Of a stretch of 64,000 bases of DNA, positions 1 through 64,000 are shown one piece after another (within the stretch, counting starts at the first letter, position 1; each line of letters starts with the position of its first letter). The position numbers and the translations under genes are program-made. The stretch is from Ignavibacteriota bacterium (lineage in GTDB: Bacteria; Bacteroidota; Ignavibacteria; Ignavibacteriales; Melioribacteraceae): positions 62,001 to 126,000 of the forward strand of contig PAAX01000011.1 of assembly GCA_002698995.1 (NCBI GenBank), in the 5' to 3' direction. Below the pieces are notes generated by a model, which saw only the letters and a program-made list of their open reading frames with translations, ran no database searches and was not told the DNA's origin.

Positions 1-139
1 CAACACGACCTATTCTGTTGATTTCTCCTGCTGTAAATAAAAGTAATTCAGAAATGGAAGTTTTGCCGCTTCCGCTGTGTCCAATGAATGCTATATTTCT
101 AATTGCATCTGGGCTGTACTGTTTCAATGTTCCTCCCAT
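1..139 (-). CDS. fusA: Elongation factor G, N-terminal fragment (cut by window edge)
   Basis: Only the first 46 codons are in the window; the gene continues off the left edge. The translation reads from ATG at 139 and contains an AFIGHSGSGKTS stretch at about residues 17-28, the P-loop (G1) of a translational GTPase, preceded by IRN, as in EF-G and EF-G-like proteins. EF-G drives ribosomal translocation with GTP. Bacteria of this group often carry more than one EF-G paralogue, and the SGSGKT rather than DAGKTT loop fits the second, EF-G-like type better than the canonical one. That subdivision is inference from a short fragment. Confidence 0.75.
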   Translation of the reverse strand, partial: MGGTLKQYSPDAIRNIAFIGHSGSGKTSISELLLFTAGEINRIGRV

Positions 140-156
140 GTATAATTTATTTCGGA

Positions 157-555
157 TTATTTATTAGTCTTGTATGAATTCCAAAACGCAGATACACCTT
201 TTGATATTGCTTGCAAATTTTTGATTAAATCGGCAGCCGGATTTTTGCCTCCGCCTTCTTTTTGAAATGAATTTTTTTGAGGAATAAACTTATAAACAAC
301 TGATTTGACAGAATGGAATGCTTCATTAATTTCGGTAATCTTATTTTGTGTACTATCAGCTATCCCGTTAAATTTTTCAATTGTTTCTCTTAATTCCTCT
401 AAAAGAGGAATAGATTTTTGAGACAGCTGATGTACATCTTTTTCCATATTCTCAATATTTTTAGAAATACTTTTTAGAACAAGGAATAGATAACCAATTA
501 ATGCAATAACAGAAATTAACAATACAATAATTAATATGTCTGTTAGTACTTCCAT
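157..555 (-). CDS. DUF948-like single-pass membrane protein
   Basis: A 132-residue protein with one N-terminal membrane helix (about residues 6-28, LTDILIIVLLISVIALIGYL) followed by a heptad-rich region (about 30-85) that should form a coiled coil, and a short basic tail. This is the layout of DUF948 proteins, which often sit beside YtxH-family proteins as here (3-nt gap to the upstream gene). The two are likely co-transcribed envelope or general-stress proteins. No enzymatic motif is visible and the molecular role is unknown. Confidence 0.7.
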   Translation of the reverse strand: MEVLTDILIIVLLISVIALIGYLFLVLKSISKNIENMEKDVHQLSQKSIPLLEELRETIEKFNGIADSTQNKITEINEAFHSVKSVVYKFIPQKNSFQKEGGGKNPAADLIKNLQAISKGVSAFWNSYKTNK

Positions 556-558
556 AAT

Positions 559-972
559 TTAAGCTTCTTTTTCAGATTTATAACTATCAATTCCTGCTTT
601 AACTGCATTTCTTAATTTGTCGGTTTCTTTTGTGAATTTATCTTTGCTTCCTTCAAAAGCTACACCTGCTTTATCTTTTGCATTTTTTAAAATCAATTCA
701 GCTTCATCTAAAAGAGCATCAACTTTTACCTTTGCATCAGTAACTAATCTTTCTGATTTCTTCTTTCCATCATTAATAAGCTGATTGGCTTTGTGTTTTG
801 CTTCTTCCAAATAAGTTTCTGCATCATCAATAAACTCATCTGATTTTATTTTTATATCCCCTCTTAATTCTTTACCGGATTTTGGGGCATATAATAACGC
901 AATTACAGATCCTACAATTGATCCTGTTAGAAAACCGATCAATAAACCTTTGCCCATATTATCTTGTGCCAT
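559..972 (-). CDS. YtxH domain-containing protein
   Basis: A 137-residue protein with the YtxH signature at the N-terminus: a glycine-rich membrane segment (about residues 9-28, GLLIGFLTGSIVGSVIALLY) followed at once by APKSGKELR. The remainder (about 35-135) is a long charged, alanine/lysine-rich amphipathic helix of the kind seen in LEA-like and gas-vesicle-GvpP-like stress proteins. Start ATG at 972 has AGGAGG just upstream (about 979-984 on the minus strand). Related proteins in Firmicutes are induced by general stress. No gas vesicle genes are nearby, so the GvpP label would mislead. Confidence 0.8.
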   Translation of the reverse strand: MAQDNMGKGLLIGFLTGSIVGSVIALLYAPKSGKELRGDIKIKSDEFIDDAETYLEEAKHKANQLINDGKKKSERLVTDAKVKVDALLDEAELILKNAKDKAGVAFEGSKDKFTKETDKLRNAVKAGIDSYKSEKEA

Positions 973-1076
973 ACTATCCTCCTTTTAAATAAATCTAAGT
1001 GAATTAAATTACTAAGCCATAAATCGAAAATCAAGGATAATCAAGTCTATTAAAAGTAATAAGTTAATTTTTATGA

Positions 1077-1109
1077 TAAAAAATAGGGAGAATTGAGGTT
1101 AATTTCTCC
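1077..1109 (-). terminator. Possible weak terminator in the 973-1288 gap
   Basis: Read on the minus strand, an imperfect GGAGAA/TTCTCC hairpin at 1087-1109 is followed by a CTATTTTTT tract. It could end the flippase-maf transcript that stops at 1289, although it lies 180 bases away. The rest of the 316-base gap is AT-rich, and I see no gene, repeat or clear promoter in it. Confidence 0.3.
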
Positions 1110-1288
1110 AAAAGATTTTTTTATATAAATAATTAATCAACATTAAACATCAAAAAACTTAATTATGATTTTCACTTTCTCTAACTCTATTAAATAGCTT
1201 CAAGTTCCTAAAAAAGGAATAAAAGCATTTTAGAAACATGATTAACTTTTTTTATAGTACAAAAAACTTTGATGGAATTCCAGATTAA

Positions 1289-2254
1289 TTAAAAATTTCT
1301 TAGATCCGTCACATCAATTTCTTTGTTAGAAAGGAATTTTTTTAATTTTAGTAAACCCAGTAGTCCAATAAAAACTGCAAACCATAAAGTAGCAATTCTT
1401 ATTAGAATTGTTGAGGCTACGGCATAACTTTCACTTAAACCGTTTTCGATAAGAAGAAATGAAAGCGAACCTTCTGTCACTCCAATTCCCGCAGGAAGCA
1501 TTGTTATTGCACCAGCTATAGTTGAAAAGGTATAAACGAATAAAGCCCACAATAATGTTATCGAATTATCAAAATTGGTTAGTACTAGATAAAATCCAAA
1601 GCACTCAAAAAACCAAGCAGCTAAACTTATAACCGTAGCATTAAATAAGGGCTTTAATTTCAGCAGATTATAACTTGCCTCATAAAAACTCTTCAATCTT
1701 GGAATAAACTTTTTGACTAAATTTATTTTTTCTAGAAGCTCAATAAAATAAATAGATAACTTTCTGTTTGAGATTATTAATACGGTTATTAGAAAAAACA
1801 ATCCGGTTACATAAACTATTACTTTACCATAATCAAAAAAATAAACACCAACCATTGCAAGCATAACTAATGAAATAAAATCAGTAATTCTTTCAGTAAT
1901 TATTATTGACGAAGATTTGCTAAATGATTCATTGTACATTTCCTTTAAGAAATAGGACTTTAACAATTCCCCCATTTTACCCGGAGTAACACTCATAGCT
2001 AATCCGGAAAGAAATATTAAAAACGATTTTACAAGCGGAACATTTATTTTTAGAATTTTCAAATAGTAATGCCACTTGATAAATCTAAACAAATAATTAA
2101 GAAGTGAAGTTAATAAGATTACGGGAAATAGAATCCAATTGAAAAGTAAAAACGAAGAGACAACAGAATTAAAATCGGTGTAAACAGAAAATCCCAAATA
2201 GATAATAACAGAAATTATGATTCCGGCTACTAAATGTTTTTTTAACTTTTTCAC
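1289..2254 (-). CDS. Flippase-like (LPG synthase TM / UPF0104) membrane protein
   Basis: A 321-residue polytopic protein with about eight hydrophobic segments. The conserved features of the lysylphosphatidylglycerol synthase transmembrane (UPF0104/AglD) family are visible: an N-terminal KxHLxxGxxxS-type start, then SVTPGKMGELLKSYFL (about residues 89-104), ITERITDFISLV (about 120-131) and the late LPAGIGVTEGSLSFLL (about 253-268). Family members act in lipid or lipid-linked sugar transfer across the membrane, but the substrate cannot be inferred. It is 3 nt upstream of maf and probably shares its transcript. Confidence 0.8.
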   Translation of the reverse strand: MKKLKKHLVAGIIISVIIYLGFSVYTDFNSVVSSFLLFNWILFPVILLTSLLNYLFRFIKWHYYLKILKINVPLVKSFLIFLSGLAMSVTPGKMGELLKSYFLKEMYNESFSKSSSIIITERITDFISLVMLAMVGVYFFDYGKVIVYVTGLFFLITVLIISNRKLSIYFIELLEKINLVKKFIPRLKSFYEASYNLLKLKPLFNATVISLAAWFFECFGFYLVLTNFDNSITLLWALFVYTFSTIAGAITMLPAGIGVTEGSLSFLLIENGLSESYAVASTILIRIATLWFAVFIGLLGLLKLKKFLSNKEIDVTDLRNF

Positions 2255-2257
2255 AAT

Positions 2258-2818
2258 TTACAACACAAGTTTTAGTTTGGAATTTAATTTAGAAATCGGA
2301 AGACCTACAACATTATAGTAGCAACCTTCAATTTTCTTTACGAAGAGAGCACCATAATCATCTTGAATGCCATAGGAACCTGCTTTATCCAGCGGACTTC
2401 CGGAATTAACATACTTTTCTATTTCTGATAATTCTAATTTTCTGAAAGTTACTTTTGTTTTTTCGTAATCAGAAAATTGTTTATTATTTACAGAGTTATA
2501 AACTGTGAAACCAGTATAAACAAAATGTGATTTACCACTGAGTAATTGAAGCATTTTTACAGCATCAGCCTTATTATTCGGTTTGCCCAAAATTTTATGA
2601 TTGAGGACAACTATTGTATCTGCTGTAATTATTATTCCTTTATTAACTTTTCTTTTTGCAGCATTCATCTTTAATTCGGAAAGTCTTTTAACTGTTTTAA
2701 CCGGATGTTCGCCATCAAGAAAATTTTCATCAACATCTACAGAAAATGATTTGTAAGGGAAATTTAATAATTTAATGAGTTTACGTCTGCGAGGAGATTT
2801 GGAAGCTAAATATAACAT
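2258..2818 (-). CDS. maf: Maf family nucleoside triphosphate pyrophosphatase
   Basis: A 186-residue protein covering the whole Maf fold. The opening LASKSPRRRKLIKLL (about residues 3-17) is the family phosphate-binding motif, followed by ITADTIV (about 64-70), GKP and the KAGSYGIQ motif (about 145-152). Maf enzymes hydrolyse non-canonical or modified NTPs (dTTP/UTP or m5UTP/pseudo-UTP subclasses) to the monophosphate in the cytoplasm, cleaning the nucleotide pool. The gene starts 3 nt after the stop of the small FN3-like gene, within a four-gene minus-strand run. Confidence 0.93.
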   Translation of the reverse strand: MLYLASKSPRRRKLIKLLNFPYKSFSVDVDENFLDGEHPVKTVKRLSELKMNAAKRKVNKGIIITADTIVVLNHKILGKPNNKADAVKMLQLLSGKSHFVYTGFTVYNSVNNKQFSDYEKTKVTFRKLELSEIEKYVNSGSPLDKAGSYGIQDDYGALFVKKIEGCYYNVVGLPISKLNSKLKLVL

Positions 2819-2821
2819 TAA

Positions 2822-3220
2822 CTATCTGAAGAGAGCTTTAATACTTCCCCAAGTTCTTTTTACACTTGAAACACTATGACTAACTGATATTTCCGAAGAG
2901 TAAGAAGTTGTATTACTGTTATCAACTATTTTTAATCTGTAGATATAAATAGCATCATTAGATTTATATGCAGTATCATCAATAAATTCATAAGATAAAT
3001 CTGATTCCGGATAAACTTTGCCAAGTTCAATAAAATTTCCGTTAACTGTTTTTCTTTCTACAGAATAGTGATTTAAATCACTTTCGCTGCTTGATATCCA
3101 AGAAAGAATAACTTTATCCCCTTGACTTCTAGCATCAAATTTAGTTAGAAAAGATCCAGCCATTAATATTACGGCTGAAAAACTGATTAAAGCAATTATA
3201 TATGAAGTTTTGAAACGCAT
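2822..3220 (-). CDS. Small secreted FN3-like protein
   Basis: A 132-residue protein with an N-terminal signal or anchor segment (about residues 7-27) and a single domain of fibronectin-III flavour: VILSWISSSESDLNHYSVER (about 36-55) and a late YIYRLKIVDNSNTTSYS (about 90-107), as in the FN3 repeats of Bacteroidota surface proteins. The C-terminus (VKRTWGSIKALFR) is basic and is not a type IX sorting domain. The protein is probably periplasmic or membrane-tethered; its partner is unknown. Confidence 0.6.
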   Translation of the reverse strand: MRFKTSYIIALISFSAVILMAGSFLTKFDARSQGDKVILSWISSSESDLNHYSVERKTVNGNFIELGKVYPESDLSYEFIDDTAYKSNDAIYIYRLKIVDNSNTTSYSSEISVSHSVSSVKRTWGSIKALFR

Positions 3221-3264
3221 GAGATAAATTTACAGTATCCAAGTTGTTTTGTCAAGATTTAATT

Positions 3265-4617
3265 TTATGACGGAAGTTTGTATTTCTTCCAGTTTCCAAA
3301 TCGAAATTTAATAAAAATAACCGTAGTATAAAGTAAGACATAAAAAGGCATAGCAGCCCAGGCACCGGTTAAACCAAAGTCGAGAACAATACCTAATAAA
3401 TATGCAAGTGGAACAAAAATAATCCAATTAATAATTACTTCGGTCATCATAACAAAAAATGTTTTACCTGCGGCTTGCAAAGCATTTGCTAAAACAACTC
3501 CGCTGGCATAAATAATTTGTGCTATACCGGCAATTCTTAAAGGTAAAGATGCATTATTTATTACACTCTCCTCGGTTGTAATTAACAGCAGTACTAAATC
3601 GGGAGTAAAGATGAAAAATAATCCGACAAATGCAGTAAATAATGTTGCTAAAATACTGGTCTTTAAAGCAAGCATTTTTGCTTCCTTAATATTTCCAGCA
3701 CCAAGACTATTGCCTACAAGAGTTTGGACTGCAATTCCAAATCCGAATGTTGGAAGAAGTGAAATAAAAATTGAAGAAATTGTTGCTTGAGATGCCGCCT
3801 GCTGAGGAGTTCCGATTAAACCAGTGATTGCAACAAAACTCAAAAATCCAACTAGTATAAAAATGTTTTGGAATGATACGGGAAGAGATATTTTATAAAT
3901 CTGTTTGAGAAATAAATAATCGAAATTAATTCCTCTAAAATACTCATACTTATTTCTGTATGAATTCAAAAGAGTTATAACTATGTAAAACAAAGCATCA
4001 AACATAGTTGCAAATGTTGAACCCAATCCTGCACCTGCCAATCCCATGGGTTCTATACCAAATGCACCAAAGATAAAAATGTAATTAAATATTACATTTA
4101 GAAAATTTGTAAGTAGACCAGAATAGAGAAAAATTTTAGTTTTCTTAATGCCAAAAAAGAATCCTCTGTAAGAAACAGACATAAGAAAGAAAGGAACTCC
4201 CATAAATCGATAATAAAGATAATCCCCTGCTAAAACTGAGACATAATCATCTGCTGCAAAGAAGCTGGATATATCATAAGCAAAAAGGATAAAAGATAAA
4301 CCTACTATAGAACCAACAATTATAGAATTTATTAAAGAAGTATTTAGAACTTTACCACAATTCTTAAAATCATTTTCTCCAAATTTGCGCGCAATTAAAA
4401 CATGAGTACCTGTTGCCAAGCTGGAAAAAAAACTTATAATTGCCCAAGTAGCTAAAACACCAATTCCCATTGCCGCTAATGCATATGTAGCATCGGGAAC
4501 TCTTCCAACCATTGCGGCATCAACTAAAGAAACAATCATTTGTGTTGTTAATCCGCCAATTGCAGGCAAAGCAATCTTTAATATCGATTTGTAGATAAGT
4601 TTGTTATTTTCAGTCAT
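3265..4617 (-). CDS. MATE family efflux transporter
   Basis: A 450-residue protein with twelve predicted membrane helices in two homologous halves. Typical MATE motifs are visible: an N-terminal IALPAIGGLTTQMIVSLVDAA (broken as IALPAIGG ... LVDAAMVGR, about residues 15-40) and the matching second-half SLPVSFQNIF (about 244-253) with VQTLVGNSLGAG (about 298-309). MATE proteins export cationic drugs or metabolites by Na+ or H+ antiport at the inner membrane. It is divergent from the type IX-secreted gene at 4771, the two sharing an AT-rich gap of about 150 bases that must hold both promoters. Confidence 0.9.
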   Translation of the reverse strand: MTENNKLIYKSILKIALPAIGGLTTQMIVSLVDAAMVGRVPDATYALAAMGIGVLATWAIISFFSSLATGTHVLIARKFGENDFKNCGKVLNTSLINSIIVGSIVGLSFILFAYDISSFFAADDYVSVLAGDYLYYRFMGVPFFLMSVSYRGFFFGIKKTKIFLYSGLLTNFLNVIFNYIFIFGAFGIEPMGLAGAGLGSTFATMFDALFYIVITLLNSYRNKYEYFRGINFDYLFLKQIYKISLPVSFQNIFILVGFLSFVAITGLIGTPQQAASQATISSIFISLLPTFGFGIAVQTLVGNSLGAGNIKEAKMLALKTSILATLFTAFVGLFFIFTPDLVLLLITTEESVINNASLPLRIAGIAQIIYASGVVLANALQAAGKTFFVMMTEVIINWIIFVPLAYLLGIVLDFGLTGAWAAMPFYVLLYTTVIFIKFRFGNWKKYKLPS

Positions 4618-4770
4618 TTATAATTTTATTCATATTTAGAATTTACAAATATGGTAATTATTGAAATAATATGTAGTTAATTTACACTGTCATCCAATGT
4701 TCCCTTGACTTTAATAGGAAAGTTTCAATATTTTGCAAATCATTTCAAATATCCAAACAGGAGGGCAAGT

Positions 4771-6213
4771 ATGAAGAAATACTACTATCTGTATATGGCA
4801 ATTTTTTTGCTGATTTTCTCACTTCCAATTAGTTCACAAACATTTGACGGCGAATGGTCTGTAGCATACGCAACAACAGATGACAGTGATAATGGAACCG
4901 GTTATAACACTATTTCTGTGGCAGTTGTAGCCGAAAACGATTTTGTAGCTTTAGTTAGAAGAGGAACTAACTTAACAAGTTACTTAGTTGGTTATAATGA
5001 TGCTGATTCTACTAGCGGAAGACAAGGAACTGTTCCTTATGCGCCAGGCGGCAGACAAACCAGATGGGATAATTTTTTTGATTTTGTTCTTATGGAAGAA
5101 GCTTATGATTTAGCTACAAATGGTAATTTAGTTTTTGTTGCTAATAATGATGCCGAACATAATATACTTGTTTTTGAATGGAAAGAAGATTCTGTTTATT
5201 CATATCCAATGAGAATGGCAACCGGTCCAGATTTACCTCTTTGGGGAATTGACACTGATGATGATGGTAAAGTTTATGTAACTCAAGGGGGAGACTCTAC
5301 ATCTGCCGGAAAAGTTTTAATTTATGACAGTCCGGATAATGATGGTTCCTGGTCAAACGGACATAATGGTTCACCAATCTATACTCTTGATATTCCTGAT
5401 AACGGTTACTTAAGAGGAGTTGCGGTAAGTGGTGACGGATCTAGATTATATGTTTCAAATTTTGTTACAAGAGAAATTTATTTATTTGAAGGTGATGCTG
5501 CAAACGGTTATACATTAACGGAAGAATTTTCGTATCAAGTGAATGAAGAATTTACAACTGATAACGGTACTTATGTTCCCGGTCCTTGGGGACTAAAATA
5601 TATGGATAATAAAAATTTATTATTCGCCGGTGTAGATGTAGATTTCTTTACCGGAGACGGATATCAATACGGTAAAATGAAAGTTCTTCATCCTCAAACA
5701 GGTGCAGAACTTGACGAAATTGACGCTGCTCAATGGAATTTTGATATTACAGGTGCTTATGATAATAGACCCAACCAAATTGGTATTGCTTCCGGTTACA
5801 CATCAACTTACGAAGTAGATTTTGATGCTAATTACAATGTTTACAGTCAATCTTATTTTGGCTGGACAGTTGAAAAGTGGCAATACTCTGGAGAGCTTCC
5901 AGTTATTGATATTGGTACATCTGTTGAAAAAACCGATTTAGGAATTCCTAGTAACTTCAATTTATCGCAAAACTATCCAAACCCATTTAATCCAACTACT
6001 ACAATATCATTTGATTTGAACAAAGATGCCTCTGTTAAATTAAACATTTACAACATTGCAGGAGAACTTGTTCAAACAGTTTTAAGTGATAATTTAAGTG
6101 CAGGAAGTTACAAGGTAGATTTTGATGCATCAAAATTAAGTTCAGGAACTTATATTTACAGCTTATCTGCTGATAATCTAAGAATAACAAAGAAAATGAC
6201 ATTAATTAAGTAA
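4771..6213 (+). CDS. Type IX-secreted beta-propeller-like protein with C-terminal sorting domain
   Basis: I place the start at ATG 4771, giving 480 residues, because CAGGAGGG lies 6-8 nt upstream and the protein then begins with a clean signal peptide (KKYYYLYMAIFLLIFSLPISSQ). In-frame upstream codons from 4705 would spoil the signal. The body contains repeated GxxLYVSN/GNLVFVANND-type strands suggesting a YVTN/NHL-like propeller. The last ~80 residues are a type IX sorting domain: NYPNPFNPTT, then LNIYNIAGELV and a final GTYIYSLSADN...KKMTLIK. It is predicted to be exported and anchored or released at the cell surface. The ligand is unknown. It is 29 nt upstream of a second type IX protein and probably co-transcribed with it. 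Confidence 0.85.
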   Translation: MKKYYYLYMAIFLLIFSLPISSQTFDGEWSVAYATTDDSDNGTGYNTISVAVVAENDFVALVRRGTNLTSYLVGYNDADSTSGRQGTVPYAPGGRQTRWDNFFDFVLMEEAYDLATNGNLVFVANNDAEHNILVFEWKEDSVYSYPMRMATGPDLPLWGIDTDDDGKVYVTQGGDSTSAGKVLIYDSPDNDGSWSNGHNGSPIYTLDIPDNGYLRGVAVSGDGSRLYVSNFVTREIYLFEGDAANGYTLTEEFSYQVNEEFTTDNGTYVPGPWGLKYMDNKNLLFAGVDVDFFTGDGYQYGKMKVLHPQTGAELDEIDAAQWNFDITGAYDNRPNQIGIASGYTSTYEVDFDANYNVYSQSYFGWTVEKWQYSGELPVIDIGTSVEKTDLGIPSNFNLSQNYPNPFNPTTTISFDLNKDASVKLNIYNIAGELVQTVLSDNLSAGSYKVDFDASKLSSGTYIYSLSADNLRITKKMTLIK

Positions 6214-6242
6214 TCATTTCATTAACAAAAAGGAGTGCAAAC

Positions 6243-9200
6243 ATGCGAAAAGCATTTACACTAAGTATTATCCTAGCTTTTCTAGCAATTTCCCTTCATG
6301 CACAAGGGCAATCATTTGTTAGAAGTGCAACTATCCAACCTCCTCCATCTTTCGGTTCTGGATTTGGTTCAACTGTATCCGGTGTCGATTTAGATGGCGA
6401 CGGAAAAGTTGAGATTTATTCCATTAACGGTATGTCAGACTTTTTCACCGGGGATGAATATCCACAAATAGTTAAGTATGAAAGAAATGGAAATCAATGG
6501 GATTCAGTTTGGGCAGCTAAATTTCCTAATGAACGCCAGAACTCTTGGGGTGCTTTAGCTGTTGGCGATTTAGATGGTGATGGTAAACAAGAAATTGTTT
6601 GGGGATTTGTTAATAGCTTTACAACAAATACAACTCCTCCAAGAATTGTAGTTTTTGAAAACCAAGGTGATGACGTATTAGGTATTAGTGATGGTAATGG
6701 TAATTTCACTCCTAATGCTTCTTGGAATTTTGATTTAGCTCCGTCAACTAACTTCCGTCCCGTTAGATGGCAGATAGGCGATGTTGACAGCGACGGTAAA
6801 CAAGAAGTTGTTTTAGCTGATAGACAAAATTACTATTCAGTTGCTGTTGTTTCTGTTGATGACGTTCCAGATGCAGGCGGTGCGGCTAACTGGACTTTAG
6901 AATTTTCTAAAAATAGTGAAGTTTATAATAAGTTTGTAAGAACAGGAATTTTAAAAGATGAAGTTGTTGGTTATGGTGATATTTTAACTGACGTTGATTT
7001 TGATGGTGACGGATTAGTGGATTTATATGCAGTTAACGAAATGTACGATTTCTTAACTGGAGATGAAATTCCAAGAATTTATAAATATGAACTTGAGAAT
7101 GGAGCTTGGGCATTGAGATGGAGTTCTGAATTAAGTGCTCTTGCCCAAAATTCTTATCCTACTTTAACTGCTACTGATTTTGACAATGATGGATTAATGG
7201 AATTAACTTGGACTCCAATAAATAATTTTGTTCCAGGAAATGAAGATCCTGCTAGAATAGTTGTTTTTGAACAAGCTGCTGATTCTAGTGATGTTATGGG
7301 AATTGATAATGGTGACGGAACTTTTGCACCTAATGCATCTTGGAATTTTGACCTAGCGCCAAGTACAAATTTCCGCCCATTTAGCGCTGAAGTAGCTGAT
7401 TTTAATAATGATGGTCAACAGGAATTTGTTTTCACTACTAGAGCAGGAGCACCTAAATTTGCAGTTGCTACTGTTGATAATATTCCAGACAATGGCGATG
7501 GTTCTGAAACATGGAGTTTAGCATTTGATGGAACTCCTTTAAATATTCAAGGAACTTACGTTGAAGTTTTAATTGATGATCAAACTATTTACTTGTTATC
7601 TAGTAATGGAAATATCTATACTATAGATTATGATAACGGTAACTATACTTTGGTTAAAACCCAATCATTCGGCAGTATATATAATCGTTACTCTGCTTCT
7701 CTTTATGATGTTGATAATGACGGCACTAAAGAAATAATTTCAGGTGACTGGAATTCAGGTTCTGGAGGCAACGTTTATTTATATGTTAAAGATGCTGATA
7801 GTTTGGTTTCTCATATGATTGCTAGTCTTTCTGATCTTGGAATTACAAGAATCGCTGGTGGATCTACCGGTGATATTAATGGTGACGGCAATATGGATAT
7901 CGTTGTTGCTAGTTTTGGAACCGACAAAATTGGTAGAATATCATATAATGGTGGATCAATAACAGATGCAGGAAGTTATACTACATCATTATTAGATGAA
8001 GGTATTTTACTTAACCCTGATAATGCATTTTTACATAAAGTTAAAATTGCTGATTTGAACAATGATGGTTCAGATGAAATCATATACTCTGGTTTAGATT
8101 CAGGTGATGGTGAAGCTCCAATTGTAATAGGCAGCTATGCTGATACTTTAAAAGCAGCTTCCGGTTCTAGATGGGATATTTCAATTGCAAATAATATGAT
8201 TCAAGTTTATGATGGAAGCGGTAATTTACAAACCATCAAATATGAGAATGGAGAATATGTACCTTATCCTTCTCAGCCTGCTGTTGTTAATGGTACCTTC
8301 CTATCAGCTTCACCTGCTGATATTGATGGTGATGGTACTGAAGAAATTATGCTTGGTAACTGGTATGATGCTAAAGTTACACTTCTAAAATGGATGAATG
8401 GTGCTTGGGCATCTAGCGAAGTTTATGACTTTGCTTCCGTTGGCGGTGCTCGTCTTAATGGCGGTGCAGCCGGTGATATTGATAATGACGGCTTTATGGA
8501 TTTCGTATTTGGTTCTAGAGGAAGTACTCCAAATGCACAAATCTACAGAGTAGAATATATGGGTGGAGATATTATGGATCCTAACAGTTGGAGAGGTGAA
8601 GTAATAGACCAAGAACTAGATCCTAAATTTACTCAGTATGAAGTAGTTAATATTGCTAATCTAGATGATGATCCTGAATTAGAAGTACTTTATAGTTCAG
8701 ATTATGCAAGAGGTGAAGCAGCAGCTACTGATCCTCAAGTTCCAATTGTAATTCTTGACGTAACTACAGTTCAAACTACTCCAATAGCCGATGTAAAAGT
8801 TGATTCTGATAATAATGGTATTCCTGATAATCTAGATCAAGAATTTACTGTTAAAGGTGTTGTTACTTCTGTAAACTTGCAGGCTAACTCAGCAGATTTT
8901 GGATATTACATTCAAGATGAAACTGCTGGTATTTTTATATTTGCTAATAATGATGATTCTACAACAGCTGCAATAGGTGATTTACTACAAATTACCGGTA
9001 CTGTTTCTCAATACAATGGCTTAACTCAGCTTTCTGTATCTAACTCAGAGACAAACATTGTTCCTCTTGGTGTTGGAACAGTTCCACCGGCTGTTGTTTT
9101 AACAGTTGAGGAATTTTTAGCTGAAGCTGAAAAATATGAAGGAAGCAGGATTAGAATTAACGGATTAGTAAAAGTAAGCGGTACCTGGCCTGAAGCAACT

Positions 9201-10043
9201 TCAACAAGCTCAGGTGCAAATATTACTTTAAGTAATGGAACAACAGATGTATTAATGAGAATTGATAATGATACTGATTTAAAGAATAATCCTGAACCAA
9301 CCTACCCAATAAGCTTTATCGGTATTGGTAGTCAATTTGACAGCAGCGATCCTTATACTTCAGGATATCAAGTATTACCTCAAAGATATGCTGACATTTT
9401 CCAAAATGTTGCTGTTCCTCCATCACCAAACTTTGCTTTATTAACTCCTGCTGATGGTGCAGAAATAATGATCACCGATTCTTCTCAAACATTTACTGCT
9501 ACATGGGAAATGCCGGTTGATCTAAACGGTGATGCATTAATCTATCAATTTATACTTTTACCACCTAACGCGTTTACTTCCAATCCTTTAACCGATACTT
9601 CATACACATTTAATGCGGAATTTGTTTTAGGATTAATGGGCGGAGCTGATACAGCTGCTATTAGCTGGACAGTTAGAACTAAAGGTGCAGAAGCTGATAT
9701 CGTTGCTTCTGTTGATACTTTTACTGTTACATTTATTAATGATATACCAGTTAGTGTTGAAGAAAATATTATTCCTAAAGAATTCTATGTTGATCAAAAC
9801 TATCCTAATCCATTTAACCCGACTACAGTTATTCAATTTGGTTTACCGGTTGAACAATCTGTAACGTTAAAGATTTATGATATACTTGGTCAAGAAGTAG
9901 TTACTTTAGTAAATAATGAAGTATTAAAAGCTGGCACTTACAAATATAATTTCAATGCAAGTGCATTAGCTTCTGGTACTTACATATATAGAATTCAAAC
10001 AGACAAAAACGTTGTAAGCAAAAAAATGCTTCTTGTAAAATAA
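6243..10043 (+). CDS. Large type IX-secreted FG-GAP/VCBS-repeat protein
   Basis: A 1266-residue surface protein. AAAAGGAGTG sits just before ATG 6243. Signal peptide residues 1-20 end in LHAQ. Residues about 27-430 are two tandem, clearly homologous blocks, each with DLDGDG/DFDGDG calcium-loop motifs, an FFTGDE/FLTGDE segment and the shared stretch NASWNFDLAPSTNFRP. More FG-GAP-like DxDxDG units run to about 850. An OB-fold-like segment (about 865-960, FTVKGVVTSV ... GYYIQDETAGIFIF) follows, then an Ig/FN3-like segment and the NYPNPFNPTT sorting domain at the end. Probably an integrin-like propeller with an accessory binding domain; ligand unknown. Confidence 0.87.
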   Translation: MRKAFTLSIILAFLAISLHAQGQSFVRSATIQPPPSFGSGFGSTVSGVDLDGDGKVEIYSINGMSDFFTGDEYPQIVKYERNGNQWDSVWAAKFPNERQNSWGALAVGDLDGDGKQEIVWGFVNSFTTNTTPPRIVVFENQGDDVLGISDGNGNFTPNASWNFDLAPSTNFRPVRWQIGDVDSDGKQEVVLADRQNYYSVAVVSVDDVPDAGGAANWTLEFSKNSEVYNKFVRTGILKDEVVGYGDILTDVDFDGDGLVDLYAVNEMYDFLTGDEIPRIYKYELENGAWALRWSSELSALAQNSYPTLTATDFDNDGLMELTWTPINNFVPGNEDPARIVVFEQAADSSDVMGIDNGDGTFAPNASWNFDLAPSTNFRPFSAEVADFNNDGQQEFVFTTRAGAPKFAVATVDNIPDNGDGSETWSLAFDGTPLNIQGTYVEVLIDDQTIYLLSSNGNIYTIDYDNGNYTLVKTQSFGSIYNRYSASLYDVDNDGTKEIISGDWNSGSGGNVYLYVKDADSLVSHMIASLSDLGITRIAGGSTGDINGDGNMDIVVASFGTDKIGRISYNGGSITDAGSYTTSLLDEGILLNPDNAFLHKVKIADLNNDGSDEIIYSGLDSGDGEAPIVIGSYADTLKAASGSRWDISIANNMIQVYDGSGNLQTIKYENGEYVPYPSQPAVVNGTFLSASPADIDGDGTEEIMLGNWYDAKVTLLKWMNGAWASSEVYDFASVGGARLNGGAAGDIDNDGFMDFVFGSRGSTPNAQIYRVEYMGGDIMDPNSWRGEVIDQELDPKFTQYEVVNIANLDDDPELEVLYSSDYARGEAAATDPQVPIVILDVTTVQTTPIADVKVDSDNNGIPDNLDQEFTVKGVVTSVNLQANSADFGYYIQDETAGIFIFANNDDSTTAAIGDLLQITGTVSQYNGLTQLSVSNSETNIVPLGVGTVPPAVVLTVEEFLAEAEKYEGSRIRINGLVKVSGTWPEATSTSSGANITLSNGTTDVLMRIDNDTDLKNNPEPTYPISFIGIGSQFDSSDPYTSGYQVLPQRYADIFQNVAVPPSPNFALLTPADGAEIMITDSSQTFTATWEMPVDLNGDALIYQFILLPPNAFTSNPLTDTSYTFNAEFVLGLMGGADTAAISWTVRTKGAEADIVASVDTFTVTFINDIPVSVEENIIPKEFYVDQNYPNPFNPTTVIQFGLPVEQSVTLKIYDILGQEVVTLVNNEVLKAGTYKYNFNASALASGTYIYRIQTDKNVVSKKMLLVK

Positions 10044-10068
10044 TTCTGTTTGCTAAATATTCAATAAA

Positions 10069-10096
10069 GCCGGGTTCTGCCCGGCTTTTTATTTTT
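10069..10096 (+). terminator. Rho-independent terminator after the type IX protein pair
   Basis: A perfect 6-bp GCCGGG/CCCGGC stem with a 5-nt loop (10069-10085) is followed by TTTTTATTTTT. It lies 26 nt after the 6243-10043 stop and ends that transcript. Confidence 0.92.
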
Positions 10097-10141
10097 AAAT
10101 AGTTATAGTATTTTACAGCGGTCAAATAAATTGAGAATAAA

Positions 10142-10687
10142 TTGAGTAAACAGGAAGAGATAAAGTTACTAATAAAAACTCATGGTATTCGCTTAAACTG
10201 GCTTGCAGAAGAACTCAATTTAAAGACCTCTACTCTTACCTACCTTTTAGAGGAAAGTAAAAATTTTGATGATGATCTATATGAGAAGATCAAATCAATT
10301 ATAGAAAATTATCAGTTCGAGTTTTCATTATTTGAAGAAGATACTAAAGATGATCTTTCTCTATTCAATGAGGAAACTCTAAACTTAAGTATTGGAACAA
10401 GAATCAGAATTTTTGCAAAAAGGAAGTACGGTACTTTGAAATCATTATCCGATTTTATGGAAATCTCTCCACAGCAGCTTCAGCAATATGTAAGCGGTAA
10501 AAGAGAACCGGGAGCAAAAATTTTACTTAAGCTGATGAAAGCCGGTTGTGACATTAACTGGATTTTAGGAGGAGAGGAAAAAACTGAAGATTATAGAATC
10601 GCCAAGTTGGAAAATGAATTAAAAAAATATCGCAGTACAGTAGATAATATTACCCATACAATAAATAAGTTATCAAATAATGGCTAA
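10142..10687 (+). CDS. Helix-turn-helix regulator with two HTH-like segments
   Basis: A 181-residue cytoplasmic protein starting at TTG 10142 (no better start seen). Residues about 8-30 (IRLNWLAEELNLKTSTLTYLL) and about 97-125 (LKSLSDFMEISPQQLQQYVSGKREPG) both look like lambda-repressor/XRE-type helix-turn-helix units; the second, with YVSGKREPGAKILLKL, is the convincing one. The C-terminus (about 145-178) is a predicted coiled coil, probably for oligomerisation. This layout occurs in Bacteroidota regulators. Targets are unknown; the neighbouring small membrane proteins are candidates. Confidence 0.65.
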   Translation: MSKQEEIKLLIKTHGIRLNWLAEELNLKTSTLTYLLEESKNFDDDLYEKIKSIIENYQFEFSLFEEDTKDDLSLFNEETLNLSIGTRIRIFAKRKYGTLKSLSDFMEISPQQLQQYVSGKREPGAKILLKLMKAGCDINWILGGEEKTEDYRIAKLENELKKYRSTVDNITHTINKLSNNG

Positions 10688-10769
10688 AAAAATATCAGAT
10701 AATATTATAACTACTATTGGAATTGCTTTAATTATTCTGTTAACAATTATAATTAACATACTAATCTAA
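10680..10769 (+). CDS. 29-residue single-pass membrane microprotein
   Basis: A short reading frame starts at ATG 10680, overlapping the end of the HTH gene by 8 nt. It encodes MAKKISDNIITTIGIALIIL followed by LTIIINILI: a short basic start and one continuous hydrophobic helix. The overlapping start suggests translational coupling. In AT-rich DNA a hydrophobic short frame can arise by chance, so it is a candidate only. Confidence 0.35.
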   Translation: MAKKISDNIITTIGIALIILLTIIINILI

Positions 10770-10921
10770 GTATTAATTAGAATTGATTTCTTAATCATTT
10801 ATTTCTCATTACGCTTTATTGATATAATAATTCACAAATGCAAACCTACCTTCCCTATTTCAATTTGGAACTAAAAATATCTTTATGAAGTTATACAGAA
10901 AAAATTCTGAAAGGTATTTAA

Positions 10922-11365
10922 ATGGATTTTAATCAATTTCTCAATAACAGTTTAGGAAGTTCTATAAACTTTAGCAAAATTAAAAAGTATATTCTGATTG
11001 CTTCCGGAATTTTACTTTTTCTTTTCGTCCTTTTTATAGTTTTACTTTTTCTATTTTTCTCTCACATTTTAAATTTTGTTACCAGTTACATTCCTGTTGT
11101 AAGTGAATTTTTATTTACTTATGCTAAAGATTTTTACATGGGATATTTTCAGGAAGACCTACTGGCATTAGTTCAGCCTTTTACAAATGGAGTTAACGGC
11201 GCAGAATTAAAATCAATAATAGATAATTATGTTCAAAATGTTTTAAATAGCCAAAATTTCTCCTTGGGAAATTTAAATAACTTCATCTCTGAAATAGAAA
11301 AGATAATTTCTGATGGATCAATCAGTCTACAGGAACTTGAATCAGCAAGAAAGTTTTTAAACTGA
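10922..11365 (+). CDS. Hypothetical membrane-anchored protein
   Basis: A 147-residue protein I do not recognise. Residues about 22-58 are strongly hydrophobic (ILIASGILLFLFVLFIVLLF), giving one or two membrane helices. The C-terminal ~70 residues are a soluble, asparagine-rich helical part. ATG 10922 is preceded by GAAAGGTATTTAA, an acceptable ribosome binding site. The 10770-10921 gap before it holds no visible gene. There is no known motif, and the role is unknown. Confidence 0.6.
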   Translation: MDFNQFLNNSLGSSINFSKIKKYILIASGILLFLFVLFIVLLFLFFSHILNFVTSYIPVVSEFLFTYAKDFYMGYFQEDLLALVQPFTNGVNGAELKSIIDNYVQNVLNSQNFSLGNLNNFISEIEKIISDGSISLQELESARKFLN

Positions 11366-11370
11366 TTTTA

Positions 11371-11487
11371 TTAATAGCCAATTAAATCAAAAATTTTCGC
11401 TAGAAGATCGGGAGCTTTTTGAATTAAATATCCTAATATCAATAATAGAATAATCATTAACCAAAAGAACCGCATAAACCATTTCAT
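11371..11487 (-). CDS. 38-residue membrane microprotein
   Basis: A short minus-strand frame runs from ATG 11487 to a stop at 11371. It encodes MKWFMRFFWLMIILLLILGY then LIQKAPDLLAKIFDLIGY: one membrane helix and an amphipathic tail. AAGAGAT lies 5-6 nt before the start. It fills the otherwise empty 11366-11612 gap, tail to tail with the 10922 gene. Function unknown; comparative conservation would decide whether it is real. Confidence 0.4.
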   Translation of the reverse strand: MKWFMRFFWLMIILLLILGYLIQKAPDLLAKIFDLIGY

Positions 11488-11612
11488 AAATATCTCTTAT
11501 AGTTTTTCCTAATTTAAGGATATTCAAATCTTTTTACCAAATCATTTTTAAAATCACTTTCTGTTTTTCAATTTTATGCAATTGTTATTAAAAAAATTTA
11601 TAGATTTTACCT

Positions 11613-12458
11613 ATGAGAAAATTATTATTAATACTTACACTTGCAACTAGTTCCCTATTGGCGCAGAGTTTCAATTTTATAAAAGAGTTCGGAAATTTTA
11701 AGGAGAGTTCAGCTCTCTCCGTTACACAAGGATATAATATTTATGTCTCTGATACGGATAAAAATGAAATTTACAAATTCGATAATTCCGGCAGACAGAT
11801 AAGCTCCATAGGAGGTTATGGCTGGGATATTGAGGCTTTCGACGAACCAATCGATATTTTTGCAACTCCTCTTAATATTTATGTGACAGATAAAAATAAT
11901 AATAGAATTCAGATATTTGACCGCGAATTGAATTTCCTTTCTCTATTTAAAACTCATGAAAATGAAGCTCAAGAATTTTCATTTAGCTACCCTACTTGTG
12001 CTGCAATCTCAACAAACGGCGATTTACTGATTCTGGATTCTGATAATTCAAGAATTTTAAAGTATGATTTAAACGGCAATTATCTACAGCAAATTGGTAA
12101 TTATGATGCCGGAAGTTATAAACTAAATGATCCCGTAAAGTTTTCTATTTCAAGGGATGGAAGAATTTTTGTTCTTGATGGAAATGAAATATTTGTCTTT
12201 GATCAATTTGGAACCGGCATAAGTAAAATTAGAATAAGCGAGGATGTAAACAATATTTCTATTTATGATTTTAATCTGACTTTAACTTCAGATAAGAAAA
12301 TATTTACCATTGATTTAAGAAATGTAGCAAATGGTTTTGTGGAATTTAATCCAGCCGAAATAACAGATAATGAAATAATCACCGATTCTGCTTTTATTAA
12401 TGATAAGTTATTTATTCTTACTTCAAAAAGAATCTTAGAATACTCAGTAAAGAAATGA
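11613..12458 (+). CDS. Secreted NHL-repeat / 6-bladed beta-propeller protein
   Basis: A 281-residue protein with a signal peptide (residues 1-17, RKLLLILTLATSSLLAQ). Repeated NHL-like blades follow: YNIYVSDTDKNEIYKFDNSG (about 45-64), LNIYVTDKNNNRIQIFDREL (about 87-106), GDLLILDSDNSRILKYDLNG (about 132-151) and GRIFVLDGNEIFVFDQFG (about 175-192). This is the architecture of six-bladed propellers used as protein- or ligand-binding scaffolds in the periplasm. The stop overlaps the next start by 4 nt, so it begins a four-gene operon with three membrane proteins. Confidence 0.75.
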   Translation: MRKLLLILTLATSSLLAQSFNFIKEFGNFKESSALSVTQGYNIYVSDTDKNEIYKFDNSGRQISSIGGYGWDIEAFDEPIDIFATPLNIYVTDKNNNRIQIFDRELNFLSLFKTHENEAQEFSFSYPTCAAISTNGDLLILDSDNSRILKYDLNGNYLQQIGNYDAGSYKLNDPVKFSISRDGRIFVLDGNEIFVFDQFGTGISKIRISEDVNNISIYDFNLTLTSDKKIFTIDLRNVANGFVEFNPAEITDNEIITDSAFINDKLFILTSKRILEYSVKK

Positions 12459-12913
12459 AATCCTATTTTAAGATAAAAATTATCTTAGCCTTTCTTTTTT
12501 CCGTATGGATTTTATTCATATTCTCTGAACCATTTTTTTTTAGCAGCAAAATTGGATTTATAACTTATCCTTTTGTTAAAAAAGGATTGAATCTAATCTG
12601 TCATCAGGAGGAAGCTAAGCTAATCAGCTTTTTCGGTTACAATTCATTTTTATGCACAAGATGTGTTGGTTTATATTTAGGTGTATTGGCCGGATTATTA
12701 TTTTCATTTTTTATTCACCTAAGTATCAAAACAAATAAAAAATTATTTGCTGCTGCAACTACGTTAATCATTTTAGACATAGTTATTTATGACTATATAC
12801 AACTCTATAGTTACAATAAAATTATAGCTTTTGTAACCGGATTATTTTTAGGTTCCACACTTTTTAATTATTTTTGGGACAGTTTAACAAAATTGAAAGA
12901 ATCAGATAAGTGA
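12455..12913 (+). CDS. DUF2085 family membrane protein
   Basis: A 152-residue protein with about four membrane helices. The central NLICHQEEAKLISFFGYN ... FLCTRCVGLYLGVLAG (about residues 47-82) is the DUF2085 signature, with its CHQ and CxRCxG motif. The function of the family is unknown; the conserved Cys/His suggest a bound metal or redox site at the membrane. It overlaps both neighbours by 4 nt (ATGA and GTGA), so translation is probably coupled. Confidence 0.82.
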   Translation: MKSYFKIKIILAFLFSVWILFIFSEPFFFSSKIGFITYPFVKKGLNLICHQEEAKLISFFGYNSFLCTRCVGLYLGVLAGLLFSFFIHLSIKTNKKLFAAATTLIILDIVIYDYIQLYSYNKIIAFVTGLFLGSTLFNYFWDSLTKLKESDK

Positions 12914-13416
12914 AAAAATATTTTCCACCTTTAGTTGCCGGTTTTGCTGCCGGTGTATTTTTAATTGTTCCGGTAATAAAAAATCTTTCTTGCTGTGTGA
13001 TAATTCCATTTGCATCATATCTTGCACTCTTTTTAGAGATGAAATCTCAAAGGGTAATTTTTGAAATTAAAGTTTCAAGAGGTGCTTTAATTGGATTATT
13101 AACCGGATTAACAGCAGCATTTTTTGCTACTTCATTCGATGTATTAATTACATTTATTACTAAATCAAACGATATAATTTTAGCTTTTAACAATCTCCCT
13201 TTAGTGATGGAAAATTTCCCTTTTGATGATTCTATTAAACAGCAAATAGTTGATATTTTTGAAACGATAGTTAATGACATAAAAACTTTCGGTTTCTCCC
13301 CCGTATATGCTGCATCAATGCTGGTAAACAATTTATTTTTTGGATTTGTTTTCGGTACAATTGGAGGAATGATAAGTGTTCCCATTTTAAATTCCAGATT
13401 AAGAAAAGAGAAATAG
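12910..13416 (+). CDS. Hypothetical polytopic membrane protein
   Basis: A 168-residue protein of unknown family starting at GTG 12910, which overlaps the DUF2085 stop. About four hydrophobic segments (near residues 5-22, 26-44, 57-78 and 140-160) flank an extramembrane loop (about 85-128). An early NLSCCVIIP cysteine pair is notable next to the Cys-rich DUF2085 partner. Glycine-rich GALIGLLTGLTAAF and GFVFGTIGGMISVP resemble paired helices of small transport-associated proteins. The function cannot be assigned. Confidence 0.6.
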   Translation: MKKYFPPLVAGFAAGVFLIVPVIKNLSCCVIIPFASYLALFLEMKSQRVIFEIKVSRGALIGLLTGLTAAFFATSFDVLITFITKSNDIILAFNNLPLVMENFPFDDSIKQQIVDIFETIVNDIKTFGFSPVYAASMLVNNLFFGFVFGTIGGMISVPILNSRLRKEK

Positions 13417-13417
13417 T

Positions 13418-13792
13418 ATGATTATATTTTTCATCTTTCTGTTTCATATAATATTTGGAATATACATTTTTGTTAAAGTTCTGAAAACCGAATCATTCTC
13501 TTCAGCTCTTTTCAATTTATTTTTAATTATAATTTTGTTCTCTGTTGGATGGGCTTTTCTAAACTTCTTTACAAAATTATTTTTTGATCAGTTAGTGTAT
13601 TCAACACACATAAATAGTGAATCCCCTCTTTGGTTTGTTTTACAATTTGCTGCAATGTGGATGAAAAAACCGGATGGATTTATGTTTAATTTTACTCTGG
13701 ATAAGCTAAATTTAATTTTACTGACTATAATAGAGTTCTTTTTCTATAAAAATTATTATAAAGATATTATTGGAGGCGGTAAGGGAAAATAA
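13418..13792 (+). CDS. Hypothetical membrane protein
   Basis: A 124-residue protein with two clear N-terminal membrane helices (about residues 1-19 and 28-52) and a third weaker hydrophobic stretch near 93-107 (LDKLNLILLTIIEFFF). It follows the previous gene by 1 nt and closes the propeller-DUF2085 run. Its 3' end overlaps the convergent TonB gene by 26 nt. No family is recognised. Confidence 0.55.
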   Translation: MIIFFIFLFHIIFGIYIFVKVLKTESFSSALFNLFLIIILFSVGWAFLNFFTKLFFDQLVYSTHINSESPLWFVLQFAAMWMKKPDGFMFNFTLDKLNLILLTIIEFFFYKNYYKDIIGGGKGK

Positions 13793-14453
13793 TTATCGCA
13801 TTTTGTTCTGATCTTTTTTTGCCGCTTGGAATCGGCTCAAATCGCCATTGTTTTAATGAATTTATTGCAGCAAGTTCAAGTTTTGTATCAGCTTTAAATA
13901 AAGGAAAGATTTTGCTAACAGTTCCATCAGGCATAATCGTAAATCTTAGTTTCACATCAATTTCTTTTGATACTCCTTCAGGATATTCAGGTAAAATATA
14001 ACTATAAATTTTTCTTACGCCGCTTCCGCCAAAATCTATTTGAAATCCGGTTGAACCGGCTCCATCACCAGATTCTTCTTTTCCTTTTGCTTCTGATAGT
14101 TCTTCTTTAATAACCGGTTTAGGTGCCGGTTTTACTTCTTCCTTTTTAGATTCATCTTTATCAATTTTTGTTATTGTATTATCATCAGAACTATTTTCTG
14201 TCTTTGGAAGCTCAACTTTCTCTTCTTTAACTTTAGTTTCTTGTTTAGGTTTAATTTCAGGTAACCTATTTTCTACGGGAGCTTTTTGACCAACAGCCCC
14301 TTGCGAACTTGTTGAAGCTAAACTTCCGAATCCAATAGTAACAAAATCATCCTCTTCATAATTATCGGCTATTTTAATAAAGAATAATAATAGCCCGATT
14401 ACTAAATGAATCGCAAAAGAATATAAATATGATGAATTCTTAAATCTACGCAT
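13767..14453 (-). CDS. TonB-family energy transducer
   Basis: A 228-residue protein with the TonB plan. There is a basic start and one membrane helix (about residues 10-26), a long Lys/Glu/Pro-rich periplasmic spacer (about 55-125), and a C-terminal TonB domain (about 145-228) with YPEGVSKEIDVKLRFTIMPDG and the family end motif AAINSLKQWRFEPIPSGKK. It transmits proton-motive force from ExbB/ExbD to an outer-membrane receptor. It is the last gene of the 21822-to-13767 envelope operon, 5 nt after exbD. The co-operonic barrel at 17264 is the obvious partner. Confidence 0.88.
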   Translation of the reverse strand: MRRFKNSSYLYSFAIHLVIGLLLFFIKIADNYEEDDFVTIGFGSLASTSSQGAVGQKAPVENRLPEIKPKQETKVKEEKVELPKTENSSDDNTITKIDKDESKKEEVKPAPKPVIKEELSEAKGKEESGDGAGSTGFQIDFGGSGVRKIYSYILPEYPEGVSKEIDVKLRFTIMPDGTVSKIFPLFKADTKLELAAINSLKQWRFEPIPSGKKRSEQNAIIIFPYRLQ

Positions 14454-14458
14454 GTTAA

Positions 14459-14863
14459 TTAAAAAGATTCTTTCTCGGTTTGAATAGTAAACTTATCTAT
14501 CCCAACCCCTTTTGCGGCATCAATTACCTTGATAACCAAATCAATATTTACTTCTTTATCTGCTCTAATTATTAAATTCTTATCACTATTATTTTGAGAA
14601 GCAGATTCTAATTTCATAGGAAGTCCGTCAATTCCAACTAAATCACTACCTAAGTATATTTTACTATCCGGTGTAATAGTAACAATTAACTGGGATGGGA
14701 GAGTTTGTTCATTTGTTTTAGAACCGGGTAGTTTAACCTTTACTCCGGTCTGTATTACGAACTGAGAAGTTAAAAGAAAAAATATCAGCAGCAGAAGTAC
14801 AATATCGGTTAATGAAGAAAAATTAAAAACATTCAGAGGTTTATTTTCCATTTCAAATTTCAT
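14459..14863 (-). CDS. exbD: ExbD/TolR biopolymer transport protein
   Basis: A 134-residue protein with one N-terminal membrane helix carrying the essential aspartate (SLTDIVLLLLIFFLLTSQF, Asp about residue 19). The periplasmic domain contains VKLPGS and the DKNLIIRADKEVNIDLVIKV segment typical of ExbD/TolR. It forms the proton-conducting core of the TonB motor with ExbB. Two nt separate it from exbB and five from tonB, supporting co-expression at fixed stoichiometry. Confidence 0.92.
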   Translation of the reverse strand: MKFEMENKPLNVFNFSSLTDIVLLLLIFFLLTSQFVIQTGVKVKLPGSKTNEQTLPSQLIVTITPDSKIYLGSDLVGIDGLPMKLESASQNNSDKNLIIRADKEVNIDLVIKVIDAAKGVGIDKFTIQTEKESF

Positions 14864-14865
14864 AA

Positions 14866-15495
14866 CTAACCTTTTTTACTTCTGTTGTATTCTTCCAAAG
14901 TATCAACAACATCATTAGAAATAACTTCCATTTCAACAACAAGTTTTTTAATACCGGCAACAAGGTAATTATAAAATGCATAGGCAATTATACCAACAGC
15001 TAAACCGAAAGCAGTTGTTATGAGTGCTTCCCAAATACCACCGGCTAAATCACTTGGATTTGCAGCACCTTGTAAATCTTCAATTCTCATAAATGCAGAA
15101 ATCATTCCCGTTACTGTTCCTAAAAATCCAAGTAAAGGTGCAATACCTGAAATTGTTGCTAAAACAGAAAGACCTTTTTCTAACCTTGTTATTTCTTGTT
15201 TTCCGGCAGTTTCTATTGCTTCTTTTACTCTATCATGACCTAAATGATATTTTCTTAAGCCTTTTCGTACAATATATGCGGCTGGAGTTTTTTCATCTTT
15301 ACAAAATTCAATTGCCGAATCTATTTTCCCTTCTCTTAACATTCCTCTTACTTTTACTAAAAATGCCGGAACATTTAATCTGGATTTTCTGATTACTATA
15401 TATCTATCAATAATTATTGCAATCGCAATTAATGAAGATATCAAAATAGGAAGCATTAACCAGCCACCTTTTACTAAAACCATAATTATTCGCAT
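14866..15495 (-). CDS. exbB: ExbB/TolQ/MotA proton channel protein
   Basis: A protein of about 209 residues. The opening MVLVKGGWLMLPILISSLIA and the two late helices in ATISGIAPLLGFLGTVTGMI and GGIWEALITTAFGLAVGIIA are diagnostic of MotA/TolQ/ExbB channels. It couples proton flow to TonB. The frame extends to a TTG at 15507, but ATG 15495 (or ATG 15483) is a better start; AGGA lies just ahead of 15495 at short spacing. It follows the HU-SPOR gene almost directly. Confidence 0.9.
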   Translation of the reverse strand: MRIIMVLVKGGWLMLPILISSLIAIAIIIDRYIVIRKSRLNVPAFLVKVRGMLREGKIDSAIEFCKDEKTPAAYIVRKGLRKYHLGHDRVKEAIETAGKQEITRLEKGLSVLATISGIAPLLGFLGTVTGMISAFMRIEDLQGAANPSDLAGGIWEALITTAFGLAVGIIAYAFYNYLVAGIKKLVVEMEVISNDVVDTLEEYNRSKKG

Positions 15496-15507
15496 AATTC
15501 CTACCAA

Positions 15508-17259
15508 TTATTTCTGTTTATTCTGAAATTCTTTCGCTTTTTCTATTGATGAAAAATATCCAACTCTAACTCTATACCAAGTTCCAAGCTTTTTTAAATT
15601 TGCGGCTACAACCGCCGTTTTATATCCTAATGATTTTAATCTTTCTGCTTCCCTATCAGCAATGTCTTTACTTTTCCAGCTTGATACTTGAACTGAATAT
15701 TCTTTACCATTTGTAAAAATAAAATTGCTTACTTCAATTTCGTCTTCCGGCTTCAACACAGATTTGCTGTTATTTGTTTCCGGATTTGATGCAACCACTT
15801 CCTCTTTTTGCACTGCTTCCATTTTAGGTATTGGTGTCTCCTCAACTTTATCAATTTGTTGAGTTGTGTCCTTATTAACCGGTTTTACAATACTCGCATT
15901 ACTTTGCTTAATGGAATCTGCTGCAGCAATAATATTATCTTTTGAGACCACACTAGAATCACTTTCATTAAAAAATAAGAAATATACTCCGCCCAAAGTT
16001 ACAATTACAAAAAGAGTTGCTAAACCCCAAAATAAACGCCCAAATTTTTTCTTTGCAGATTCTTCCGGAATTTCTTCGTTTGGTATATCATTTTCCGGGG
16101 AATATTCTATTGTACTGGCAAGTATTTTATCGTCAAGCTCTTTTTCATTATCTTTTTCATTCTGATTACTATCTTCGAATTCATCAGTTGCTTCATTTTC
16201 TTCTATATTATCAAAATTATCAAGTTGATCAACATCTCCCTTTTCAATCTCTTCTTCAGGTTCATCAATTTCGCCGCTGAAAGTTTTTTCTAAAGTGGCA
16301 AATGGATCATCTTCATCAACTGGATCAATTTTATCTTTATTTTTATTTTCATCAATATCAAATTCATTATCTGTAGATTGCGCAAGAATGCTGGTCAATT
16401 CAGCAAAAGCATCTAAATCTTTCTCTGATGAGAATTTATTATCATCAACAATATCATCATTAGAATCAATTTCAACATTATTCAATATTTTATCAATCTC
16501 ATCCTGAGAGAAACTTTCAGTTATATTTTTTTCGTTACTTAGTCCTTGATTAAAAGCATTTTCAAAATCCTTTATTTCATTATCATCTAATTCATCACTA
16601 TCCAAATCTTCTAGAACAGATTCTTGATTAGGCTTATTATCAACTTCTATATTTTCGGAAATCTGCTCATCATCATAAGTCTCTATTGATTCTTTTTGAA
16701 ATTCAAAAGAATCATCATTCTCGGAATCTAAAATTATTTCTTCATTCGGTTGTTTTTCAATATTGCTGTAGAAATCATCCCAAATATCAAAGTCATCAAT
16801 TTTCTCACTCTCTTCAATTAATTCTGTCACTCTGGATTCAAGAGATTTTTTAATCATATGAATTGATGAATCAGACTCTTCAGCATCATTTATAGGTAAA
16901 ATCGGTTTCCCTACACCAGGACTAAATATTTCATCGTCAAATTCAAATTCATCTTTAGTTTTTGCTTTTACATCAAAAGAAAGAAAAAGAGAATTACTTT
17001 CACGAGAGGATTTATTATCAAACGCTGAATAGATTATTTTATCTTTTTTCCCATCCGACAACCCAATCAGACTCTTCTCATCTTCCGTCAATTCACTTTT
17101 CTTAAGTTGAAAAGCGCCAATTCCTTTAATTTTAATAGCCTGATTGTAATTTAGTGTATCTGAAATTTTTTCAAGAAATATTTCAAAAGCTAAATCTTTT
17201 TCTACTGAAGAAACTCCGAGAATTTTAGCAATATTTTCTTTTAATGATTCTTTTTTCAT
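15508..17259 (-). CDS. HU-like domain / transmembrane / SPOR domain fusion protein
   Basis: A 583-residue protein with unusual architecture. Residues about 1-80 resemble an HU/IHF fold (KENIAKILGVSSVEKDLAFEI, then IKIKGIGAFQLKK). Residues about 85-400 are extremely acidic and low-complexity (Asp, Glu, Asn, Ser). One membrane helix follows at about 407-428 (LFWGLATLFVIVTLGGVYFL), and a C-terminal SPOR domain ends the protein (about 505-583, YSVQVSSWKSKDIADREAERL, WYRVRVGYF). The SPOR domain would bind denuded peptidoglycan in the periplasm, while the HU-like domain stays in the cytoplasm. HU-SPOR membrane proteins are known in Bacteroidota but their role is not established. It sits between the barrel gene and exbB. 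Confidence 0.82.
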   Translation of the reverse strand: MKKESLKENIAKILGVSSVEKDLAFEIFLEKISDTLNYNQAIKIKGIGAFQLKKSELTEDEKSLIGLSDGKKDKIIYSAFDNKSSRESNSLFLSFDVKAKTKDEFEFDDEIFSPGVGKPILPINDAEESDSSIHMIKKSLESRVTELIEESEKIDDFDIWDDFYSNIEKQPNEEIILDSENDDSFEFQKESIETYDDEQISENIEVDNKPNQESVLEDLDSDELDDNEIKDFENAFNQGLSNEKNITESFSQDEIDKILNNVEIDSNDDIVDDNKFSSEKDLDAFAELTSILAQSTDNEFDIDENKNKDKIDPVDEDDPFATLEKTFSGEIDEPEEEIEKGDVDQLDNFDNIEENEATDEFEDSNQNEKDNEKELDDKILASTIEYSPENDIPNEEIPEESAKKKFGRLFWGLATLFVIVTLGGVYFLFFNESDSSVVSKDNIIAAADSIKQSNASIVKPVNKDTTQQIDKVEETPIPKMEAVQKEEVVASNPETNNSKSVLKPEDEIEVSNFIFTNGKEYSVQVSSWKSKDIADREAERLKSLGYKTAVVAANLKKLGTWYRVRVGYFSSIEKAKEFQNKQK

Positions 17260-17263
17260 TTAT

Positions 17264-18856
17264 CTAAAATTGATATTCAATTCCTAGTAATACATCAAAT
17301 GTTTTTTCTTGATATAATTTCCAATAATAATTTTTATTATTGATTATGTTGTTTAATTCTGCAAAAGTATAGAAGTTAGTAAATAATTCGTACTTAACAA
17401 ATAAATCTAAGCTGTTAAGATATGGTAATTTTACAGAATTTTGAATATCGGAATAGGCTTCGGATGAAAATTTATAACGTAAAGTTGCATTTAACCCGAA
17501 ATTAAAATTATAATTATAAGCCGCTGTAAAAACAAAACCAGGTTCGTAAGGAATAACATTATTAAAGGAAGCTCTTGCATCCTGAATTCTTAAATCAGCA
17601 AAGAAGTTTCCAAATCGATTAGTCAACAAATTTGAATTAAGAAAAAGAGTTACAATCTTAACATCATCTTCTTTATAAGTATCAAAAAATCCGGTTAATG
17701 TTCTGTCTTCAAAATAGAAATAATTATCTACAGTGCGAGCTTCAAATCCGGCACTAACATCAAATTGAGTTAAATACTCGTACTTAATCGCAAGTTTGAA
17801 TTTTGAATTATCTTTTACAAAATAATTTTCAGCATTACCAAATTTCATATATCTGTTTATATTAATTAAATCTCTTATAGAATTAAATTGATACTGCGGA
17901 TGATATTCAGCAAAAAGTGAAATTCCTTTTTCAAGCTTGATATTAGCACCAACAAATGGAGTAATGAAAGAATTTGAATCCTGCTTTGCCATACTTAAAC
18001 CAAGTTCTAAAGTAAGAATTTTTGATGGTGAAAGCTTTATAGCCGAATTAATTCCATAGTATTTATTATCTGCATTAACACTCAAATTATTTTGTAAGCT
18101 TTGCTGTTGGAACTCAGCATTGACTCTAAATCCAAAGTAGTTAAATTTACTTTGCCAGAATCCCTTCACACCATAATTGAGTTCGTCAAAACCATTTTCA
18201 TTTATATTAAGATAAGAACCGTCAAAAGTTAATCCATAACTGACTTCACGATTATAATAGTTTATAAATGCTAAGCTGCCAAAACCGTTTGTTGTTTCCC
18301 TTTCCAAATTTGGATTTGTGCTTCCGTAAAATTTATACTTATCTCTAAAAATATTGCCATCTAATGAAATATTTAATCCGGGGAAGGCATTTGATTGATT
18401 GCTTATATAAATATCCGTATTTAGTTCAGCACCGGAAATATTGTACCCGGCATTATCAATATAAGATTTTGTGTTTTTGCCGAATACTTTTGCATTCATT
18501 ACAAAGTGTTGAAAACTTTGAGTAAAATTAAATTCGCCGTACGGCAGGACATGAATTCCGGCTCCCAGTTTGAGTATTCCGCTATTATAATCTTTACTGC
18601 TTAGAATATCAACGTTTCTGGTAATCGGGTTTGAATCCTTTGACATCTCTAATTCTTCGGGAGAAAATACCGGGTTGAAAAATTCATTTGATAAAACCGG
18701 AATCAAATCAATTTTTCTCTTTGCCATTGTAGGAATATCAACACTTTGTATACCGGTAATTACAAAATCGGGAAGCTCAATATCCTGACCCTTGTTTTGA
18801 TCTTGTGCAATTATTACCGAACCAATTATTATAAATAAAAATAATTTTCTTATCAT
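17264..18856 (-). CDS. Outer-membrane beta-barrel protein with TonB-box-like start
   Basis: A 530-residue protein with a signal peptide (residues 1-17, ending VIIAQ). Shortly after it comes ELPDFVITGIQS (about 25-36), which resembles the TonB box/plug entry of TonB-dependent receptors. From about residue 80 on, alternating aromatic strands (YGLTFDGSYL, FGFRVNAEFQQQ, FKLAIKYEYLTQF, ending LLGIEYQF with a terminal Phe) indicate an outer-membrane barrel. No full plug domain is apparent, so it is not a standard receptor. Its start overlaps the TPR gene by 4 nt. Confidence 0.72.
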   Translation of the reverse strand: MIRKLFLFIIIGSVIIAQDQNKGQDIELPDFVITGIQSVDIPTMAKRKIDLIPVLSNEFFNPVFSPEELEMSKDSNPITRNVDILSSKDYNSGILKLGAGIHVLPYGEFNFTQSFQHFVMNAKVFGKNTKSYIDNAGYNISGAELNTDIYISNQSNAFPGLNISLDGNIFRDKYKFYGSTNPNLERETTNGFGSLAFINYYNREVSYGLTFDGSYLNINENGFDELNYGVKGFWQSKFNYFGFRVNAEFQQQSLQNNLSVNADNKYYGINSAIKLSPSKILTLELGLSMAKQDSNSFITPFVGANIKLEKGISLFAEYHPQYQFNSIRDLININRYMKFGNAENYFVKDNSKFKLAIKYEYLTQFDVSAGFEARTVDNYFYFEDRTLTGFFDTYKEDDVKIVTLFLNSNLLTNRFGNFFADLRIQDARASFNNVIPYEPGFVFTAAYNYNFNFGLNATLRYKFSSEAYSDIQNSVKLPYLNSLDLFVKYELFTNFYTFAELNNIINNKNYYWKLYQEKTFDVLLGIEYQF

Positions 18857-21822
18857 AAACTATTTAATTTCCTTCTTGCTTCTCTTTCAATATCATTATT
18901 TCTGTTTGATTTTAAGACTGCTCTGTACATATCTCTAGCATTCTTTATATCATTTATTTTCACATAACAATCTCCAAGTTTAAGCAAAGACTTCGAGTAC
19001 CATTCCAAATAATTTGAATAAATTGATCTGACTCTTACAAATGCAGATATTGCATCATTTATTTTTTCTTGACTAAAAAGTGAAAGACCATAATAATACT
19101 GGGCTTTGGCACCTAAATCATCTTTTCTTCTCTCACTAACATCTCTGAATAAGTCTTCAGAATTACTGAAACTTTTTCGTTCTAATTCAAGAATACCAAG
19201 CTCAATTTTAGCTTTGTCGGAGAAAAGAGTTCCATCGTAATAATTAATCAAGTAATTGAAAGTCTTATAAGCTTCAGGAAGATTTTTAATTTTAACCAGC
19301 AATTCCCCTTTGGCAAAAAGAAGTTCCGGTAATCTTGGAGAGTCGGTCAAATTATTTATTGCTTGATCATAAAGATCAATTGCTTTATCGGTCTCTTTAC
19401 CTTCTTCATAAATTTGAGCAAGTTCAATTATGGAAGTGATTCCAACTTCCGAAGCAATATGTTTATCAATTACAAAATTGTAATTATATATAGCATCATT
19501 CCTTTGATTCAAATAGCTGGAACTTTTGGCAATCCAATAATATGCATTTGGAACCAAAGGACTATTTGGATAAGTTGCAATAAATTCTTTATAACTTACT
19601 TTGGCCATTTCATAATTTTCGATTCCGTAAAAGATTTCTCCCTTCTTAAATAAAATTTGATCTCCAAATTTTGAAGTAGGATTGCTTGCAACATATTGAT
19701 CTATAACATTTACAGCCATATCCGGTTTATCTTTGGCTACATAAGAGTATTGAATCCCGTTAACTGCATCAAAAACAAATTGAGATTTCGGATAATCATT
19801 AATAATTCGGCGGTAATAAACAATTGAAGAATCATAACTACCCATATTAAAAAAAGCATCACCAATTGAATAATATGCAATAGGACGAAGAGGAGAATTT
19901 CTATAAAAATTAATGATTTGTCTGTAATTATTAATTGCTAAATCAAACCTTGCTTGTTGAAAATAAATCCATCCAATTAAATATTGTGCATCATCAACAT
20001 ATTTTGAATTAGGAAATTTATTTTGAAGATTTCTTAATTCCAAAATAGCTTCGGAATCATTTCCGGCTTTGAAGAGTGATTGAGCAAATTGATAATATGC
20101 AAAATCATCTTTTATGCTCTGTCTGTTATTATAGAAAATCTCTTTATAAATTTTAGAAGCATCATTAAAATTTTTTGTACCGTAATAACTGTCAGCTAAT
20201 CTTAACTTTGCATCAAAAAACAACGGATCATTTTTATATTTTGTAATATATTCTTGGAAATAGTAGACAGCATTTGGAAAATCTTTCATATTAAAATATG
20301 AGTATGCCAATCCGTACAATGCTTCTTTCCCGACTTCTTCAGAAAACAAATTAACATATTTATAGTGCTGGAGTGATTTATTGAATTCTCCTTTTGCAAA
20401 GTATGATTCTGCCAAATAAAGATTTGCTTTATCTTTTTCAAATCCATTACCTCTTGCCAGTAAATCGGATAAATTTGTAATTGCCTCTTCAAAATTGTTT
20501 AAATAATACTGTGAAACTCCAAGTCCTAATAAAGATCTAAAACTATCTTCGCCCGGTTCCGGACTAGCCTTTACAGCACTTGCAAAATATTCTTCAGCTG
20601 AACTGTAATCCTTTTTCAGCAGACTAATTTCACCAAGAAGCTTAAAAGATTTTGATTGAACTGTTTCATCTTCTGAATCCAGTGATCGAATAAGAAATTT
20701 TTCTGCATTTGAATAATCTTTATTGTTGAAATAAATTATGCTCACCTTAAAAAGTACTAAAGGTGTTAACGAAGATTTCGGATAAGATTTTAAATATTTA
20801 TCATAAATTTTCAATGCTTCATTTTCTTGATTAAGATAACGTTTAGCTTCGGCACTCCAATACAAAGATTTTTGAGCAATAGTATCACTTAGAGCATTTT
20901 CAGAAAGAACCTTGAAAATATTATAAGCTTCAACATAATCTTGCTGTTGAAAACTTATAAGTCCTAGTCCAAATCTTACATTATCTGCTTTTGATCTATC
21001 ATTATATTTTGATAGAATTTCATTGAAGACATTTGCAGCACTATTGTATTCTTTTAATTTGAAAAAAGAATTAGCAAGATAATATCTTGCCTCAGTCTGC
21101 ACATCAATCGGAAGTTTATCAATTAAAGGATCGCTTAATTCAAGAACCGCACTATCATATTCTTTTAATTCGTAATAACAAATTCCGATTCTAAATTGAG
21201 CATAAGGAGCTAGTTCACTCTCTCTATAAAAAGATAAGAGTTCATCATAATAAGCAACAGCTGAATTATAATCCAAAGTCTTCTCATAAATACCGGCTAA
21301 AGAATATAGGCTATAATCTATGTGTCTGTTTTTTGTTCTTGCAGAAATTGCTTCTTGAAGAAAGTTCTCAGCATCTAAAAATTTATCTTGCGCAGCGTAT
21401 GTCTCCCCAACCCAATAATAAGCGGTTCCGGTATACTGTCCTTCTGGATAATCTTTTATAAGAATTAAAAGTTTTTCTCTGCTTTTATCAAAAAGATTTT
21501 CTTCAAAATAAATAGTTCCTAATTTATAAAGAGCAGTTTCTCTATAATTTGAAAGTTCATACTGTTCCACAAATTTTTCGAATTCAGCCGCTGCACCATC
21601 TACTTGTTTAAGACCAAGCAGAGATTCTCCCAAATAATATTTTGCCGTTGATGTAACTTGATCATCAACTTTACTTTTTGAAATTAGTTCTGAAAATATA
21701 TTGTAGGAATTTACATATTCAGAATTATTGTAAGCTTCCATTCCTTTTTCAAAAAGTTCGGAAACTGATTGAGCAGTTATTGAATTAATTAAAAATAATA
21801 GACTAAAAAAAAGTTTCTTCAT
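18853..21822 (-). CDS. Large periplasmic TPR-repeat protein
   Basis: A 989-residue exported protein (signal residues 1-18, MKKLFFSLLFLINSITAQ). It is built almost entirely of about 25 tetratricopeptide-type units with recurring A.YYLGES/A.YWVGE and YP.S....A.Y patterns, as in YbgF/CpoB, BamD-like and Bacteroidota gliding-associated TPR proteins. It is first in the six-gene operon with the barrel, HU-SPOR protein, ExbB, ExbD and TonB, and probably scaffolds an envelope complex. The gene starts 1 nt after the DUF92 stop, so transcription may come from further upstream. Confidence 0.85.
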   Translation of the reverse strand: MKKLFFSLLFLINSITAQSVSELFEKGMEAYNNSEYVNSYNIFSELISKSKVDDQVTSTAKYYLGESLLGLKQVDGAAAEFEKFVEQYELSNYRETALYKLGTIYFEENLFDKSREKLLILIKDYPEGQYTGTAYYWVGETYAAQDKFLDAENFLQEAISARTKNRHIDYSLYSLAGIYEKTLDYNSAVAYYDELLSFYRESELAPYAQFRIGICYYELKEYDSAVLELSDPLIDKLPIDVQTEARYYLANSFFKLKEYNSAANVFNEILSKYNDRSKADNVRFGLGLISFQQQDYVEAYNIFKVLSENALSDTIAQKSLYWSAEAKRYLNQENEALKIYDKYLKSYPKSSLTPLVLFKVSIIYFNNKDYSNAEKFLIRSLDSEDETVQSKSFKLLGEISLLKKDYSSAEEYFASAVKASPEPGEDSFRSLLGLGVSQYYLNNFEEAITNLSDLLARGNGFEKDKANLYLAESYFAKGEFNKSLQHYKYVNLFSEEVGKEALYGLAYSYFNMKDFPNAVYYFQEYITKYKNDPLFFDAKLRLADSYYGTKNFNDASKIYKEIFYNNRQSIKDDFAYYQFAQSLFKAGNDSEAILELRNLQNKFPNSKYVDDAQYLIGWIYFQQARFDLAINNYRQIINFYRNSPLRPIAYYSIGDAFFNMGSYDSSIVYYRRIINDYPKSQFVFDAVNGIQYSYVAKDKPDMAVNVIDQYVASNPTSKFGDQILFKKGEIFYGIENYEMAKVSYKEFIATYPNSPLVPNAYYWIAKSSSYLNQRNDAIYNYNFVIDKHIASEVGITSIIELAQIYEEGKETDKAIDLYDQAINNLTDSPRLPELLFAKGELLVKIKNLPEAYKTFNYLINYYDGTLFSDKAKIELGILELERKSFSNSEDLFRDVSERRKDDLGAKAQYYYGLSLFSQEKINDAISAFVRVRSIYSNYLEWYSKSLLKLGDCYVKINDIKNARDMYRAVLKSNRNNDIEREARRKLNSL

Positions 21823-21823
21823 A

Positions 21824-23287
21824 TTACCACACTAAAACTAAGATTAAAATACCTCCGGATAATCCGGCTAATAAATTTACTATATCGTTATTTAACCAAT
21901 GCAGACCATTGTAATGAGATGTTTGTTCACCGCAATGATGTTTTTTTTCTGTTATTTTATTGCACACATCACATTTATTTTTAGCTTGAATAGTAGCCCC
22001 CAAAATACTGTCAAATAAACTTCCAGCTACTCCGGTAAAAACAATTAATAATACATAATTTATAAAAGAAAACTCTATCCAAAAAATACCGGAAAGAGAA
22101 ATAACAAATGCCCCAAGAACCGCACCGGAAGTACCTAACAAAGAAATTCCACCGCTTATTCCTTGTTCAACCGGTTTAAGATTAAGAATGTTATACGTAG
22201 TAGTTTGTTTAAGTGTTCCAATTTCTGTTGCCCAAGTATCGGCGCATACCGCAGCCAATGAAGATAGATAAATTAAATAAATCAAGTCACTATTTATAAA
22301 CTGATTTACAATAACTAAAATTCCTCCAATTCCTCCATTAGCAACTACTTGCATATAATCTCTTGTGCTGGACTTTTCAAAGTACAATTCAACTTCTTCA
22401 TTTACCTTTTTTCTTACTTTTGAAAGGACACTTGATAAAATAAAAAAAGTTAGAATTGGAAGACTCCACATCCATCCACCCAAACCAAAAATTAATCCGG
22501 CCAATAAAAATGTAGCTGCCGAGCCATCCACAGTTAAAAATTTTACTTTATATGAAATAACGGCAACAACGGCTGAAAGTCCCATTCCAATAACAAATTG
22601 ATTCTGTATCTGCTGATTATCAACAAAAATTAATAGAAGCAAAGAAGAGATAATTGGAACAATAAAATTATCAAATCCTTTCGATGAAATTGCTTCAAAA
22701 ATTGTTACTACAATTGCAATCGAAGTTAACGCAGTAAATGAAATTTTGTCATTGATGAGTAAATTAAATTCTCTAGGAATTACAACGAGGATTATCAATG
22801 TAATCGAAAAAAAAGTAAGAGATCCAATTAATGATTTTTTATCGCCGGTTAAATTAAAATACTGCTTACTTATAAATGTTCCGATTATAGCCGCGAAAGA
22901 ATCAGAGAAAGCTAAGATTAAGAAAGAGAGTGCAATAATTTCTTTATTCTCTTTACCTAAAAGCAACAAAAGCAAAAAATAGGATAACGGGAAAAAGAAT
23001 ATTCCCCAGCTTAATGATCGATCTTGATGAATTGATGGTATTAATTTCTTAAAAACTGCAAAAAAAGTTAAAATAGTTGCTGCACCGGCAGCTGCAATTA
23101 ATACCGAATAATTCTCAAAAATAATTGAAGCATAAGCCGCCAATAAAACTGCAGAAAGATGAAGCATTTTTCTTGCAATTTCCTTATGAACTATTTCCCT
23201 TTTTGCTAATCCTTCAGTAATAACAATTAATGAAATAATAATTGCTGCAAAAAGAGTCAAATAAAAGTAATCGGAATGTTCTATCAA
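21824..23287 (-). CDS. Fused prenol-kinase-like (VTE5/dolichol kinase) and DUF92 (VTE6-like) membrane protein
   Basis: A polytopic protein with two halves. The N-terminal half has the CTP-dependent polyprenol/phytol kinase signature: HKEIARKMLHLS, then SDSFAAIIG and GDKKSLIGSLTFF. The C-terminal ~270 residues are a DUF92 domain (DGSAATFLLAGLIFGLGG ... ADTWATEIG ... CDVCNKITEKKHHCG ... HWLNNDIVNLL). In plants these are separate phytol kinase (VTE5) and phytyl-phosphate kinase (VTE6). The open frame reaches ATG 23410, but that start lies inside the divergent gene at 23391; TTG 23287 (487 residues) is my tentative start. It probably phosphorylates a prenyl alcohol twice at the inner membrane. 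Confidence 0.78.
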   Translation of the reverse strand: MIEHSDYFYLTLFAAIIISLIVITEGLAKREIVHKEIARKMLHLSAVLLAAYASIIFENYSVLIAAAGAATILTFFAVFKKLIPSIHQDRSLSWGIFFFPLSYFLLLLLLGKENKEIIALSFLILAFSDSFAAIIGTFISKQYFNLTGDKKSLIGSLTFFSITLIILVVIPREFNLLINDKISFTALTSIAIVVTIFEAISSKGFDNFIVPIISSLLLLIFVDNQQIQNQFVIGMGLSAVVAVISYKVKFLTVDGSAATFLLAGLIFGLGGWMWSLPILTFFILSSVLSKVRKKVNEEVELYFEKSSTRDYMQVVANGGIGGILVIVNQFINSDLIYLIYLSSLAAVCADTWATEIGTLKQTTTYNILNLKPVEQGISGGISLLGTSGAVLGAFVISLSGIFWIEFSFINYVLLIVFTGVAGSLFDSILGATIQAKNKCDVCNKITEKKHHCGEQTSHYNGLHWLNNDIVNLLAGLSGGILILVLVW

Positions 23288-23390
23288 ATTATTTGTATAT
23301 TTTTGGAAAAATTTTAAGTCTGAATATAATATATTAGCAGTTGAACTTAAAGGAAGTTTCGATTTCCACAAAATAAATAAGGAGTATGTT

Positions 23391-24041
23391 ATGCAAAAAA
23401 TTAAATTCATAATTTTCGGAATTTTGCTATTAACAACATTTTCTTTTGCACAAGGATTAAAAATTGGGCCGCTTGTAGGTTACAATAACTTTACTTCCCC
23501 TGATGCTTTCACAAAAGAAATTAGTGACGGAGGATTTGGTTTTTCAAATAATCTACAGTTTGGTGCAAAAGCAAAAGTAGATCTTATTTTACTAAAAGCT
23601 ACTGCGTTTGTAGCTTATAATTCAATGAGCAGCGATGGAGAAATACAAACATTAACAGGAACTGCAAAATCAGAGACTGAAGGAAGTTTGTTAACAATTG
23701 GACTTGGAGCTGAATTTGGCTTGTTACCTATTCCTGGTCCGGTAAAACCTTATTTGGGAGCTGATTTATTGATTAACAGTTTCGGTGATTTCAAATCGAA
23801 GACTACTCAAAATAATTTTACCAGCGAAAATACTTTTTCATATGGTTCTAGATATGGACTGGGAATTGGCGCCGGTGTTGAAATTACTGCATTTCCAAAA
23901 GTTGATTTAGACTTCAATGTAAAATACAATTTTAATAATCTGATCGGAAAAGAAGATTTGCAGGCAGGTGTTATTAAAATTTCGGAAGAAAGTGTTAATT
24001 CGATTACAATTCAATTCACAGTATTGTTTAAAATTATCTAA
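23391..24041 (+). CDS. Outer-membrane beta-barrel protein (OmpA-like/porin family)
   Basis: A 216-residue protein preceded by AATAAGGAGTATGTT. Signal peptide residues 1-20 end TTFSFAQG. The mature part starts LKIGPLVGYNNF and runs as amphipathic strands separated by short turns (GAKAKVDLILLKATAFVAY, GLGIGAGVEITAF, VDLDFNVKYNF), ending in hydrophobic ITIQFTVLFKII. This fits an eight-stranded barrel of the outer-membrane-protein beta-barrel family. Ligand unknown. It stands alone between divergent and convergent genes and has its own terminator. Confidence 0.78.
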   Translation: MQKIKFIIFGILLLTTFSFAQGLKIGPLVGYNNFTSPDAFTKEISDGGFGFSNNLQFGAKAKVDLILLKATAFVAYNSMSSDGEIQTLTGTAKSETEGSLLTIGLGAEFGLLPIPGPVKPYLGADLLINSFGDFKSKTTQNNFTSENTFSYGSRYGLGIGAGVEITAFPKVDLDFNVKYNFNNLIGKEDLQAGVIKISEESVNSITIQFTVLFKII

Positions 24042-24084
24042 TTCAGCAAAATTTACTGTTTACAAAATATTTAAAAACAAAAAA

Positions 24085-24108
24085 CCCTCGAATGTTCGAG
24101 GGTTTTTT
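24085..24108 (+). terminator. Bidirectional rho-independent terminator
   Basis: A near-perfect CCCTCGA/TCGAGGG hairpin (24085-24102) is flanked by AAAAAAC on one side and TTTTTT on the other. It can end both the plus-strand barrel gene and the convergent minus-strand TPR gene. Confidence 0.93.
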
Positions 24109-24134
24109 ATATAGATTTCTTTAAAGACAAATTT

Positions 24135-24899
24135 TTATTTCAGTTTGGCTAACTCATATTTGCATTGTTCGCCGTACTCTCTATCTTTTTCTCCTAATAA
24201 GAAGTTTTCTTTAGCTTTTTCTAAATCACCCATTTTCTTAAATGCCATTCCTTTGTAATAATATGGTGCACCTTTAGAAATAGTTTTTCTTGAATTGAGA
24301 GCTTTATCGGCATTTTCAATTGCTTTTTCGTAATTACCCATATCAGTATAAACTTCAGCTAATTTTAGGAAGGCTAAATCATAATCAGCAGCCGCAACTG
24401 ATTTTTGTAAAAGTTCAACAGCTTTCTCAAAATTACCGTCAACTTTTGCTTGACCACCCATACTGTAATATGCCTTAGAAATTAACTGTTTAGCTTTCTG
24501 CTTTGACGAAGCTTTAGGTTCTTTTTCTACATATTTCTGTAAATGTTCAATTGCTGCTTCATAATCTTTTGATGCATATTCAATTTTTCCTAAAACATCA
24601 TAAACTGAATAATTATCGGGATTCTTCTCTAAAGATTTCTTCAAAGCTGTGGTTGCTTCAGGTAATTTCTTCAATTTAATTAAAGCAATCCCTTTCTGAT
24701 AATATATTTGATAATTCTGAGAAGATTTCAAAGCTTCATCATACTTCTTAACAGCGCCGTCATAATTTCCTGATTTAAGGAATGAATCACCTTCTGCTAC
24801 AATTTTTGCAGTTTCAGGATCAACTTTTTCGGCATCTTGTGCATTAATGGTTAAAAAAGAAAAGAGTAAAAGAAAGACTATGTTAATGAACTTATTCAT
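24135..24899 (-). CDS. Exported TPR-repeat protein
   Basis: A 254-residue protein from ATG 24899, chosen because AAGGA lies 7 nt upstream and the product then starts with a signal peptide (NKFINIVFLLLFSFLTINAQ). Longer frames up to 24962 begin with residues read from the 3' end of the adjacent tRNA-Leu and are artefacts. About five TPR units follow (GNYDGAVKKYDEALK, KLPEATTALKKSLEKNPDNY, KDYEAAIEHLQKYVEKEPKA, GNYEKAIENADKALN, GDLEKAKENFLLGEKD). It is probably a periplasmic scaffold; partner unknown. Confidence 0.85.
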   Translation of the reverse strand: MNKFINIVFLLLFSFLTINAQDAEKVDPETAKIVAEGDSFLKSGNYDGAVKKYDEALKSSQNYQIYYQKGIALIKLKKLPEATTALKKSLEKNPDNYSVYDVLGKIEYASKDYEAAIEHLQKYVEKEPKASSKQKAKQLISKAYYSMGGQAKVDGNFEKAVELLQKSVAAADYDLAFLKLAEVYTDMGNYEKAIENADKALNSRKTISKGAPYYYKGMAFKKMGDLEKAKENFLLGEKDREYGEQCKYELAKLK

Positions 24900-24932
24900 G
24901 ATTTTATCCTTATGTTTTTTCATGTTAACATG

Positions 24933-25019
24933 TGGTGCGGAAGGCGGGACTTGAACCCGCACGCTCGGAAGAGCACTACCCCCTCAAGATAGCGTGTCTA
25001 CCAATTCCACCACTTCCGC
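24933..25019 (-). tRNA. tRNA-Leu (GAG anticodon)
   Basis: The minus strand gives a class II tRNA. The acceptor GCGGAAG pairs with CTTCCGC, followed by A and an encoded CCA. The D-arm region is GTGGTGGAATTGGTAGAC-like, the anticodon stem CTATC/GGTAG carries a TTGAGGG loop (anticodon GAG), there is a long variable arm (TGCTCTTCCGAGCG), and the T-arm is CGGGTTCAAGTCCCG. The long variable arm and G-A-G anticodon assign leucine (CUC/CUU). Confidence 0.95.
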
Positions 25020-25112
25020 AAAAGAAGGAAACTTTAAAATAATTTTAAGCTCCTTCATTTGCAACAGTTTATTTAAAAATATTCATTTGGTATAAAGTAG
25101 TAAAGGTATTTT

Positions 25113-25583
25113 TTAATCAACCATTTGACTTTTTCTGTTAAAGAATTTCTTTCGAACTTCATCTCTAAAGCGATTTTCAAATAGCAAATATTTTAACATT
25201 TGTTCCTTAGTTAAAATGTTCTCTACACTTTTCAGAAAGTTTTCTCTTTCGGTATGATGCATTTTTTCCAGTTCTTGAATGCGGGTTATATATTTTACTG
25301 CGGTTTGATCATCTATTTTATTTTCTTGTCTAATTCTATCCCCCACTTTATCCATAAGTTTATGAAGTTCATCATTTATTTCACGCATTTTGGATTTACT
25401 TTCATTCCTTCTTGCAAAAAACTTTAATGTTGTTTCTTCATCAAGATTAAGAACTTCTATTAACTTAACTTTTTCCAATTGTTCGTACTTATCTATTTCA
25501 TTTTTCCATCTATGTCTTTCTTGCTGAGCATTAATGCTTACTATAAAAGCAACAAAGAATATAACAAATAATAATTTTTTCAT
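25113..25583 (-). CDS. Exported Spy/CpxP-like or sensor-associated helical protein
   Basis: A 156-residue protein with a signal peptide (residues 1-19, ending FIVSINAQ) and an otherwise all-helical, highly charged body. The pattern of an arginine-rich helix, a long coiled helix and a late LTKEQMLKYLLFENRF (about 125-140) resembles the LTxxQ-motif Spy/CpxP periplasmic chaperone family. It is downstream of the sigma/anti-sigma pair (12-nt gap), so it is probably a target or modulator of that system. Confidence 0.65.
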   Translation of the reverse strand: MKKLLFVIFFVAFIVSINAQQERHRWKNEIDKYEQLEKVKLIEVLNLDEETTLKFFARRNESKSKMREINDELHKLMDKVGDRIRQENKIDDQTAVKYITRIQELEKMHHTERENFLKSVENILTKEQMLKYLLFENRFRDEVRKKFFNRKSQMVD

Positions 25584-25595
25584 TTTTTCCTCACT

Positions 25596-26021
25596 TTAGA
25601 AATCAGAGTTTACTGCAATATTTTCAAGTAAATAAGATGAATTATTCTCAAACAGCGAATCCATTTCCAACAATATTTCAATCATTTCTTCATCAGATAA
25701 TTTTTCATAATAATCGGAAAGATCAAAAGTATAGTCATTTTTCATAACCGATAAATATTCAATTGGTACTTCGTTGTTAAAATTATTAAAATCTTCAAAA
25801 AGTTCATCGGTTGTTTTTTGATTTATATTAACTATGGACAATACAAAAATTATTAAAACTGCAGCAATACCACTGAAAATAAAACTTGATATTGGTAAAA
25901 GAAAAATTCCTTTTAATAAGGGATTCTTTCTTTCCATTGCTCTGTTAATAACATCCGACTTATAATAATCAGAAATTTTAATCTTTTTATAACTATCAAA
26001 ATTTTTAATTTTCTTTTCCAT
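25596..26021 (-). CDS. Probable membrane anti-sigma factor
   Basis: A 141-residue protein with one membrane helix in the middle (about residues 45-66, LPISSFIFSGIAAVLIIFVL). It has a short basic cytoplasmic part and an acidic C-terminal part rich in Asp and Glu. There is no zinc-finger HxxxCxxC motif. Its start lies 17 nt inside the end of the sigma-factor gene, the standard arrangement for an ECF sigma factor and its cognate anti-sigma. The assignment rests on this position and topology rather than on a family motif. Confidence 0.65.
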   Translation of the reverse strand: MEKKIKNFDSYKKIKISDYYKSDVINRAMERKNPLLKGIFLLPISSFIFSGIAAVLIIFVLSIVNINQKTTDELFEDFNNFNNEVPIEYLSVMKNDYTFDLSDYYEKLSDEEMIEILLEMDSLFENNSSYLLENIAVNSDF

Positions 26022-26595
26022 TTCTTGCCTCTACTTCATCCATTCCTAAAATCTCTTTTAGTTTATTAAATGCATGAAAATAATTTGCCTTAATTGATCC
26101 AATTGATTTTCCGGTGATATTAGATATTTCTTGATAACTTAACTCTTCAAAATGCCTAAGTGAAAAAACTTCTCTCTGTTTTGGAGGAATTTTTAAAAGT
26201 GCTTTATCAATTAATCCAAGCATTTCTTTGTTTTCTAAATTCTCCATTGTTGAATATTCACTTGGGATTTCGTTACCATTTTCATCATCAATTCCAAAAA
26301 ACCTTTTTATAGAATTTTTCTTTAATAGATTCAAAGAACGAGTATAAGTTATTTTATAAATCCATGTATATAAAGAAGAATCACTGTTAAACGTATGAAG
26401 TTTTTCATACATAACAACAAGTACTTGCTGCACAATTTCATCAGCATCAAAGTGATTACCTAAAATTCTTCTTGAATGCCAGTAAATTTTATCTATATAT
26501 CTTTTTGCCAGTTGATTAAAGGAATTATCATCCCCTTGCAAAAATTTCTTTATTAATTCTTTATCATCCAATAAAAATATCCGTTTGATATTCAT
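26005..26595 (-). CDS. ECF RNA polymerase sigma factor
   Basis: A 196-residue protein with region 2 at about 24-90 (FNQLAKRYIDKIYWHSRRIL, DADEIVQQVLVVMYEKL, SSLYTWIYKITYTRSLN) and region 4 at about 135-185 (LLKIPPKQREVFSLRHFEELSYQEISNITGKSIGSIKANYFHAF). There is no region 3 or extra domain, as in SigW/RpoE-like ECF factors. It overlaps the anti-sigma gene and is divergent from the Spy-like gene at 26701, a plausible target. The shared 105-base gap must hold both promoters. Confidence 0.92.
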   Translation of the reverse strand: MNIKRIFLLDDKELIKKFLQGDDNSFNQLAKRYIDKIYWHSRRILGNHFDADEIVQQVLVVMYEKLHTFNSDSSLYTWIYKITYTRSLNLLKKNSIKRFFGIDDENGNEIPSEYSTMENLENKEMLGLIDKALLKIPPKQREVFSLRHFEELSYQEISNITGKSIGSIKANYFHAFNKLKEILGMDEVEARNGKEN

Positions 26596-26700
26596 TTAGA
26601 CAAACAAAACTATAAACCGGTTTAAATAAATTTTCTTTTAAACCACGGATTAATTTACTCTGTCTAAAAGTCAAAACAAACAACAAAAAGGAGTTATAAA

Positions 26701-27159
26701 ATGAAGCACTTAAATTTAGCTGTATTATTTGGATTAATATTGATTGTATCTCTAAATGCACAACCCAGACAAAGATTTGCAAAATTTCCACCTGAAAAAG
26801 AAATGTGTAGATTAATGCTAAACGAAGAACAGCAAGAAAAAGCTGATCAATTAAGAATTGAGCATCAAGAAAAAATGCTTTATTTAAGAAATGAATTAAG
26901 TAAAGCAGATTTAGAAATTGAGAAACTAATGCTTGAAGAAAATTATTCAATGACTGATCTGAAAAAATTGATGGATGGAAAAAGAGAAATTAGAAATAAA
27001 ATGGAAGACGAGAGATTTAACCATTGGACAGCAGTTTATCAACTTCTAGATGATGATCAGAAAGAATTATGGGAAAAAAGATTTTCTTTCCGCAAAGGTG
27101 GTTTCGGGAAAGGATATGGAATGGGGAAACATCAGCATAGAATGCAGTGTTTGAATTAA
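26701..27159 (+). CDS. Exported Spy/CpxP-like periplasmic protein
   Basis: A 152-residue protein preceded by AAAAGGAGTTATAAA. A signal peptide (about residues 1-20, ending SLNAQ) is followed by an all-helical body. MCRLMLNEEQQEKADQLRIE (about 35-54) and LLDDDQKELWEKRF (about 117-130) are the paired LTxxQ-like motifs of Spy/CpxP chaperones, here as LNEEQ and LDDDQ. The C-terminus is Gly, Lys and His rich (GKGYGMGKHQHR), a possible metal-binding tail. Divergent from the ECF sigma operon and probably regulated by it. Confidence 0.72.
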   Translation: MKHLNLAVLFGLILIVSLNAQPRQRFAKFPPEKEMCRLMLNEEQQEKADQLRIEHQEKMLYLRNELSKADLEIEKLMLEENYSMTDLKKLMDGKREIRNKMEDERFNHWTAVYQLLDDDQKELWEKRFSFRKGGFGKGYGMGKHQHRMQCLN

Positions 27160-27170
27160 TTAAATAAAAA

Positions 27171-27197
27171 ATACCGGCTTTATAGCCGGTATTTTTC
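27171..27197 (+). terminator. Rho-independent terminator after the Spy-like gene
   Basis: A 9-bp perfect stem ATACCGGCT/AGCCGGTAT with loop TTAT (27171-27192) continues into a short T run. It lies 11 nt after the stop codon at 27159. Confidence 0.9.
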
Positions 27198-27272
27198 CTA
27201 CTAAAAAATTATTATTCTTAACTCTACTTTATTATTTTTACTCTTTATTTCTTTACAAAATCCGGTTTAATT

Positions 27273-28169
27273 TTGCAGACAAAGATTACAATAGTTATTC
27301 TGAATTTTAATTCTTCACAGTTTACAATTGATTGTATAAAAAGTATTGCCTCATTTGATTGCAAGGTATCTTACAATATATTGATCTTTGACAATGGTTC
27401 TAATCAAGAAGATTATAAAAAATTATTACAGTTAAAAAGCAGTAATGTTGATGTAATCAGAAATGAAGAAAATCTTGGTTTTGCATCCGGAAATATGGAG
27501 GCAATTAAAAATTTAAAAACAGAATATATATTCTTTCTGAATAACGATACACTTTTCTACAATAATGTTTTGGATCCTTTATTGGAATTTTGTGAGGAAA
27601 ATCTTACCGCCGGAATTTGTGCACCGCAATTATTTAATCAAGATGATACACTTCATGCTACATTTGATTATTTCCCTACATTAGCTACAAAAATTTTTGG
27701 AGTTGGTTTTGTAAAATTATTCAGCAGAAGAAAATTTCATAAAAAAGATTTAATTAGAACAAATCCCCTTAAAGTGGAATTGGTTAGCGGCTCTGCAATG
27801 TTTGTTAGAAAATCAGCATTTGATTCAATTGGAGGATTTGACAAAACCTTTTTCCTCTATTGTGAAGAAGAAGATTTAGCTCTTAGAATGAATAAAAATA
27901 ATTTTGATGTATTCTTGGTTCCAACTGCAAAAGTAAAACATATAGGAGGAGGTTCAACCGGTAGGAATTTACTATTGGAAAAGGAATTTTATATATCATT
28001 CAATTACTTTTATAAAAAGCATTATGGTTTGTTAAAAGCATTCATAATTAGACTTTTTTTATTCTTAAAAATTGCAAAAAAATATAAAAGAGACAGATTA
28101 AATTGGGAATTAGCGAAGTTTATTTTGTATAATCCTTCACCAGATGAAAGTATGAGATTCAGAAAATAA
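27273..28169 (+). CDS. Family 2 glycosyltransferase (rhamnosyltransferase-like)
   Basis: A 298-residue GT-A enzyme starting at TTG 27273. ITIVILNFNSSQFTIDCIKSI (about residues 5-25), the nucleotide-sugar/metal motif FFLNNDTLF (about 88-96, NND in place of DxD), SGSAMFVRKSAFDSIGGFDKTFFLYCEEEDLALRM (in two parts, about 173-207) and a late HIGGGST are characteristic of WbbL/RfbN-like GT2 enzymes. It probably adds a sugar to a lipid-linked surface polysaccharide at the inner face of the membrane. No other polysaccharide genes are near, so the acceptor is unknown. Confidence 0.88.
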   Translation: MQTKITIVILNFNSSQFTIDCIKSIASFDCKVSYNILIFDNGSNQEDYKKLLQLKSSNVDVIRNEENLGFASGNMEAIKNLKTEYIFFLNNDTLFYNNVLDPLLEFCEENLTAGICAPQLFNQDDTLHATFDYFPTLATKIFGVGFVKLFSRRKFHKKDLIRTNPLKVELVSGSAMFVRKSAFDSIGGFDKTFFLYCEEEDLALRMNKNNFDVFLVPTAKVKHIGGGSTGRNLLLEKEFYISFNYFYKKHYGLLKAFIIRLFLFLKIAKKYKRDRLNWELAKFILYNPSPDESMRFRK

Positions 28170-28180
28170 ATAATTTAAAA

Positions 28181-28213
28181 GAAAAAAGGACTGCCGCTTT
28201 CACAACAGTCCTT
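28181..28213 (-). terminator. Terminator of the pterin operon
   Basis: On the minus strand an 8-bp stem AAGGACTG/CAGTCCTT with a 12-nt loop runs straight into TTTTTTCTTTT. It lies about 85 nt past the stop of the SDR gene at 28297. The 28170-28296 stretch holds nothing else visible. Confidence 0.82.
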
Positions 28214-28296
28214 AATTTCGAGGTTTTATGAGGGTGCTACTCATTTTGTATTACATTATCGGCAAAAACAAAAAAAAGTTTAGCACTTTTTTAAAA

Positions 28297-28998
28297 TTAT
28301 TTTACATTATTTGGTCTGAGTTCTATTTCAGAAATTAAAGCATTAGCGGGCATTTTAATTATTGTACTTACAACTTCCGCAACATCATCAGGTTTTAATG
28401 CTTTATCAATTTTTTGCGGTCTGACAGGTGAATCAATTATCATTTCTGTTTCAACCGAACCCGGACAAACAGCAGAAACCCTAATATCATATTCTCTTAA
28501 TTCCATGAAAAGAGATTTTGTAAATCCCATTAAAGCATGTTTAGTTGATGCGTATGTTGTTCCGTAAGCAAATCCATTTTTACCGGCTAATGATGAGATA
28601 TTAATAATTGTACCGCTTCTTCTTTCAATAAAATGATTTACTAAAGCTTTAGTAAGATTAAAAACTGCATAAAGATTAATGTCAATCTGTTTTTGTAAAT
28701 CTTCAATATTAGAATCCACAAATTTTTTGAATACTGCCATACCGGCATTATTTATTAAATGATCAACTTTACCGAAATCATTCAAAATTTTATTCACACT
28801 ATTTTCAACAAAGGATTTATTTGTGATATCACCAATAAACGGAATTATATTTTTATTGAGCCTAACTAACTCATCTATTTTATTTTGGGTTCTTGCAAAT
28901 GCACAAACAATTTTATTCTCATCAGCCAATTTAAGAACAATCGCTTTGCCAATTCCCTTGGAGGCACCCGTTACAATCGCAACTTCTCTTTCAATCAT
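28297..28998 (-). CDS. SDR oxidoreductase, candidate sepiapterin-reductase-like enzyme
   Basis: A 233-residue short-chain dehydrogenase. The cofactor motif VTGASKGIGKA is at about 9-19, NNAGMAVF at about 87-94, a catalytic Ser in NISSLAG at about 135-141 and YASTK (Tyr/Lys pair) at about 148-152. An Arg shortly after the second beta strand (CAFARTQ) suggests NADP(H). It overlaps the next SDR gene by 4 nt and shares an operon with FolE and 6-pyruvoyl-tetrahydropterin synthase, where an SDR (sepiapterin reductase) would complete tetrahydrobiopterin-type synthesis. The specific substrate is inferred only from context. Confidence 0.82.
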   Translation of the reverse strand: MIEREVAIVTGASKGIGKAIVLKLADENKIVCAFARTQNKIDELVRLNKNIIPFIGDITNKSFVENSVNKILNDFGKVDHLINNAGMAVFKKFVDSNIEDLQKQIDINLYAVFNLTKALVNHFIERRSGTIINISSLAGKNGFAYGTTYASTKHALMGFTKSLFMELREYDIRVSAVCPGSVETEMIIDSPVRPQKIDKALKPDDVAEVVSTIIKMPANALISEIELRPNNVK

Positions 28999-29699
28999 AA
29001 ATCCCCTTTTATTGGTTTTAAAACAATTTCTTCGGGAACCATATTTTTATCTAAAACAGTTAGATTAAAAATCAGATTTGCCACATCTTTTGGAAGCATC
29101 ATTCGTTCAGAGTATTTTTCTAATGCGCTGTTTGGCCAAATAGGTGTTTTTGTAGCACCTGGTATTATATTAATTACTTTTATATTGTAATTCCTTAGTT
29201 CTTCTCTAAGAACATTTGTGTAAGTTAAGAGTCCGGCTTTTGAAGCTGCATAAGCTGAACTTTGCAAAAATATTTTTACAGCAGCAGCAGAGAGAATATT
29301 TACAATTGTTCCTTTTTTATTCTTTATCATATTAGGTAATACTGATTTAATAATATAAATTGAGCCGAGCAGATTAGTATTTATAATTTCATCAATTTGC
29401 TCAATTGAATCATCTTCTGCTTTGGTAAATGAAGTAACTCCGGCATTATTAATCACGCAGTCAATATTAAATTTTTGTGAGATTTTTTTTTCGGTTTCAA
29501 ATACAGATTTTGAATCGGCGACATCCATTTTAATCGGAAGAACTTGAGCATTGGAACTGCATTCCTTCATTATATTTTTAAGAAGCTCTTCTCGTCTTGC
29601 AGTAACTGCAATATTTTTTTTATTTTCATTGAAGACATAAGCCAATTCTTTTCCGATACCGGTACTTGCACCAGTAATCCAAGTGATATTATCTTTCAT
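28995..29699 (-). CDS. Second SDR oxidoreductase in the pterin operon
   Basis: A 234-residue short-chain dehydrogenase with ITGASTGIGKE (about 7-17), VTARREE (NADPH-type Arg after beta2), NNAGVTSF (about 87-94), NILSAAAV and YAASK (about 149-153). It is homologous to the SDR downstream, so the pair may have arisen by duplication with divergence, one as sepiapterin reductase and one as a related side-chain reductase. It is 6 nt from folE. A broad-specificity ketone reductase unrelated to pterins cannot be excluded. Confidence 0.82.
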   Translation of the reverse strand: MKDNITWITGASTGIGKELAYVFNENKKNIAVTARREELLKNIMKECSSNAQVLPIKMDVADSKSVFETEKKISQKFNIDCVINNAGVTSFTKAEDDSIEQIDEIINTNLLGSIYIIKSVLPNMIKNKKGTIVNILSAAAVKIFLQSSAYAASKAGLLTYTNVLREELRNYNIKVINIIPGATKTPIWPNSALEKYSERMMLPKDVANLIFNLTVLDKNMVPEEIVLKPIKGDL

Positions 29700-29705
29700 A
29701 AATTT

Positions 29706-30272
29706 TTATATTCTTTTGTAGGCAACTAAATTTAGAAATTCTGTTCTAGTTCTGTTATTATCTCTAAACAAACCATGCATTGCGCTGGTTGTTGTAATCG
29801 AATTCTGTTTTTGAACTCCACGCATCATCATGCACATGTGGTAACCTTCGGCAACAACAGCCACACCTTTGGGATCTAAAATTTCTGCTAATGTATCTGC
29901 AATTTCCTTTGTCATTCTTTCTTGAACTTGGAGTCTTCTTGCAAAAACATCAACAATTCGTGGAATTTTACTAAGTCCGATTATTTTTCCATTCGGCACA
30001 TAAGCTACATGAACTTTACCATAAAACGGAAGCATATGATGTTCGCACATTGAATAAAAATCGATATCTTTAACAATTACCATTTCATCATATTTCTCTT
30101 CAAAAACGGCACCATTAACAAGTTTTGTAATATCTACATCATACCCGCTTGTTAAAAATTCATAAGCTTTTGCAACTCTTTCAGGTGTTTTTAATAATCC
30201 TTCTCTATTAGGATCTTCACCAATTTGTTTTAAGATTGTTTCAACATTTTTTGAAACGAGTTCAATATCCAA
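29706..30272 (-). CDS. folE: GTP cyclohydrolase I
   Basis: A 188-residue enzyme of usual FolE length. The zinc/active-site segment [20 protein letters not shown] is in the middle (about residues 73-92), with [22 protein letters not shown] after it, and the second zinc Cys is in [11 protein letters not shown] (about 145-155). It converts GTP to 7,8-dihydroneopterin triphosphate, the entry to folate and biopterin. The gene is 2 nt from the PTPS gene, and the rest of the operon points to tetrahydropterin rather than folate (no folB, folK or folP here). Confidence 0.96.
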
Positions 30273-30274
30273 TC

Positions 30275-30685
30275 CTATTTTTCTCCTTTGTATTCAACAT
30301 AATTATTTTCAGTTTCGTAAAGCTTAAGGGAATAAAGTTTTCCATTTGGTATTTTATTTTCAAGTTCTTTCCAGAATGCAACAATCACATTTTCAGTAGT
30401 TGGATTAATTCCTTCAAGAAAATCCACATCGTAATTTAAATTTTTGTGATCGACTTTTTTTATGATATTATCTTTGATAATATTTTTAAGTTGCTTTAAA
30501 TCAATAACATATCCAGTTTTAGAATCAATATTTCCGGCAACAACAACTTCCAAAACATAGTTATGTCCATGACCATTAGCAGAATTGCATTTCCCGAATA
30601 TCTCGAAATTTTCTTCATCGCTTAATTCTTCATTATGAAGACGATGAGCAGAGGAAAAAACTTCCCTTCTTGTAACGTATAACAT
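30275..30685 (-). CDS. 6-pyruvoyl-tetrahydropterin synthase of the animal (BH4) type
   Basis: A 136-residue PTPS/QueD-fold enzyme. Zinc ligands are visible as His14 (SSAHRL), His39 and His41. The catalytic Cys33 lies in [13 protein letters not shown], which closely matches the animal PTPS pattern CNNPNGHGHNY rather than the CxxxHGH of Que[11 protein letters not shown] carries the Asp-His pair, and the C-terminal LYETENN...YKGE also matches animal PTPS. It should convert dihydroneopterin triphosphate to 6-pyruvoyl-tetrahydropterin. The gene is 2 nt from both folE and the bcp-like gene. Confidence 0.9.
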
Positions 30686-30687
30686 TT

Positions 30688-31149
30688 TTAAGCTTCTTTA
30701 ATTGCTTGTAAAACTTCTTCAACATGTCCGTTTACTTTTACTTTTGGAAAAATCTTTTTCACCTTTCCATTTTCGTCAATAATAACGGTTGTTCTTTCAA
30801 CTCCCATATATTTTTTTCCGTACATGCTTTTTTCCTTCCAAACACCATATTTTTCAACAACTTCTTTATTTTCATCACTCAATAATTCGAATGGAAGCTC
30901 ATGTTTGTCTGCAAATTTTTTATGGGATTTTACTGGATCGGGACTTACACCAAGAACAACGGCATTTACTTTTGAAAAATCGGGAAAAGCATCTCTAAAA
31001 TCACAAGCTTCTTGAGTGCAGCCTGAAGTCATATCTTTGGGATAAAAATAGAGTACAATTTTTTGACCGTTAAAATCTTTTAGTGATACTTTTTTTCCAT
31101 CAGCATTTGGCAGAGTAAAAGCGGGACCTTTTTTTCCTTCTTCTAACAT
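30688..31149 (-). CDS. bcp: Thiol peroxidase of the Bcp/PrxQ family
   Basis: A 153-residue peroxiredoxin: [19 protein letters not shown] at the start, then [21 protein letters not shown] (peroxidatic Cys in SGCTQE, about residue 45, with a second Cys five residues on as resolving Cys) and the late [10 protein letters not shown]. It reduces H2O2 and organic peroxides using thioredoxin. As the first gene of the pterin operon it may protect oxidation-prone tetrahydropterins. That link is inference from position. Confidence 0.94.
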
Positions 31150-31230
31150 AAACTATCTCCAATATAATTAACTTTCTAAAAAACCTTATATCAGCTGCAA
31201 TAGTTCCATAAAATTTAATTTATAAAATAA

Positions 31231-31256
31231 TTATGCCGGAAGAGTATCCGGCATAA
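31231..31256 (-). terminator. Terminator after the AhpC/TSA-type peroxiredoxin gene
   Basis: A perfect 10-bp stem TTATGCCGGA/TCCGGCATAA with a 6-nt loop lies about 32 nt beyond the minus-strand stop at 31288, followed by a T-rich tract. It separates this gene from the pterin operon. Confidence 0.8.
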
Positions 31257-31287
31257 AAATATTCAAATAAAAATTTGAAAACAAAGA

Positions 31288-31761
31288 TTACTTTAATGCT
31301 TCTTTTATTGCATCATAATTTGGTTCATCACCGGCATTTTCAAGAACTTCTGCATATTTAATTTTGCCTTCTTTATCAACAACAAATGCTGATCTTTTAG
31401 CCACGCCGTTATAGTCAAATTTACCGGGGACAAATACATCATAAAAAGCACCGTAAGCTTTGCAGACTTCTTTATTGAAATCGCTTAACAACGGGAAATT
31501 AAATTTATGTTTATCTGCCCATAATTTTTGAGCAAAAGGACTATCAACACTAATAGCTAATACTTGCGCATCTAAATCTTGATATTGTGAAAGTCCGTCT
31601 CTGGTTGAGCAAAGTTCTTTTTCACAAACTGCAGTATTAACCAAAGGGAAAAATAAAATCACAACATTTTTCTCACCTTTAAAGTCACTCAATTTAACAT
31701 CTTCTAAATGATGGTTCTTTAAAGTGAAATCCGGTGCTGCATCTCCTACTTTTAATGACAT
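31288..31761 (-). CDS. Peroxiredoxin (AhpC/TSA, AhpE-like)
   Basis: A 157-residue redoxin. APDFTLKNHHLEDVKLSDF is at the start and FFPLVNTAVCEKELCSTRD carries the peroxidatic Cys (about residue 45) in an NTAVC context plus a nearby Cys. RSAFVVDKEGKI follows later. The sequence resembles the AhpE/one-Cys-like subgroup more than Bcp. It would reduce peroxides in the cytoplasm. It has its own terminator, and AAAGGAG precedes the start. Confidence 0.9.
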   Translation of the reverse strand: MSLKVGDAAPDFTLKNHHLEDVKLSDFKGEKNVVILFFPLVNTAVCEKELCSTRDGLSQYQDLDAQVLAISVDSPFAQKLWADKHKFNFPLLSDFNKEVCKAYGAFYDVFVPGKFDYNGVAKRSAFVVDKEGKIKYAEVLENAGDEPNYDAIKEALK

Positions 31762-31852
31762 TTACGTACTCCTTTCTTATGAATTAGAAAAACCTTTTGA
31801 CAACTCACTAATACTAAGTTAATCTGCCTAATTAAATCTCTATAAACTACTA

Positions 31853-32050
31853 TTAAATTTTAGTTCCAATTTTTACTGTAACTTGGTGTTCAATTTTTCC
31901 TTCCGAAGTCATTCTTCCTCTAAACTCAACTGCTTCAAACCAAGAAATTTGTTTTTCTTTTGCTGTTTCTAAAACAACTTTATTTACAGCATCTGAAATA
32001 CTTTCTGTCGAAATACCAACTCGTTCAATAATTTCATATGACTTGCTCAT
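31853..32050 (-). CDS. Dodecin family flavin-binding protein
   Basis: A 65-residue protein matching dodecin in length and sequence: YEIIERVGISTESISDAVNK (about residues 5-24), ISWFEAVEFRG (about 35-45; the Trp stacks on flavin) and a C-terminal HQVTVKIGTKI strand. Dodecins form 12-mers that store or buffer FMN, riboflavin or related flavins. A GGAGTTGTA site precedes the start. It stands alone beside the peroxiredoxin gene. Confidence 0.93.
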   Translation of the reverse strand: MSKSYEIIERVGISTESISDAVNKVVLETAKEKQISWFEAVEFRGRMTSEGKIEHQVTVKIGTKI

Positions 32051-32201
32051 TACAACTCCTATAATAGATTAAAAGTTCGATTTTAATTGCGCCCTCCCAA
32101 ATATATAATTAGTTGAAGTAAAATTAAAGTAATGAAATAATTATGAAAGTCAGTTTCAATTGAATTTTAAACTCCTATCCTTTCTGACAAAAATATTTGT
32201 T

Positions 32202-32251
32202 TTGACAATATAATCTAATTAATGTATCTTTTATTTAGACTAAATCTAAAT
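32202..32251 (+). promoter_or_regulatory. Promoter and 7-5-7 operator-like palindrome before the fur-feo operon
   Basis: TTGACA at 32202-32207 is followed 17 nt later by TATCTT; a TATAAT at 32209-32214 is an alternative -10. At 32233-32251 a perfect inverted repeat ATTTAGA-CTAAA-TCTAAAT covers the expected transcription start. Position, 19-bp length and the following fur-feoA-feoB genes suggest an iron-responsive operator (Fur or DtxR/MntR type), probably autoregulatory. No protein-binding data can be read from sequence. Confidence 0.55.
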
Positions 32252-32263
32252 TATGGCGAAAAA

Positions 32264-32722
32264 GTGAGAATTAAAAAAGCAGAAGAAGAATTTAGAGATT
32301 TCCTTAAAAAAGGAAAGCACAGAGTTACACCGGAGAGATTTGAAGTTATGGATTTTGCATTAGATTATGACGGACATTTTGGTGCTGATGAATTATATAT
32401 CAAAATGAAAACCGAAAAATCCAATATCTCCCGAGCTACAATTTATAATACTTTAGAATTGCTTGCTTCATGTGAATTATTGGCAAAAAGAAATTTTGGT
32501 GACGGAGTAACTAGGTATGAATCAAGCTACAACAGAAAGAATCATGACCATTTAATATGTACAAACTGCGGAAGTATTAAAGAGTTTTCGTCACCTAAAA
32601 TTCAAAAAATAGTGGAAGAGATATCTAAGGAACTTGGGTTTGATAACACAGGTTATTCTTTCAACATATTCGGCAAATGTTTAAACCACAAAAACTGTAA
32701 ACATGCAAAACACAATGGATAA
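32264..32722 (+). CDS. Fur-family transcriptional regulator
   Basis: A 152-residue Fur-like protein from GTG 32264. An in-frame ATG at 32222 would add 14 residues but places the operator palindrome inside the gene. HRVTPERFEVMDFAL and ISRATIYNTLELLASCELL (about residues 18-32 and 59-77) form the winged HTH. HDHLICTNCGSIKEF holds one Cys pair, and CLNHKNC near the end holds the second structural-zinc Cys pair. It is a metal or peroxide sensor; lying in front of feoA-feoB it is probably the iron regulator of this operon, though PerR-type function is possible. Confidence 0.88.
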   Translation: MRIKKAEEEFRDFLKKGKHRVTPERFEVMDFALDYDGHFGADELYIKMKTEKSNISRATIYNTLELLASCELLAKRNFGDGVTRYESSYNRKNHDHLICTNCGSIKEFSSPKIQKIVEEISKELGFDNTGYSFNIFGKCLNHKNCKHAKHNG

Positions 32723-32942
32723 TATAACATTAGACAAAGTACGTAAAGGAAAGTTTTTTACCATACTTACTTTACCGGGTGACAATTATAAAATTCAATT
32801 AATAAGATTGGGTCTCTCCGAAGGTGAATCAGTAAAATGTATTGAACGTCTTCCCGGGGGAACAATAGTTATTCAAAAAAATCGTCAAGAAATTGCAGTG
32901 GGTTTTGAACTCGCAAAGAAAATAAAAGTAATTCTGCAATGA
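32703..32942 (+). CDS. feoA: FeoA ferrous iron transport accessory protein
   Basis: A 79-residue SH3-like FeoA protein: LTLPGDNYKIQLIRLGLSEGESVKCIERLPGGTIVIQ (in parts, about residues 18-56) and a terminal IAVGFELAKKIKV. It works with FeoB in ferrous iron uptake. ATG 32703 overlaps the Fur gene by 20 nt; ATG 32715 (8-nt overlap) is equally possible. feoB starts 10 nt downstream. Confidence 0.93.
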   Translation: MQNTMDNITLDKVRKGKFFTILTLPGDNYKIQLIRLGLSEGESVKCIERLPGGTIVIQKNRQEIAVGFELAKKIKVILQ

Positions 32943-32952
32943 AAGGAATTAA

Positions 32953-34977
32953 ATGAAGACTGATAATATTATTAATGTAAACGAATCGAAAATAAATCAA
33001 GATCAACTAGATAAACTTGCTGCAAATAAAGTAGTACTTGTTGGAAATCCGAATGTTGGTAAATCATGCTTCTTTAATCATCTTAGCGGCATGTATGTTG
33101 ATGTATCAAACTTCCCCGGTACAACTGTGGCAATTTCAAAAAGTAAATACAAAAATCATTCTGTTTATGATACTCCCGGAGTTTATGGTGTTTCTTCTTT
33201 TAATGATGAAGAAAAAGTTGCACGTGATATTATTCTTGAAGGTGATACAATACTAAATGTTGTAAATGCTCTTCATCTTGAGCGGGATTTATTTTTAACT
33301 CTTCAATTAATAGATATGGGTAAAAAAGTTTCCGTTCTGCTAAACTTTAGTGATGAAATAAAAAGAAGAAAAATAAAGATTGATGTTGAAAGATTATCTG
33401 ATTTACTGGGTGTCCCTTTTATTCAAACATCAGCAATTGATAAAACCGGATTTGATAAAATTGATTATGCAATTGAAAATGCTAAAGTTGGTAATCAGCA
33501 GTTAGATATTCATTTTTTAATGCAGCATCTTGTTGAAAAAGGAATTAATCAGCATAATGCTTTATTAATTCTTGAAGGAGATGAAGCTGTTGCAAAGAGA
33601 AATAATGTTGAAACCGGAACAGCCGATGATAGAGAAAAATTATATATCGGCAGAAGAAATAGAGTAAATGAAATTGTTGATCAAGTTGAATACGAAGATT
33701 CAAAAAAGGGAGAGTTTTTTAATTACGTTGGCAGACTTGCATTGAATCCCTTAACCGGACTGCCGATACTGGGTTTTGTTCTTGTTCTTCTTTATTTCTT
33801 TATAGGTGATTTTGTTTCTCAAACTGTTGTTGGATTTACGGAAGGCACTATTGGTAAAGGAGTAGTAGAATATAATGTAAAATCTTTTATTGCAAATTAT
33901 ACTGAAACTAATATAGATGTTACTTTATTAGATCAAGATGAAAATGTTATTGAAACGAGAAATTTTAATTTTGAGAAAGGCTTAAACTCCAATCCTCAGT
34001 TAAAAGAGAATTTTGTTAGTTACTCCACTCAAGACGGCGCTGAATCTGAATTTCATTTCGGTAATCCAATTGTTAAACTCTTCTTTGGTGAGTTCGGCGT
34101 TATTACAATGACTGTAACTTATCTTGTATTTTTACTTCTCCCGCTTGTACTATCTTTTTACTTTGTAATGGCATTGTTGGAGGATTCAGGCTATCTCCCC
34201 CGCTTGGCTACCATGCTCGATAGAGCTTTTAATAAAATTGGATTGAATGGAAGAGCTGTAATTCCAATTATGCTTGGTTTTGGATGCGTTACAATGGCAA
34301 ATATTACAACACGACTTTTAGGAACTGACAGAGAAAAAACTATAGTTACAGCAATACTTCAATTTGTTATTCCATGTTCAGCTCAATTAGCCGTAATTGC
34401 TGCTTTAATGGCTGGCGCTGGACCCATTCCACTCTTAATATATGGATTTGTGATTTTGACCGTATTAATTACTTTATCAACCATATTAAATAAAATGCTG
34501 CCGGGCGAAAGTTCTCCTTTACTTATTGATCTTCCTACAATTCAAGTTCCTAAATTCTCGAATGTATTTAAGAAAATGGCTTATAGAACTTGGGGATTTA
34601 TGAAAGAGGCAAGTTTATGGTTTTTTGTTGGAGCCTTTGCGGTAGGTATTTTACAAATAACAGGCTTACTTGTTGAATGGCAGAATTTAATTGCTCCGGT
34701 TGTAACAGAATGGTTATTGCTTCCCAAAGAAGCCGCAACAGCATTTGTAATGGGAATTGTTCGAAGAGATTTTGGAGCTGCCGGTTTATTCGATTTAACT
34801 TTAACTTCCATGCAGATTACCGTTGCAATTATAACTATAACTTTATTTGTTCCTTGTATAGCTTCATTTGTTGTTATGCTTAAAGAGAGAGGATTGAAAG
34901 AAGGGTTAACAGTTTGGTTTGGAACCTGGATTGTTGCTTTTCTTGTTGGCGGAATAGTTGCTCAAATAATTATTTAA
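32953..34977 (+). CDS. feoB: FeoB ferrous iron permease, variant gate motif
   Basis: A 674-residue inner-membrane Fe2+ transporter. The G-domain has GNPNVGKS (residues 31-38), FPGTT and DTPGVYG; the membrane core has two gate halves. The first gate reads LGFGCVTMANITTRLL where most FeoBs have GFGCNVPA, and the second is VRRDFGAAGLF ... LFVPCIASF. An extra polar loop of about 75 residues lies between the first and second core helices (about 300-375). The same FeoB variant is found in some other anaerobes as far as I recall. It overlaps no neighbour; feoA is upstream, and a metallo-hydrolase follows. Confidence 0.93.
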   Translation: MKTDNIINVNESKINQDQLDKLAANKVVLVGNPNVGKSCFFNHLSGMYVDVSNFPGTTVAISKSKYKNHSVYDTPGVYGVSSFNDEEKVARDIILEGDTILNVVNALHLERDLFLTLQLIDMGKKVSVLLNFSDEIKRRKIKIDVERLSDLLGVPFIQTSAIDKTGFDKIDYAIENAKVGNQQLDIHFLMQHLVEKGINQHNALLILEGDEAVAKRNNVETGTADDREKLYIGRRNRVNEIVDQVEYEDSKKGEFFNYVGRLALNPLTGLPILGFVLVLLYFFIGDFVSQTVVGFTEGTIGKGVVEYNVKSFIANYTETNIDVTLLDQDENVIETRNFNFEKGLNSNPQLKENFVSYSTQDGAESEFHFGNPIVKLFFGEFGVITMTVTYLVFLLLPLVLSFYFVMALLEDSGYLPRLATMLDRAFNKIGLNGRAVIPIMLGFGCVTMANITTRLLGTDREKTIVTAILQFVIPCSAQLAVIAALMAGAGPIPLLIYGFVILTVLITLSTILNKMLPGESSPLLIDLPTIQVPKFSNVFKKMAYRTWGFMKEASLWFFVGAFAVGILQITGLLVEWQNLIAPVVTEWLLLPKEAATAFVMGIVRRDFGAAGLFDLTLTSMQITVAIITITLFVPCIASFVVMLKERGLKEGLTVWFGTWIVAFLVGGIVAQIII

Positions 34978-34992
34978 TAGGATTAATTGAAA

Positions 34993-35718
34993 ATGGCAAA
35001 AAAGAAACTTCCTAAATATCCATTAGTCTGGCAGAAAGATGATTTTTTTATTAAAATCTTCTGCTCTATACCTAATATTGCAACTGGAATATTATTGACT
35101 ACAGATAAATCTATTTTTGTTATTGATCCCGGTGATGGAATTTTAAGAGATTTAAATAAAGAATTAGATAAAGAGAAAATCTTAAGTATTTCAGATATTT
35201 TTATAAGTCATGGTCATCATGATCATGTTGGCGGAGTTTGGTCTTTGCTTACGTACATGTCTGTAATGAGCAGAACCAAACCGTTAAATATTTATTTCCC
35301 GAAAGGGAGTTTAGAAATTCCATCAATTTACAAAGCTTTTTTAAGCGTTTACAAAAAAGAAGTAAATTTTGAAATTGCTCTTATCGAAATTGAAGAAAAT
35401 CATAAATCGTTTAGAAAGAAAAATGTAACTATAAAGCCTTTCAAGGTGGTTCATAAAGAACCTTCACACGATTCTTTACCACCTGCTGAAGTTCCCTCTT
35501 TAGGATTCAAGTTTACTTATGATAAAAAATCTATCTGCTATGGAGGCGATACTGCATACTGCGAAAATTTAGTAAACAATGTTAAAGGATCCGACTTGGC
35601 AATTATTGAAGCCGGAGCAGAAGATGAATCGGAATCAGATTTACATCTTACAATAGAACAAGCCGAAGAAATAGGAAGCAGTGCAAAAGAATATTTTTTG
35701 GTTCACGTTCCCGAATAA
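34993..35718 (+). CDS. MBL-fold metallo-hydrolase
   Basis: A 241-residue metallo-beta-lactamase-fold enzyme. The di-metal motif is FISHGHHDHVGGVW (about residues 69-82, HxHxDH), then CYGGDTAY (about 180-187, Asp ligand) and LHLTIEQAEEIGSSAKEYFLVHVPE at the end with the last His. This resembles the RNase Z/ElaC-like ribonuclease group, but it is shorter and may be another hydrolase. ATG 34993 is preferred; TTG 34987 would add two residues. It is 15 nt after feoB, so it is probably in the feo transcript. Confidence 0.82.
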   Translation: MAKKKLPKYPLVWQKDDFFIKIFCSIPNIATGILLTTDKSIFVIDPGDGILRDLNKELDKEKILSISDIFISHGHHDHVGGVWSLLTYMSVMSRTKPLNIYFPKGSLEIPSIYKAFLSVYKKEVNFEIALIEIEENHKSFRKKNVTIKPFKVVHKEPSHDSLPPAEVPSLGFKFTYDKKSICYGGDTAYCENLVNNVKGSDLAIIEAGAEDESESDLHLTIEQAEEIGSSAKEYFLVHVPE

Positions 35719-35763
35719 TTATATTATAATATTACTTTACAAAATTAATTTTGAGGTTGTTAA

Positions 35764-37548
35764 ATGAAACGAATTGTTTTATCCCTCTTTTTATTAATTC
35801 AATTCAGCTTAATTGCACAAAACAATAATCCCGCTATAACCAAAGAAGAAATTAAAGATCATATTACTTATCTAGCTTCGGATGAATTAGAAGGAAGATT
35901 CAGCGGAAGTAAAGGTGAAAAACTTGCCGGTGATTATATTGCAAAGGAATTCCAATCTTATGGATTAAAGACAATGTTCGGTGATTCATATTTTCAAGAA
36001 TTTGATTTTACCAGCAATATTAAACTTGGAGAGAATAATTTTTTAACCATATCATTTGGTGAACAATCTCATAACCTCAAAATTAATGATGATTTTATTA
36101 CTGCTCCTTTTTCAGGAAACGGTAAATTTGAGGGAGAAATTGTTTTTGCAGGATACGGTATTTCTTCAGACAAATTAAATTATGATGATTATGAAGGAAT
36201 AGATGTTAAAGATAAATTTGTATTGGTTATGAGATATAATCCTGATAATGACAGTACCAAATCTGAGTTTGACGCCTTTTCAGCTTTGAGAAGAAAAGCA
36301 TCTATTGCCAAAGATAAAGGAGCAAAAGGGATAATTTTTGTAAATGGTTTCAAACCAGCCGAAGATGATAACTTAGTAGAATTCAAATATGATCGATCAG
36401 CTGGAATTGATGATTTTCCTGCAGTTCATGTAAAGAGAGATTTTGCAGATAAATTGTTGGCTGCTAACGGAAAAAACTTCAAAGAGATTCAAGCAGAAAT
36501 TGACAATACAAAAAAGCCTAATTCTTTTCTGATTACTGATGGGAAAGCAAATGTTGAAACAGAAGTTATTTATAATAACGGTGTAGGAAGAAATGTTGTC
36601 GGCTGGATTGAAGGAAGTGACCCTGAGTTAAAAAATGAATACATTGTCTTAGGTGCTCATTATGATCATCTTGGTTATGGTGAAGTCGGTTCATTATACA
36701 GAGGTGATGATATTTTAATCCATAATGGAGCTGATGATAATGCTTCCGGTACAACCGGATTATTAGAACTAGCTGAGAAATTTGCATCAGATCCCTCACA
36801 AATTAAAAGAAGTATTATTTTTATGGCTTTTTCCGGTGAGGAATTAGGATTGCTTGGCTCTATATATATCGTTAATAATTCCCCCGTTAATATTGAGAAC
36901 ATTGCTGCAATGTTAAATATGGATATGATTGGGAGACTAAATGAAGATACCGTTTTAAACGTTATTGGTGTGGGAACTTCAACTAATTTCAAATCGATGC
37001 TCGAAGAAAAAAATAGTTTCGGTTTTAATTTGAGCTTCACCGATGACGGATTTGGCGGAAGTGATCATCAATCATTTACAAATAAAAATATTCCGGTTCT
37101 ATTTTTCTTTACGGGAACACATGAGGATTATCACAAACCGAGTGATGATACTGAAAAAATCAACTTTGCCGGTCAAGAAGATATTGTTAAATATGTTTAT
37201 GATGTTACAGTGGAGTTGAGTAATACAGAAGCGAGACCAGATTATGTTCAAGTAAAAAGAGAAGCACCAAGAGCCGGTTATGGCGGTAAAGTTTATGTTG
37301 GAACAGTTCCCGAATTTGGATATGAAGGAAAAGGATTTAAATTAAGCGGTGTAAGTGATGGAGGACCCGCACAGTTAGCCGGACTGCAAGGGGGTGACAT
37401 CATGATAAAATTCGGTAAAAAAGATTTAGAAAATATTTATGATTTTATGTATGCTATGAGTGAATATTCTCCAGGCGATGAAGTTGATGTTGTAGTTCTT
37501 AGAGATGGCGAAGAAAAAACTTTTACTCTAAAACTTCAAAGTAAATAA
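35764..37548 (+). CDS. Exported M28 zinc aminopeptidase with PA and PDZ domains
   Basis: A 594-residue protein with a signal peptide (residues 1-18, ending SLIAQ) and an ITYLASDELEGRFSGSKGEKL start. A PA insert is at about 120-235. The M28 catalytic domain is at about 275-490 with LGAHYDHLGYG, NGADDNASGT, FSGEELGLLGS, MLNMDMIGR and the last zinc His in HEDYHKPSDD. A C-terminal PDZ domain is at about 500-594 (SDGGPAQLAGLQGGDIMIKFG). It should remove N-terminal residues from peptides in the periplasm or outside; substrate range unknown. It is transcribed alone and ends in a terminator. Confidence 0.92.
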   Translation: MKRIVLSLFLLIQFSLIAQNNNPAITKEEIKDHITYLASDELEGRFSGSKGEKLAGDYIAKEFQSYGLKTMFGDSYFQEFDFTSNIKLGENNFLTISFGEQSHNLKINDDFITAPFSGNGKFEGEIVFAGYGISSDKLNYDDYEGIDVKDKFVLVMRYNPDNDSTKSEFDAFSALRRKASIAKDKGAKGIIFVNGFKPAEDDNLVEFKYDRSAGIDDFPAVHVKRDFADKLLAANGKNFKEIQAEIDNTKKPNSFLITDGKANVETEVIYNNGVGRNVVGWIEGSDPELKNEYIVLGAHYDHLGYGEVGSLYRGDDILIHNGADDNASGTTGLLELAEKFASDPSQIKRSIIFMAFSGEELGLLGSIYIVNNSPVNIENIAAMLNMDMIGRLNEDTVLNVIGVGTSTNFKSMLEEKNSFGFNLSFTDDGFGGSDHQSFTNKNIPVLFFFTGTHEDYHKPSDDTEKINFAGQEDIVKYVYDVTVELSNTEARPDYVQVKREAPRAGYGGKVYVGTVPEFGYEGKGFKLSGVSDGGPAQLAGLQGGDIMIKFGKKDLENIYDFMYAMSEYSPGDEVDVVVLRDGEEKTFTLKLQSK

Positions 37549-37577
37549 CCGATTCTTATTATATTTTTTAATAACTA

Positions 37578-37613
37578 AATCCTCGTTGAATCTTTTCTGC
37601 GGGGATTTTTTTA
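37578..37613 (+). terminator. Terminator after the M28 peptidase gene
   Basis: AATCCTCG pairs with CGGGGATT (one G-T pair, 14-nt loop; 37578-37607) and runs into TTTTTTT. It lies just before the CYTH gene start at 37624. Confidence 0.85.
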
Positions 37614-37623
37614 GGATAAATTA

Positions 37624-38127
37624 ATGAGTAAAAATATTGAAATAAAAGCGAAAGTAAATCTAAATGATATTGAGAAAAATGTAGTATTACTAAAAAATAT
37701 TTCAACTCCGCAAATTATAATTCAAGAAGATGTTTTTTTGAATCACAAGGAAGGAAGATTAAAATTAAGAAAATTCCCAAATGGGAAATGCGAATTGATT
37801 TTTTACAAAAGAGATAATTTAAACGGACCTAAATCATCTGTGTATTATATTTATAATTCAACTAATACAAACGAACTTCAGGATTTTTTGATCAATTCAT
37901 TTGGACTAAGAGGAATTGTTAGAAAAACCAGAAAACTTTATTTGTTCAAGAATACTAGAATTCATTTGGACGAAGTAGAAAGTTTAGGTGAGTTTCTTGA
38001 ATTAGAAGTTATAGTTAATGATGAAACAGCATGCAGACAAACTGCTGATGACTTAATAAATTATCTTCAAATTTCTGAGGAAATGTTAATCGATAAAGCT
38101 TATATTGATTTGTTAGAAGAAAATTAG
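37624..38127 (+). CDS. CYTH domain (class IV adenylate cyclase / thiamine triphosphatase-like) protein
   Basis: A 167-residue protein opening NIEIKAKV, the CYTH entry strand, with LKLRKFPNGKCELIFYKRD (about residues 40-58), RKTRKLYLF (about 101-109), IHLDEVESLGEFLELEVIV (about 113-131) and the end LIDKAYIDLL. These alternating Arg/Lys/Glu strands form the triphosphate tunnel. Members act as adenylate cyclases or triphosphatases; this short single-domain form is close to the CyaB group, but activity cannot be chosen from sequence. Confidence 0.82.
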   Translation: MSKNIEIKAKVNLNDIEKNVVLLKNISTPQIIIQEDVFLNHKEGRLKLRKFPNGKCELIFYKRDNLNGPKSSVYYIYNSTNTNELQDFLINSFGLRGIVRKTRKLYLFKNTRIHLDEVESLGEFLELEVIVNDETACRQTADDLINYLQISEEMLIDKAYIDLLEEN

Positions 38128-38137
38128 GTTAAATACT

Positions 38138-38665
38138 ATGAAACTCTTTTCAGTTTTTCTTGGCGGCGAGGCTCCTAAATGCAATACTGAACTGCACGAT
38201 GTTGTTTTTGCTGTCGGTAAAAATATAGAATCGACATACTTACAGCTATTAGACAAATGGTTTGGGACTCCGCAATCACTTCATATTGATTCTTGGTTTG
38301 AAGTAAAATCTGTTGATGGATATAAAATTAAACTCTCTAAGAAAAAGGAACAAAGTTCTAAAAAATTATTTTTTGTAAATCTTGGCGGATACGATAAAAA
38401 TATTTTTGGAGAACTTCATACCTACACTTTATGTGTTGCATCAAAAATTAGTGAAGCTAAAAAAATATCAAAGAGGAAATTACTTCAGGATGCTTTTCAA
38501 GTTCATACAGATAATATCTTTGAAGTTGATATTTGCTTTCCTGTTGAAAAAGTTAACGGATACTATATTAATTTAGAGTTCACCGGCAAAGAAATTAAGC
38601 ATAACTACAATAACGAATATCATAAAATTCCGAAGGAAATTATTTCATCTTATCTATTAAAATAA
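38138..38665 (+). CDS. DUF1543 domain-containing protein
   Basis: A 175-residue protein made of two similar halves. The first begins LFSVFLGGEAPKCNTELHDVVFAVGKNI ... LDKWFGTPQSLHIDSWFEV (in parts, residues 3-55), and the second LFFVNLGGYDKNIFGELHTYTLCVA ... DAFQVHTDNIFEVDICFPV (about 85-140). This internal repeat is the DUF1543 hallmark. Function unknown, cytoplasmic. It follows the CYTH gene by 10 nt and precedes the D-aminoacylase gene by 10 nt, so these three probably form one transcript. Confidence 0.85.
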   Translation: MKLFSVFLGGEAPKCNTELHDVVFAVGKNIESTYLQLLDKWFGTPQSLHIDSWFEVKSVDGYKIKLSKKKEQSSKKLFFVNLGGYDKNIFGELHTYTLCVASKISEAKKISKRKLLQDAFQVHTDNIFEVDICFPVEKVNGYYINLEFTGKEIKHNYNNEYHKIPKEIISSYLLK

Positions 38666-38675
38666 AGAGATAAAA

Positions 38676-40373
38676 ATGAGTAAAATAAGTCGCCGTAAAT
38701 TTTTACAAGGTACTGCATTAATCGGAACCTCTTCCCTGCTCTTAGGAAATCAATCATACTCAAAAATATTCTTTAACGATAATTTTGATCTGTTAATAAT
38801 TAACGGAACCATAATTGACGGATTGGGAAATCCTTCATTCAAAGCTGATATCGGGATTAAAAATGATAGAATAGTTGATATTGGTAATCTTGTGGCGGCA
38901 ACTGCTAAAAAAGTTATTAATGCTGATGGGTTAATTGTCTCACCCGGTTTTATAGATATTCACACTCATACTGATTTAGGAATTTTAACTAATCCTTTAG
39001 GTGAAAGTAAAATACGTCAGGGTGTAACTTTAGAAGTTAGCGGAAACTGCGGTTCTTCTTTTGCACCAATTTCATTGAATAATTGGGAAGAAACTGCAAA
39101 TCACTTTAATGATAAATACGGATTAGTATTAAAAGGAAACTCAATGAATGACTTCTTAACAATGCTTGAAAGTCATTCGTTCAGTGTTAATCAAGCTACA
39201 TTATTAGGATTAGGAACAATCCGCTCGTTATTCGTCGGTTTAGATGACAGAAAAGCAACAGCAGATGAATTGCTAAAGATGAAAAATGCTGTTGAAGCAT
39301 CCATAAAAGATGGCGCAGTTGGTGCTGCATCTGGATTAGAATATACTCCGGGAAGTTTTGCTGATACAGATGAATTAATTGAGTTGTGCAAAGCCATTCC
39401 AAAGGAAGTAGGTTTATACGCAACCCACATGCGTAATGAAGACGATTATGGTGAAGAAGCGGTTGATGAAGCGATTAAGATTGCAAGAGATTCGGGAGCA
39501 AGACTTCAAATGTCTCATCTCAAAGCTTCAGGAAAATCAAATTGGTACAAAGTAGAATCACTACTTGCAAAAATGGATAACGCAATTGCAGAAGGATTAG
39601 AAGTTCATTCCGATAGATATCCTTATGTTGCATATCATACAGGGTTAGCCAACTTGTTTCCTTTATGGTCAAGAGACGGTGGAGACAATGCATTCATTGA
39701 AAGACTAAATTCAGAAAATGATATCAAAAAAATAAAAGAGTATACCGAGAAAAAAGTAAACAATCTTGATGGTAATTGGGATGGAGTAGTGATTTCCGGG
39801 ATAGGCAAAGCAGAACTTAATGATTATAAAGGAATGTCTATTCAAAAAGTAAGTGAAGAGCTAAATCTTGAACCTTTTGAAGCAGCAACTTATTTAATAA
39901 AAGAATCCGGTAATTCAGTCAGTATGGTTGGTTTTGGAATGAGCGAAAAATCTACGGAAAAAATATTATCACATCCAAGAGTTATGATTGCTTCTGATGC
40001 CGGTGCACACGCTCCATATCCTCCAATGAACAATAAAATTGCACATCCAAGAGCGTATGGAACTTTTCCCAGAGCAATTGCAAAATATGTTAAAGAACGA
40101 AAAATATGTTCTTTGGAAGAAATGATTAAGAAAATGACTTCTATGCCGGCAGATAAAATTTTAATAAAGGACAGAGGAAGAATAGCAAAAAATAAGATTG
40201 CAGATATTACCATTTTAGATTTTAATAAAATCAAGGATGAAGCCACTTTTGTAGATTCACACAATTATCCAACCGGAGTTCCTTATGTAATTGTTAATGG
40301 AAATGTTGTAATTGATAAAGGAGAACATACCGGGAATAAACCGGGGAAAATTTTAAGAAGTTTTACTTCATAA
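38676..40373 (+). CDS. Tat-exported N-acyl-D-amino-acid deacylase-type amidohydrolase
   Basis: A 565-residue amidohydrolase. The N-terminus KISRRKFLQGTALIGTSSLLL is a twin-arginine signal, so it is exported folded. The metal-binding VSPGFIDIHTHTDLGIL, QGVTLEVSGNCGSSFAP, ATHMRNEDDYG and ASDAGAHAPYPP are those of D-aminoacylases. PTGVPYVIVNGNVVIDKGEHTG near the end is the family C-terminus. It probably deacylates N-acyl-D-amino acids, perhaps from cell wall or peptides. It could supply amino acids, but no direct link to the downstream purine genes is evident. Confidence 0.88.
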   Translation: MSKISRRKFLQGTALIGTSSLLLGNQSYSKIFFNDNFDLLIINGTIIDGLGNPSFKADIGIKNDRIVDIGNLVAATAKKVINADGLIVSPGFIDIHTHTDLGILTNPLGESKIRQGVTLEVSGNCGSSFAPISLNNWEETANHFNDKYGLVLKGNSMNDFLTMLESHSFSVNQATLLGLGTIRSLFVGLDDRKATADELLKMKNAVEASIKDGAVGAASGLEYTPGSFADTDELIELCKAIPKEVGLYATHMRNEDDYGEEAVDEAIKIARDSGARLQMSHLKASGKSNWYKVESLLAKMDNAIAEGLEVHSDRYPYVAYHTGLANLFPLWSRDGGDNAFIERLNSENDIKKIKEYTEKKVNNLDGNWDGVVISGIGKAELNDYKGMSIQKVSEELNLEPFEAATYLIKESGNSVSMVGFGMSEKSTEKILSHPRVMIASDAGAHAPYPPMNNKIAHPRAYGTFPRAIAKYVKERKICSLEEMIKKMTSMPADKILIKDRGRIAKNKIADITILDFNKIKDEATFVDSHNYPTGVPYVIVNGNVVIDKGEHTGNKPGKILRSFTS

Positions 40374-40455
40374 TTTTTTTTTGAGTAAATCAGTTAACTG
40401 AAAATATTTTTTAGTTTCTGAGTTTTTTAATCCTTGAATTAGATTATTTTTGGTG

Positions 40456-41481
40456 ATGATAAAAAATGAAAACTTTTCTCTCCAAAGATTAACAGCACTC
40501 TGGGCTTTTAGTGAAGCTGCTTTAGGTGGATTGCTTCACGCGCTTCATATTCCCTTTTCAGGAGTAGTACTCGGGGGATTTGCAATTATGTTCATTTCAT
40601 TAATTGCATATTATTCAAAAAATCATTCCGAAATATTAAAAGCCTTAGCAATAGTATTAGCAGTAAAATTCGCGGTTAGTCCTCACACTCCAATAGGTGC
40701 CTACATTTCAGTTTCTGTCCAGGGTTTAGCAGGTTATCTAGTTTTTAGATTTATAAAAAATTATCGCTTCTCTGTTTTCATACTTTCAGTTTTTGCAATG
40801 CTTTTCTCTTCAATGCAGAAAATAATTGTTTACATTATCTTATTCGGTTTTGATTTAATTAACTCTATAAATATGTTTATTTCAATCTCAACAAAGCAGC
40901 TCCCTTTTTTGAAATCATTACCAAATAATTTCAACTACGGTTTATTCATTATTTCCGTTTATCTCGGGGTTTATTTGATAAGTGGTTTTGTAATCGGTTT
41001 CATAATTTCAAAATTACCAAAATGGCTTGATGATGCATGGGAGAACAATGTTTATAAAAATATTGAAGTGAACAATAAATCAAATCAAGTTTTTTTTGAT
41101 GCAAAGAAAAAGAAAAAAAGTAAGAAAAAAGCAGTTCCAATAATCTTATCAGTTTCAATTCTTTTATTAATATTTTCTTATTTATTTCCACAATATGAAA
41201 AGTTGGAATCAACTAGACTATTAATTATAATTATAAGAGCCTTATCAATATTAGCTATTTGGTATCTTATTGTTATTCCGATATTATCAAAAATTCTTAA
41301 GAAGTTTGTCCAGAAAAGCAAATCAAAATATTCGGAAGAAGTAGATGAAATCATAAATTTATTCCCTTTGCTTAAAGATACTTTCATTACCGGATGGCAG
41401 CATTCTAGAAACGAAAGACTATTAAATAAAGTTAAGTACTTTCTTGTTTTTCTTATATTAACTTTTTTAACAAAAGAGTAA
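40456..41481 (+). CDS. Polytopic membrane protein of unknown function
   Basis: A 341-residue protein with about five or six membrane helices in the first ~185 residues, a lysine-rich cytoplasmic stretch (about 205-220, KKKKKSKKKA) and two or three further helices. The N-terminal part (LTALWAFSEAALGGLLHALHIPFSG, and VKFAVSPHTPIGAYISVSVQG) has the glycine-rich, substrate-binding-like feel of small-solute membrane components such as ECF S-subunits, but I cannot assign it. ATG 40456 chosen; TTG 40450 is possible. It directly precedes the purine cluster and is the only candidate membrane carrier near it. Confidence 0.55.
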   Translation: MIKNENFSLQRLTALWAFSEAALGGLLHALHIPFSGVVLGGFAIMFISLIAYYSKNHSEILKALAIVLAVKFAVSPHTPIGAYISVSVQGLAGYLVFRFIKNYRFSVFILSVFAMLFSSMQKIIVYIILFGFDLINSINMFISISTKQLPFLKSLPNNFNYGLFIISVYLGVYLISGFVIGFIISKLPKWLDDAWENNVYKNIEVNNKSNQVFFDAKKKKKSKKKAVPIILSVSILLLIFSYLFPQYEKLESTRLLIIIIRALSILAIWYLIVIPILSKILKKFVQKSKSKYSEEVDEIINLFPLLKDTFITGWQHSRNERLLNKVKYFLVFLILTFLTKE

Positions 41482-41523
41482 AAATTAGAACGCCAATTTT
41501 ATATTAAATTAACATTTTATTTT

Positions 41524-41559
41524 ATAGATTACGAGATAAGATTGTCGTTTATAATCTAT
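41524..41559 (+). promoter_or_regulatory. Inverted repeat upstream of the purine-cluster plus arm
   Basis: ATAGATTA and TAATCTAT (41524-41531 and 41552-41559) flank a 20-nt centre containing ACGA...TCGT, within the 107-base leader before the first purine-cluster gene. It could be a regulator site or an RNA hairpin. The start codon at 41589 has AAGGAG 7 nt upstream. Confidence 0.35.
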
Positions 41560-41588
41560 TTTTTATTTGCTCTTAATAAGGAGTTTTT

Positions 41589-43049
41589 ATGGATACATGG
41601 AAATGGGAAATTAAGAACCATGAATATTTAGAAAGAACTATCAAGCGATGTAAAGAAAACAAAATACTATTACCTACATTTGAACAGCTTAAACATCCTC
41701 ACAAAATCCCAAAAGAGATACAAGAAAAATTAAAATCTATAGGTCTCCAAGATGTTCATCCTCTAAATCTTTTTAGAATTAATTGGAATAACAATCCGAA
41801 TGACGGGTCAATCGGCGGAATTAATTATTTAGAAATTCCCAAGGAAATAACCGGAGTTAAAGCAAGAATAATAGGCTTGGTTGGCAAACACTTTCCAACC
41901 GGTGCTCATAAAGTCGGCGCTACATATGGATGTCTTGCACCTTACTTGGTTACAGGAAGATTCGATCCAGAATACCATAAAGCTGTCTGGCCGTCAACCG
42001 GAAATTACTGTCGCGGCGGTGCTTTCAATTCTGCTTTACTTACAGTTCATGCTGTTGCAATTCTTCCGGAAGAAATGAGTCAAGAGAGATTTGATTGGCT
42101 AAAAAATATTGGTTCGGAAGTATACGCAACTCCCGGATGTGAAAGCAACGTAAAAGAGATTTATGATAAATGTCACGAACTAGAAGCGGAAAGTGATGAA
42201 TACCTTATATTCAACCAATTTGATCAATTCGGAAATCCAATCTGGCACTATGAAATTACGGGAAATACGATTGATGAATTATTCAATCAAATAAAAGAAA
42301 AAGATCAACGTTTATCAGCTTATGTAAGTGCAACCGGATCTGCCGGTACAATTGCTGCTGGTGATTATCTTAAAAAAGTTTATCCACACATGAAGGTACT
42401 TGCTTCCGAAGCTTTACAATGTCCAACTTTATTAATGAATGGTTTCGGCGGGCATAGAATAGAAGGAATTGGCGATAAACACGTTCCATGGATTCACAAT
42501 GTTAAAAATACAGATGCTGTTTGTGCAATTGATGATGAAGATCCTTTGAGAATATTGAGACTCTTCAACGAAAAAGAAGGTCATAATTATTTAAGAAAGC
42601 TTGGTGTAAAAGAAGAGATCGTTTCTCGTCTGCCTGAACTTGGAATCTCATGTATCAGTAATTTAATCAGTGCGATTAAACATGCAAAATATTATGAGCT
42701 AACCGAAAACGATGTGATATTCACTATTTTTACTGACTCCGCAGACCTTTATCAATCCAGGTTAAAGGAAATGAACGAAGCATGGGGAAGTTACAGCGAA
42801 ACACAAGCTGCGATTGATTGGAACAGTGTTATCAAACATCAAGGAATTGATTACTTTAAAGAATTGAATTATTATGATAAGAAGAGCATTCATAATCTTA
42901 AATATTTTACCTGGGTTGAGCAGCAAGGTAAAGAGGTTGAAGAACTGAATGCTCAGTGGTATGATGAAAATTATTGGAATGAAAGATTTTCAATCGTTCC
43001 AGAGTGGGATAAACTTATAGATGAATTTAATAAAGAAGTCGGATTGTAA
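41589..43049 (+). CDS. Fold-type II PLP enzyme, TrpB-motif, purine cluster
   Basis: A 486-residue PLP enzyme. KHFPTGAHKVGATYG puts the probable Schiff-base Lys108 in a TGAHK setting like tryptophan synthase beta. PSTGNYCRGGAFNSALL follows as the substrate Asn/Ser loop, and ATGSAGTIAAGDYL (about 250-263) is the phosphate-binding glycine loop of the cysteine-synthase fold. It is clearly not YgeX, the ~400-residue diaminopropionate ammonia-lyase usual in YgeW/YgeY clusters. It may take YgeX's place in turning the terminal amino acid into keto acid and ammonia, but the reaction is not shown by sequence. First gene of the plus arm. Confidence 0.72.
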   Translation: MDTWKWEIKNHEYLERTIKRCKENKILLPTFEQLKHPHKIPKEIQEKLKSIGLQDVHPLNLFRINWNNNPNDGSIGGINYLEIPKEITGVKARIIGLVGKHFPTGAHKVGATYGCLAPYLVTGRFDPEYHKAVWPSTGNYCRGGAFNSALLTVHAVAILPEEMSQERFDWLKNIGSEVYATPGCESNVKEIYDKCHELEAESDEYLIFNQFDQFGNPIWHYEITGNTIDELFNQIKEKDQRLSAYVSATGSAGTIAAGDYLKKVYPHMKVLASEALQCPTLLMNGFGGHRIEGIGDKHVPWIHNVKNTDAVCAIDDEDPLRILRLFNEKEGHNYLRKLGVKEEIVSRLPELGISCISNLISAIKHAKYYELTENDVIFTIFTDSADLYQSRLKEMNEAWGSYSETQAAIDWNSVIKHQGIDYFKELNYYDKKSIHNLKYFTWVEQQGKEVEELNAQWYDENYWNERFSIVPEWDKLIDEFNKEVGL

Positions 43050-43092
43050 TTTATAAACAGTTAAAACGGTTAGAACGCATCTACTTTTACAT

Positions 43093-43118
43093 TAACCCAC
43101 GGATTAATCCGTGGGTTA
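43093..43118 (+). repeat. 26-bp perfect palindrome, family A
   Basis: TAACCCACGGATT followed by its exact reverse complement forms a 26-bp palindrome in the 84-base gap between the PLP and amidohydrolase genes. A degenerate relative is at 53031-53058; both are preceded by ACGGTTA about 20-30 nt upstream. A REP-like element that could also attenuate transcription. Confidence 0.85.
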
Positions 43119-43133
43119 GCAGGGTTTCAATAA

Positions 43134-44576
43134 ATGAAAAGAATAACAAACATATTCATCAACACAAAAGGAAATAAACTTCGATTAGCCGAAGTTGTTT
43201 TCGCTGATAAAATAACAGAAATTAATTTTCTTTCAAATGAATTTGATTGGAACGATGTAAAAGATAAAAACTCACTCGATGAATTTAAGTCGCAAAACAA
43301 AAATGAAAGCGAAGCAAAAAATTTAATCGATGGTAATTTTTGTTTGTTAATGCCCGGCGCAATTGATCCTCACGTACATTTCGATACTCCCGGATTTGAA
43401 TTTAGAGAAGATTTTGAACACGCATCGACTGCCGCAGCTTACGGTGGAGTAACAACTATAATAGATATGCCTTGTACTTCCCTTCCTCCGGTTACTGATA
43501 TTGAGAACTTCAAAACAAAATTAGAGGTAGTAAAAAGCCGAAGCTTAATTGATTTTGCTTTTTGGGGCGGAGTGCGCAGACAAGATTTTGATGATTTACA
43601 AAAATTAGAAAAACAAATTATTGAATTATCCGAAGCCGGAGTTGCAGGATATAAAGTTTACGTTATTTCCGGAATGGAAGAATTTTCCGATTTAACTTAT
43701 GAACAGATTGAACAAGCTGCTCAAATCATAAAGCAAACCGGCAAGCCGATGGCAGTTCACGCGGAAGATAAATCGCTGGTAGTTTCAAGAAGAGAAGCAT
43801 TTCAAAAAGAAAATAAAGACAGTTGGAAAGAATACTGCATTGCAAGAGATGTTGAATCGGAGCAAAAAGCTATTGAACAGATAAAGAACATATCTGAGAA
43901 AACCGGTTGCAGAATTCACATCGTTCATCTGAGCTCTAAAGCGGGAATGGAAATAATCCGAACTGCAGCTAAAGAAAACATTAAACTTACATCTGAAACT
44001 TGTCCGCATTATTTGTATTTCACGCAAGGCGATTTTGAAAACGTAAAGATTAGGAATTTCTTAAAGACTGCTCCACCGGTAAAGTTTGAGGAAGATCAAA
44101 ATGAGTTGTGGAAAGCTTTAAAAAATAATGAATTAGAATTTGTAACAACAGATCACGCTGGATGCAATCCAGATGAAGAAAAGACATCAGATAATTTTTG
44201 GCAAGTATACGGCGGCATTCCAGGAGTTGAACATCGTGTTCCGTTTTTGTTTAGTGAAGGTTTTATGAAAAACAGATTAACACTTGAACAGACAATAAAA
44301 TTGTTATCGACAAATGCAGCAAAGTTTTTTAATCTTGCGGATAAAGGTGAATTATCGGAAAATAAAGATTCTGATTTTACATTAATTGATTTATGGAATT
44401 CACAAGTTATTTCCGCTGATAACATGCATAGCAAAGGAAAGTACACACCTTTTGATGGTGTTACTTTCAATGCTGTTGTAAAGAATACGTATTTAAGAGG
44501 TGAAGAAATTATGAATCGAGATAAAAATACATTTGGTAAAATTGGTTACGGAAGGTTTGTTGAAATAAAACCCTAA
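43134..44576 (+). CDS. Cyclic amidohydrolase (allantoinase / dihydropyrimidinase / dihydroorotase type)
   Basis: A 480-residue TIM-barrel amidohydrolase. The metal ligands are visible: PGAIDPHVHFDTPG (about residues 75-88), carbamylated Lys in AGYKVYVIS (about 180), HAED, IVHLSSKAG and TTDHAGCNPDEE. FEHASTAAAYGGVTTIIDMP and SETCPHYLYFTQGDF resemble allantoinases most. In YgeW-YgeY-SsnA clusters a HydA/HyuA-type hydantoinase occupies this place and is expected to open a cyclic ureide from the purine ring. The exact substrate (allantoin, hydantoin or other ureide) is inference. About 90 nt of repeat separates it from ssnA. Confidence 0.87.
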   Translation: MKRITNIFINTKGNKLRLAEVVFADKITEINFLSNEFDWNDVKDKNSLDEFKSQNKNESEAKNLIDGNFCLLMPGAIDPHVHFDTPGFEFREDFEHASTAAAYGGVTTIIDMPCTSLPPVTDIENFKTKLEVVKSRSLIDFAFWGGVRRQDFDDLQKLEKQIIELSEAGVAGYKVYVISGMEEFSDLTYEQIEQAAQIIKQTGKPMAVHAEDKSLVVSRREAFQKENKDSWKEYCIARDVESEQKAIEQIKNISEKTGCRIHIVHLSSKAGMEIIRTAAKENIKLTSETCPHYLYFTQGDFENVKIRNFLKTAPPVKFEEDQNELWKALKNNELEFVTTDHAGCNPDEEKTSDNFWQVYGGIPGVEHRVPFLFSEGFMKNRLTLEQTIKLLSTNAAKFFNLADKGELSENKDSDFTLIDLWNSQVISADNMHSKGKYTPFDGVTFNAVVKNTYLRGEEIMNRDKNTFGKIGYGRFVEIKP

Positions 44577-44647
44577 CCGCAAAGTCGCTAAGACGCAAAG
44601 GGATTACTTAAATCTATTTTTTCTTTGCGCCTCTGCGTCTCTGCGGT
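44576..44647 (+). repeat. Imperfect inverted repeat of the GCAGAGACGC type
   Basis: Two 25-bp arms (44576-44600 and 44623-44647), ACCGCAAAGTCGC... and ...GCGTCTCTGCGGT, pair with five mismatches around a 22-bp centre. This rRNA-unrelated motif (CCGCAGAGACGCAGAG) recurs in many unrelated bacterial genomes. Reading through it gives a spurious N-terminus for the downstream gene. Confidence 0.85.
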
Positions 44648-44666
44648 AAATCTTTATGAGAGTATT

Positions 44667-45989
44667 ATGAAAATAAAAAACGCTTGGATTTGCAGTGTAA
44701 AAAGTAATTCAATCACTCCCGTTTTCGGTGACATAATTTTATCCGATGGTAAAATTAAAGAGATAAAAAAGAAAAACTGGAACGATTACTTAAATAGTAA
44801 AACTAAAAGTGAAATAAACTCATACGATGCTAAAGGAAAAGTAGTCACGATTCCCAATGTAAATTTTCACGAACACATTTATTCTCGTTTGGCAAAAGGT
44901 TTACCGATAAGCGGAGCAACAAACAACTTCATCAATATTCTAAAAAATCTTTGGTGGAAACTCGATCATGCACTCGATAATGAAATGACAAAAGCATCCG
45001 CAGAAATGGCAGCACTTGAATCAATTAAAAATGGCGTTACTTATATTTTCGATCATCATGCTTCTCCGAGTAATACAATTGGAAGCTTGGATATAATAGG
45101 CGATGTACTTCGTGAAAGAAAATTAAAAGGTGTTCTTGCTTTCGAAACATCGGATAGAAACGGTGAATTTCTAAAGACTGAAGCTATAATTGAAAATAGT
45201 TCGAGAATCGATTTTGATGATAATGATATAAAGTATTTGTTCGGACTTCACGCTTCCTTCACACTAAAGAACGATACACTAAAAACAGTATCTGATTTTA
45301 TAAATGAAAACGATTTAGGAATTCATATACACTTATGTGAAGATCCCGCCGATAGAAAAATAAGTAAAGATAAATTCGGTAATCTTCCTTTAACACGATT
45401 AATAAAATTCAATCTTCTTAACGATAAGAGTATCGTATCACACGCAATTCATTTAACTAAATCCGAGTATAAAAAGATTTACGATCACGGAAGCGCCATT
45501 GCCTTCAATCCGGATTCGAACCTTAATAACTCAGTTGGAATTCCGGATTTTAAAAACATTTCTCAAGATCAAATTATGCTTTGCAGCACTGATGGGATGC
45601 ATGCTAATCCGGCAAAAACTTTGAAGACATTCTTTCTGCTGATGAGACATTCCGGGTTGTCTTCTGAAGAAGCATTTGAACGAGTTATAATAACTTACTT
45701 CAACCAAATAAAATTTGTTAAAAAGTTTTTTCCCGATTATACTACTCTTAATAAAAATGACAAAGCTGATTTTATAATTTGGGATTATGTGCCTCCTACT
45801 CCTTTCAACAAGAATAACTTTTGGGGACATTACATTTACGGTATTCTTGAAAGTCAAGTTTCATCAACAATGAAAGATGGTAGGTTTTTGATGAAAGAAA
45901 AAAAACTAATTGGTGTTAACGAATCAGAAATTCAAAAAGAAATATATAAACAAGGTGAAAGATTATTCAAAGAATTCAAAAAGTTGTGA
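44667..45989 (+). CDS. ssnA: SsnA-type putative aminohydrolase
   Basis: A 440-residue amidohydrolase from ATG 44667; earlier in-frame codons lie in the repeat. NVNFHEHIYSRLAKGL (about residues 55-70; HxH replaced by HEH as in SsnA), NILKNLWWKLDHALD, YIFDHHASPSNTIGSLD, FETSDRNGE, the GIHIHLCED metal site, and LCSTDGMHANP carry the SsnA pattern throughout. SsnA belongs to the purine/selenium-hydroxylase cluster known from enterobacteria and clostridia and is related to cytosine/guanine deaminases and chlorohydrolases. It is predicted to deaminate or open a purine-derived intermediate. It is 8 nt from the ygeY-like gene. Confidence 0.9.
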   Translation: MKIKNAWICSVKSNSITPVFGDIILSDGKIKEIKKKNWNDYLNSKTKSEINSYDAKGKVVTIPNVNFHEHIYSRLAKGLPISGATNNFINILKNLWWKLDHALDNEMTKASAEMAALESIKNGVTYIFDHHASPSNTIGSLDIIGDVLRERKLKGVLAFETSDRNGEFLKTEAIIENSSRIDFDDNDIKYLFGLHASFTLKNDTLKTVSDFINENDLGIHIHLCEDPADRKISKDKFGNLPLTRLIKFNLLNDKSIVSHAIHLTKSEYKKIYDHGSAIAFNPDSNLNNSVGIPDFKNISQDQIMLCSTDGMHANPAKTLKTFFLLMRHSGLSSEEAFERVIITYFNQIKFVKKFFPDYTTLNKNDKADFIIWDYVPPTPFNKNNFWGHYIYGILESQVSSTMKDGRFLMKEKKLIGVNESEIQKEIYKQGERLFKEFKKL

Positions 45990-45997
45990 GATGATTT

Positions 45998-47185
45998 ATG
46001 GAAAACATTGCAAAAGAAGTAAACAAGTTAGCTGAAAAGTATCAAGATTATACTGCGGAAAACTTATCGAAGTTAATTCAAAAAAAATCACTAAGCACTC
46101 AAGAAAAAGATGCGGCTGATGAATTACAGATTCAAATGAAAGAAGCCGGATTTGACGAAGTTAGAATTGACAAGCTCGGCAACGTTATCGGCAGAATAGG
46201 AAACGGTAAAAAAATAATTGCAATCGACGGACACATCGATACAGTCGATATGGGAAATTTAGATAACTGGGATTTCGATCCTCTTGGCGGAGAAATTAAA
46301 GACGGATTTGTTCACGGGAGAGGGAGCGTTGACCAAAAAGGGGGTCCAGTTGCAGCAGTAACTGCAGGTAAAATAGTCAAGGACCTTGGTCTTACAAATG
46401 ATATAACTTTATACGTAACCGGAACAGTTATGGAGGAAGACTGCGATGGCTTGTGTTGGAAGTATCTGGTTGAAGAAGAAAATCTAAAACAGGATGCCGT
46501 GATTATTACAGAGCCGACAAATTTAAATATTTATCGCGGTCATCGCGGAAGAGTGGAAATGAATGCTGAGTTCTTTGGAGTTTCTTCTCACGGTTCGGCA
46601 CCGGAACGAGGGAAGAATGCAATTTATATGGCATCTAAAGCAGCTCTTGAAATTGAAAAACTTCATGAACGATTAGACACTGATGAATTCCTTGGTAAAG
46701 GAAGCATAACTGTAACAGAGTTTCTTTCAAACAGTCCATCACTCTGCGCAGTATCCGATTATGCTAAAATTCATATGGATCGCAGATTAACTTGGGGTGA
46801 AGACCGGGAATTAGCTATTTCTCAAGTAAATGAAATTATAAAAGATATGAAAGCAAAAGCCTTCTTACTTGATTATAAAACAAAAGCTTACACCGGTTTT
46901 GAATACGGAATGGAAAAATATTATCCGACTTGGAAACTTGAAGAAGATCATCCGTTGGTTCTAAAAGGGGTTGATGTTTACAAACAATTATTTGAAGCTG
47001 ATCCGAAAGTTGATAAGTGGACGTTCTCAACAAACGGTGTAACGATAAATGGATATTACAAAATCCCTACAATCGGATTTGGTCCCGGCAATGAAGTTTT
47101 AGCACACGCACCAAACGAGAAAGTACCGGTTGAACATTTGGTAAAAGCATCAGCGTTCTATGCTTTGTTTGCTATGAGTTATTGA
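45998..47185 (+). CDS. ygeY: YgeY-type M20 metallohydrolase
   Basis: A 395-residue peptidase M20 family protein. Zinc ligands are in AIDGHIDTVDMG (about residues 73-84), GRGSVDQKGGPVAA (about 107-120), VMEEDCDG (catalytic Glu, about 147-154) and ITEPTNLNIYRGHRGR (about 169-184), with the last His in VLAHAPNE near the end. These strings match the YgeY selenium-metabolism-linked hydrolase rather than ArgE or DapE. It probably cleaves an amide (formyl, carbamoyl or amidino-type) bond in a purine-breakdown intermediate in the cytoplasm. Part of the ssnA-ygeY unit; repeats follow. Confidence 0.93.
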   Translation: MENIAKEVNKLAEKYQDYTAENLSKLIQKKSLSTQEKDAADELQIQMKEAGFDEVRIDKLGNVIGRIGNGKKIIAIDGHIDTVDMGNLDNWDFDPLGGEIKDGFVHGRGSVDQKGGPVAAVTAGKIVKDLGLTNDITLYVTGTVMEEDCDGLCWKYLVEEENLKQDAVIITEPTNLNIYRGHRGRVEMNAEFFGVSSHGSAPERGKNAIYMASKAALEIEKLHERLDTDEFLGKGSITVTEFLSNSPSLCAVSDYAKIHMDRRLTWGEDRELAISQVNEIIKDMKAKAFLLDYKTKAYTGFEYGMEKYYPTWKLEEDHPLVLKGVDVYKQLFEADPKVDKWTFSTNGVTINGYYKIPTIGFGPGNEVLAHAPNEKVPVEHLVKASAFYALFAMSY

Positions 47186-47202
47186 TTAGAAATAGAACAA
47201 AT

Positions 47203-47356
47203 TTCCGTCGGTTTTAACCGACGGAATACAAACACACTTAAATATAATTGGGCTTTAGCCCCATAATGCAATCTTGAATGGGACTAAAGTCCATATAGAT
47301 TGGAAATATTTTCTCCGTCCACTTGGCATAGCCATCCCTAAGGGAGAAGTGGACGG
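47203..47356 (+). repeat. Array of short palindromes between ygeY and ygeW
   Basis: Hairpins follow one another in this 203-base gap: TTCCGTCGGTT-TT-AACCGACGGAA (47203-47226), TTGGGCTTTAGCCCCA (47248-47263), ATGGGACTAAAGTCCAT (47279-47295), and CCGTCCACTT...AAGTGGACGG (47315-47356) enclosing smaller TGGC/GCCA and TCCCT/AGGGA hairpins. The same word families recur at 50258-50403. They are REP-like; no transposase is nearby. Confidence 0.88.
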
Positions 47357-47388
47357 CAATTAACTAAATTTTACATTTAGGAGCAACA

Positions 47389-48393
47389 ATGAATCTAAAA
47401 GGAAAGCACTTTTTAACTTGTGATGATTGGACAAAAGAAGAATTAGATGTTGTATTCAAAAGATCATTTGAATTAAAGAAAGAATTCTATGAAGAAAAAC
47501 CACATCTTTACCTTCCTCACAAAACTTTGTTTATGATTTTCTTTGAACAGTCAACCCGCACAAGAAACTCAATGGAAGCGGGAATGACACAACTCGGCGG
47601 TCATGCACACGATTTAACAGCCGATAAAATGCAATTATCACACGGCGAATCTGCAAAAGATACAGCAATAATTTTATCTAGAATGGGTCACGGAATTGCA
47701 TCTCGTAATTGCTTCTATGGAATTGGAGCTGATTACTTAGCAGAAATGTCAAAGCATTCTACAAAACCGATAATGTCATTACAAGATGATATTTATCATC
47801 CGTTTCAAGGACTTGCAGATTTAATGACAATATTTGAAAAATTCGGAAACGATCCGCGCGGATTAAAAGTAACAGTTTCATGGGCCTACGCAGATACACA
47901 CTCAAAACCTTTGTCAGTTCCACAGACACAAGCTTTACTTTTCCCGAGATTTGGAATCGATTTAACAATTGCTCATCCGAAAGAATTTCCTTTGAGCAAA
48001 AACATTGTTGAAAGAGCAAAGAAACGTGCAGACGAAAACGGGACTAAAATTAGTTTCACTAATAACATGGACGAAGCGTTTGAAGGTGCACATGTAGTTA
48101 TTCCTAAAAACTGGGGCGGTTTTGGAGCTTACGGTGTGCAGGAATATCTCGACAATGAAGACGAATGCAAAAAAGAAATGAAAGTAAATTTGGAAAAGTA
48201 TCACGATTGGATTTGTGATGATAGAAGAATAAAGTTAGCAGATAAAAATGTAAAACTTATGCACGCACTTCCGGCAGATAGAAATCACGAAGTAACAGAT
48301 GAAATTTTGGATGATCCAAATATTTCAGTGGTTTTTGACGAAGCAGAAAACCGACTGCATACTGCTAAAGCTATTATGTCTTTGACGATGTAA
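47389..48393 (+). CDS. ygeW: YgeW-type carbamoyltransferase
   Basis: A 334-residue aspartate/ornithine carbamoyltransferase-fold protein. The carbamoyl-phosphate motif is FFEQSTRTRNSMEAG (about residues 49-63), then DKMQLSHGESAKDTA (about 78-92), HPFQGLADLMTI (about 133-144), VSWAYADTHSKPLSVPQTQALL and MHALPADRNHEVTDEILD (the HCLP motif with Cys replaced by Ala). It is expected to run in the phosphorolytic direction on a carbamoylated product of ureide breakdown, giving carbamoyl phosphate. No carbamate kinase gene is in the window. AGGAG lies 7-8 nt before ATG. Confidence 0.92.
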   Translation: MNLKGKHFLTCDDWTKEELDVVFKRSFELKKEFYEEKPHLYLPHKTLFMIFFEQSTRTRNSMEAGMTQLGGHAHDLTADKMQLSHGESAKDTAIILSRMGHGIASRNCFYGIGADYLAEMSKHSTKPIMSLQDDIYHPFQGLADLMTIFEKFGNDPRGLKVTVSWAYADTHSKPLSVPQTQALLFPRFGIDLTIAHPKEFPLSKNIVERAKKRADENGTKISFTNNMDEAFEGAHVVIPKNWGGFGAYGVQEYLDNEDECKKEMKVNLEKYHDWICDDRRIKLADKNVKLMHALPADRNHEVTDEILDDPNISVVFDEAENRLHTAKAIMSLTM

Positions 48394-48400
48394 CCGATAG

Positions 48401-49654
48401 ATGAATAAAAATTATAAATATATATGCAAAGACTGCAACACAGAATTTGATTCTGCATTAATAGAATCAAAAATGATTTACCTATGTCCCGATTGCGGAA
48501 GCAGTAAAAAAAATACTCCACTAAAAGGTGTTCTTAAAATTGAACATGATTATGAAAGTCTAAAAGCTAATTACAGTAAAGACAAATTACTTAGTATAAC
48601 AGCCGGTAAAATATGGGATTATCCTGATCTTTGGCCGATTGATTTTAATAAGATTGATAAAAATGATTTAGAAAAATTATCACTTCCCTCAAATCAAATA
48701 TTGAGATATAATGTTGATGGAAGAGAACTTTCTTTTCAAGATGAAACTAGAAATCCAACTTATTCATACAAAGACCGTGCATCAATTTTAGTCGCACTTA
48801 AAGCCAAAGAACTCGGTATAAATGAAATTGCTGCAGCTTCTACCGGAAACGCCGGTTCTTCGCTAGCGGGTATTTGTGCTAGACTTGGAATAACTTCACA
48901 CATCTTCGTTCCAAAAAACATTCCCGAAGCCAAACGCATCCAAATTCAATCATACGGCGCTAATATTTATGTAGTTGAAGGCGATTACGATCAAGCGTTT
49001 GATTTGTGTTTGGAAGTATCAACAAAGAATAATTGGTATAACAGAAACACGGCTTACAATCCGCTTACAATTGAAGGAAAGAAATCGGCAGCCTATGATG
49101 TTTTTATAAACACAAAAGGGAATCTGCCTGATTACATTTTTGTCCCGGTTGGTGATGGTGTTATTATGAGCGGAATTTACAAAGGTTTTCTTGAGTTGAA
49201 AATACTCGGCTTAATTGAAAGACTTCCAAAACTTATTGCAGTTCAAGCTGAAGGCAGTTGTGCAGTTGTTGATTTTATTTCTTCTAATAGATTTATATAT
49301 AAACCGGCAAATACAATTGCAGACAGCATCAGCGCGGGTGCTCCTCGGAATCTTTATATGGCAGTAAATGCAGTAAAAGAATCAAACGGATTTGGAATTA
49401 AAGTCAGCGATGATGAAATACTTTCTTCTCAAAAGATACTCGCTTATAAAACCGGTTTACTTGTTGAACCTTCGTGTGCTTCAACTTTTGCGGGTTATCA
49501 AAAGGTGAAAAACAAATTTGAAAAAGACGAAAAATTAATGTTGCTTATGACAGGCAGTGGTTTAAAGGATTTTGAGGCATTAAAAAAGTGGAATGAAAAG
49601 CTGTCTGTTAAAAGCAATAATGAATGGAAAAGTTTTTTGATTAAAGCTAGTTAA
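48401..49654 (+). CDS. Threonine-synthase-like fold-II PLP enzyme with zinc ribbon
   Basis: A 417-residue enzyme. An N-terminal zinc ribbon (Cys9, Cys12, Cys29, Cys32) precedes a PLP domain with Lys124 in NPTYSYKDRAS, the ASTGNAGSSLAG substrate loop and PVGDGVIMSGIYKGF as phosphate loop. This is the layout of threonine synthase-like and 2-aminoacrylate-type lyases. True threonine synthase is unlikely here because no homoserine genes are near and the cluster is catabolic. It is 7 nt after ygeW and 0 nt before mocA. It may be the ammonia-lyase of this pathway, alone or together with the PLP enzyme at 41589. Confidence 0.75.
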   Translation: MNKNYKYICKDCNTEFDSALIESKMIYLCPDCGSSKKNTPLKGVLKIEHDYESLKANYSKDKLLSITAGKIWDYPDLWPIDFNKIDKNDLEKLSLPSNQILRYNVDGRELSFQDETRNPTYSYKDRASILVALKAKELGINEIAAASTGNAGSSLAGICARLGITSHIFVPKNIPEAKRIQIQSYGANIYVVEGDYDQAFDLCLEVSTKNNWYNRNTAYNPLTIEGKKSAAYDVFINTKGNLPDYIFVPVGDGVIMSGIYKGFLELKILGLIERLPKLIAVQAEGSCAVVDFISSNRFIYKPANTIADSISAGAPRNLYMAVNAVKESNGFGIKVSDDEILSSQKILAYKTGLLVEPSCASTFAGYQKVKNKFEKDEKLMLLMTGSGLKDFEALKKWNEKLSVKSNNEWKSFLIKAS

Positions 49655-50257
49655 ATGATGCACCACTCTATCACCGGAATAATTTTAACCGCCGGACTCT
49701 CCGGTAGAATGAACAGTTTTAAACCATTGTTAAAATTAAACAATGGTAAGACTTTCATTCAAAATATTGCTGGAAAACTTATACAAGTTTGTGATGAAGT
49801 AATAATTGTAACCGGATTTAAGTGTGAAGATATTGAAAATAATCTAGATGCAATTGAAAAACACGATAAGTTGAGATTTGTATTCAACGAAAATTATCAA
49901 TCGGGAATGTTTACGTCTCTTCAAGCAGGTTTAAGTGAAACAAATTCAAAATGGTTTCTATATCATTTTGTTGATCAACCAAGTTTACCGTCAAATTTTT
50001 ACTCTGAATTTATTGTACAAATTGATAAGCAATTTAACTGGATTCAACCAAAGTATAACAATAGAAAAGGTCATCCAATACTATTTGATGATTTCGTAAA
50101 GCATAAAATTCTAGAAATCAGTATAGATAAGACTTTGCGTGATGTTGCACGAGATACTTCAATCAATAAATATTTTTGGGAATGTGGTACAGAACTGATT
50201 TTTCAGGATATTGATTCTCCCGAAGATTATAAAAGGTCTAAGAATAACTTGACCTAA
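49655..50257 (+). CDS. mocA: Molybdenum cofactor cytidylyltransferase (MocA/YgfJ family)
   Basis: A 200-residue nucleotidyltransferase. IILTAGLSGRMNSFKPLL (about residues 9-26) is the CTP-binding signature (LxxGxSxRM...K), with FLYHFVDQPSLPS (about 107-119, the metal DxP) and KYNNRKGHPILFDD (about 130-143). It attaches CMP to molybdopterin to form the MCD cofactor needed by xanthine dehydrogenase-type enzymes, matching the two such enzymes in the cluster. It is the last gene of the plus arm and abuts the preceding gene. Confidence 0.9.
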   Translation: MMHHSITGIILTAGLSGRMNSFKPLLKLNNGKTFIQNIAGKLIQVCDEVIIVTGFKCEDIENNLDAIEKHDKLRFVFNENYQSGMFTSLQAGLSETNSKWFLYHFVDQPSLPSNFYSEFIVQIDKQFNWIQPKYNNRKGHPILFDDFVKHKILEISIDKTLRDVARDTSINKYFWECGTELIFQDIDSPEDYKRSKNNLT

Positions 50258-50403
50258 TGGGGTTAAAGCCCAATAATTTTCACCTAAATATTCCGTTGGC
50301 TAAAGCCGACGGCAATTATAATTCTCAATTCGCTATTCATTGTCTTCGCTTTTAAGCGACGGATAATAATTCAACAGAAGAACTAATTGGGACTTAGCCC
50401 CAT
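50258..50403 (+). repeat. Palindromic repeats at the junction of the convergent arms
   Basis: Hairpins TGGGGTTAAAGCCCA (50258-50272), CCGTTGGCTAAAGCCGACGG (50293-50312, one G-T), TCGCTT-TT-AAGCGA (50346-50359) and TGGGACTTAGCCCCA (50389-50403). The first, second and fourth are variants of words seen at 47203-47295. They lie exactly between mocA and the convergent XDH gene and may serve as terminators for both. No gene is seen in the gap. Confidence 0.87.
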
Positions 50404-50413
50404 TGCCAAACAC

Positions 50414-52975
50414 CTAATTCTTAATTCGCTTTTTAATTGGTAATGTAAAATATCTCTGCTTATCAAACTGATAAAAAGCATTTGCAACTGCACCCGCAGT
50501 TGGAACTAAACCGATTTCGCCAACTCCCTTTGCGCCGTGCGGACCGATCGGATCAGTTACCTCAACACCAATTACTTCAACTTCCGGCATTTGTCTTGCT
50601 CTTAGAATTCCTAAATCTCTAAAATTTGTACTCATCGGTATTCCGTCTTTCAACACAAGCTCTTCTGAAATTGCATAACCTAATCCCATATGAACCGAGC
50701 CTTCAATTTGTCCTTCGAACAAATTCGGATTAATGATTTTTCCGGCATCGTGCGCTGCAATTACTTTTTCAATCTCTCCGTTATCATCCAGTATAACTAC
50801 TTGAGTTGCATAACTGTAAGAGTAATGAGTAATTATATCTTTATCGGTAGCGCCCGGTTTTGTTGTCCAATCGCAAATCCATTTGCCTTCGTAAATTCTT
50901 CCGCTCAATTCGGATAAATCAGAATTCTCCAAATCTTCTTTTAGTTTTTTTGATGCCTCAATAATTGCATTCCCGACTATTGACGTCGCGCGCGATGCGG
51001 TTGTCATTCCTGCTGTTGCGTTAATTTTTGTATCGACCTTTACTTCAATTATACTCGGATCGATACCGGTTTCATTGCACAAAAATTGAACAGCCATTGT
51101 GTTTACGCCCTGCCCCATTTCCGTCCAGCCGTGATTAAGTATAACTTTATTCTTAGATACAATTTCAATTTTCACAACACCGTCATCAGGCATTCCGTTT
51201 CCGATTCCTGTGTTTTTAATTCCGCAGGCAATGCCGGCATAATTTGCATTATAGAATTGATCTTTAACCGCAAGCAATGTTTCTCTTACGCCCGTTCCCC
51301 CTTTTAATATTTGTCCGGTTGAAGCAACTCCGCCATCAACTAATGCATTATTATATCTAAATTGCCATCTATCAAATCCGCCTTGTTCGCAGAGATCGTC
51401 TATGCAGTTTTCAATAGCGAATGTAACTTGGTTGACTCCGAAGCCACGCATTGCACCACATGGGATATTATTTGTATATACTGCTTTACTAACTATATCG
51501 GCATTAGGAATTGAATAAGCTCCGGTTGCGTGTCCGGCAGCTCTTTCCAAAACTTTCATTCCTACTGAAGCATAAGCTCCTGTATCTCCAATTATATCGG
51601 CTTTAATTGCTGTCAGCATTCCGTCTTTATCGCAAGCTAATGTATAATCCATTATTAGCGGATGACGTTTAGGATGCATACGAACTGATTCATCTCTATT
51701 TAGCTTTACTTTGACTGGTTTATCAAGAAGAAATGCACAGAGTGCTGCGTGATGCTGAACGGATAAATCTTCTTTGCCGCCGAATCCGCCGCCGTTGGGA
51801 ACAAGAATAACCCTAACCTTTTCTTCAGGAAGATTGAGTACTTTCGCAATTTGTTTTCTGTCCTCGTAAACACCCTGTCCTTGTGAGAGAATTTCAACTC
51901 CGCCCTCTTCAGGTTTTGCAACCGAACATTCGGTTTCTATGTAACCGTGTTCAATTATTTGTGTCGTATATCTTCCTTTCGATACAAATGGAGATTCATT
52001 AATTGCTTTGTCGGTATCGCCCCGATGAATTTCCGTCGTTGATAAAATATTTCCAGTTGAATGAATTTGAGGCGCATCATTTTTAATTGCTTCGAAAGGA
52101 TCAGTTACCGGTTTTAAAACTTCGTATTCAACTTTGATGAGTTTTGCAGCTTCTCGTGCAATTGCTTCAGTTTTGGCTACTGCAACAGCCAATACATCTC
52201 CGATATATCTAGTTTCTTCTTCTACATCAATCATCATCGGCCAATCATGCACAATCAAGCCTGTATTTCTTGTGCCGGGAATATCTTTTGCAGTTACAAT
52301 TTTTTCTACACCATCTAGTTTTTCTGCTTTTGTAATATCAATCGATAAAACCTTTGCTCTTGGGTGATCAGTGAACTTTAATGCACCGTAAACCATGCCT
52401 TCTAACTTTACATCTTCAACGTATGGGCTGAATCCAAGAACCATATTTTCAGAATTATATTTAGGATATCTTTTACCGACGCCTGTTTGCTTTATTTCGG
52501 GTTTTGGTATTTCTTTTAATTCGCGAATCGCTTCTGCAGAGTATTCAACAGAATCTATTATTTTTTTATAACCGGTACATCGGCAAATGTTTGATTGTAA
52601 TCCCGTAGCAATTTCAGTTCGAGTTGGATTTGGTTTCTTCTTCAGTAGTGCAACCGACTGCATTACAATTCCGGGGATACAAAAACCGCACTGCACTCCA
52701 CTTTTCTCTACAAATGCATTTGTGAATACTCGTTTTGTGTAATCATCTAATCCATCGGGAGTTACAATTTCTTTTCCTTCCAAGCGCTCCATAAAAGTTG
52801 TGCAGGATAATCTACCTTTACCATCTATTAAAACCGAGCAGGCTCCGCATCCACCTTGAGGCGAGCAGCCGTCCTTTACTGTTGTTATTCCTTCTTCGTT
52901 ACGGAGATAACTCAGCAGTGACTGTTTTGGATCGCCGTTGTATTCTTTTTCAATTCCGTTTAGGTAAAATTTCAT
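50414..52975 (-). CDS. Fused molybdenum hydroxylase, selenium-dependent xanthine dehydrogenase type
   Basis: An 853-residue protein from ATG 52975 (GGA upstream; TTG 52987 would add four residues). The N-terminus is a two-cluster 2Fe-2S domain: Cys37, Cys42, Cys45 and Cys57, then QCGFCIPG and SNICRCTGYKK. It is fused directly to the molybdopterin-binding domains with NGGGFGGKEDL, VLERAAGHATG, AMRGFGVNQ and the catalytic Glu in GAKGVGEIGL near the end. There is no FAD domain. This is the layout of the selenium-dependent xanthine/purine hydroxylases that travel with YgfK and SsnA. Selenium would be a labile cofactor ligand, not selenocysteine, so it cannot be seen in sequence. Confidence 0.87.
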   Translation of the reverse strand: MKFYLNGIEKEYNGDPKQSLLSYLRNEEGITTVKDGCSPQGGCGACSVLIDGKGRLSCTTFMERLEGKEIVTPDGLDDYTKRVFTNAFVEKSGVQCGFCIPGIVMQSVALLKKKPNPTRTEIATGLQSNICRCTGYKKIIDSVEYSAEAIRELKEIPKPEIKQTGVGKRYPKYNSENMVLGFSPYVEDVKLEGMVYGALKFTDHPRAKVLSIDITKAEKLDGVEKIVTAKDIPGTRNTGLIVHDWPMMIDVEEETRYIGDVLAVAVAKTEAIAREAAKLIKVEYEVLKPVTDPFEAIKNDAPQIHSTGNILSTTEIHRGDTDKAINESPFVSKGRYTTQIIEHGYIETECSVAKPEEGGVEILSQGQGVYEDRKQIAKVLNLPEEKVRVILVPNGGGFGGKEDLSVQHHAALCAFLLDKPVKVKLNRDESVRMHPKRHPLIMDYTLACDKDGMLTAIKADIIGDTGAYASVGMKVLERAAGHATGAYSIPNADIVSKAVYTNNIPCGAMRGFGVNQVTFAIENCIDDLCEQGGFDRWQFRYNNALVDGGVASTGQILKGGTGVRETLLAVKDQFYNANYAGIACGIKNTGIGNGMPDDGVVKIEIVSKNKVILNHGWTEMGQGVNTMAVQFLCNETGIDPSIIEVKVDTKINATAGMTTASRATSIVGNAIIEASKKLKEDLENSDLSELSGRIYEGKWICDWTTKPGATDKDIITHYSYSYATQVVILDDNGEIEKVIAAHDAGKIINPNLFEGQIEGSVHMGLGYAISEELVLKDGIPMSTNFRDLGILRARQMPEVEVIGVEVTDPIGPHGAKGVGEIGLVPTAGAVANAFYQFDKQRYFTLPIKKRIKN

Positions 52976-53030
52976 TTTGTTTTCCAATATTATATAAAAT
53001 CCTTGAAACGGTTAAATAACTTTGTTTTTA

Positions 53031-53058
53031 TTAACCCACGACTTAAATCGCGTGTTAA
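53031..53058 (-). repeat. Degenerate palindrome, family A second copy
   Basis: TTAACCCACGA and TCGCGTGTTAA pair imperfectly around CTTAAA. With the upstream ACGGTTA it resembles the 43093-43118 palindrome region over about 60 bases. It lies in the gap between the XDH and YgfK genes. Confidence 0.7.
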
Positions 53059-53085
53059 TGGAACACAATAATAAATGTAACTATT

Positions 53086-56000
53086 TTAATGTTTTATAAA
53101 TGTCTTTTCTAAATTTATCATGTAATAGTACATCTCAATAATTTTACTGGTGTTTAGTTGTTTGTTGTGATCAAACTTTTTCAAAACATTAATTGGATTC
53201 ATTTCCAAATCAAATGTCGATTCAAAATATTTATCATTGTAAAGAAGTATATCATCGTTAAAAACCAATTCAAGTATTTCATCATCTTCTTTATAAATTA
53301 ATTTATTTCCTTCAAGCAAATACCCTTTGCTGATTTCGTTGAAGCTTTCTTTACTTAATGCAAATTTGGGTTTTACTTTATAAGGCGCTCCGCTTGTTGG
53401 ACAAAATGTATCGCAGTTTCCGCACTCGTTACAAAAATCGTTTATGTTGATTATCTGATACTTTTGGTTGACTTCAAACTCATCCCAACTCGTTATTTTA
53501 TAATCGCCATTCTCAAAATTGATCTGAGGATATTTCTTTTTGAAAGGGGCGATTTCATAATAAACGTTTGCGAGATTCGGGCAAACACTTACGCATATAT
53601 TACATATTTCATCACAGTAAAGACAGCGTAAGGCTTCTTCAACTGCTGTTGCTTCATCCATTACCGGGTTAACTAAATCGAATGAATTACGCTGCTCTAA
53701 TGGTATAGATTGTAAATCCTTTCCATAAACTCGATGAGATAATTTATGCTGATAATTTTTTAAATCAATCTTCTCAAGATCAGGTTTTAATGTTTTATAT
53801 TCCTGCTCAATCTTTGATAAAATTATTTTTGCTGCATCTTTGCCGTCGCCAATTGCATTGATTAATGAATCCGCTCCACGAACTGCATCGCCGCCGGCAA
53901 AAACGTTTTTAATTTCCGTTTCTTTAGTGTGTGAATTCACTTCCAGTTTTTTATTCGGAAGAAAATCTAAATTTACTTCTTGTCCAATTGCTGTTATAAT
54001 CGAATCAAACTCCAGTTCATAATCGGAGTTTGGGATTTCAACCGGGCGTCTTCTTCCCGATTCGTCTTCATCGCCGAGTTTCATCTTTATACAAGTTAAT
54101 CTAAGTCTATCATCAACTTTTTCAATTTTCTTCGGTGTAGTTAGTTCAACAACATTAATTCCTTCATGAATCAATTCTTCAATTTCTTCTTTGTCGGCGG
54201 GCATTTCGTTGACTGTTCTTCTGTAGAGCAGCGTTACGCCTTCACCGCCGTTTACCAATCTTTGTGCTGTTCGTGCTGCATCCATCGCAGAGTTTCCACC
54301 GCCGATTACTGCTGCACTTTTACCGAGGTTTATGTTTTCACCAAGTTTTATCTTTTCTAAAAATTTAATTTGATCAAAAACGTTTTTGCTATCTTCTCCG
54401 TCAATCTCAAGTTTCTTTCCTTTCTGTGCACCGATTCCCAAATAAACATAATCAAATTTCTTTCTGATTTCGTCAAAGTAATCTTTAGTTATTGTTCGAT
54501 TATAATGTATCTTAACTCCGAGTGACTCGATATTTTTTACATCGAGTTCCAAAAGCATATCGTCTATTCTAAACTTTGGAATAGTCGAAGATGCCATTCC
54601 TCCACCGAAACCGTGTGCTTCGAAAACTTCTACATTCACTCCTTCCAGCGCTAAAAAATAAGCTGCTGAAAGCCCGGAAGGACCGGCTCCGATTACTGCA
54701 ACTTTTTTAATAATACTTTTTGAAGAATGTTTATCAAAATGATTTGATTCTTTCTCAGCGGCAAATCTTTTTAACTCTCTTATTAAAAGAGAATTATCGA
54801 TATTCATTCGTGTGCACTTTGCTTGGCATAGATGATCGCAAACCATTCCCGTTATATTCGGCAGTGGATTTTCTCTAACAATTGTTTCGTATGCAGCAGT
54901 ATTATTTTTATTGCTGATATGATATAAATATTCCGGTACATCTTGATCAATAGCACAGGCTTCAACACAAGGTGGATGAATGCAATCAAGTTCGGTTAAC
55001 TCTCTGTTTGTTTTAACGTTTTGATGTTTTGCGTGAGATTTTTTGTAACGATTATCATTTTTTACAGATACAGCATAGTTATTTAAATTCTCAAGTACAG
55101 CTGACTGTAAATCTTCTTTACTGTTTTTACTTAGGATAAACTCGTCAATAGTCGAAGCATTCGCTTTATTCATTTCTGATTGAAGGTTTGACAAATATTG
55201 TGGAAGACGTGAATAACCACCGGGTCGCAGTAAATCCGAGCAGACGGTAACCGGTGTCAGGTTACAGGCAACAATGTCAGCAAAGTTAAAAGCATCAGCA
55301 CCACCGGAAAATGAAAGATCTAATTTCCCTTGATATTCATTTTGAAGTAATGCAGCCACGTTAACAGTGAGCGGATGAAGTGATCTCCCGCTCATATAAA
55401 CCATCTTTTGATCATTTGGTAACATTTGAGAGGGATTTAACGACTCAAGTGTGTTTGTTAATTTTAAACCAAACTCAACATTGTTTGCTTGTGCACAATT
55501 AAGAAGTTCATTTATAAGATTCTTTGCATCATTGAATTTCAAATCGTGTTCAAATGCTTCATCCGGAATTGTTATTTTATAAGCAAGCTTGTCGTTTAAG
55601 ATTTCTCTTAATTTTTCCTTGCCGAGAATTGTCGGATTTAATTTTACTGCCGTGTGAAATTTATATTCATTCATCAGATGTTTTGCTATTGCTTCAATTT
55701 CATCGGGGGGACAACCGTGCATCGTTGAAAGGGTGACATTATTACTAATCTCGTGTGGGATTTTTATATCGGTTATACGCGGGTAAATCATTTTCAACTT
55801 TTCAATTTTATTTTCAATCTCACTCGAAGCATCTTTCATCTTACACAAAAATGAATCAACTTTTTTACTTTTGATTCCTTTTAAATCATAACCAACGCTT
55901 ATATTGAATATCGTTTCAAAATCATACTGAAATTTATCGCAAAGTATGTGAAGTAAAATCCAAGCATCGATATATTGATCGAGACTCTCTTCAATTTTCA

Positions 56001-56340
56001 ATTCTTGAGACCATTCGCAGTTATAACCTTCATCATACATATCGATACAAGGTTTTGCGACTTCAATTTCGTCAAGCACTTGAACTGTTTTCAATTCGAT
56101 ATAACGAGCACCGAATAACCAAGACAAGACAATATTTTGCGAGAGCTGTGTGTGCGGACCGGCTGCAACTCCAAGCGGTGCGGCAAGCGGCTGATTATAT
56201 CTTTTTACTTTGAACGGATCGTTTGCATCTGGTTTAAAAATTAGATCATTGTAGTAACCGAAAGTTTTTCCTTCTTTCTCTTCGGTCAGTATCCATTTCA
56301 GTACTTTATCAATTGAATAGATGTGTAATTTATCTTGCAT
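53086..56340 (-). CDS. ygfK: YgfK-type flavo-iron-sulfur oxidoreductase
   Basis: A 1084-residue multidomain protein. Residues about 1-400 resemble a dihydroorotate-dehydrogenase-like barrel (PLGVAAGPHTQLSQN, ELKTVQVLD, LSTMHGCPPDEI). Then comes a GltD-like module with the Cys cluster CIHPPCVEACAIDQDVPEY ... CDHLCQAKCTR, FAD motif VIGAGPSGLSAAYF (about 545-560), NADPH motif VIGGGNSAMDAART and FAGGDAVRGADSLI. A C-terminal 4Fe-4S part has CDEICNICVSVCP and CNECGNCDTFCP. E. coli YgfK was named a selenate reductase subunit, but in purine clusters it more plausibly supplies or accepts electrons for a purine-derived substrate. It is 5 nt after xdhC. Confidence 0.92.
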   Translation of the reverse strand: MQDKLHIYSIDKVLKWILTEEKEGKTFGYYNDLIFKPDANDPFKVKRYNQPLAAPLGVAAGPHTQLSQNIVLSWLFGARYIELKTVQVLDEIEVAKPCIDMYDEGYNCEWSQELKIEESLDQYIDAWILLHILCDKFQYDFETIFNISVGYDLKGIKSKKVDSFLCKMKDASSEIENKIEKLKMIYPRITDIKIPHEISNNVTLSTMHGCPPDEIEAIAKHLMNEYKFHTAVKLNPTILGKEKLREILNDKLAYKITIPDEAFEHDLKFNDAKNLINELLNCAQANNVEFGLKLTNTLESLNPSQMLPNDQKMVYMSGRSLHPLTVNVAALLQNEYQGKLDLSFSGGADAFNFADIVACNLTPVTVCSDLLRPGGYSRLPQYLSNLQSEMNKANASTIDEFILSKNSKEDLQSAVLENLNNYAVSVKNDNRYKKSHAKHQNVKTNRELTELDCIHPPCVEACAIDQDVPEYLYHISNKNNTAAYETIVRENPLPNITGMVCDHLCQAKCTRMNIDNSLLIRELKRFAAEKESNHFDKHSSKSIIKKVAVIGAGPSGLSAAYFLALEGVNVEVFEAHGFGGGMASSTIPKFRIDDMLLELDVKNIESLGVKIHYNRTITKDYFDEIRKKFDYVYLGIGAQKGKKLEIDGEDSKNVFDQIKFLEKIKLGENINLGKSAAVIGGGNSAMDAARTAQRLVNGGEGVTLLYRRTVNEMPADKEEIEELIHEGINVVELTTPKKIEKVDDRLRLTCIKMKLGDEDESGRRRPVEIPNSDYELEFDSIITAIGQEVNLDFLPNKKLEVNSHTKETEIKNVFAGGDAVRGADSLINAIGDGKDAAKIILSKIEQEYKTLKPDLEKIDLKNYQHKLSHRVYGKDLQSIPLEQRNSFDLVNPVMDEATAVEEALRCLYCDEICNICVSVCPNLANVYYEIAPFKKKYPQINFENGDYKITSWDEFEVNQKYQIININDFCNECGNCDTFCPTSGAPYKVKPKFALSKESFNEISKGYLLEGNKLIYKEDDEILELVFNDDILLYNDKYFESTFDLEMNPINVLKKFDHNKQLNTSKIIEMYYYMINLEKTFIKH

Positions 56341-56345
56341 AAGAT

Positions 56346-57308
56346 TTATTCTTCTTTCCGTTTTATACTTATTATTTCCGCTGCAATGCTTACTGCGATT
56401 TCTTCCGGAGTCTCGGCTTCAATTTCCAATCCTATTGGTGTGTGAACTTTATCAAAGAGTTTTTTATCTAAACCATCTTTGACAAGATTGTTAAACACTG
56501 TTTTAATTTTCCGAGCGCTTCCCATCATACCAATGTAATTTAGATCCAAGTTAATTACGGAACCCAACGCCTCTTTATCTCCCATATGCATCGGTGTTAC
56601 AATAATTGCATAAGATTTGCTTCCTTCTTTTATAAATTGATTTACATCCTTATAATCGGTTATAATTTTTTCATCTGCATAAGTGTTTTGATTCATAGTA
56701 AAAACATCCTCGCGGTGATCAAATACAACAACATAAAATCCGATGAACTTCATAATTTGTGAAACCGCCAAACCAACGTGTCCCCCGCCGATTATATAAG
56801 CAGTATCCGTAAAACCGATATTCTCTTTGTAGATATAATCAGTGTCATTTTCGTAATTGAAAGTACAATCATCTTTTTGAGATTGGGAGGAATCATAATC
56901 AAACAAGTTATATGATAATTTTAATAATCCGTTCTCACGTTTATTGAGATTCTCTAATATTTTATCAACCGAGTTAATTTCATTAAATGTTAGTAACGAA
57001 AAAATGATGGTTTGATATCCACCGCAGATTAAACCGGATTCTTCAAGATCTGTTTTAGGGGAATGCTGTAATCTTTTAATTTGTTTTTCTTCTTTCCCGG
57101 AAAGAAGTTCAAACCCATAATCAATTAACTGTTTCTCCATTATCCCGCCGCCGACAGTTCCAATTGTTGAACCGTTGGGTGTTAAAAGCATTTTAAAACC
57201 TTGTCTGCCGGGAGAATGATTTGAAGAATCAGTTACGGTTAAAAGGAGAACTTTATCATATTCGTTTATATTATCTCTCGCAAATTGCCAGAATCTTTTT
57301 TCATTCAA
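56346..57308 (-). CDS. xdhC: XdhC/CoxI-family molybdenum hydroxylase maturation protein
   Basis: A 320-residue protein with the XdhC N-terminal motif DSSNHSPGRQGFKMLL (about residues 27-42), GTVGGGIMEKQL (about 50-61) and CGGYQTI, then a Rossmann C-domain YIIGGGHVGLAVSQI (about 170-184), TPMHMGDKEAL, YIGMMGSARK and PIGLEIEAETPEEIAVSIAAEI. XdhC-type proteins bind molybdopterin and insert a sulfido (or selenido) ligand during cofactor maturation. It lies between ygfK and xdhB, 8 nt after xdhB, so it serves the hydroxylases of this cluster. Confidence 0.93.
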   Translation of the reverse strand: MNEKRFWQFARDNINEYDKVLLLTVTDSSNHSPGRQGFKMLLTPNGSTIGTVGGGIMEKQLIDYGFELLSGKEEKQIKRLQHSPKTDLEESGLICGGYQTIIFSLLTFNEINSVDKILENLNKRENGLLKLSYNLFDYDSSQSQKDDCTFNYENDTDYIYKENIGFTDTAYIIGGGHVGLAVSQIMKFIGFYVVVFDHREDVFTMNQNTYADEKIITDYKDVNQFIKEGSKSYAIIVTPMHMGDKEALGSVINLDLNYIGMMGSARKIKTVFNNLVKDGLDKKLFDKVHTPIGLEIEAETPEEIAVSIAAEIISIKRKEE

Positions 57309-57316
57309 ACTGTCAC

Positions 57317-59620
57317 CTATCCTATTTCGGAAGAAGTAATTTTAGATCTTTCTTTTTCAGTTTTTCTACCTTGATACAATTGCATCAAAGTTTTTTCGTG
57401 TGTAAACGGAGAAGAATATTTCAGATCAACATACGGATTGAAAGCTTTAACAGCATTTGAAATTGCAAAAAATGCTCCAATACCGTACATCAATGGCGGC
57501 TCACCGACTGCTTTTGATTTGAAAGGTCCATAAGGATTTTCCGAATCTTCCAGAAAATATGTTTCAAGTTTTTTTGGTGCGGAATAAATATCGGGCACTT
57601 TATAGGTAGATAATGAATTGGAATTCAGTCTGCCTTTACTGTCCTGCACAAGTTCTTCGACCGTCATCCAGCCGATACCTTGCACGATACCGCCTTCAAC
57701 CTGTCCCAAATCAATTGCGTGGTTTAGAGTTTTACCGTAATCATGAACAACTTTTACTGAATCAATTTCATAAGTGCCGCGAAGACAATCAACCGTTACT
57801 TCAGTAATAGCCGTTCCGTATACGTGATATGCAAACGGGTGACCTTGTTCTTTCTTTTTATCGAAGTGAATATCAGGCGTTGCATAAAATGCTTGAGCCG
57901 TTAAACTAATTCTATGTTGATTTGCTGATCGAATTAATTTATTCCAATCAAGCTCCGTTTCATTTTCGTTGTATAAAATTTTACCGTCAACTAATTCGAT
58001 GTTTTTCTCATCATCTAACTTCAACAACTCTGCCACGTGTTTTTTTAAACGAGCCAAAAGACTATTACAGGCAAAAAGAAGAGCGTTCCCGTTAAGATCG
58101 GCTGCACTGCTTGCAGCTGTCGGTGAAGTGTTTGCAACTCTGGTTGTGTTTGTCGATTCAACTTTTACTTTTACTTTATCGATTGAAAAAACTTTTGAAG
58201 CAATGTTTATCATCTTTTCATTTACGCCCTGTCCCATTTCAACTGCTGCAGTACTTACTGAAACTGAACCATCAGTATATATATGAACTAAAGCGCTTGC
58301 TTGGTTCATCATCGTATTTGTAAACGAAATGCCGAAGCAAACCGGCATAAATGAAATACCTTTTTTCTTTAATATATTTTTGCTGTTAAACTCTTCAACA
58401 GAATTCTTTATTGAATCAAATGAATATCTTGTTACTGCTTCGTTCCAGCATTTTGAAGCATTGACTCTTTTCGCAATCTGACCGTAATAAAATTTACTTC
58501 CTTCAACAAGTAAGTTTTTCTTTTGAATTATGTATGGTTCAATGCCAATTGAAAGTGCTGCTTTGTGTATTGCTGATTCGATTACAAACATACCTTGCGG
58601 TCCGCCGAAACCTCTGAATGCTGTGTTAGGCGGAAGATTTGTTTTGCACGAAATTGCAGTAGCTTTAACGTTTGGTATGAAGTAACTATTTGTAGTATGA
58701 AATAATGTTCTTTCCAAAACTGCGGGAGAAAGATCTGCTGCAGCTCCGGCATTTTGATAGAATGTAACTTCGTATGCAAGAATTTTATAGTCTTTTGATA
58801 AACCGATTTTATAATCGGCAGAGTAAGGATGACGCTTGCCAGTCATCCGCAAATCATCATGACGGTGAAGTATCAACTTGACCGGTTTATTAGTTAATTT
58901 TGCTCCAAGTGCTGCCATCACAGCCCAAGGAGTAGCTTGATCTTCTTTACCGCCGAAAGCACCACCTAATCGTAACACATCAACTTCAACCTGATGCATC
59001 TTTAAATTAAGTACTTTTGCAGCAGTGCTTTGAACCGCAGTCGGTCCTTGCGTTGATGAATAAATTTTAATTCCGCTACCTTCAACCGGAACTGCAACAG
59101 CGCCTTGTGTTTCAAGATACAAATGTTCTTGGCCGCTTATTTCAACTCTATCTTCAATTATATATTCACATCCAGTGAAAGAATTTTCAACATCCCCCAT
59201 AGAAAATATTCTCGGTGGAATTATTAAACTTCCCTTTTCATAAGCATCACGTGGATCTGTGATTGGAGTTAGTTCTTCATATTCAATTTTAATTTTGCTC
59301 TTAGCTTTCTTTGCAATCATTTCAGTTTCAGCAATAACTATTGCGATTGGTTCACCGATAAACTCAACAGTGTCTACTGCGAGTAAATGTTCATCCGGAA
59401 TTATATTACCGATTTGATTTTCACCCGGTATATCTTTGTAAGTAATTATTCTTACAACCCCGGGAACTTTGAGTGCTTCGGATAAATCGAGTTTGGTAAT
59501 TTTACCGTGTGCAATTTTTGAATCAAATACGGATGCATACAATGTACCTTGCGGAACCGGCATATCATCAACAAAAATTGATTCCCCTTTTACGTGTTTT
59601 ATTACATCACTCGATTTCAT
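57317..59620 (-). CDS. xdhB: Xanthine dehydrogenase molybdopterin-binding subunit
   Basis: A 767-residue large subunit with no FeS or FAD domain. Catalytic positions known from bovine XDH can be placed: Glu in RLGGAFGGKEDQ, Arg in VLERTLFHTTN exactly 78 residues later (as for bovine Glu802/Arg880), FRGFGGPQGM, and the proton-abstracting Glu in AVGEPPLMYG near the end. This spacing identifies it as a purine hydroxylase rather than a CO or aldehyde enzyme. The start overlaps xdhA by 4 nt (ATGA), so the subunits are translationally coupled. It is the conventional XDH of the locus, beside the fused 50414 enzyme. Confidence 0.92.
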   Translation of the reverse strand: MKSSDVIKHVKGESIFVDDMPVPQGTLYASVFDSKIAHGKITKLDLSEALKVPGVVRIITYKDIPGENQIGNIIPDEHLLAVDTVEFIGEPIAIVIAETEMIAKKAKSKIKIEYEELTPITDPRDAYEKGSLIIPPRIFSMGDVENSFTGCEYIIEDRVEISGQEHLYLETQGAVAVPVEGSGIKIYSSTQGPTAVQSTAAKVLNLKMHQVEVDVLRLGGAFGGKEDQATPWAVMAALGAKLTNKPVKLILHRHDDLRMTGKRHPYSADYKIGLSKDYKILAYEVTFYQNAGAAADLSPAVLERTLFHTTNSYFIPNVKATAISCKTNLPPNTAFRGFGGPQGMFVIESAIHKAALSIGIEPYIIQKKNLLVEGSKFYYGQIAKRVNASKCWNEAVTRYSFDSIKNSVEEFNSKNILKKKGISFMPVCFGISFTNTMMNQASALVHIYTDGSVSVSTAAVEMGQGVNEKMINIASKVFSIDKVKVKVESTNTTRVANTSPTAASSAADLNGNALLFACNSLLARLKKHVAELLKLDDEKNIELVDGKILYNENETELDWNKLIRSANQHRISLTAQAFYATPDIHFDKKKEQGHPFAYHVYGTAITEVTVDCLRGTYEIDSVKVVHDYGKTLNHAIDLGQVEGGIVQGIGWMTVEELVQDSKGRLNSNSLSTYKVPDIYSAPKKLETYFLEDSENPYGPFKSKAVGEPPLMYGIGAFFAISNAVKAFNPYVDLKYSSPFTHEKTLMQLYQGRKTEKERSKITSSEIG

Positions 59621-61029
59621 ACAATTTCTTTCTCGTTTATTAATTGCGGGAACAACTTTAGAAAGTGTGCTTTTACTAATTGACCAAGCAATATTTTTTT
59701 ATACTCAGCACTTCCTCTTACATCGCTTATCGGTGATATTTCAGTTTGCATAACTGCTAAAGCAGAATCGATTGTATCGATTGAAATATCCTTGCCGATG
59801 AAATATTGATTAGTCTCTTTCAATAATTTTGGAACCGGAGCAACTCCGCCTGCCGATATAAAAATATTAATTATTTTATTACCATCAACTTCAATTAACA
59901 TTGCCGAATTTACCGAAGCAATATCTAAGTATGTTCTTTTAGAAACTTTTTCAAAACTAAACTTTAATTCTCCCTTTGGTACTTGGATTAAAACTTCTTT
60001 TATATATTCATCATTAGTTTTGATCAACTTTTTATAATCCAGATAAAAATCTGATAATTTAATAATCCTTTCATTAATTCCGTCAGTTAGAACTAATTCA
60101 GAATTTAGAGCCATGAGAATAATTGTTAAATCCCCTATTGGAGAAGCATTTGTAAGATTACCACCTATTGTAGCTGAGTTCCGAATTGGAAGAGAAGCAA
60201 CAAGATCAATATCATTTTTTATTGTAGGAATTACTTTTGATAAAATTGGAGATTGTTTTATCTCTTCGAAAGTTGTTCCACTACCTATAATAATAGTATC
60301 ATAATTTTGATAAATATATGATAAATCATATTCTAATAAAAATTGAGCTTCTTCCTCCAGCAGCATATCGGGTTTTTGAACAAATAAATCTGAGCCCCCG
60401 CTTATAAATAAACTTGATTTTTCAGTGTTTACTTTTTTATCTGATTGTATTGTACTAAGTCTCTCTTTGATCTCTTTAAAGTAATCGGGAATTACATTTT
60501 TAGCTACTAATAATTGAACTCTATCATTGCTGCTGTTATTTTTCAATTCATAAATAATATTGTTTAAGGCTCTTATTATAGAATGATAACCGGTACAACG
60601 GCAAATGTTTCCCCCGACTGCATTTATTGCATCTTCAATTTTATAATCAGTATTATTCAGTAAATAACATGTAACCGACATTAAAAATCCGGGAGTACAA
60701 AATCCGCATTGTGAAGCATTTTCATCAGCAAATATTTCCTGCTGCAATAATAAATCTTCTTTGTTAATCCCTTCAATGGTTACAACATGTTTACCGCTGC
60801 AATTTGCTATTGGGTAAATACAAGATGTTATAGTTTTATAAACAACACTGTTTTTTGTTAATGTCCCCAGTAAAACTGTGCATGCTCCGCAGTCACCTTC
60901 TTTACATACTTCCTTAGTGCCAGTTAGATGTTTTTCTTTTCTTATAAAATCAAGGAGTGGAAGAGATGGATTGACTTCCGAACTGATTAATGTGTTGTTT
61001 AATAAAAACTGAACCTTTCGTTTATTCAT
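59617..61029 (-). CDS. xdhA: Xanthine dehydrogenase small subunit (2Fe-2S and FAD)
   Basis: A 470-residue subunit. The first 2Fe-2S cluster is Cys42, Cys47, Cys50 and Cys70, and the second is in ASQCGFCTPGFLM and GGNICRCTGYHS. The FAD domain begins at about 200 (SLFISGGSDLFVQKP), with the FAD-binding SLPIRNSATIGGNLTNASPIGD (in two parts) and a CO-dehydrogenase-flavoprotein C-terminal part. It passes electrons from the molybdenum subunit to FAD and then NAD+ or a partner. First gene of the minus arm (xdhA-xdhB-xdhC-ygfK, gaps of 8 nt or less). The leader 61030-61139 is AT-rich without clear repeats. Confidence 0.92.
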   Translation of the reverse strand: MNKRKVQFLLNNTLISSEVNPSLPLLDFIRKEKHLTGTKEVCKEGDCGACTVLLGTLTKNSVVYKTITSCIYPIANCSGKHVVTIEGINKEDLLLQQEIFADENASQCGFCTPGFLMSVTCYLLNNTDYKIEDAINAVGGNICRCTGYHSIIRALNNIIYELKNNSSNDRVQLLVAKNVIPDYFKEIKERLSTIQSDKKVNTEKSSLFISGGSDLFVQKPDMLLEEEAQFLLEYDLSYIYQNYDTIIIGSGTTFEEIKQSPILSKVIPTIKNDIDLVASLPIRNSATIGGNLTNASPIGDLTIILMALNSELVLTDGINERIIKLSDFYLDYKKLIKTNDEYIKEVLIQVPKGELKFSFEKVSKRTYLDIASVNSAMLIEVDGNKIINIFISAGGVAPVPKLLKETNQYFIGKDISIDTIDSALAVMQTEISPISDVRGSAEYKKILLGQLVKAHFLKLFPQLINEKEIV

Positions 61030-61139
61030 ATTTCAACAAGGATATTTTCATCTAAATTTATGAATTTAGAATGATAAAAGAAACTAAGATTATTCATTAA
61101 CAAGAAATGAGCTGCGCATGTTGAAAGTTCATTTTCTCA

Positions 61140-63044
61140 CTACCATCTTGCAACTATATTCATGTTTTGATGATTACAAATTTCTTTCGCCTCGGGCGTA
61201 TAAAGAAAATCAATTCTATTTTGATAAAACTCAGTGATCTTTCCTCTTACCATTTTTAATGTGCTATTTAAAAATTTATTTTGTTCTGTAAATCCTTCTC
61301 CTAATATTGCTATAGTTGATGGAAGCCATCTTTCAGGAAATTGTCCGGCTAAATCTCCGCCGGATTTAAATCTATTTACTTCTCTTTCAATCATCTTTAA
61401 TGCTTCTTTTTGTCCGTCCGCAGTTTTTATTGACATACCTAATTCTTCAAGTTTTTTAATAACTAATTCTTTATTTGGAACAATTAAAGCAACCGTAAAA
61501 GGATTTTGATTATTATGCAGCATCACTTGTTCAATTAATTGAGAGTGTTCAGTCAAGGCTTCTTCAATTCCTTCAGGACTATATTTTTCACCATCGCTTC
61601 CAATCAATAAACTTTTAAATCTACCAAGCACATATAAGAAATTATCTTTGTCCAGATAACCCATATCACCAGTATAGAGCCAACCATCTTTTAAGGTTTC
61701 TTTAGTTGCACTTTCATTTTTCCAATAACCTAACATTACATTTTCACCCTTAACTACTATTTCTCCTTTTTCACCAATCGGCAATTCTTTTCCATCATTA
61801 TCACAGATTTTGATTTGCAAATTCTTAACAACACTTCCTGAGGAACCTAGTTTGTGTTTAGCTATAACATTTGCTGAGATTACAGGAGCAGCTTCCGATA
61901 GACCATATCCTTGCAGCATTGGAATTCCGAGAGCATAAAAGAATTTTTGCAGTTCGATGTCAAGTAAAGCTCCGCCGCCAATAAAAAATTCTAATCTTCC
62001 CCCAAATTGTTCTCTAATTTTACTGAACAAAATTTTATCGTATAACTTTAATAAAGGTTTATAAATTTTTGTTATCCCTTTGCCTTTGTTGTAACCTTCA
62101 GCATTATATCTGTATGAAATTTTTAATGCTTGTTCAAAAAGCTTTTCTATTTTCTCACCCTTACCTTTAATTCTCTTTTCAATATTCTTTCTGAAATTTT
62201 TTGCGAGAGCAGGTACACTTAATAAAAAGTGAGGTTTTATTTCCTTTATATTATTCGGAATGTTTTTAATACTTTCCAACTGAGATTTGCCAACTTCAAC
62301 CGAAGCCATGCTTGCTCCGTTTTTCATTAAGGTATAAATCCCGGCAGTATGAGCAAAACTATGATCCCATGGTAAAATTAAAAGAGAGACATAATACTCT
62401 GGTATGGGAAGCAACGCAGTAGCTTGTTCTACATTGGCAGTATAATTTCTATGTGATAAAATTATACCTTTTGGATCTGCAGTTGTGCCGGAAGTATAGC
62501 AGATATTTGCGTAATCATTTTCATTTATATTCTGCCATATTTTATCAAACTCATTTTTATATGACTTTAAAAATTCTTTCCCTCTAAAAAGAATTTCATC
62601 CTTAGTGATTTCATCGGATTCCTTCTCTGTAAGATTATCTAAGACTATTACTTTTTCTAAATCCGGCAGATCGTTTTTTATCTTTCTAATTTTTTCTAAA
62701 TGATTCTGCGAGACAATAACAAATTTACTTTCAGAATGAGCTATTCTAAATTTCAGATCATTTAATTCATCAATTTTTACTGAAACCGGAACATTAACAG
62801 CCCCGCAATAAAGTACAGCAAGTTCACTCATCACCCATTCATTTCGTCCTTCTGAAAGAAGTGTTACTCTATCTCCTTTTTGCAATTTTAGAGATAACAT
62901 TCCACAAGCAAATAAATAAACAAATTCTTTCATTTCAGAATAAGAGATCGAGTTATAGCTTCCGTCACTTTTCTGCCACATTAGCGGATTATTATAAAAT
63001 TTCTTTACACTCTCTTCAAATAAATTTGGAATTGTTCTTTGCAT
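61140..63044 (-). CDS. Long-chain acyl-CoA synthetase (AMP-forming)
   Basis: A 634-residue adenylate-forming enzyme. ICYTSGTTADPKGIILSHRN (about residues 182-201) is the AMP/phosphate motif, with GYGLSEAAPVIS (about 380-391), the GWLYTGDMGYLD adenylate motif (about 446-457) and GRFKSLLIGSDGEKYSPEGIEE (in parts, hinge region, about 465-485). Length and order fit FadD/bacterial very-long-chain types. It activates fatty acids to acyl-CoA at the inner membrane. A short gap separates it from xdhA, but there is no functional tie to purine breakdown; it marks the right edge of that cluster. Confidence 0.92.
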   Translation of the reverse strand: MQRTIPNLFEESVKKFYNNPLMWQKSDGSYNSISYSEMKEFVYLFACGMLSLKLQKGDRVTLLSEGRNEWVMSELAVLYCGAVNVPVSVKIDELNDLKFRIAHSESKFVIVSQNHLEKIRKIKNDLPDLEKVIVLDNLTEKESDEITKDEILFRGKEFLKSYKNEFDKIWQNINENDYANICYTSGTTADPKGIILSHRNYTANVEQATALLPIPEYYVSLLILPWDHSFAHTAGIYTLMKNGASMASVEVGKSQLESIKNIPNNIKEIKPHFLLSVPALAKNFRKNIEKRIKGKGEKIEKLFEQALKISYRYNAEGYNKGKGITKIYKPLLKLYDKILFSKIREQFGGRLEFFIGGGALLDIELQKFFYALGIPMLQGYGLSEAAPVISANVIAKHKLGSSGSVVKNLQIKICDNDGKELPIGEKGEIVVKGENVMLGYWKNESATKETLKDGWLYTGDMGYLDKDNFLYVLGRFKSLLIGSDGEKYSPEGIEEALTEHSQLIEQVMLHNNQNPFTVALIVPNKELVIKKLEELGMSIKTADGQKEALKMIEREVNRFKSGGDLAGQFPERWLPSTIAILGEGFTEQNKFLNSTLKMVRGKITEFYQNRIDFLYTPEAKEICNHQNMNIVARW

Positions 63045-63148
63045 ATTATACCTAATAATAAAAGGATGAATTAGTCCCCTAATTTAATATTTTAATAAAT
63101 AATTCGTAATACTTTAGAGAAATTTTAATGGAATAAAAGAAAGGAAAA

Positions 63149-63181
63149 CTGGTTCAAGAATAATAAATATTCCTGAACCAG
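63149..63181 (-). terminator. Terminator of the carbonic anhydrase gene
   Basis: On the minus strand a 14-bp stem (CTGGTTCAGGAATA with TATTCTTGAACCAG, one G-T) and a 5-nt loop lie 12 nt past the stop at 63194 and run into TTTTCCTTTCTTTT. Confidence 0.8.
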
Positions 63182-63193
63182 CTGATTAAAGTT

Positions 63194-63961
63194 TTATTCT
63201 GCGTATATGTTCATTGATCTTTGCGGATTGTCATTTACTGCTTTAAGAATTTCCATAGGTTTATTTTCATCTAACCAATTAACTTTTCCGGAAGCAATAT
63301 CATATATACCACCGATAACTTTTACTTTACCATCTTCAACTAATTTTCTTGATGCTGCACTTTTCATAAATAAATCATTCACACTTTGCCAAACATTTTG
63401 CTCAATGGCATAAGGAACTAATTCGTTTTGCGATAAATCCGAATGCTTTTCTTTTACTGCACTTACTGCTGGTATTATATTATCAACCAGCGGTGGAATA
63501 TTTGATTCTAGTTGAAGCTTTTCGCCATGAACAACTGCATTAACTGCTTTAACTGCGCCGCATCCACTGTGACCAAGAACTACAAGAACGGGAGTATTAA
63601 CATGACCTAAACCATATTCTATCGTTCCAATTTCATCTGTATCAGCAACATTTCCAGCTACTCTAATAACAAACAAATCCATTATTCCAGCATCAAAAAT
63701 AAATTCAGCCGGAACTCTTGAATCTGAACAGGAAAGAACCGTTGCATATGCATAATTTCCTTGATCTGAATTTGCTGCCAATTCTCTTCTCGAAATTTCA
63801 ATATTTGGGAAAGTTGATTTACCATCTACAAATCTTTGATTTCCCTTTTTCAGCATTTCAATTATTTTATCGGCAGATGGTTTTTCTGTTTTTTTATCAC
63901 CTGCAGATATATTTAAAAATGAAAACAACAAAACAAATAACAACATTTTTGTTAACTTCAT
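63194..63961 (-). CDS. Exported beta-carbonic anhydrase
   Basis: A 255-residue enzyme with a signal peptide (residues 1-20, KLTKMLLFVLLFSFLNISAG). VLSCSDSRVPAEFIFDAG holds the first zinc Cys and the Asp-Arg dyad, and VLVVLGHSGCGAVKAV holds the zinc His and second Cys. FVIRVAGNV and IEYGLG complete the beta-class pattern. It interconverts CO2 and bicarbonate, here in the periplasm, helping pH or CO2/bicarbonate supply. It is a single gene with its own terminator; the window ends in its promoter region. Confidence 0.93.
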   Translation of the reverse strand: MKLTKMLLFVLLFSFLNISAGDKKTEKPSADKIIEMLKKGNQRFVDGKSTFPNIEISRRELAANSDQGNYAYATVLSCSDSRVPAEFIFDAGIMDLFVIRVAGNVADTDEIGTIEYGLGHVNTPVLVVLGHSGCGAVKAVNAVVHGEKLQLESNIPPLVDNIIPAVSAVKEKHSDLSQNELVPYAIEQNVWQSVNDLFMKSAASRKLVEDGKVKVIGGIYDIASGKVNWLDENKPMEILKAVNDNPQRSMNIYAE

Positions 63962-64000
63962 TGTAGATCCCTTTCGTTATAATTATTGGTTGATGAAAAT

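Follow-up and report, generated by a model that had tools for sequence, protein, structure and literature searches.

A conserved TonB-motor operon with a plugless barrel and an HU-SPOR membrane protein in Ignavibacteriales: a candidate for Tol-Pal-like action on the outer membrane

In the exopolysaccharide exporters AlgK-AlgE, PgaA and BcsC, a TPR scaffold is arranged with an outer membrane barrel, and the CCDC81-type HU proteins of Bacteroidetes have reportedly been proposed to anchor the nucleoid to the envelope in chromosome partition. A 2025 paper describes tol-pal loci as absent in Bacteroidetes and proposes PorE as the tether between outer membrane and wall in this group (PMC12204202). 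The same paper states it as an open question by what means the outer membrane keeps up with the septum when a phylum has no identifiable Tol-Pal (PMC12204202). SPOR domains bind denuded septal glycan (PMC6895207). We analyzed a window (the whole stretch of DNA considered, 64,000 nucleotides from an Ignavibacteriota bacterium) holding a gene module that is a concrete, conserved and testable candidate for the means by which the outer membrane moves in with the septum where Tol-Pal is lacking. Neither a published description of this operon nor septal SPOR work on Cytophaga hutchinsonii was found in the open literature searched, which is itself an incomplete set.

The operon and its conservation

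A preliminary description had proposed a six-gene envelope operon at 13767-21822, comprising genes for a TPR protein, a barrel, an HU-TM-SPOR protein, ExbB, ExbD and TonB. Our analysis confirmed the block, as all six open reading frames lie on the minus strand and either overlap or are set only a few bases apart, the products other than the barrel have Pfam matches and the order recurs in relatives. The features, including the gene upstream, are as follows.

21824-23410, minus strand: DUF92 membrane protein (PF01940, 4.5e-64)
18853-21822, minus strand: TPR protein, 989 aa, exported, with a signal peptide, lipobox Cys absent, 13 TPR_6 stretches (Pfam)
17264-18856, minus strand: barrel protein, 530 aa, TonB-dependent-transporter (TBDT) type, strands 90-530, plug absent
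18752-18778, minus strand: TonB-box-like ELPDFVITG at residues 27-35 of the barrel chain, shortly after the signal peptide
15508-17259, minus strand: protein of HU-like domain, acidic linker, transmembrane helix (TM) and SPOR domain, 583 aa
16960-17259, minus strand: HU-like domain, residues 1-100, predicted cytoplasmic, without a DNA-binding arm
16042-16959, minus strand: acidic linker, predicted cytoplasmic, probably disordered, 34% D/E over 285 aa
15985-16041, minus strand: single transmembrane helix, residues 407-425 of the HU-SPOR protein
15517-15708, minus strand: SPOR domain, residues 518-581, predicted periplasmic (PF05036, 1.5e-12)
14866-15507 from TTG or 14866-15495 from ATG, minus strand: ExbB/TolQ-type proton channel subunit (PF01618, 3e-35)
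14459-14863, minus strand: ExbD/TolR-type subunit (Pfam ExbD, 5e-29), TM aspartate D20
13767-14453, minus strand: TonB-type force transducer (TonB_C, 3e-5), S12xxxH16 in the TM

For ExbB, the ATG start at 15495 is likelier than the TTG. The DUF92 gene ends 1 nt upstream of the TPR start and lies upstream of the module in 23 of 40 order-level relatives, being conserved less than the module itself; the operon may thus be of seven genes, and transcription probably starts with DUF92. A scan of the AT-rich DNA for promoters and terminators yielded nothing informative.

The relatives' loci considered were 40 from the order (Ignavibacteriales), 20 from the class and 20 from other Bacteroidota classes, and as these 80 loci were picked via the barrel, it should be noted that barrel counts are true by construction. 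The module order is kept in nearly all order-level loci. A TPR homologue of ~990 aa adjoins the barrel in 40/40 order, 19/20 class and 17/20 other-class loci, the adjacency thus holding in 36/40 of the barrel-sampled loci beyond the order. An HU-SPOR homologue is found in 39/40 order loci (in the 40th, a SPOR is present and an HU was not detected), and the class-level loci hold SPOR in 17/20, TonB in 16/20 and HU in 1/20. TonB directly follows HU-SPOR, with no local ExbBD, in 7/40 order-level loci. Nearly all relatives (56/58) have the module, once each. In part of the phylum the TPR-barrel pair stands with no SPOR or motor close by, and Bacteroidia-level matches are mostly weak (E 1e-4 to 1e-20). 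Beside the TPR-barrel pair of two loci lies a divergent FtsE-like gene.

Order-level synteny was rejected as sufficient specific evidence, as the genes flanking the module are also conserved in the order, the four convergent downstream genes equally so (34-38/40). The flanks are mostly lost outside the order, and as they are conserved within it, only persistence at the class and phylum levels sets the module apart. The genes are grouped far more than by chance, because the order recurs across the 40 order loci and partly across the phylum. When gene order was checked as a prediction of the preliminary description, it thus proved strongly kept in the order, with the module persisting in the class and in other classes.

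Barrel, motor and HU-SPOR protein

That the barrel is plugless and begins with a TonB-box-like peptide, as first described, is strongly supported. The AlphaFold2 model has a pLDDT of 87.7, exceeding 90 across nearly all of the barrel, and presents the TBDT fold, with a VIA Z of 24 to the FhuA and BtuB barrels (the alignment spanning model residues 88-530 only) and a Foldseek match of 3e-17 to BtuB. The Pfam plug domain was found in 0/68 barrel members, and PF00593 (TBDT barrel) was matched in 6/68. A Pfam search of the window barrel gave no significant family, and hits at E 0.05-0.1 to harpin and viral families were taken as chance matches. The N-terminal tail (residues 18-89, ~70 residues) is disordered in the model, mostly with pLDDT <60, and contains ELPDFVITG, which is the top-conserved nonapeptide of the protein, with a mean majority frequency of 0.95 vs 0.41 for the barrel. 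The protein as such is fast-evolving. Class members of the family retain ELPDFVITG, and barrels of other classes carry TonB-box-like strings at the equivalent place (EEVTVTKSY, EEIVVTTSY). The core VITG resembles VVTA in the TonB boxes of E. coli.

The TPR protein, which its sequence predicts to be an exported periplasmic scaffold, scored 313.7 bits against TIGR02795 (CpoB/YbgF; cut-off 90.1), a score summed over 11 repeat stretches. An assignment to PorW/SprE was rejected, the 137 bits being below the 250 cut-off and reflecting generic TPR similarity.

Motor residues are invariant, namely SxxxH of TonB (S12xxxH16) in 40/40, the TM Asp of ExbD (D20) in 33 ExbD, and T131, E160, T164 and T165 in 33 ExbB. 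Among the NCBIfam models, tolQ (101.8 bits, vs 71.2 for exbB) and tolR (57.6 bits) were top-scoring for the motor, all below cut-off, and by these scores the motor would be slightly nearer to TolQ than to ExbB models. The preliminary description had taken the motor to be dedicated. This holds in part: the genome carries a second ExbB-ExbD-ExbD set, but seven order loci have no ExbBD nearby.

In the HU-SPOR protein, positive residues flank the TM on the HU side, and the HU-like domain is therefore predicted to be cytoplasmic and the SPOR domain periplasmic. The topology first described, with an acidic linker of about 300 residues, is thereby supported by prediction; the linker of 285 aa leads to the TM at 407-425, and this layout recurs in nearly all homologues, where the linker is 17-42% D/E. 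The window SPOR scored 48.1 bits vs a gathering score of 21; three further SPOR matches are found in the genome. The HU assignment, which concerns the helical dimerisation half of the HU fold, draws on sequence profiles: Bac_DNA_binding matched at 4e-4 for the whole protein and 2.7e-5 for the HU domain alone, and PF00216 covers residues 1-55 only of the window protein and matched 38/40 members. PF18175 (HU-CCDC81_bac) matched 13/40 members, with E values reaching 0.1, but did not match the window protein. A structure search with the HU domain returned mostly HU/IHF chains (Foldseek, best E 0.017), and the VIA Z of about 3 makes the fold weak when judged from structure alone.

The nucleoid link that had been drawn from this domain is the weakest part of the earlier proposal, because the HU lacks the DNA-binding arm in 40/40 members and is missing from most class loci, where SPOR persists. 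When the DNA contacts were checked by structure prediction and sequence, the arm appeared as a short helix in the model and the arm-tip NPxT was found in 0/40 HU-SPOR members, in contrast to the two free HU proteins encoded in this genome, which carry it. The HU match stands, but its role as a DNA binder is weakened.

A proposed machine and its rivals

We give about even chances to the module being a PMF-driven, envelope-spanning and probably septum-active system that acts on the outer membrane like Tol-Pal, without itself being Tol-Pal. ExbB-ExbD would energise the TonB-type transducer, and some relatives probably draw on ExbBD encoded at another locus. TonB would cross the periplasm, grip ELPDFVITG on the flexible N-terminal tail of the barrel and pull; because the pull would be on the tail of a plugless barrel, the barrel, though derived from a TonB-dependent transporter, would not be a gated importer but a force-receiving outer membrane anchor. 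Its constant partner and scaffold would be the exported TPR protein. The inner-membrane SPOR protein would direct the whole to denuded glycan at the septum, and the HU-like domain might serve for docking or dimerisation in the cytoplasm. Overall, the outer membrane would be drawn inward with the septum, which is the job of Tol-Pal in Proteobacteria. We infer the division role from SPOR, a wall-binding domain.

Counting for such a machine are the synteny in the order, the class and other classes, the plugless TBDT barrel, the conserved ELPDFVITG, the invariant motor residues, the SPOR and TonB kept in the class, the TolB and Pal that were searched for and not found, the motor scores slightly nearer to TolQ and the FtsE-like gene of two loci. 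Against it, SPOR speaks for wall binding but does not amount to a division phenotype, and three further SPOR matches exist in this genome. A barrel that lacks a plug would leak if nothing closed it, the model leaves the HU domain unexplained, and PorE has already been proposed as a tether (PMC12204202). The TPR-barrel pairs with no nearby SPOR or motor and the weak Bacteroidia matches should also be considered. More broadly, and tentatively, Bacteroidota may constrict the outer membrane by a machine that TonB powers and SPOR targets, its plugless TonB-dependent barrel having changed from importer to force-receiving anchor; this would be a functional replacement of Tol-Pal evolved out of transporter parts. 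If true, the Ton machinery would have found a new use, through a TBDT barrel that lost the plug but retained the TonB box.

The main rival, which we consider rather unlikely, is an energised outer membrane channel, built from the TPR protein and the plugless barrel, for the export or insertion of a polymer, lipid or protein, with TonB to open or drive it, comparable to the exopolysaccharide TPR-barrel pairs and to the TonB-dependent transporter Oar in PopC secretion. The lumen of a plugless barrel is open, and no two genes of the module stay together more constantly than TPR and barrel, a pairing also seen in AlgK-AlgE, PgaA and BcsC. However, none of the order-level loci has a linked gene for a synthase, a protease or a cargo, the barrel is of the TBDT type and not a 16-18-strand polysaccharide porin, the near-ubiquitous single copy suggests housekeeping over a niche polymer, and the SPOR partner and TolQ-like motor suit division better.

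An anchor between nucleoid and envelope for chromosome partition, with HU holding DNA and SPOR the septal wall, is improbable. It would agree with the HU-like domain of 38/40 members, with the HU-CCDC81(-SPOR) proteins that often occupy the HU-SPOR slot in other classes, and with a separate canonical HU gene that sits between barrel and HU-SPOR in one relative, but not with the missing arm or the near absence of HU from class loci, and barrel, TPR and TonB are left unexplained. That the barrel is a reduced nutrient importer of a Ton system is highly improbable, since, despite its TBDT ancestry and the TonB/ExbBD present, the family has no plug in any of the 68 members searched and is a near-universal single copy with SPOR and TPR partners, and a separate housekeeping ExbB-ExbD-ExbD set and several other TonB_C proteins exist.

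Comparison with known systems

A separate Tol-Pal locus was searched for and not found: TolB_N is absent from the own genome, and the TolB (TIGR02800) and Pal (TIGR02802) equivalogs passed the cut-off in 0/12 genomes, own included, with no Pal in the operon. The best Pal match of the own genome is an OmpA-domain protein without the lipobox Cys. The suggested analogy to Tol-Pal fits, though the function is one that we infer.

Like the AlgK-AlgE, PgaA and BcsC exporters, the module pairs a TPR scaffold with an outer membrane barrel; to our knowledge, the barrel type differs, the module has no synthase, and the exporters have no TonB or SPOR. The CCDC81-type HU-TM-SPOR proteins of Bacteroidetes share the combination of HU, TM and SPOR and, in three loci, the equivalent slot in the gene order, whereas the HU part of the window protein consists of one domain, lacks the arm, is followed by an acidic linker of ~300 residues and fits PF00216 and HU-HIG better than HU-CCDC81. 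The Ton system with BtuB/FhuA has in common with the module an SxxxH TonB, ExbBD, a TonB-box-like peptide and the TBDT barrel fold, but the window barrel is plugless and belongs to a near-universal single-copy operon with TPR and SPOR. PorE has been put forward to fill the same gap left by Tol-Pal, but is a single lipoprotein of CpoB-, TolB-, carboxypeptidase-like and Pal parts, with no motor or barrel in its operon (PMC12204202). Tol-Pal itself (TolQRA-TolB-Pal-CpoB) is alike in having a TolQR/ExbBD-family motor that runs on PMF, a transducer that crosses the periplasm, a TPR protein within the operon (cf. CpoB/YbgF), a wall-binding partner and a single housekeeping copy. Unlike Tol-Pal, the window module is without TolB and Pal and its transducer carries a TonB_C domain, while its outer membrane partner is a plugless TBDT barrel with a TonB-box-like peptide and its wall binder is an inner-membrane SPOR protein.

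Gene layout and conservation of the module

The preliminary description proposed a six-gene envelope operon; all six genes are real, and profile matches, the barrel model and transmembrane (TM) topology show its account of each to be accurate. The host genome is 4.2 Mb in 36 contigs and 99.99% complete. Seven successive minus-strand genes, from DUF92 to TonB, are joined by overlaps or few-base gaps only, with four convergent genes beside the operon:

21824-23410, minus strand, DUF92, ending 1 nt ahead of the TPR start
18853-21822, minus strand, TPR
17264-18856, minus strand, barrel
15508-17259, minus strand, HU-SPOR
14866-15507, minus strand, ExbB
14459-14863, minus strand, ExbD
13767-14453, minus strand, TonB
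11613-13792, plus strand, four convergent downstream genes: NHL propeller, DUF2085, DUF4199-like membrane protein, small membrane protein

The DUF92 protein has an additional multi-TM N-terminal half and its gene lies upstream in 23/40 order relatives; we can only guess at its function, perhaps that of a lipid or isoprenoid kinase-like enzyme. Near the operon, an ECF-type sigma factor (26005-26595, minus strand) accompanies a Metal_resist-like periplasmic protein (25113-25583, minus strand), and this pair (window 25113-26595) is likely a stress-response unit.

Our comparison covered forty loci of the order (Ignavibacteriales), each of 14-19 kb, plus 20 loci of the class and 20 of other classes. 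This selection should be considered when referring to the barrel counts, which hold by construction, as the loci were chosen by the barrel. In the order loci, the module genes keep the same order and orientation: TPR adjoins the barrel in 40/40, HU-SPOR and TonB are each present in 39/40 and ExbB-ExbD in 32/40; in the one locus counted as lacking HU-SPOR (L068), SPOR is present and HU was undetected. Order-level synteny alone is, however, insufficient, because the four convergent flank genes are equally seen there (34-38/40). Beyond the order, module and flanks part ways, the module persisting while the flanks are mostly lost. The class loci retain TPR in 19, SPOR in 17, TonB in 16 and ExbB/ExbD in 7, as compared with the small membrane protein in 6 and the NHL propeller, DUF2085 and DUF4199-like genes in none. 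In the 20 loci of other classes none of the four flank genes was found; TPR is present in 17, ExbB/ExbD in 7 and TonB in 4, and a HU- and/or SPOR-type gene immediately follows the barrel in 11, two of which had seeded the profile used. The gene order is thereby established here.

The barrel gene is single-copy in 56 of 58 order-level genomes, and its profile matches 226 of 296 sampled phylum genomes, often weakly. The named genomes with a match all belong to Ignavibacteriales; most are MAGs of Melioribacteraceae and Ignavibacteriaceae, and one is an isolate, Stygiobacter electus. By inference from these relatives, the window's family is Melioribacteraceae. In two loci, divergent FtsE-like ATPase genes adjoin the TPR-barrel pair (L134, 4191-4874; L135, 3995-4678); their best model is TIGR02673, scoring just under the cut-off. 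In three loci of other classes (L121, L127, L128), the module is followed, right behind TonB, by a gene that looks by eye like folC.

The barrel and its TonB-box-like peptide

The AlphaFold2 model of the barrel (68 homologues; mean pLDDT 87.7) has ~22 strands within residues 90-530, with residues 18-89 mostly disordered. It matches the TonB-dependent transporters BtuB and FhuA (Foldseek, VIA; Z ~24), with an alignment that begins at barrel residue 88, past the target plugs (e.g. BtuB 134-594). No member of the barrel family matched a plug family, while six matched PF00593, and a PDB sequence search found the C-terminal half of siderophore receptors. As the fold match starts after the plug, the plug families are unmatched and the receptor matches are C-terminal, the barrel is, by model and sequence, predicted to be transporter-derived with its plug lost. 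A standard TonB-dependent transporter was rejected, as the plug was not found. The TPR protein and the barrel tail are candidates for closing the lumen.

The most conserved nine residues, ELPDFVITG (27-35), lie right after the signal peptide, with a mean majority frequency of 0.95 vs 0.41 across the barrel and 0.32-0.56 in adjoining stretches. Class members keep ELP[DNE][FI][VI]ITG-like strings, and other classes carry strings such as EEVTVTKSY, TETVTVTKAY and EEIVVTTSY at the same position. This conservation is established here, and the peptide, similar to the known TonB boxes DTITVTAA and DTLVVTA, is a putative TonB box.

The motor and the HU-SPOR protein

The motor residues are conserved throughout: Ser and His of the SxxxH motif in the TonB TM in 40/40, ExbD D20 in 33/33, and ExbB T131, E160, T164 and T165 in 33/33. 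The functions of the equivalent residues are established in E. coli. Seven order loci (L050, L051, L054, L057, L058, L065, L070) have no local ExbBD, with TonB directly behind HU-SPOR, and class loci hold TonB in 16 vs ExbBD in 7; the transducer is therefore the constant component, and where ExbBD is missing its motor may act in trans. The window's own genome has a second, housekeeping-type ExbB-ExbD-ExbD set (L242, 3926-5615, minus strand), followed by GatB/YqeY-like, CvpA-like and MutS2-like genes (read by eye), and several TonB_C matches stronger than the module's. Given this set beside mutS2 and these stronger matches, the module does not hold the general motor of this genome. The window ExbB shares 35-51% identity with ExbB of the same gene order in other lineages, whereas the housekeeping ExbB shares 26-36%, which fits a single motor lineage travelling with the module.

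In the topology established here by prediction, nearly all order members of HU-SPOR have one TM between an acidic cytoplasmic linker (170-520 residues) and the SPOR domain. The N-terminal domain matches Bac_DNA_binding in 38/40, the match in the window protein being confined to the helical half (residues 1-55). The DNA-binding arm is missing: its NPxT occurs in 0/40 order members and in both free HU proteins of the window's genome, and the domain model has a short helix where the arm would be. Structure by itself supports the HU fold weakly, with a best Foldseek E of 0.017 and a VIA Z of ~3. Class loci retain SPOR, sometimes as a ~200-residue TM-SPOR protein, with HU detected in 1/20; in other classes, the slot often holds HU-CCDC81 domains, with SPOR too in L127. 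On the simplest reading, an HU domain occupied this slot ancestrally and, having lost its DNA binding here, now serves docking or dimerisation, with SPOR as the more constant functional part. In one class locus (L111, 8728-9009, minus strand), barrel and HU-SPOR are separated by a further HU gene of canonical type, which scores 71 bits and has the full arm region; this hints at HU heterodimers. In L045 (10366-12395), HU-linker and TM-SPOR occupy two overlapping ORFs, reflecting a gene split or a sequencing error in the linker.

Relation to Tol-Pal

The module was first described as perhaps a Tol-Pal analogue. We rejected it as Tol-Pal itself, as TolB and Pal were both not found: neither exceeded the equivalog cut-off in 12 genomes, the window's own included, where the best Pal-like match is without a lipobox. 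TolB_N is absent from this genome and present in 19/296 phylum genomes, mostly of one genus. According to the section on missing tol-pal in a 2025 study (PMC12204202), such loci are not identifiable in Bacteroidetes, PorE is proposed as a tether and further systems are expected; that section makes no mention of the present operon.

For a Tol-Pal-like role, which we hold with evenly balanced confidence, TonB would pull on the N-terminal tail of the barrel, the TPR protein would bind the barrel and SPOR would locate the machine at denuded septal glycan, the outcome being outer-membrane constriction. An energised export channel is a doubtful rival, and the confidence left by these two is shared among other roles. 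Tol-Pal has TolB and Pal and the present module has neither; the whole module may nonetheless work like Tol-Pal from Ton parts, as a variant among the Ton/Tol force-transducing systems.
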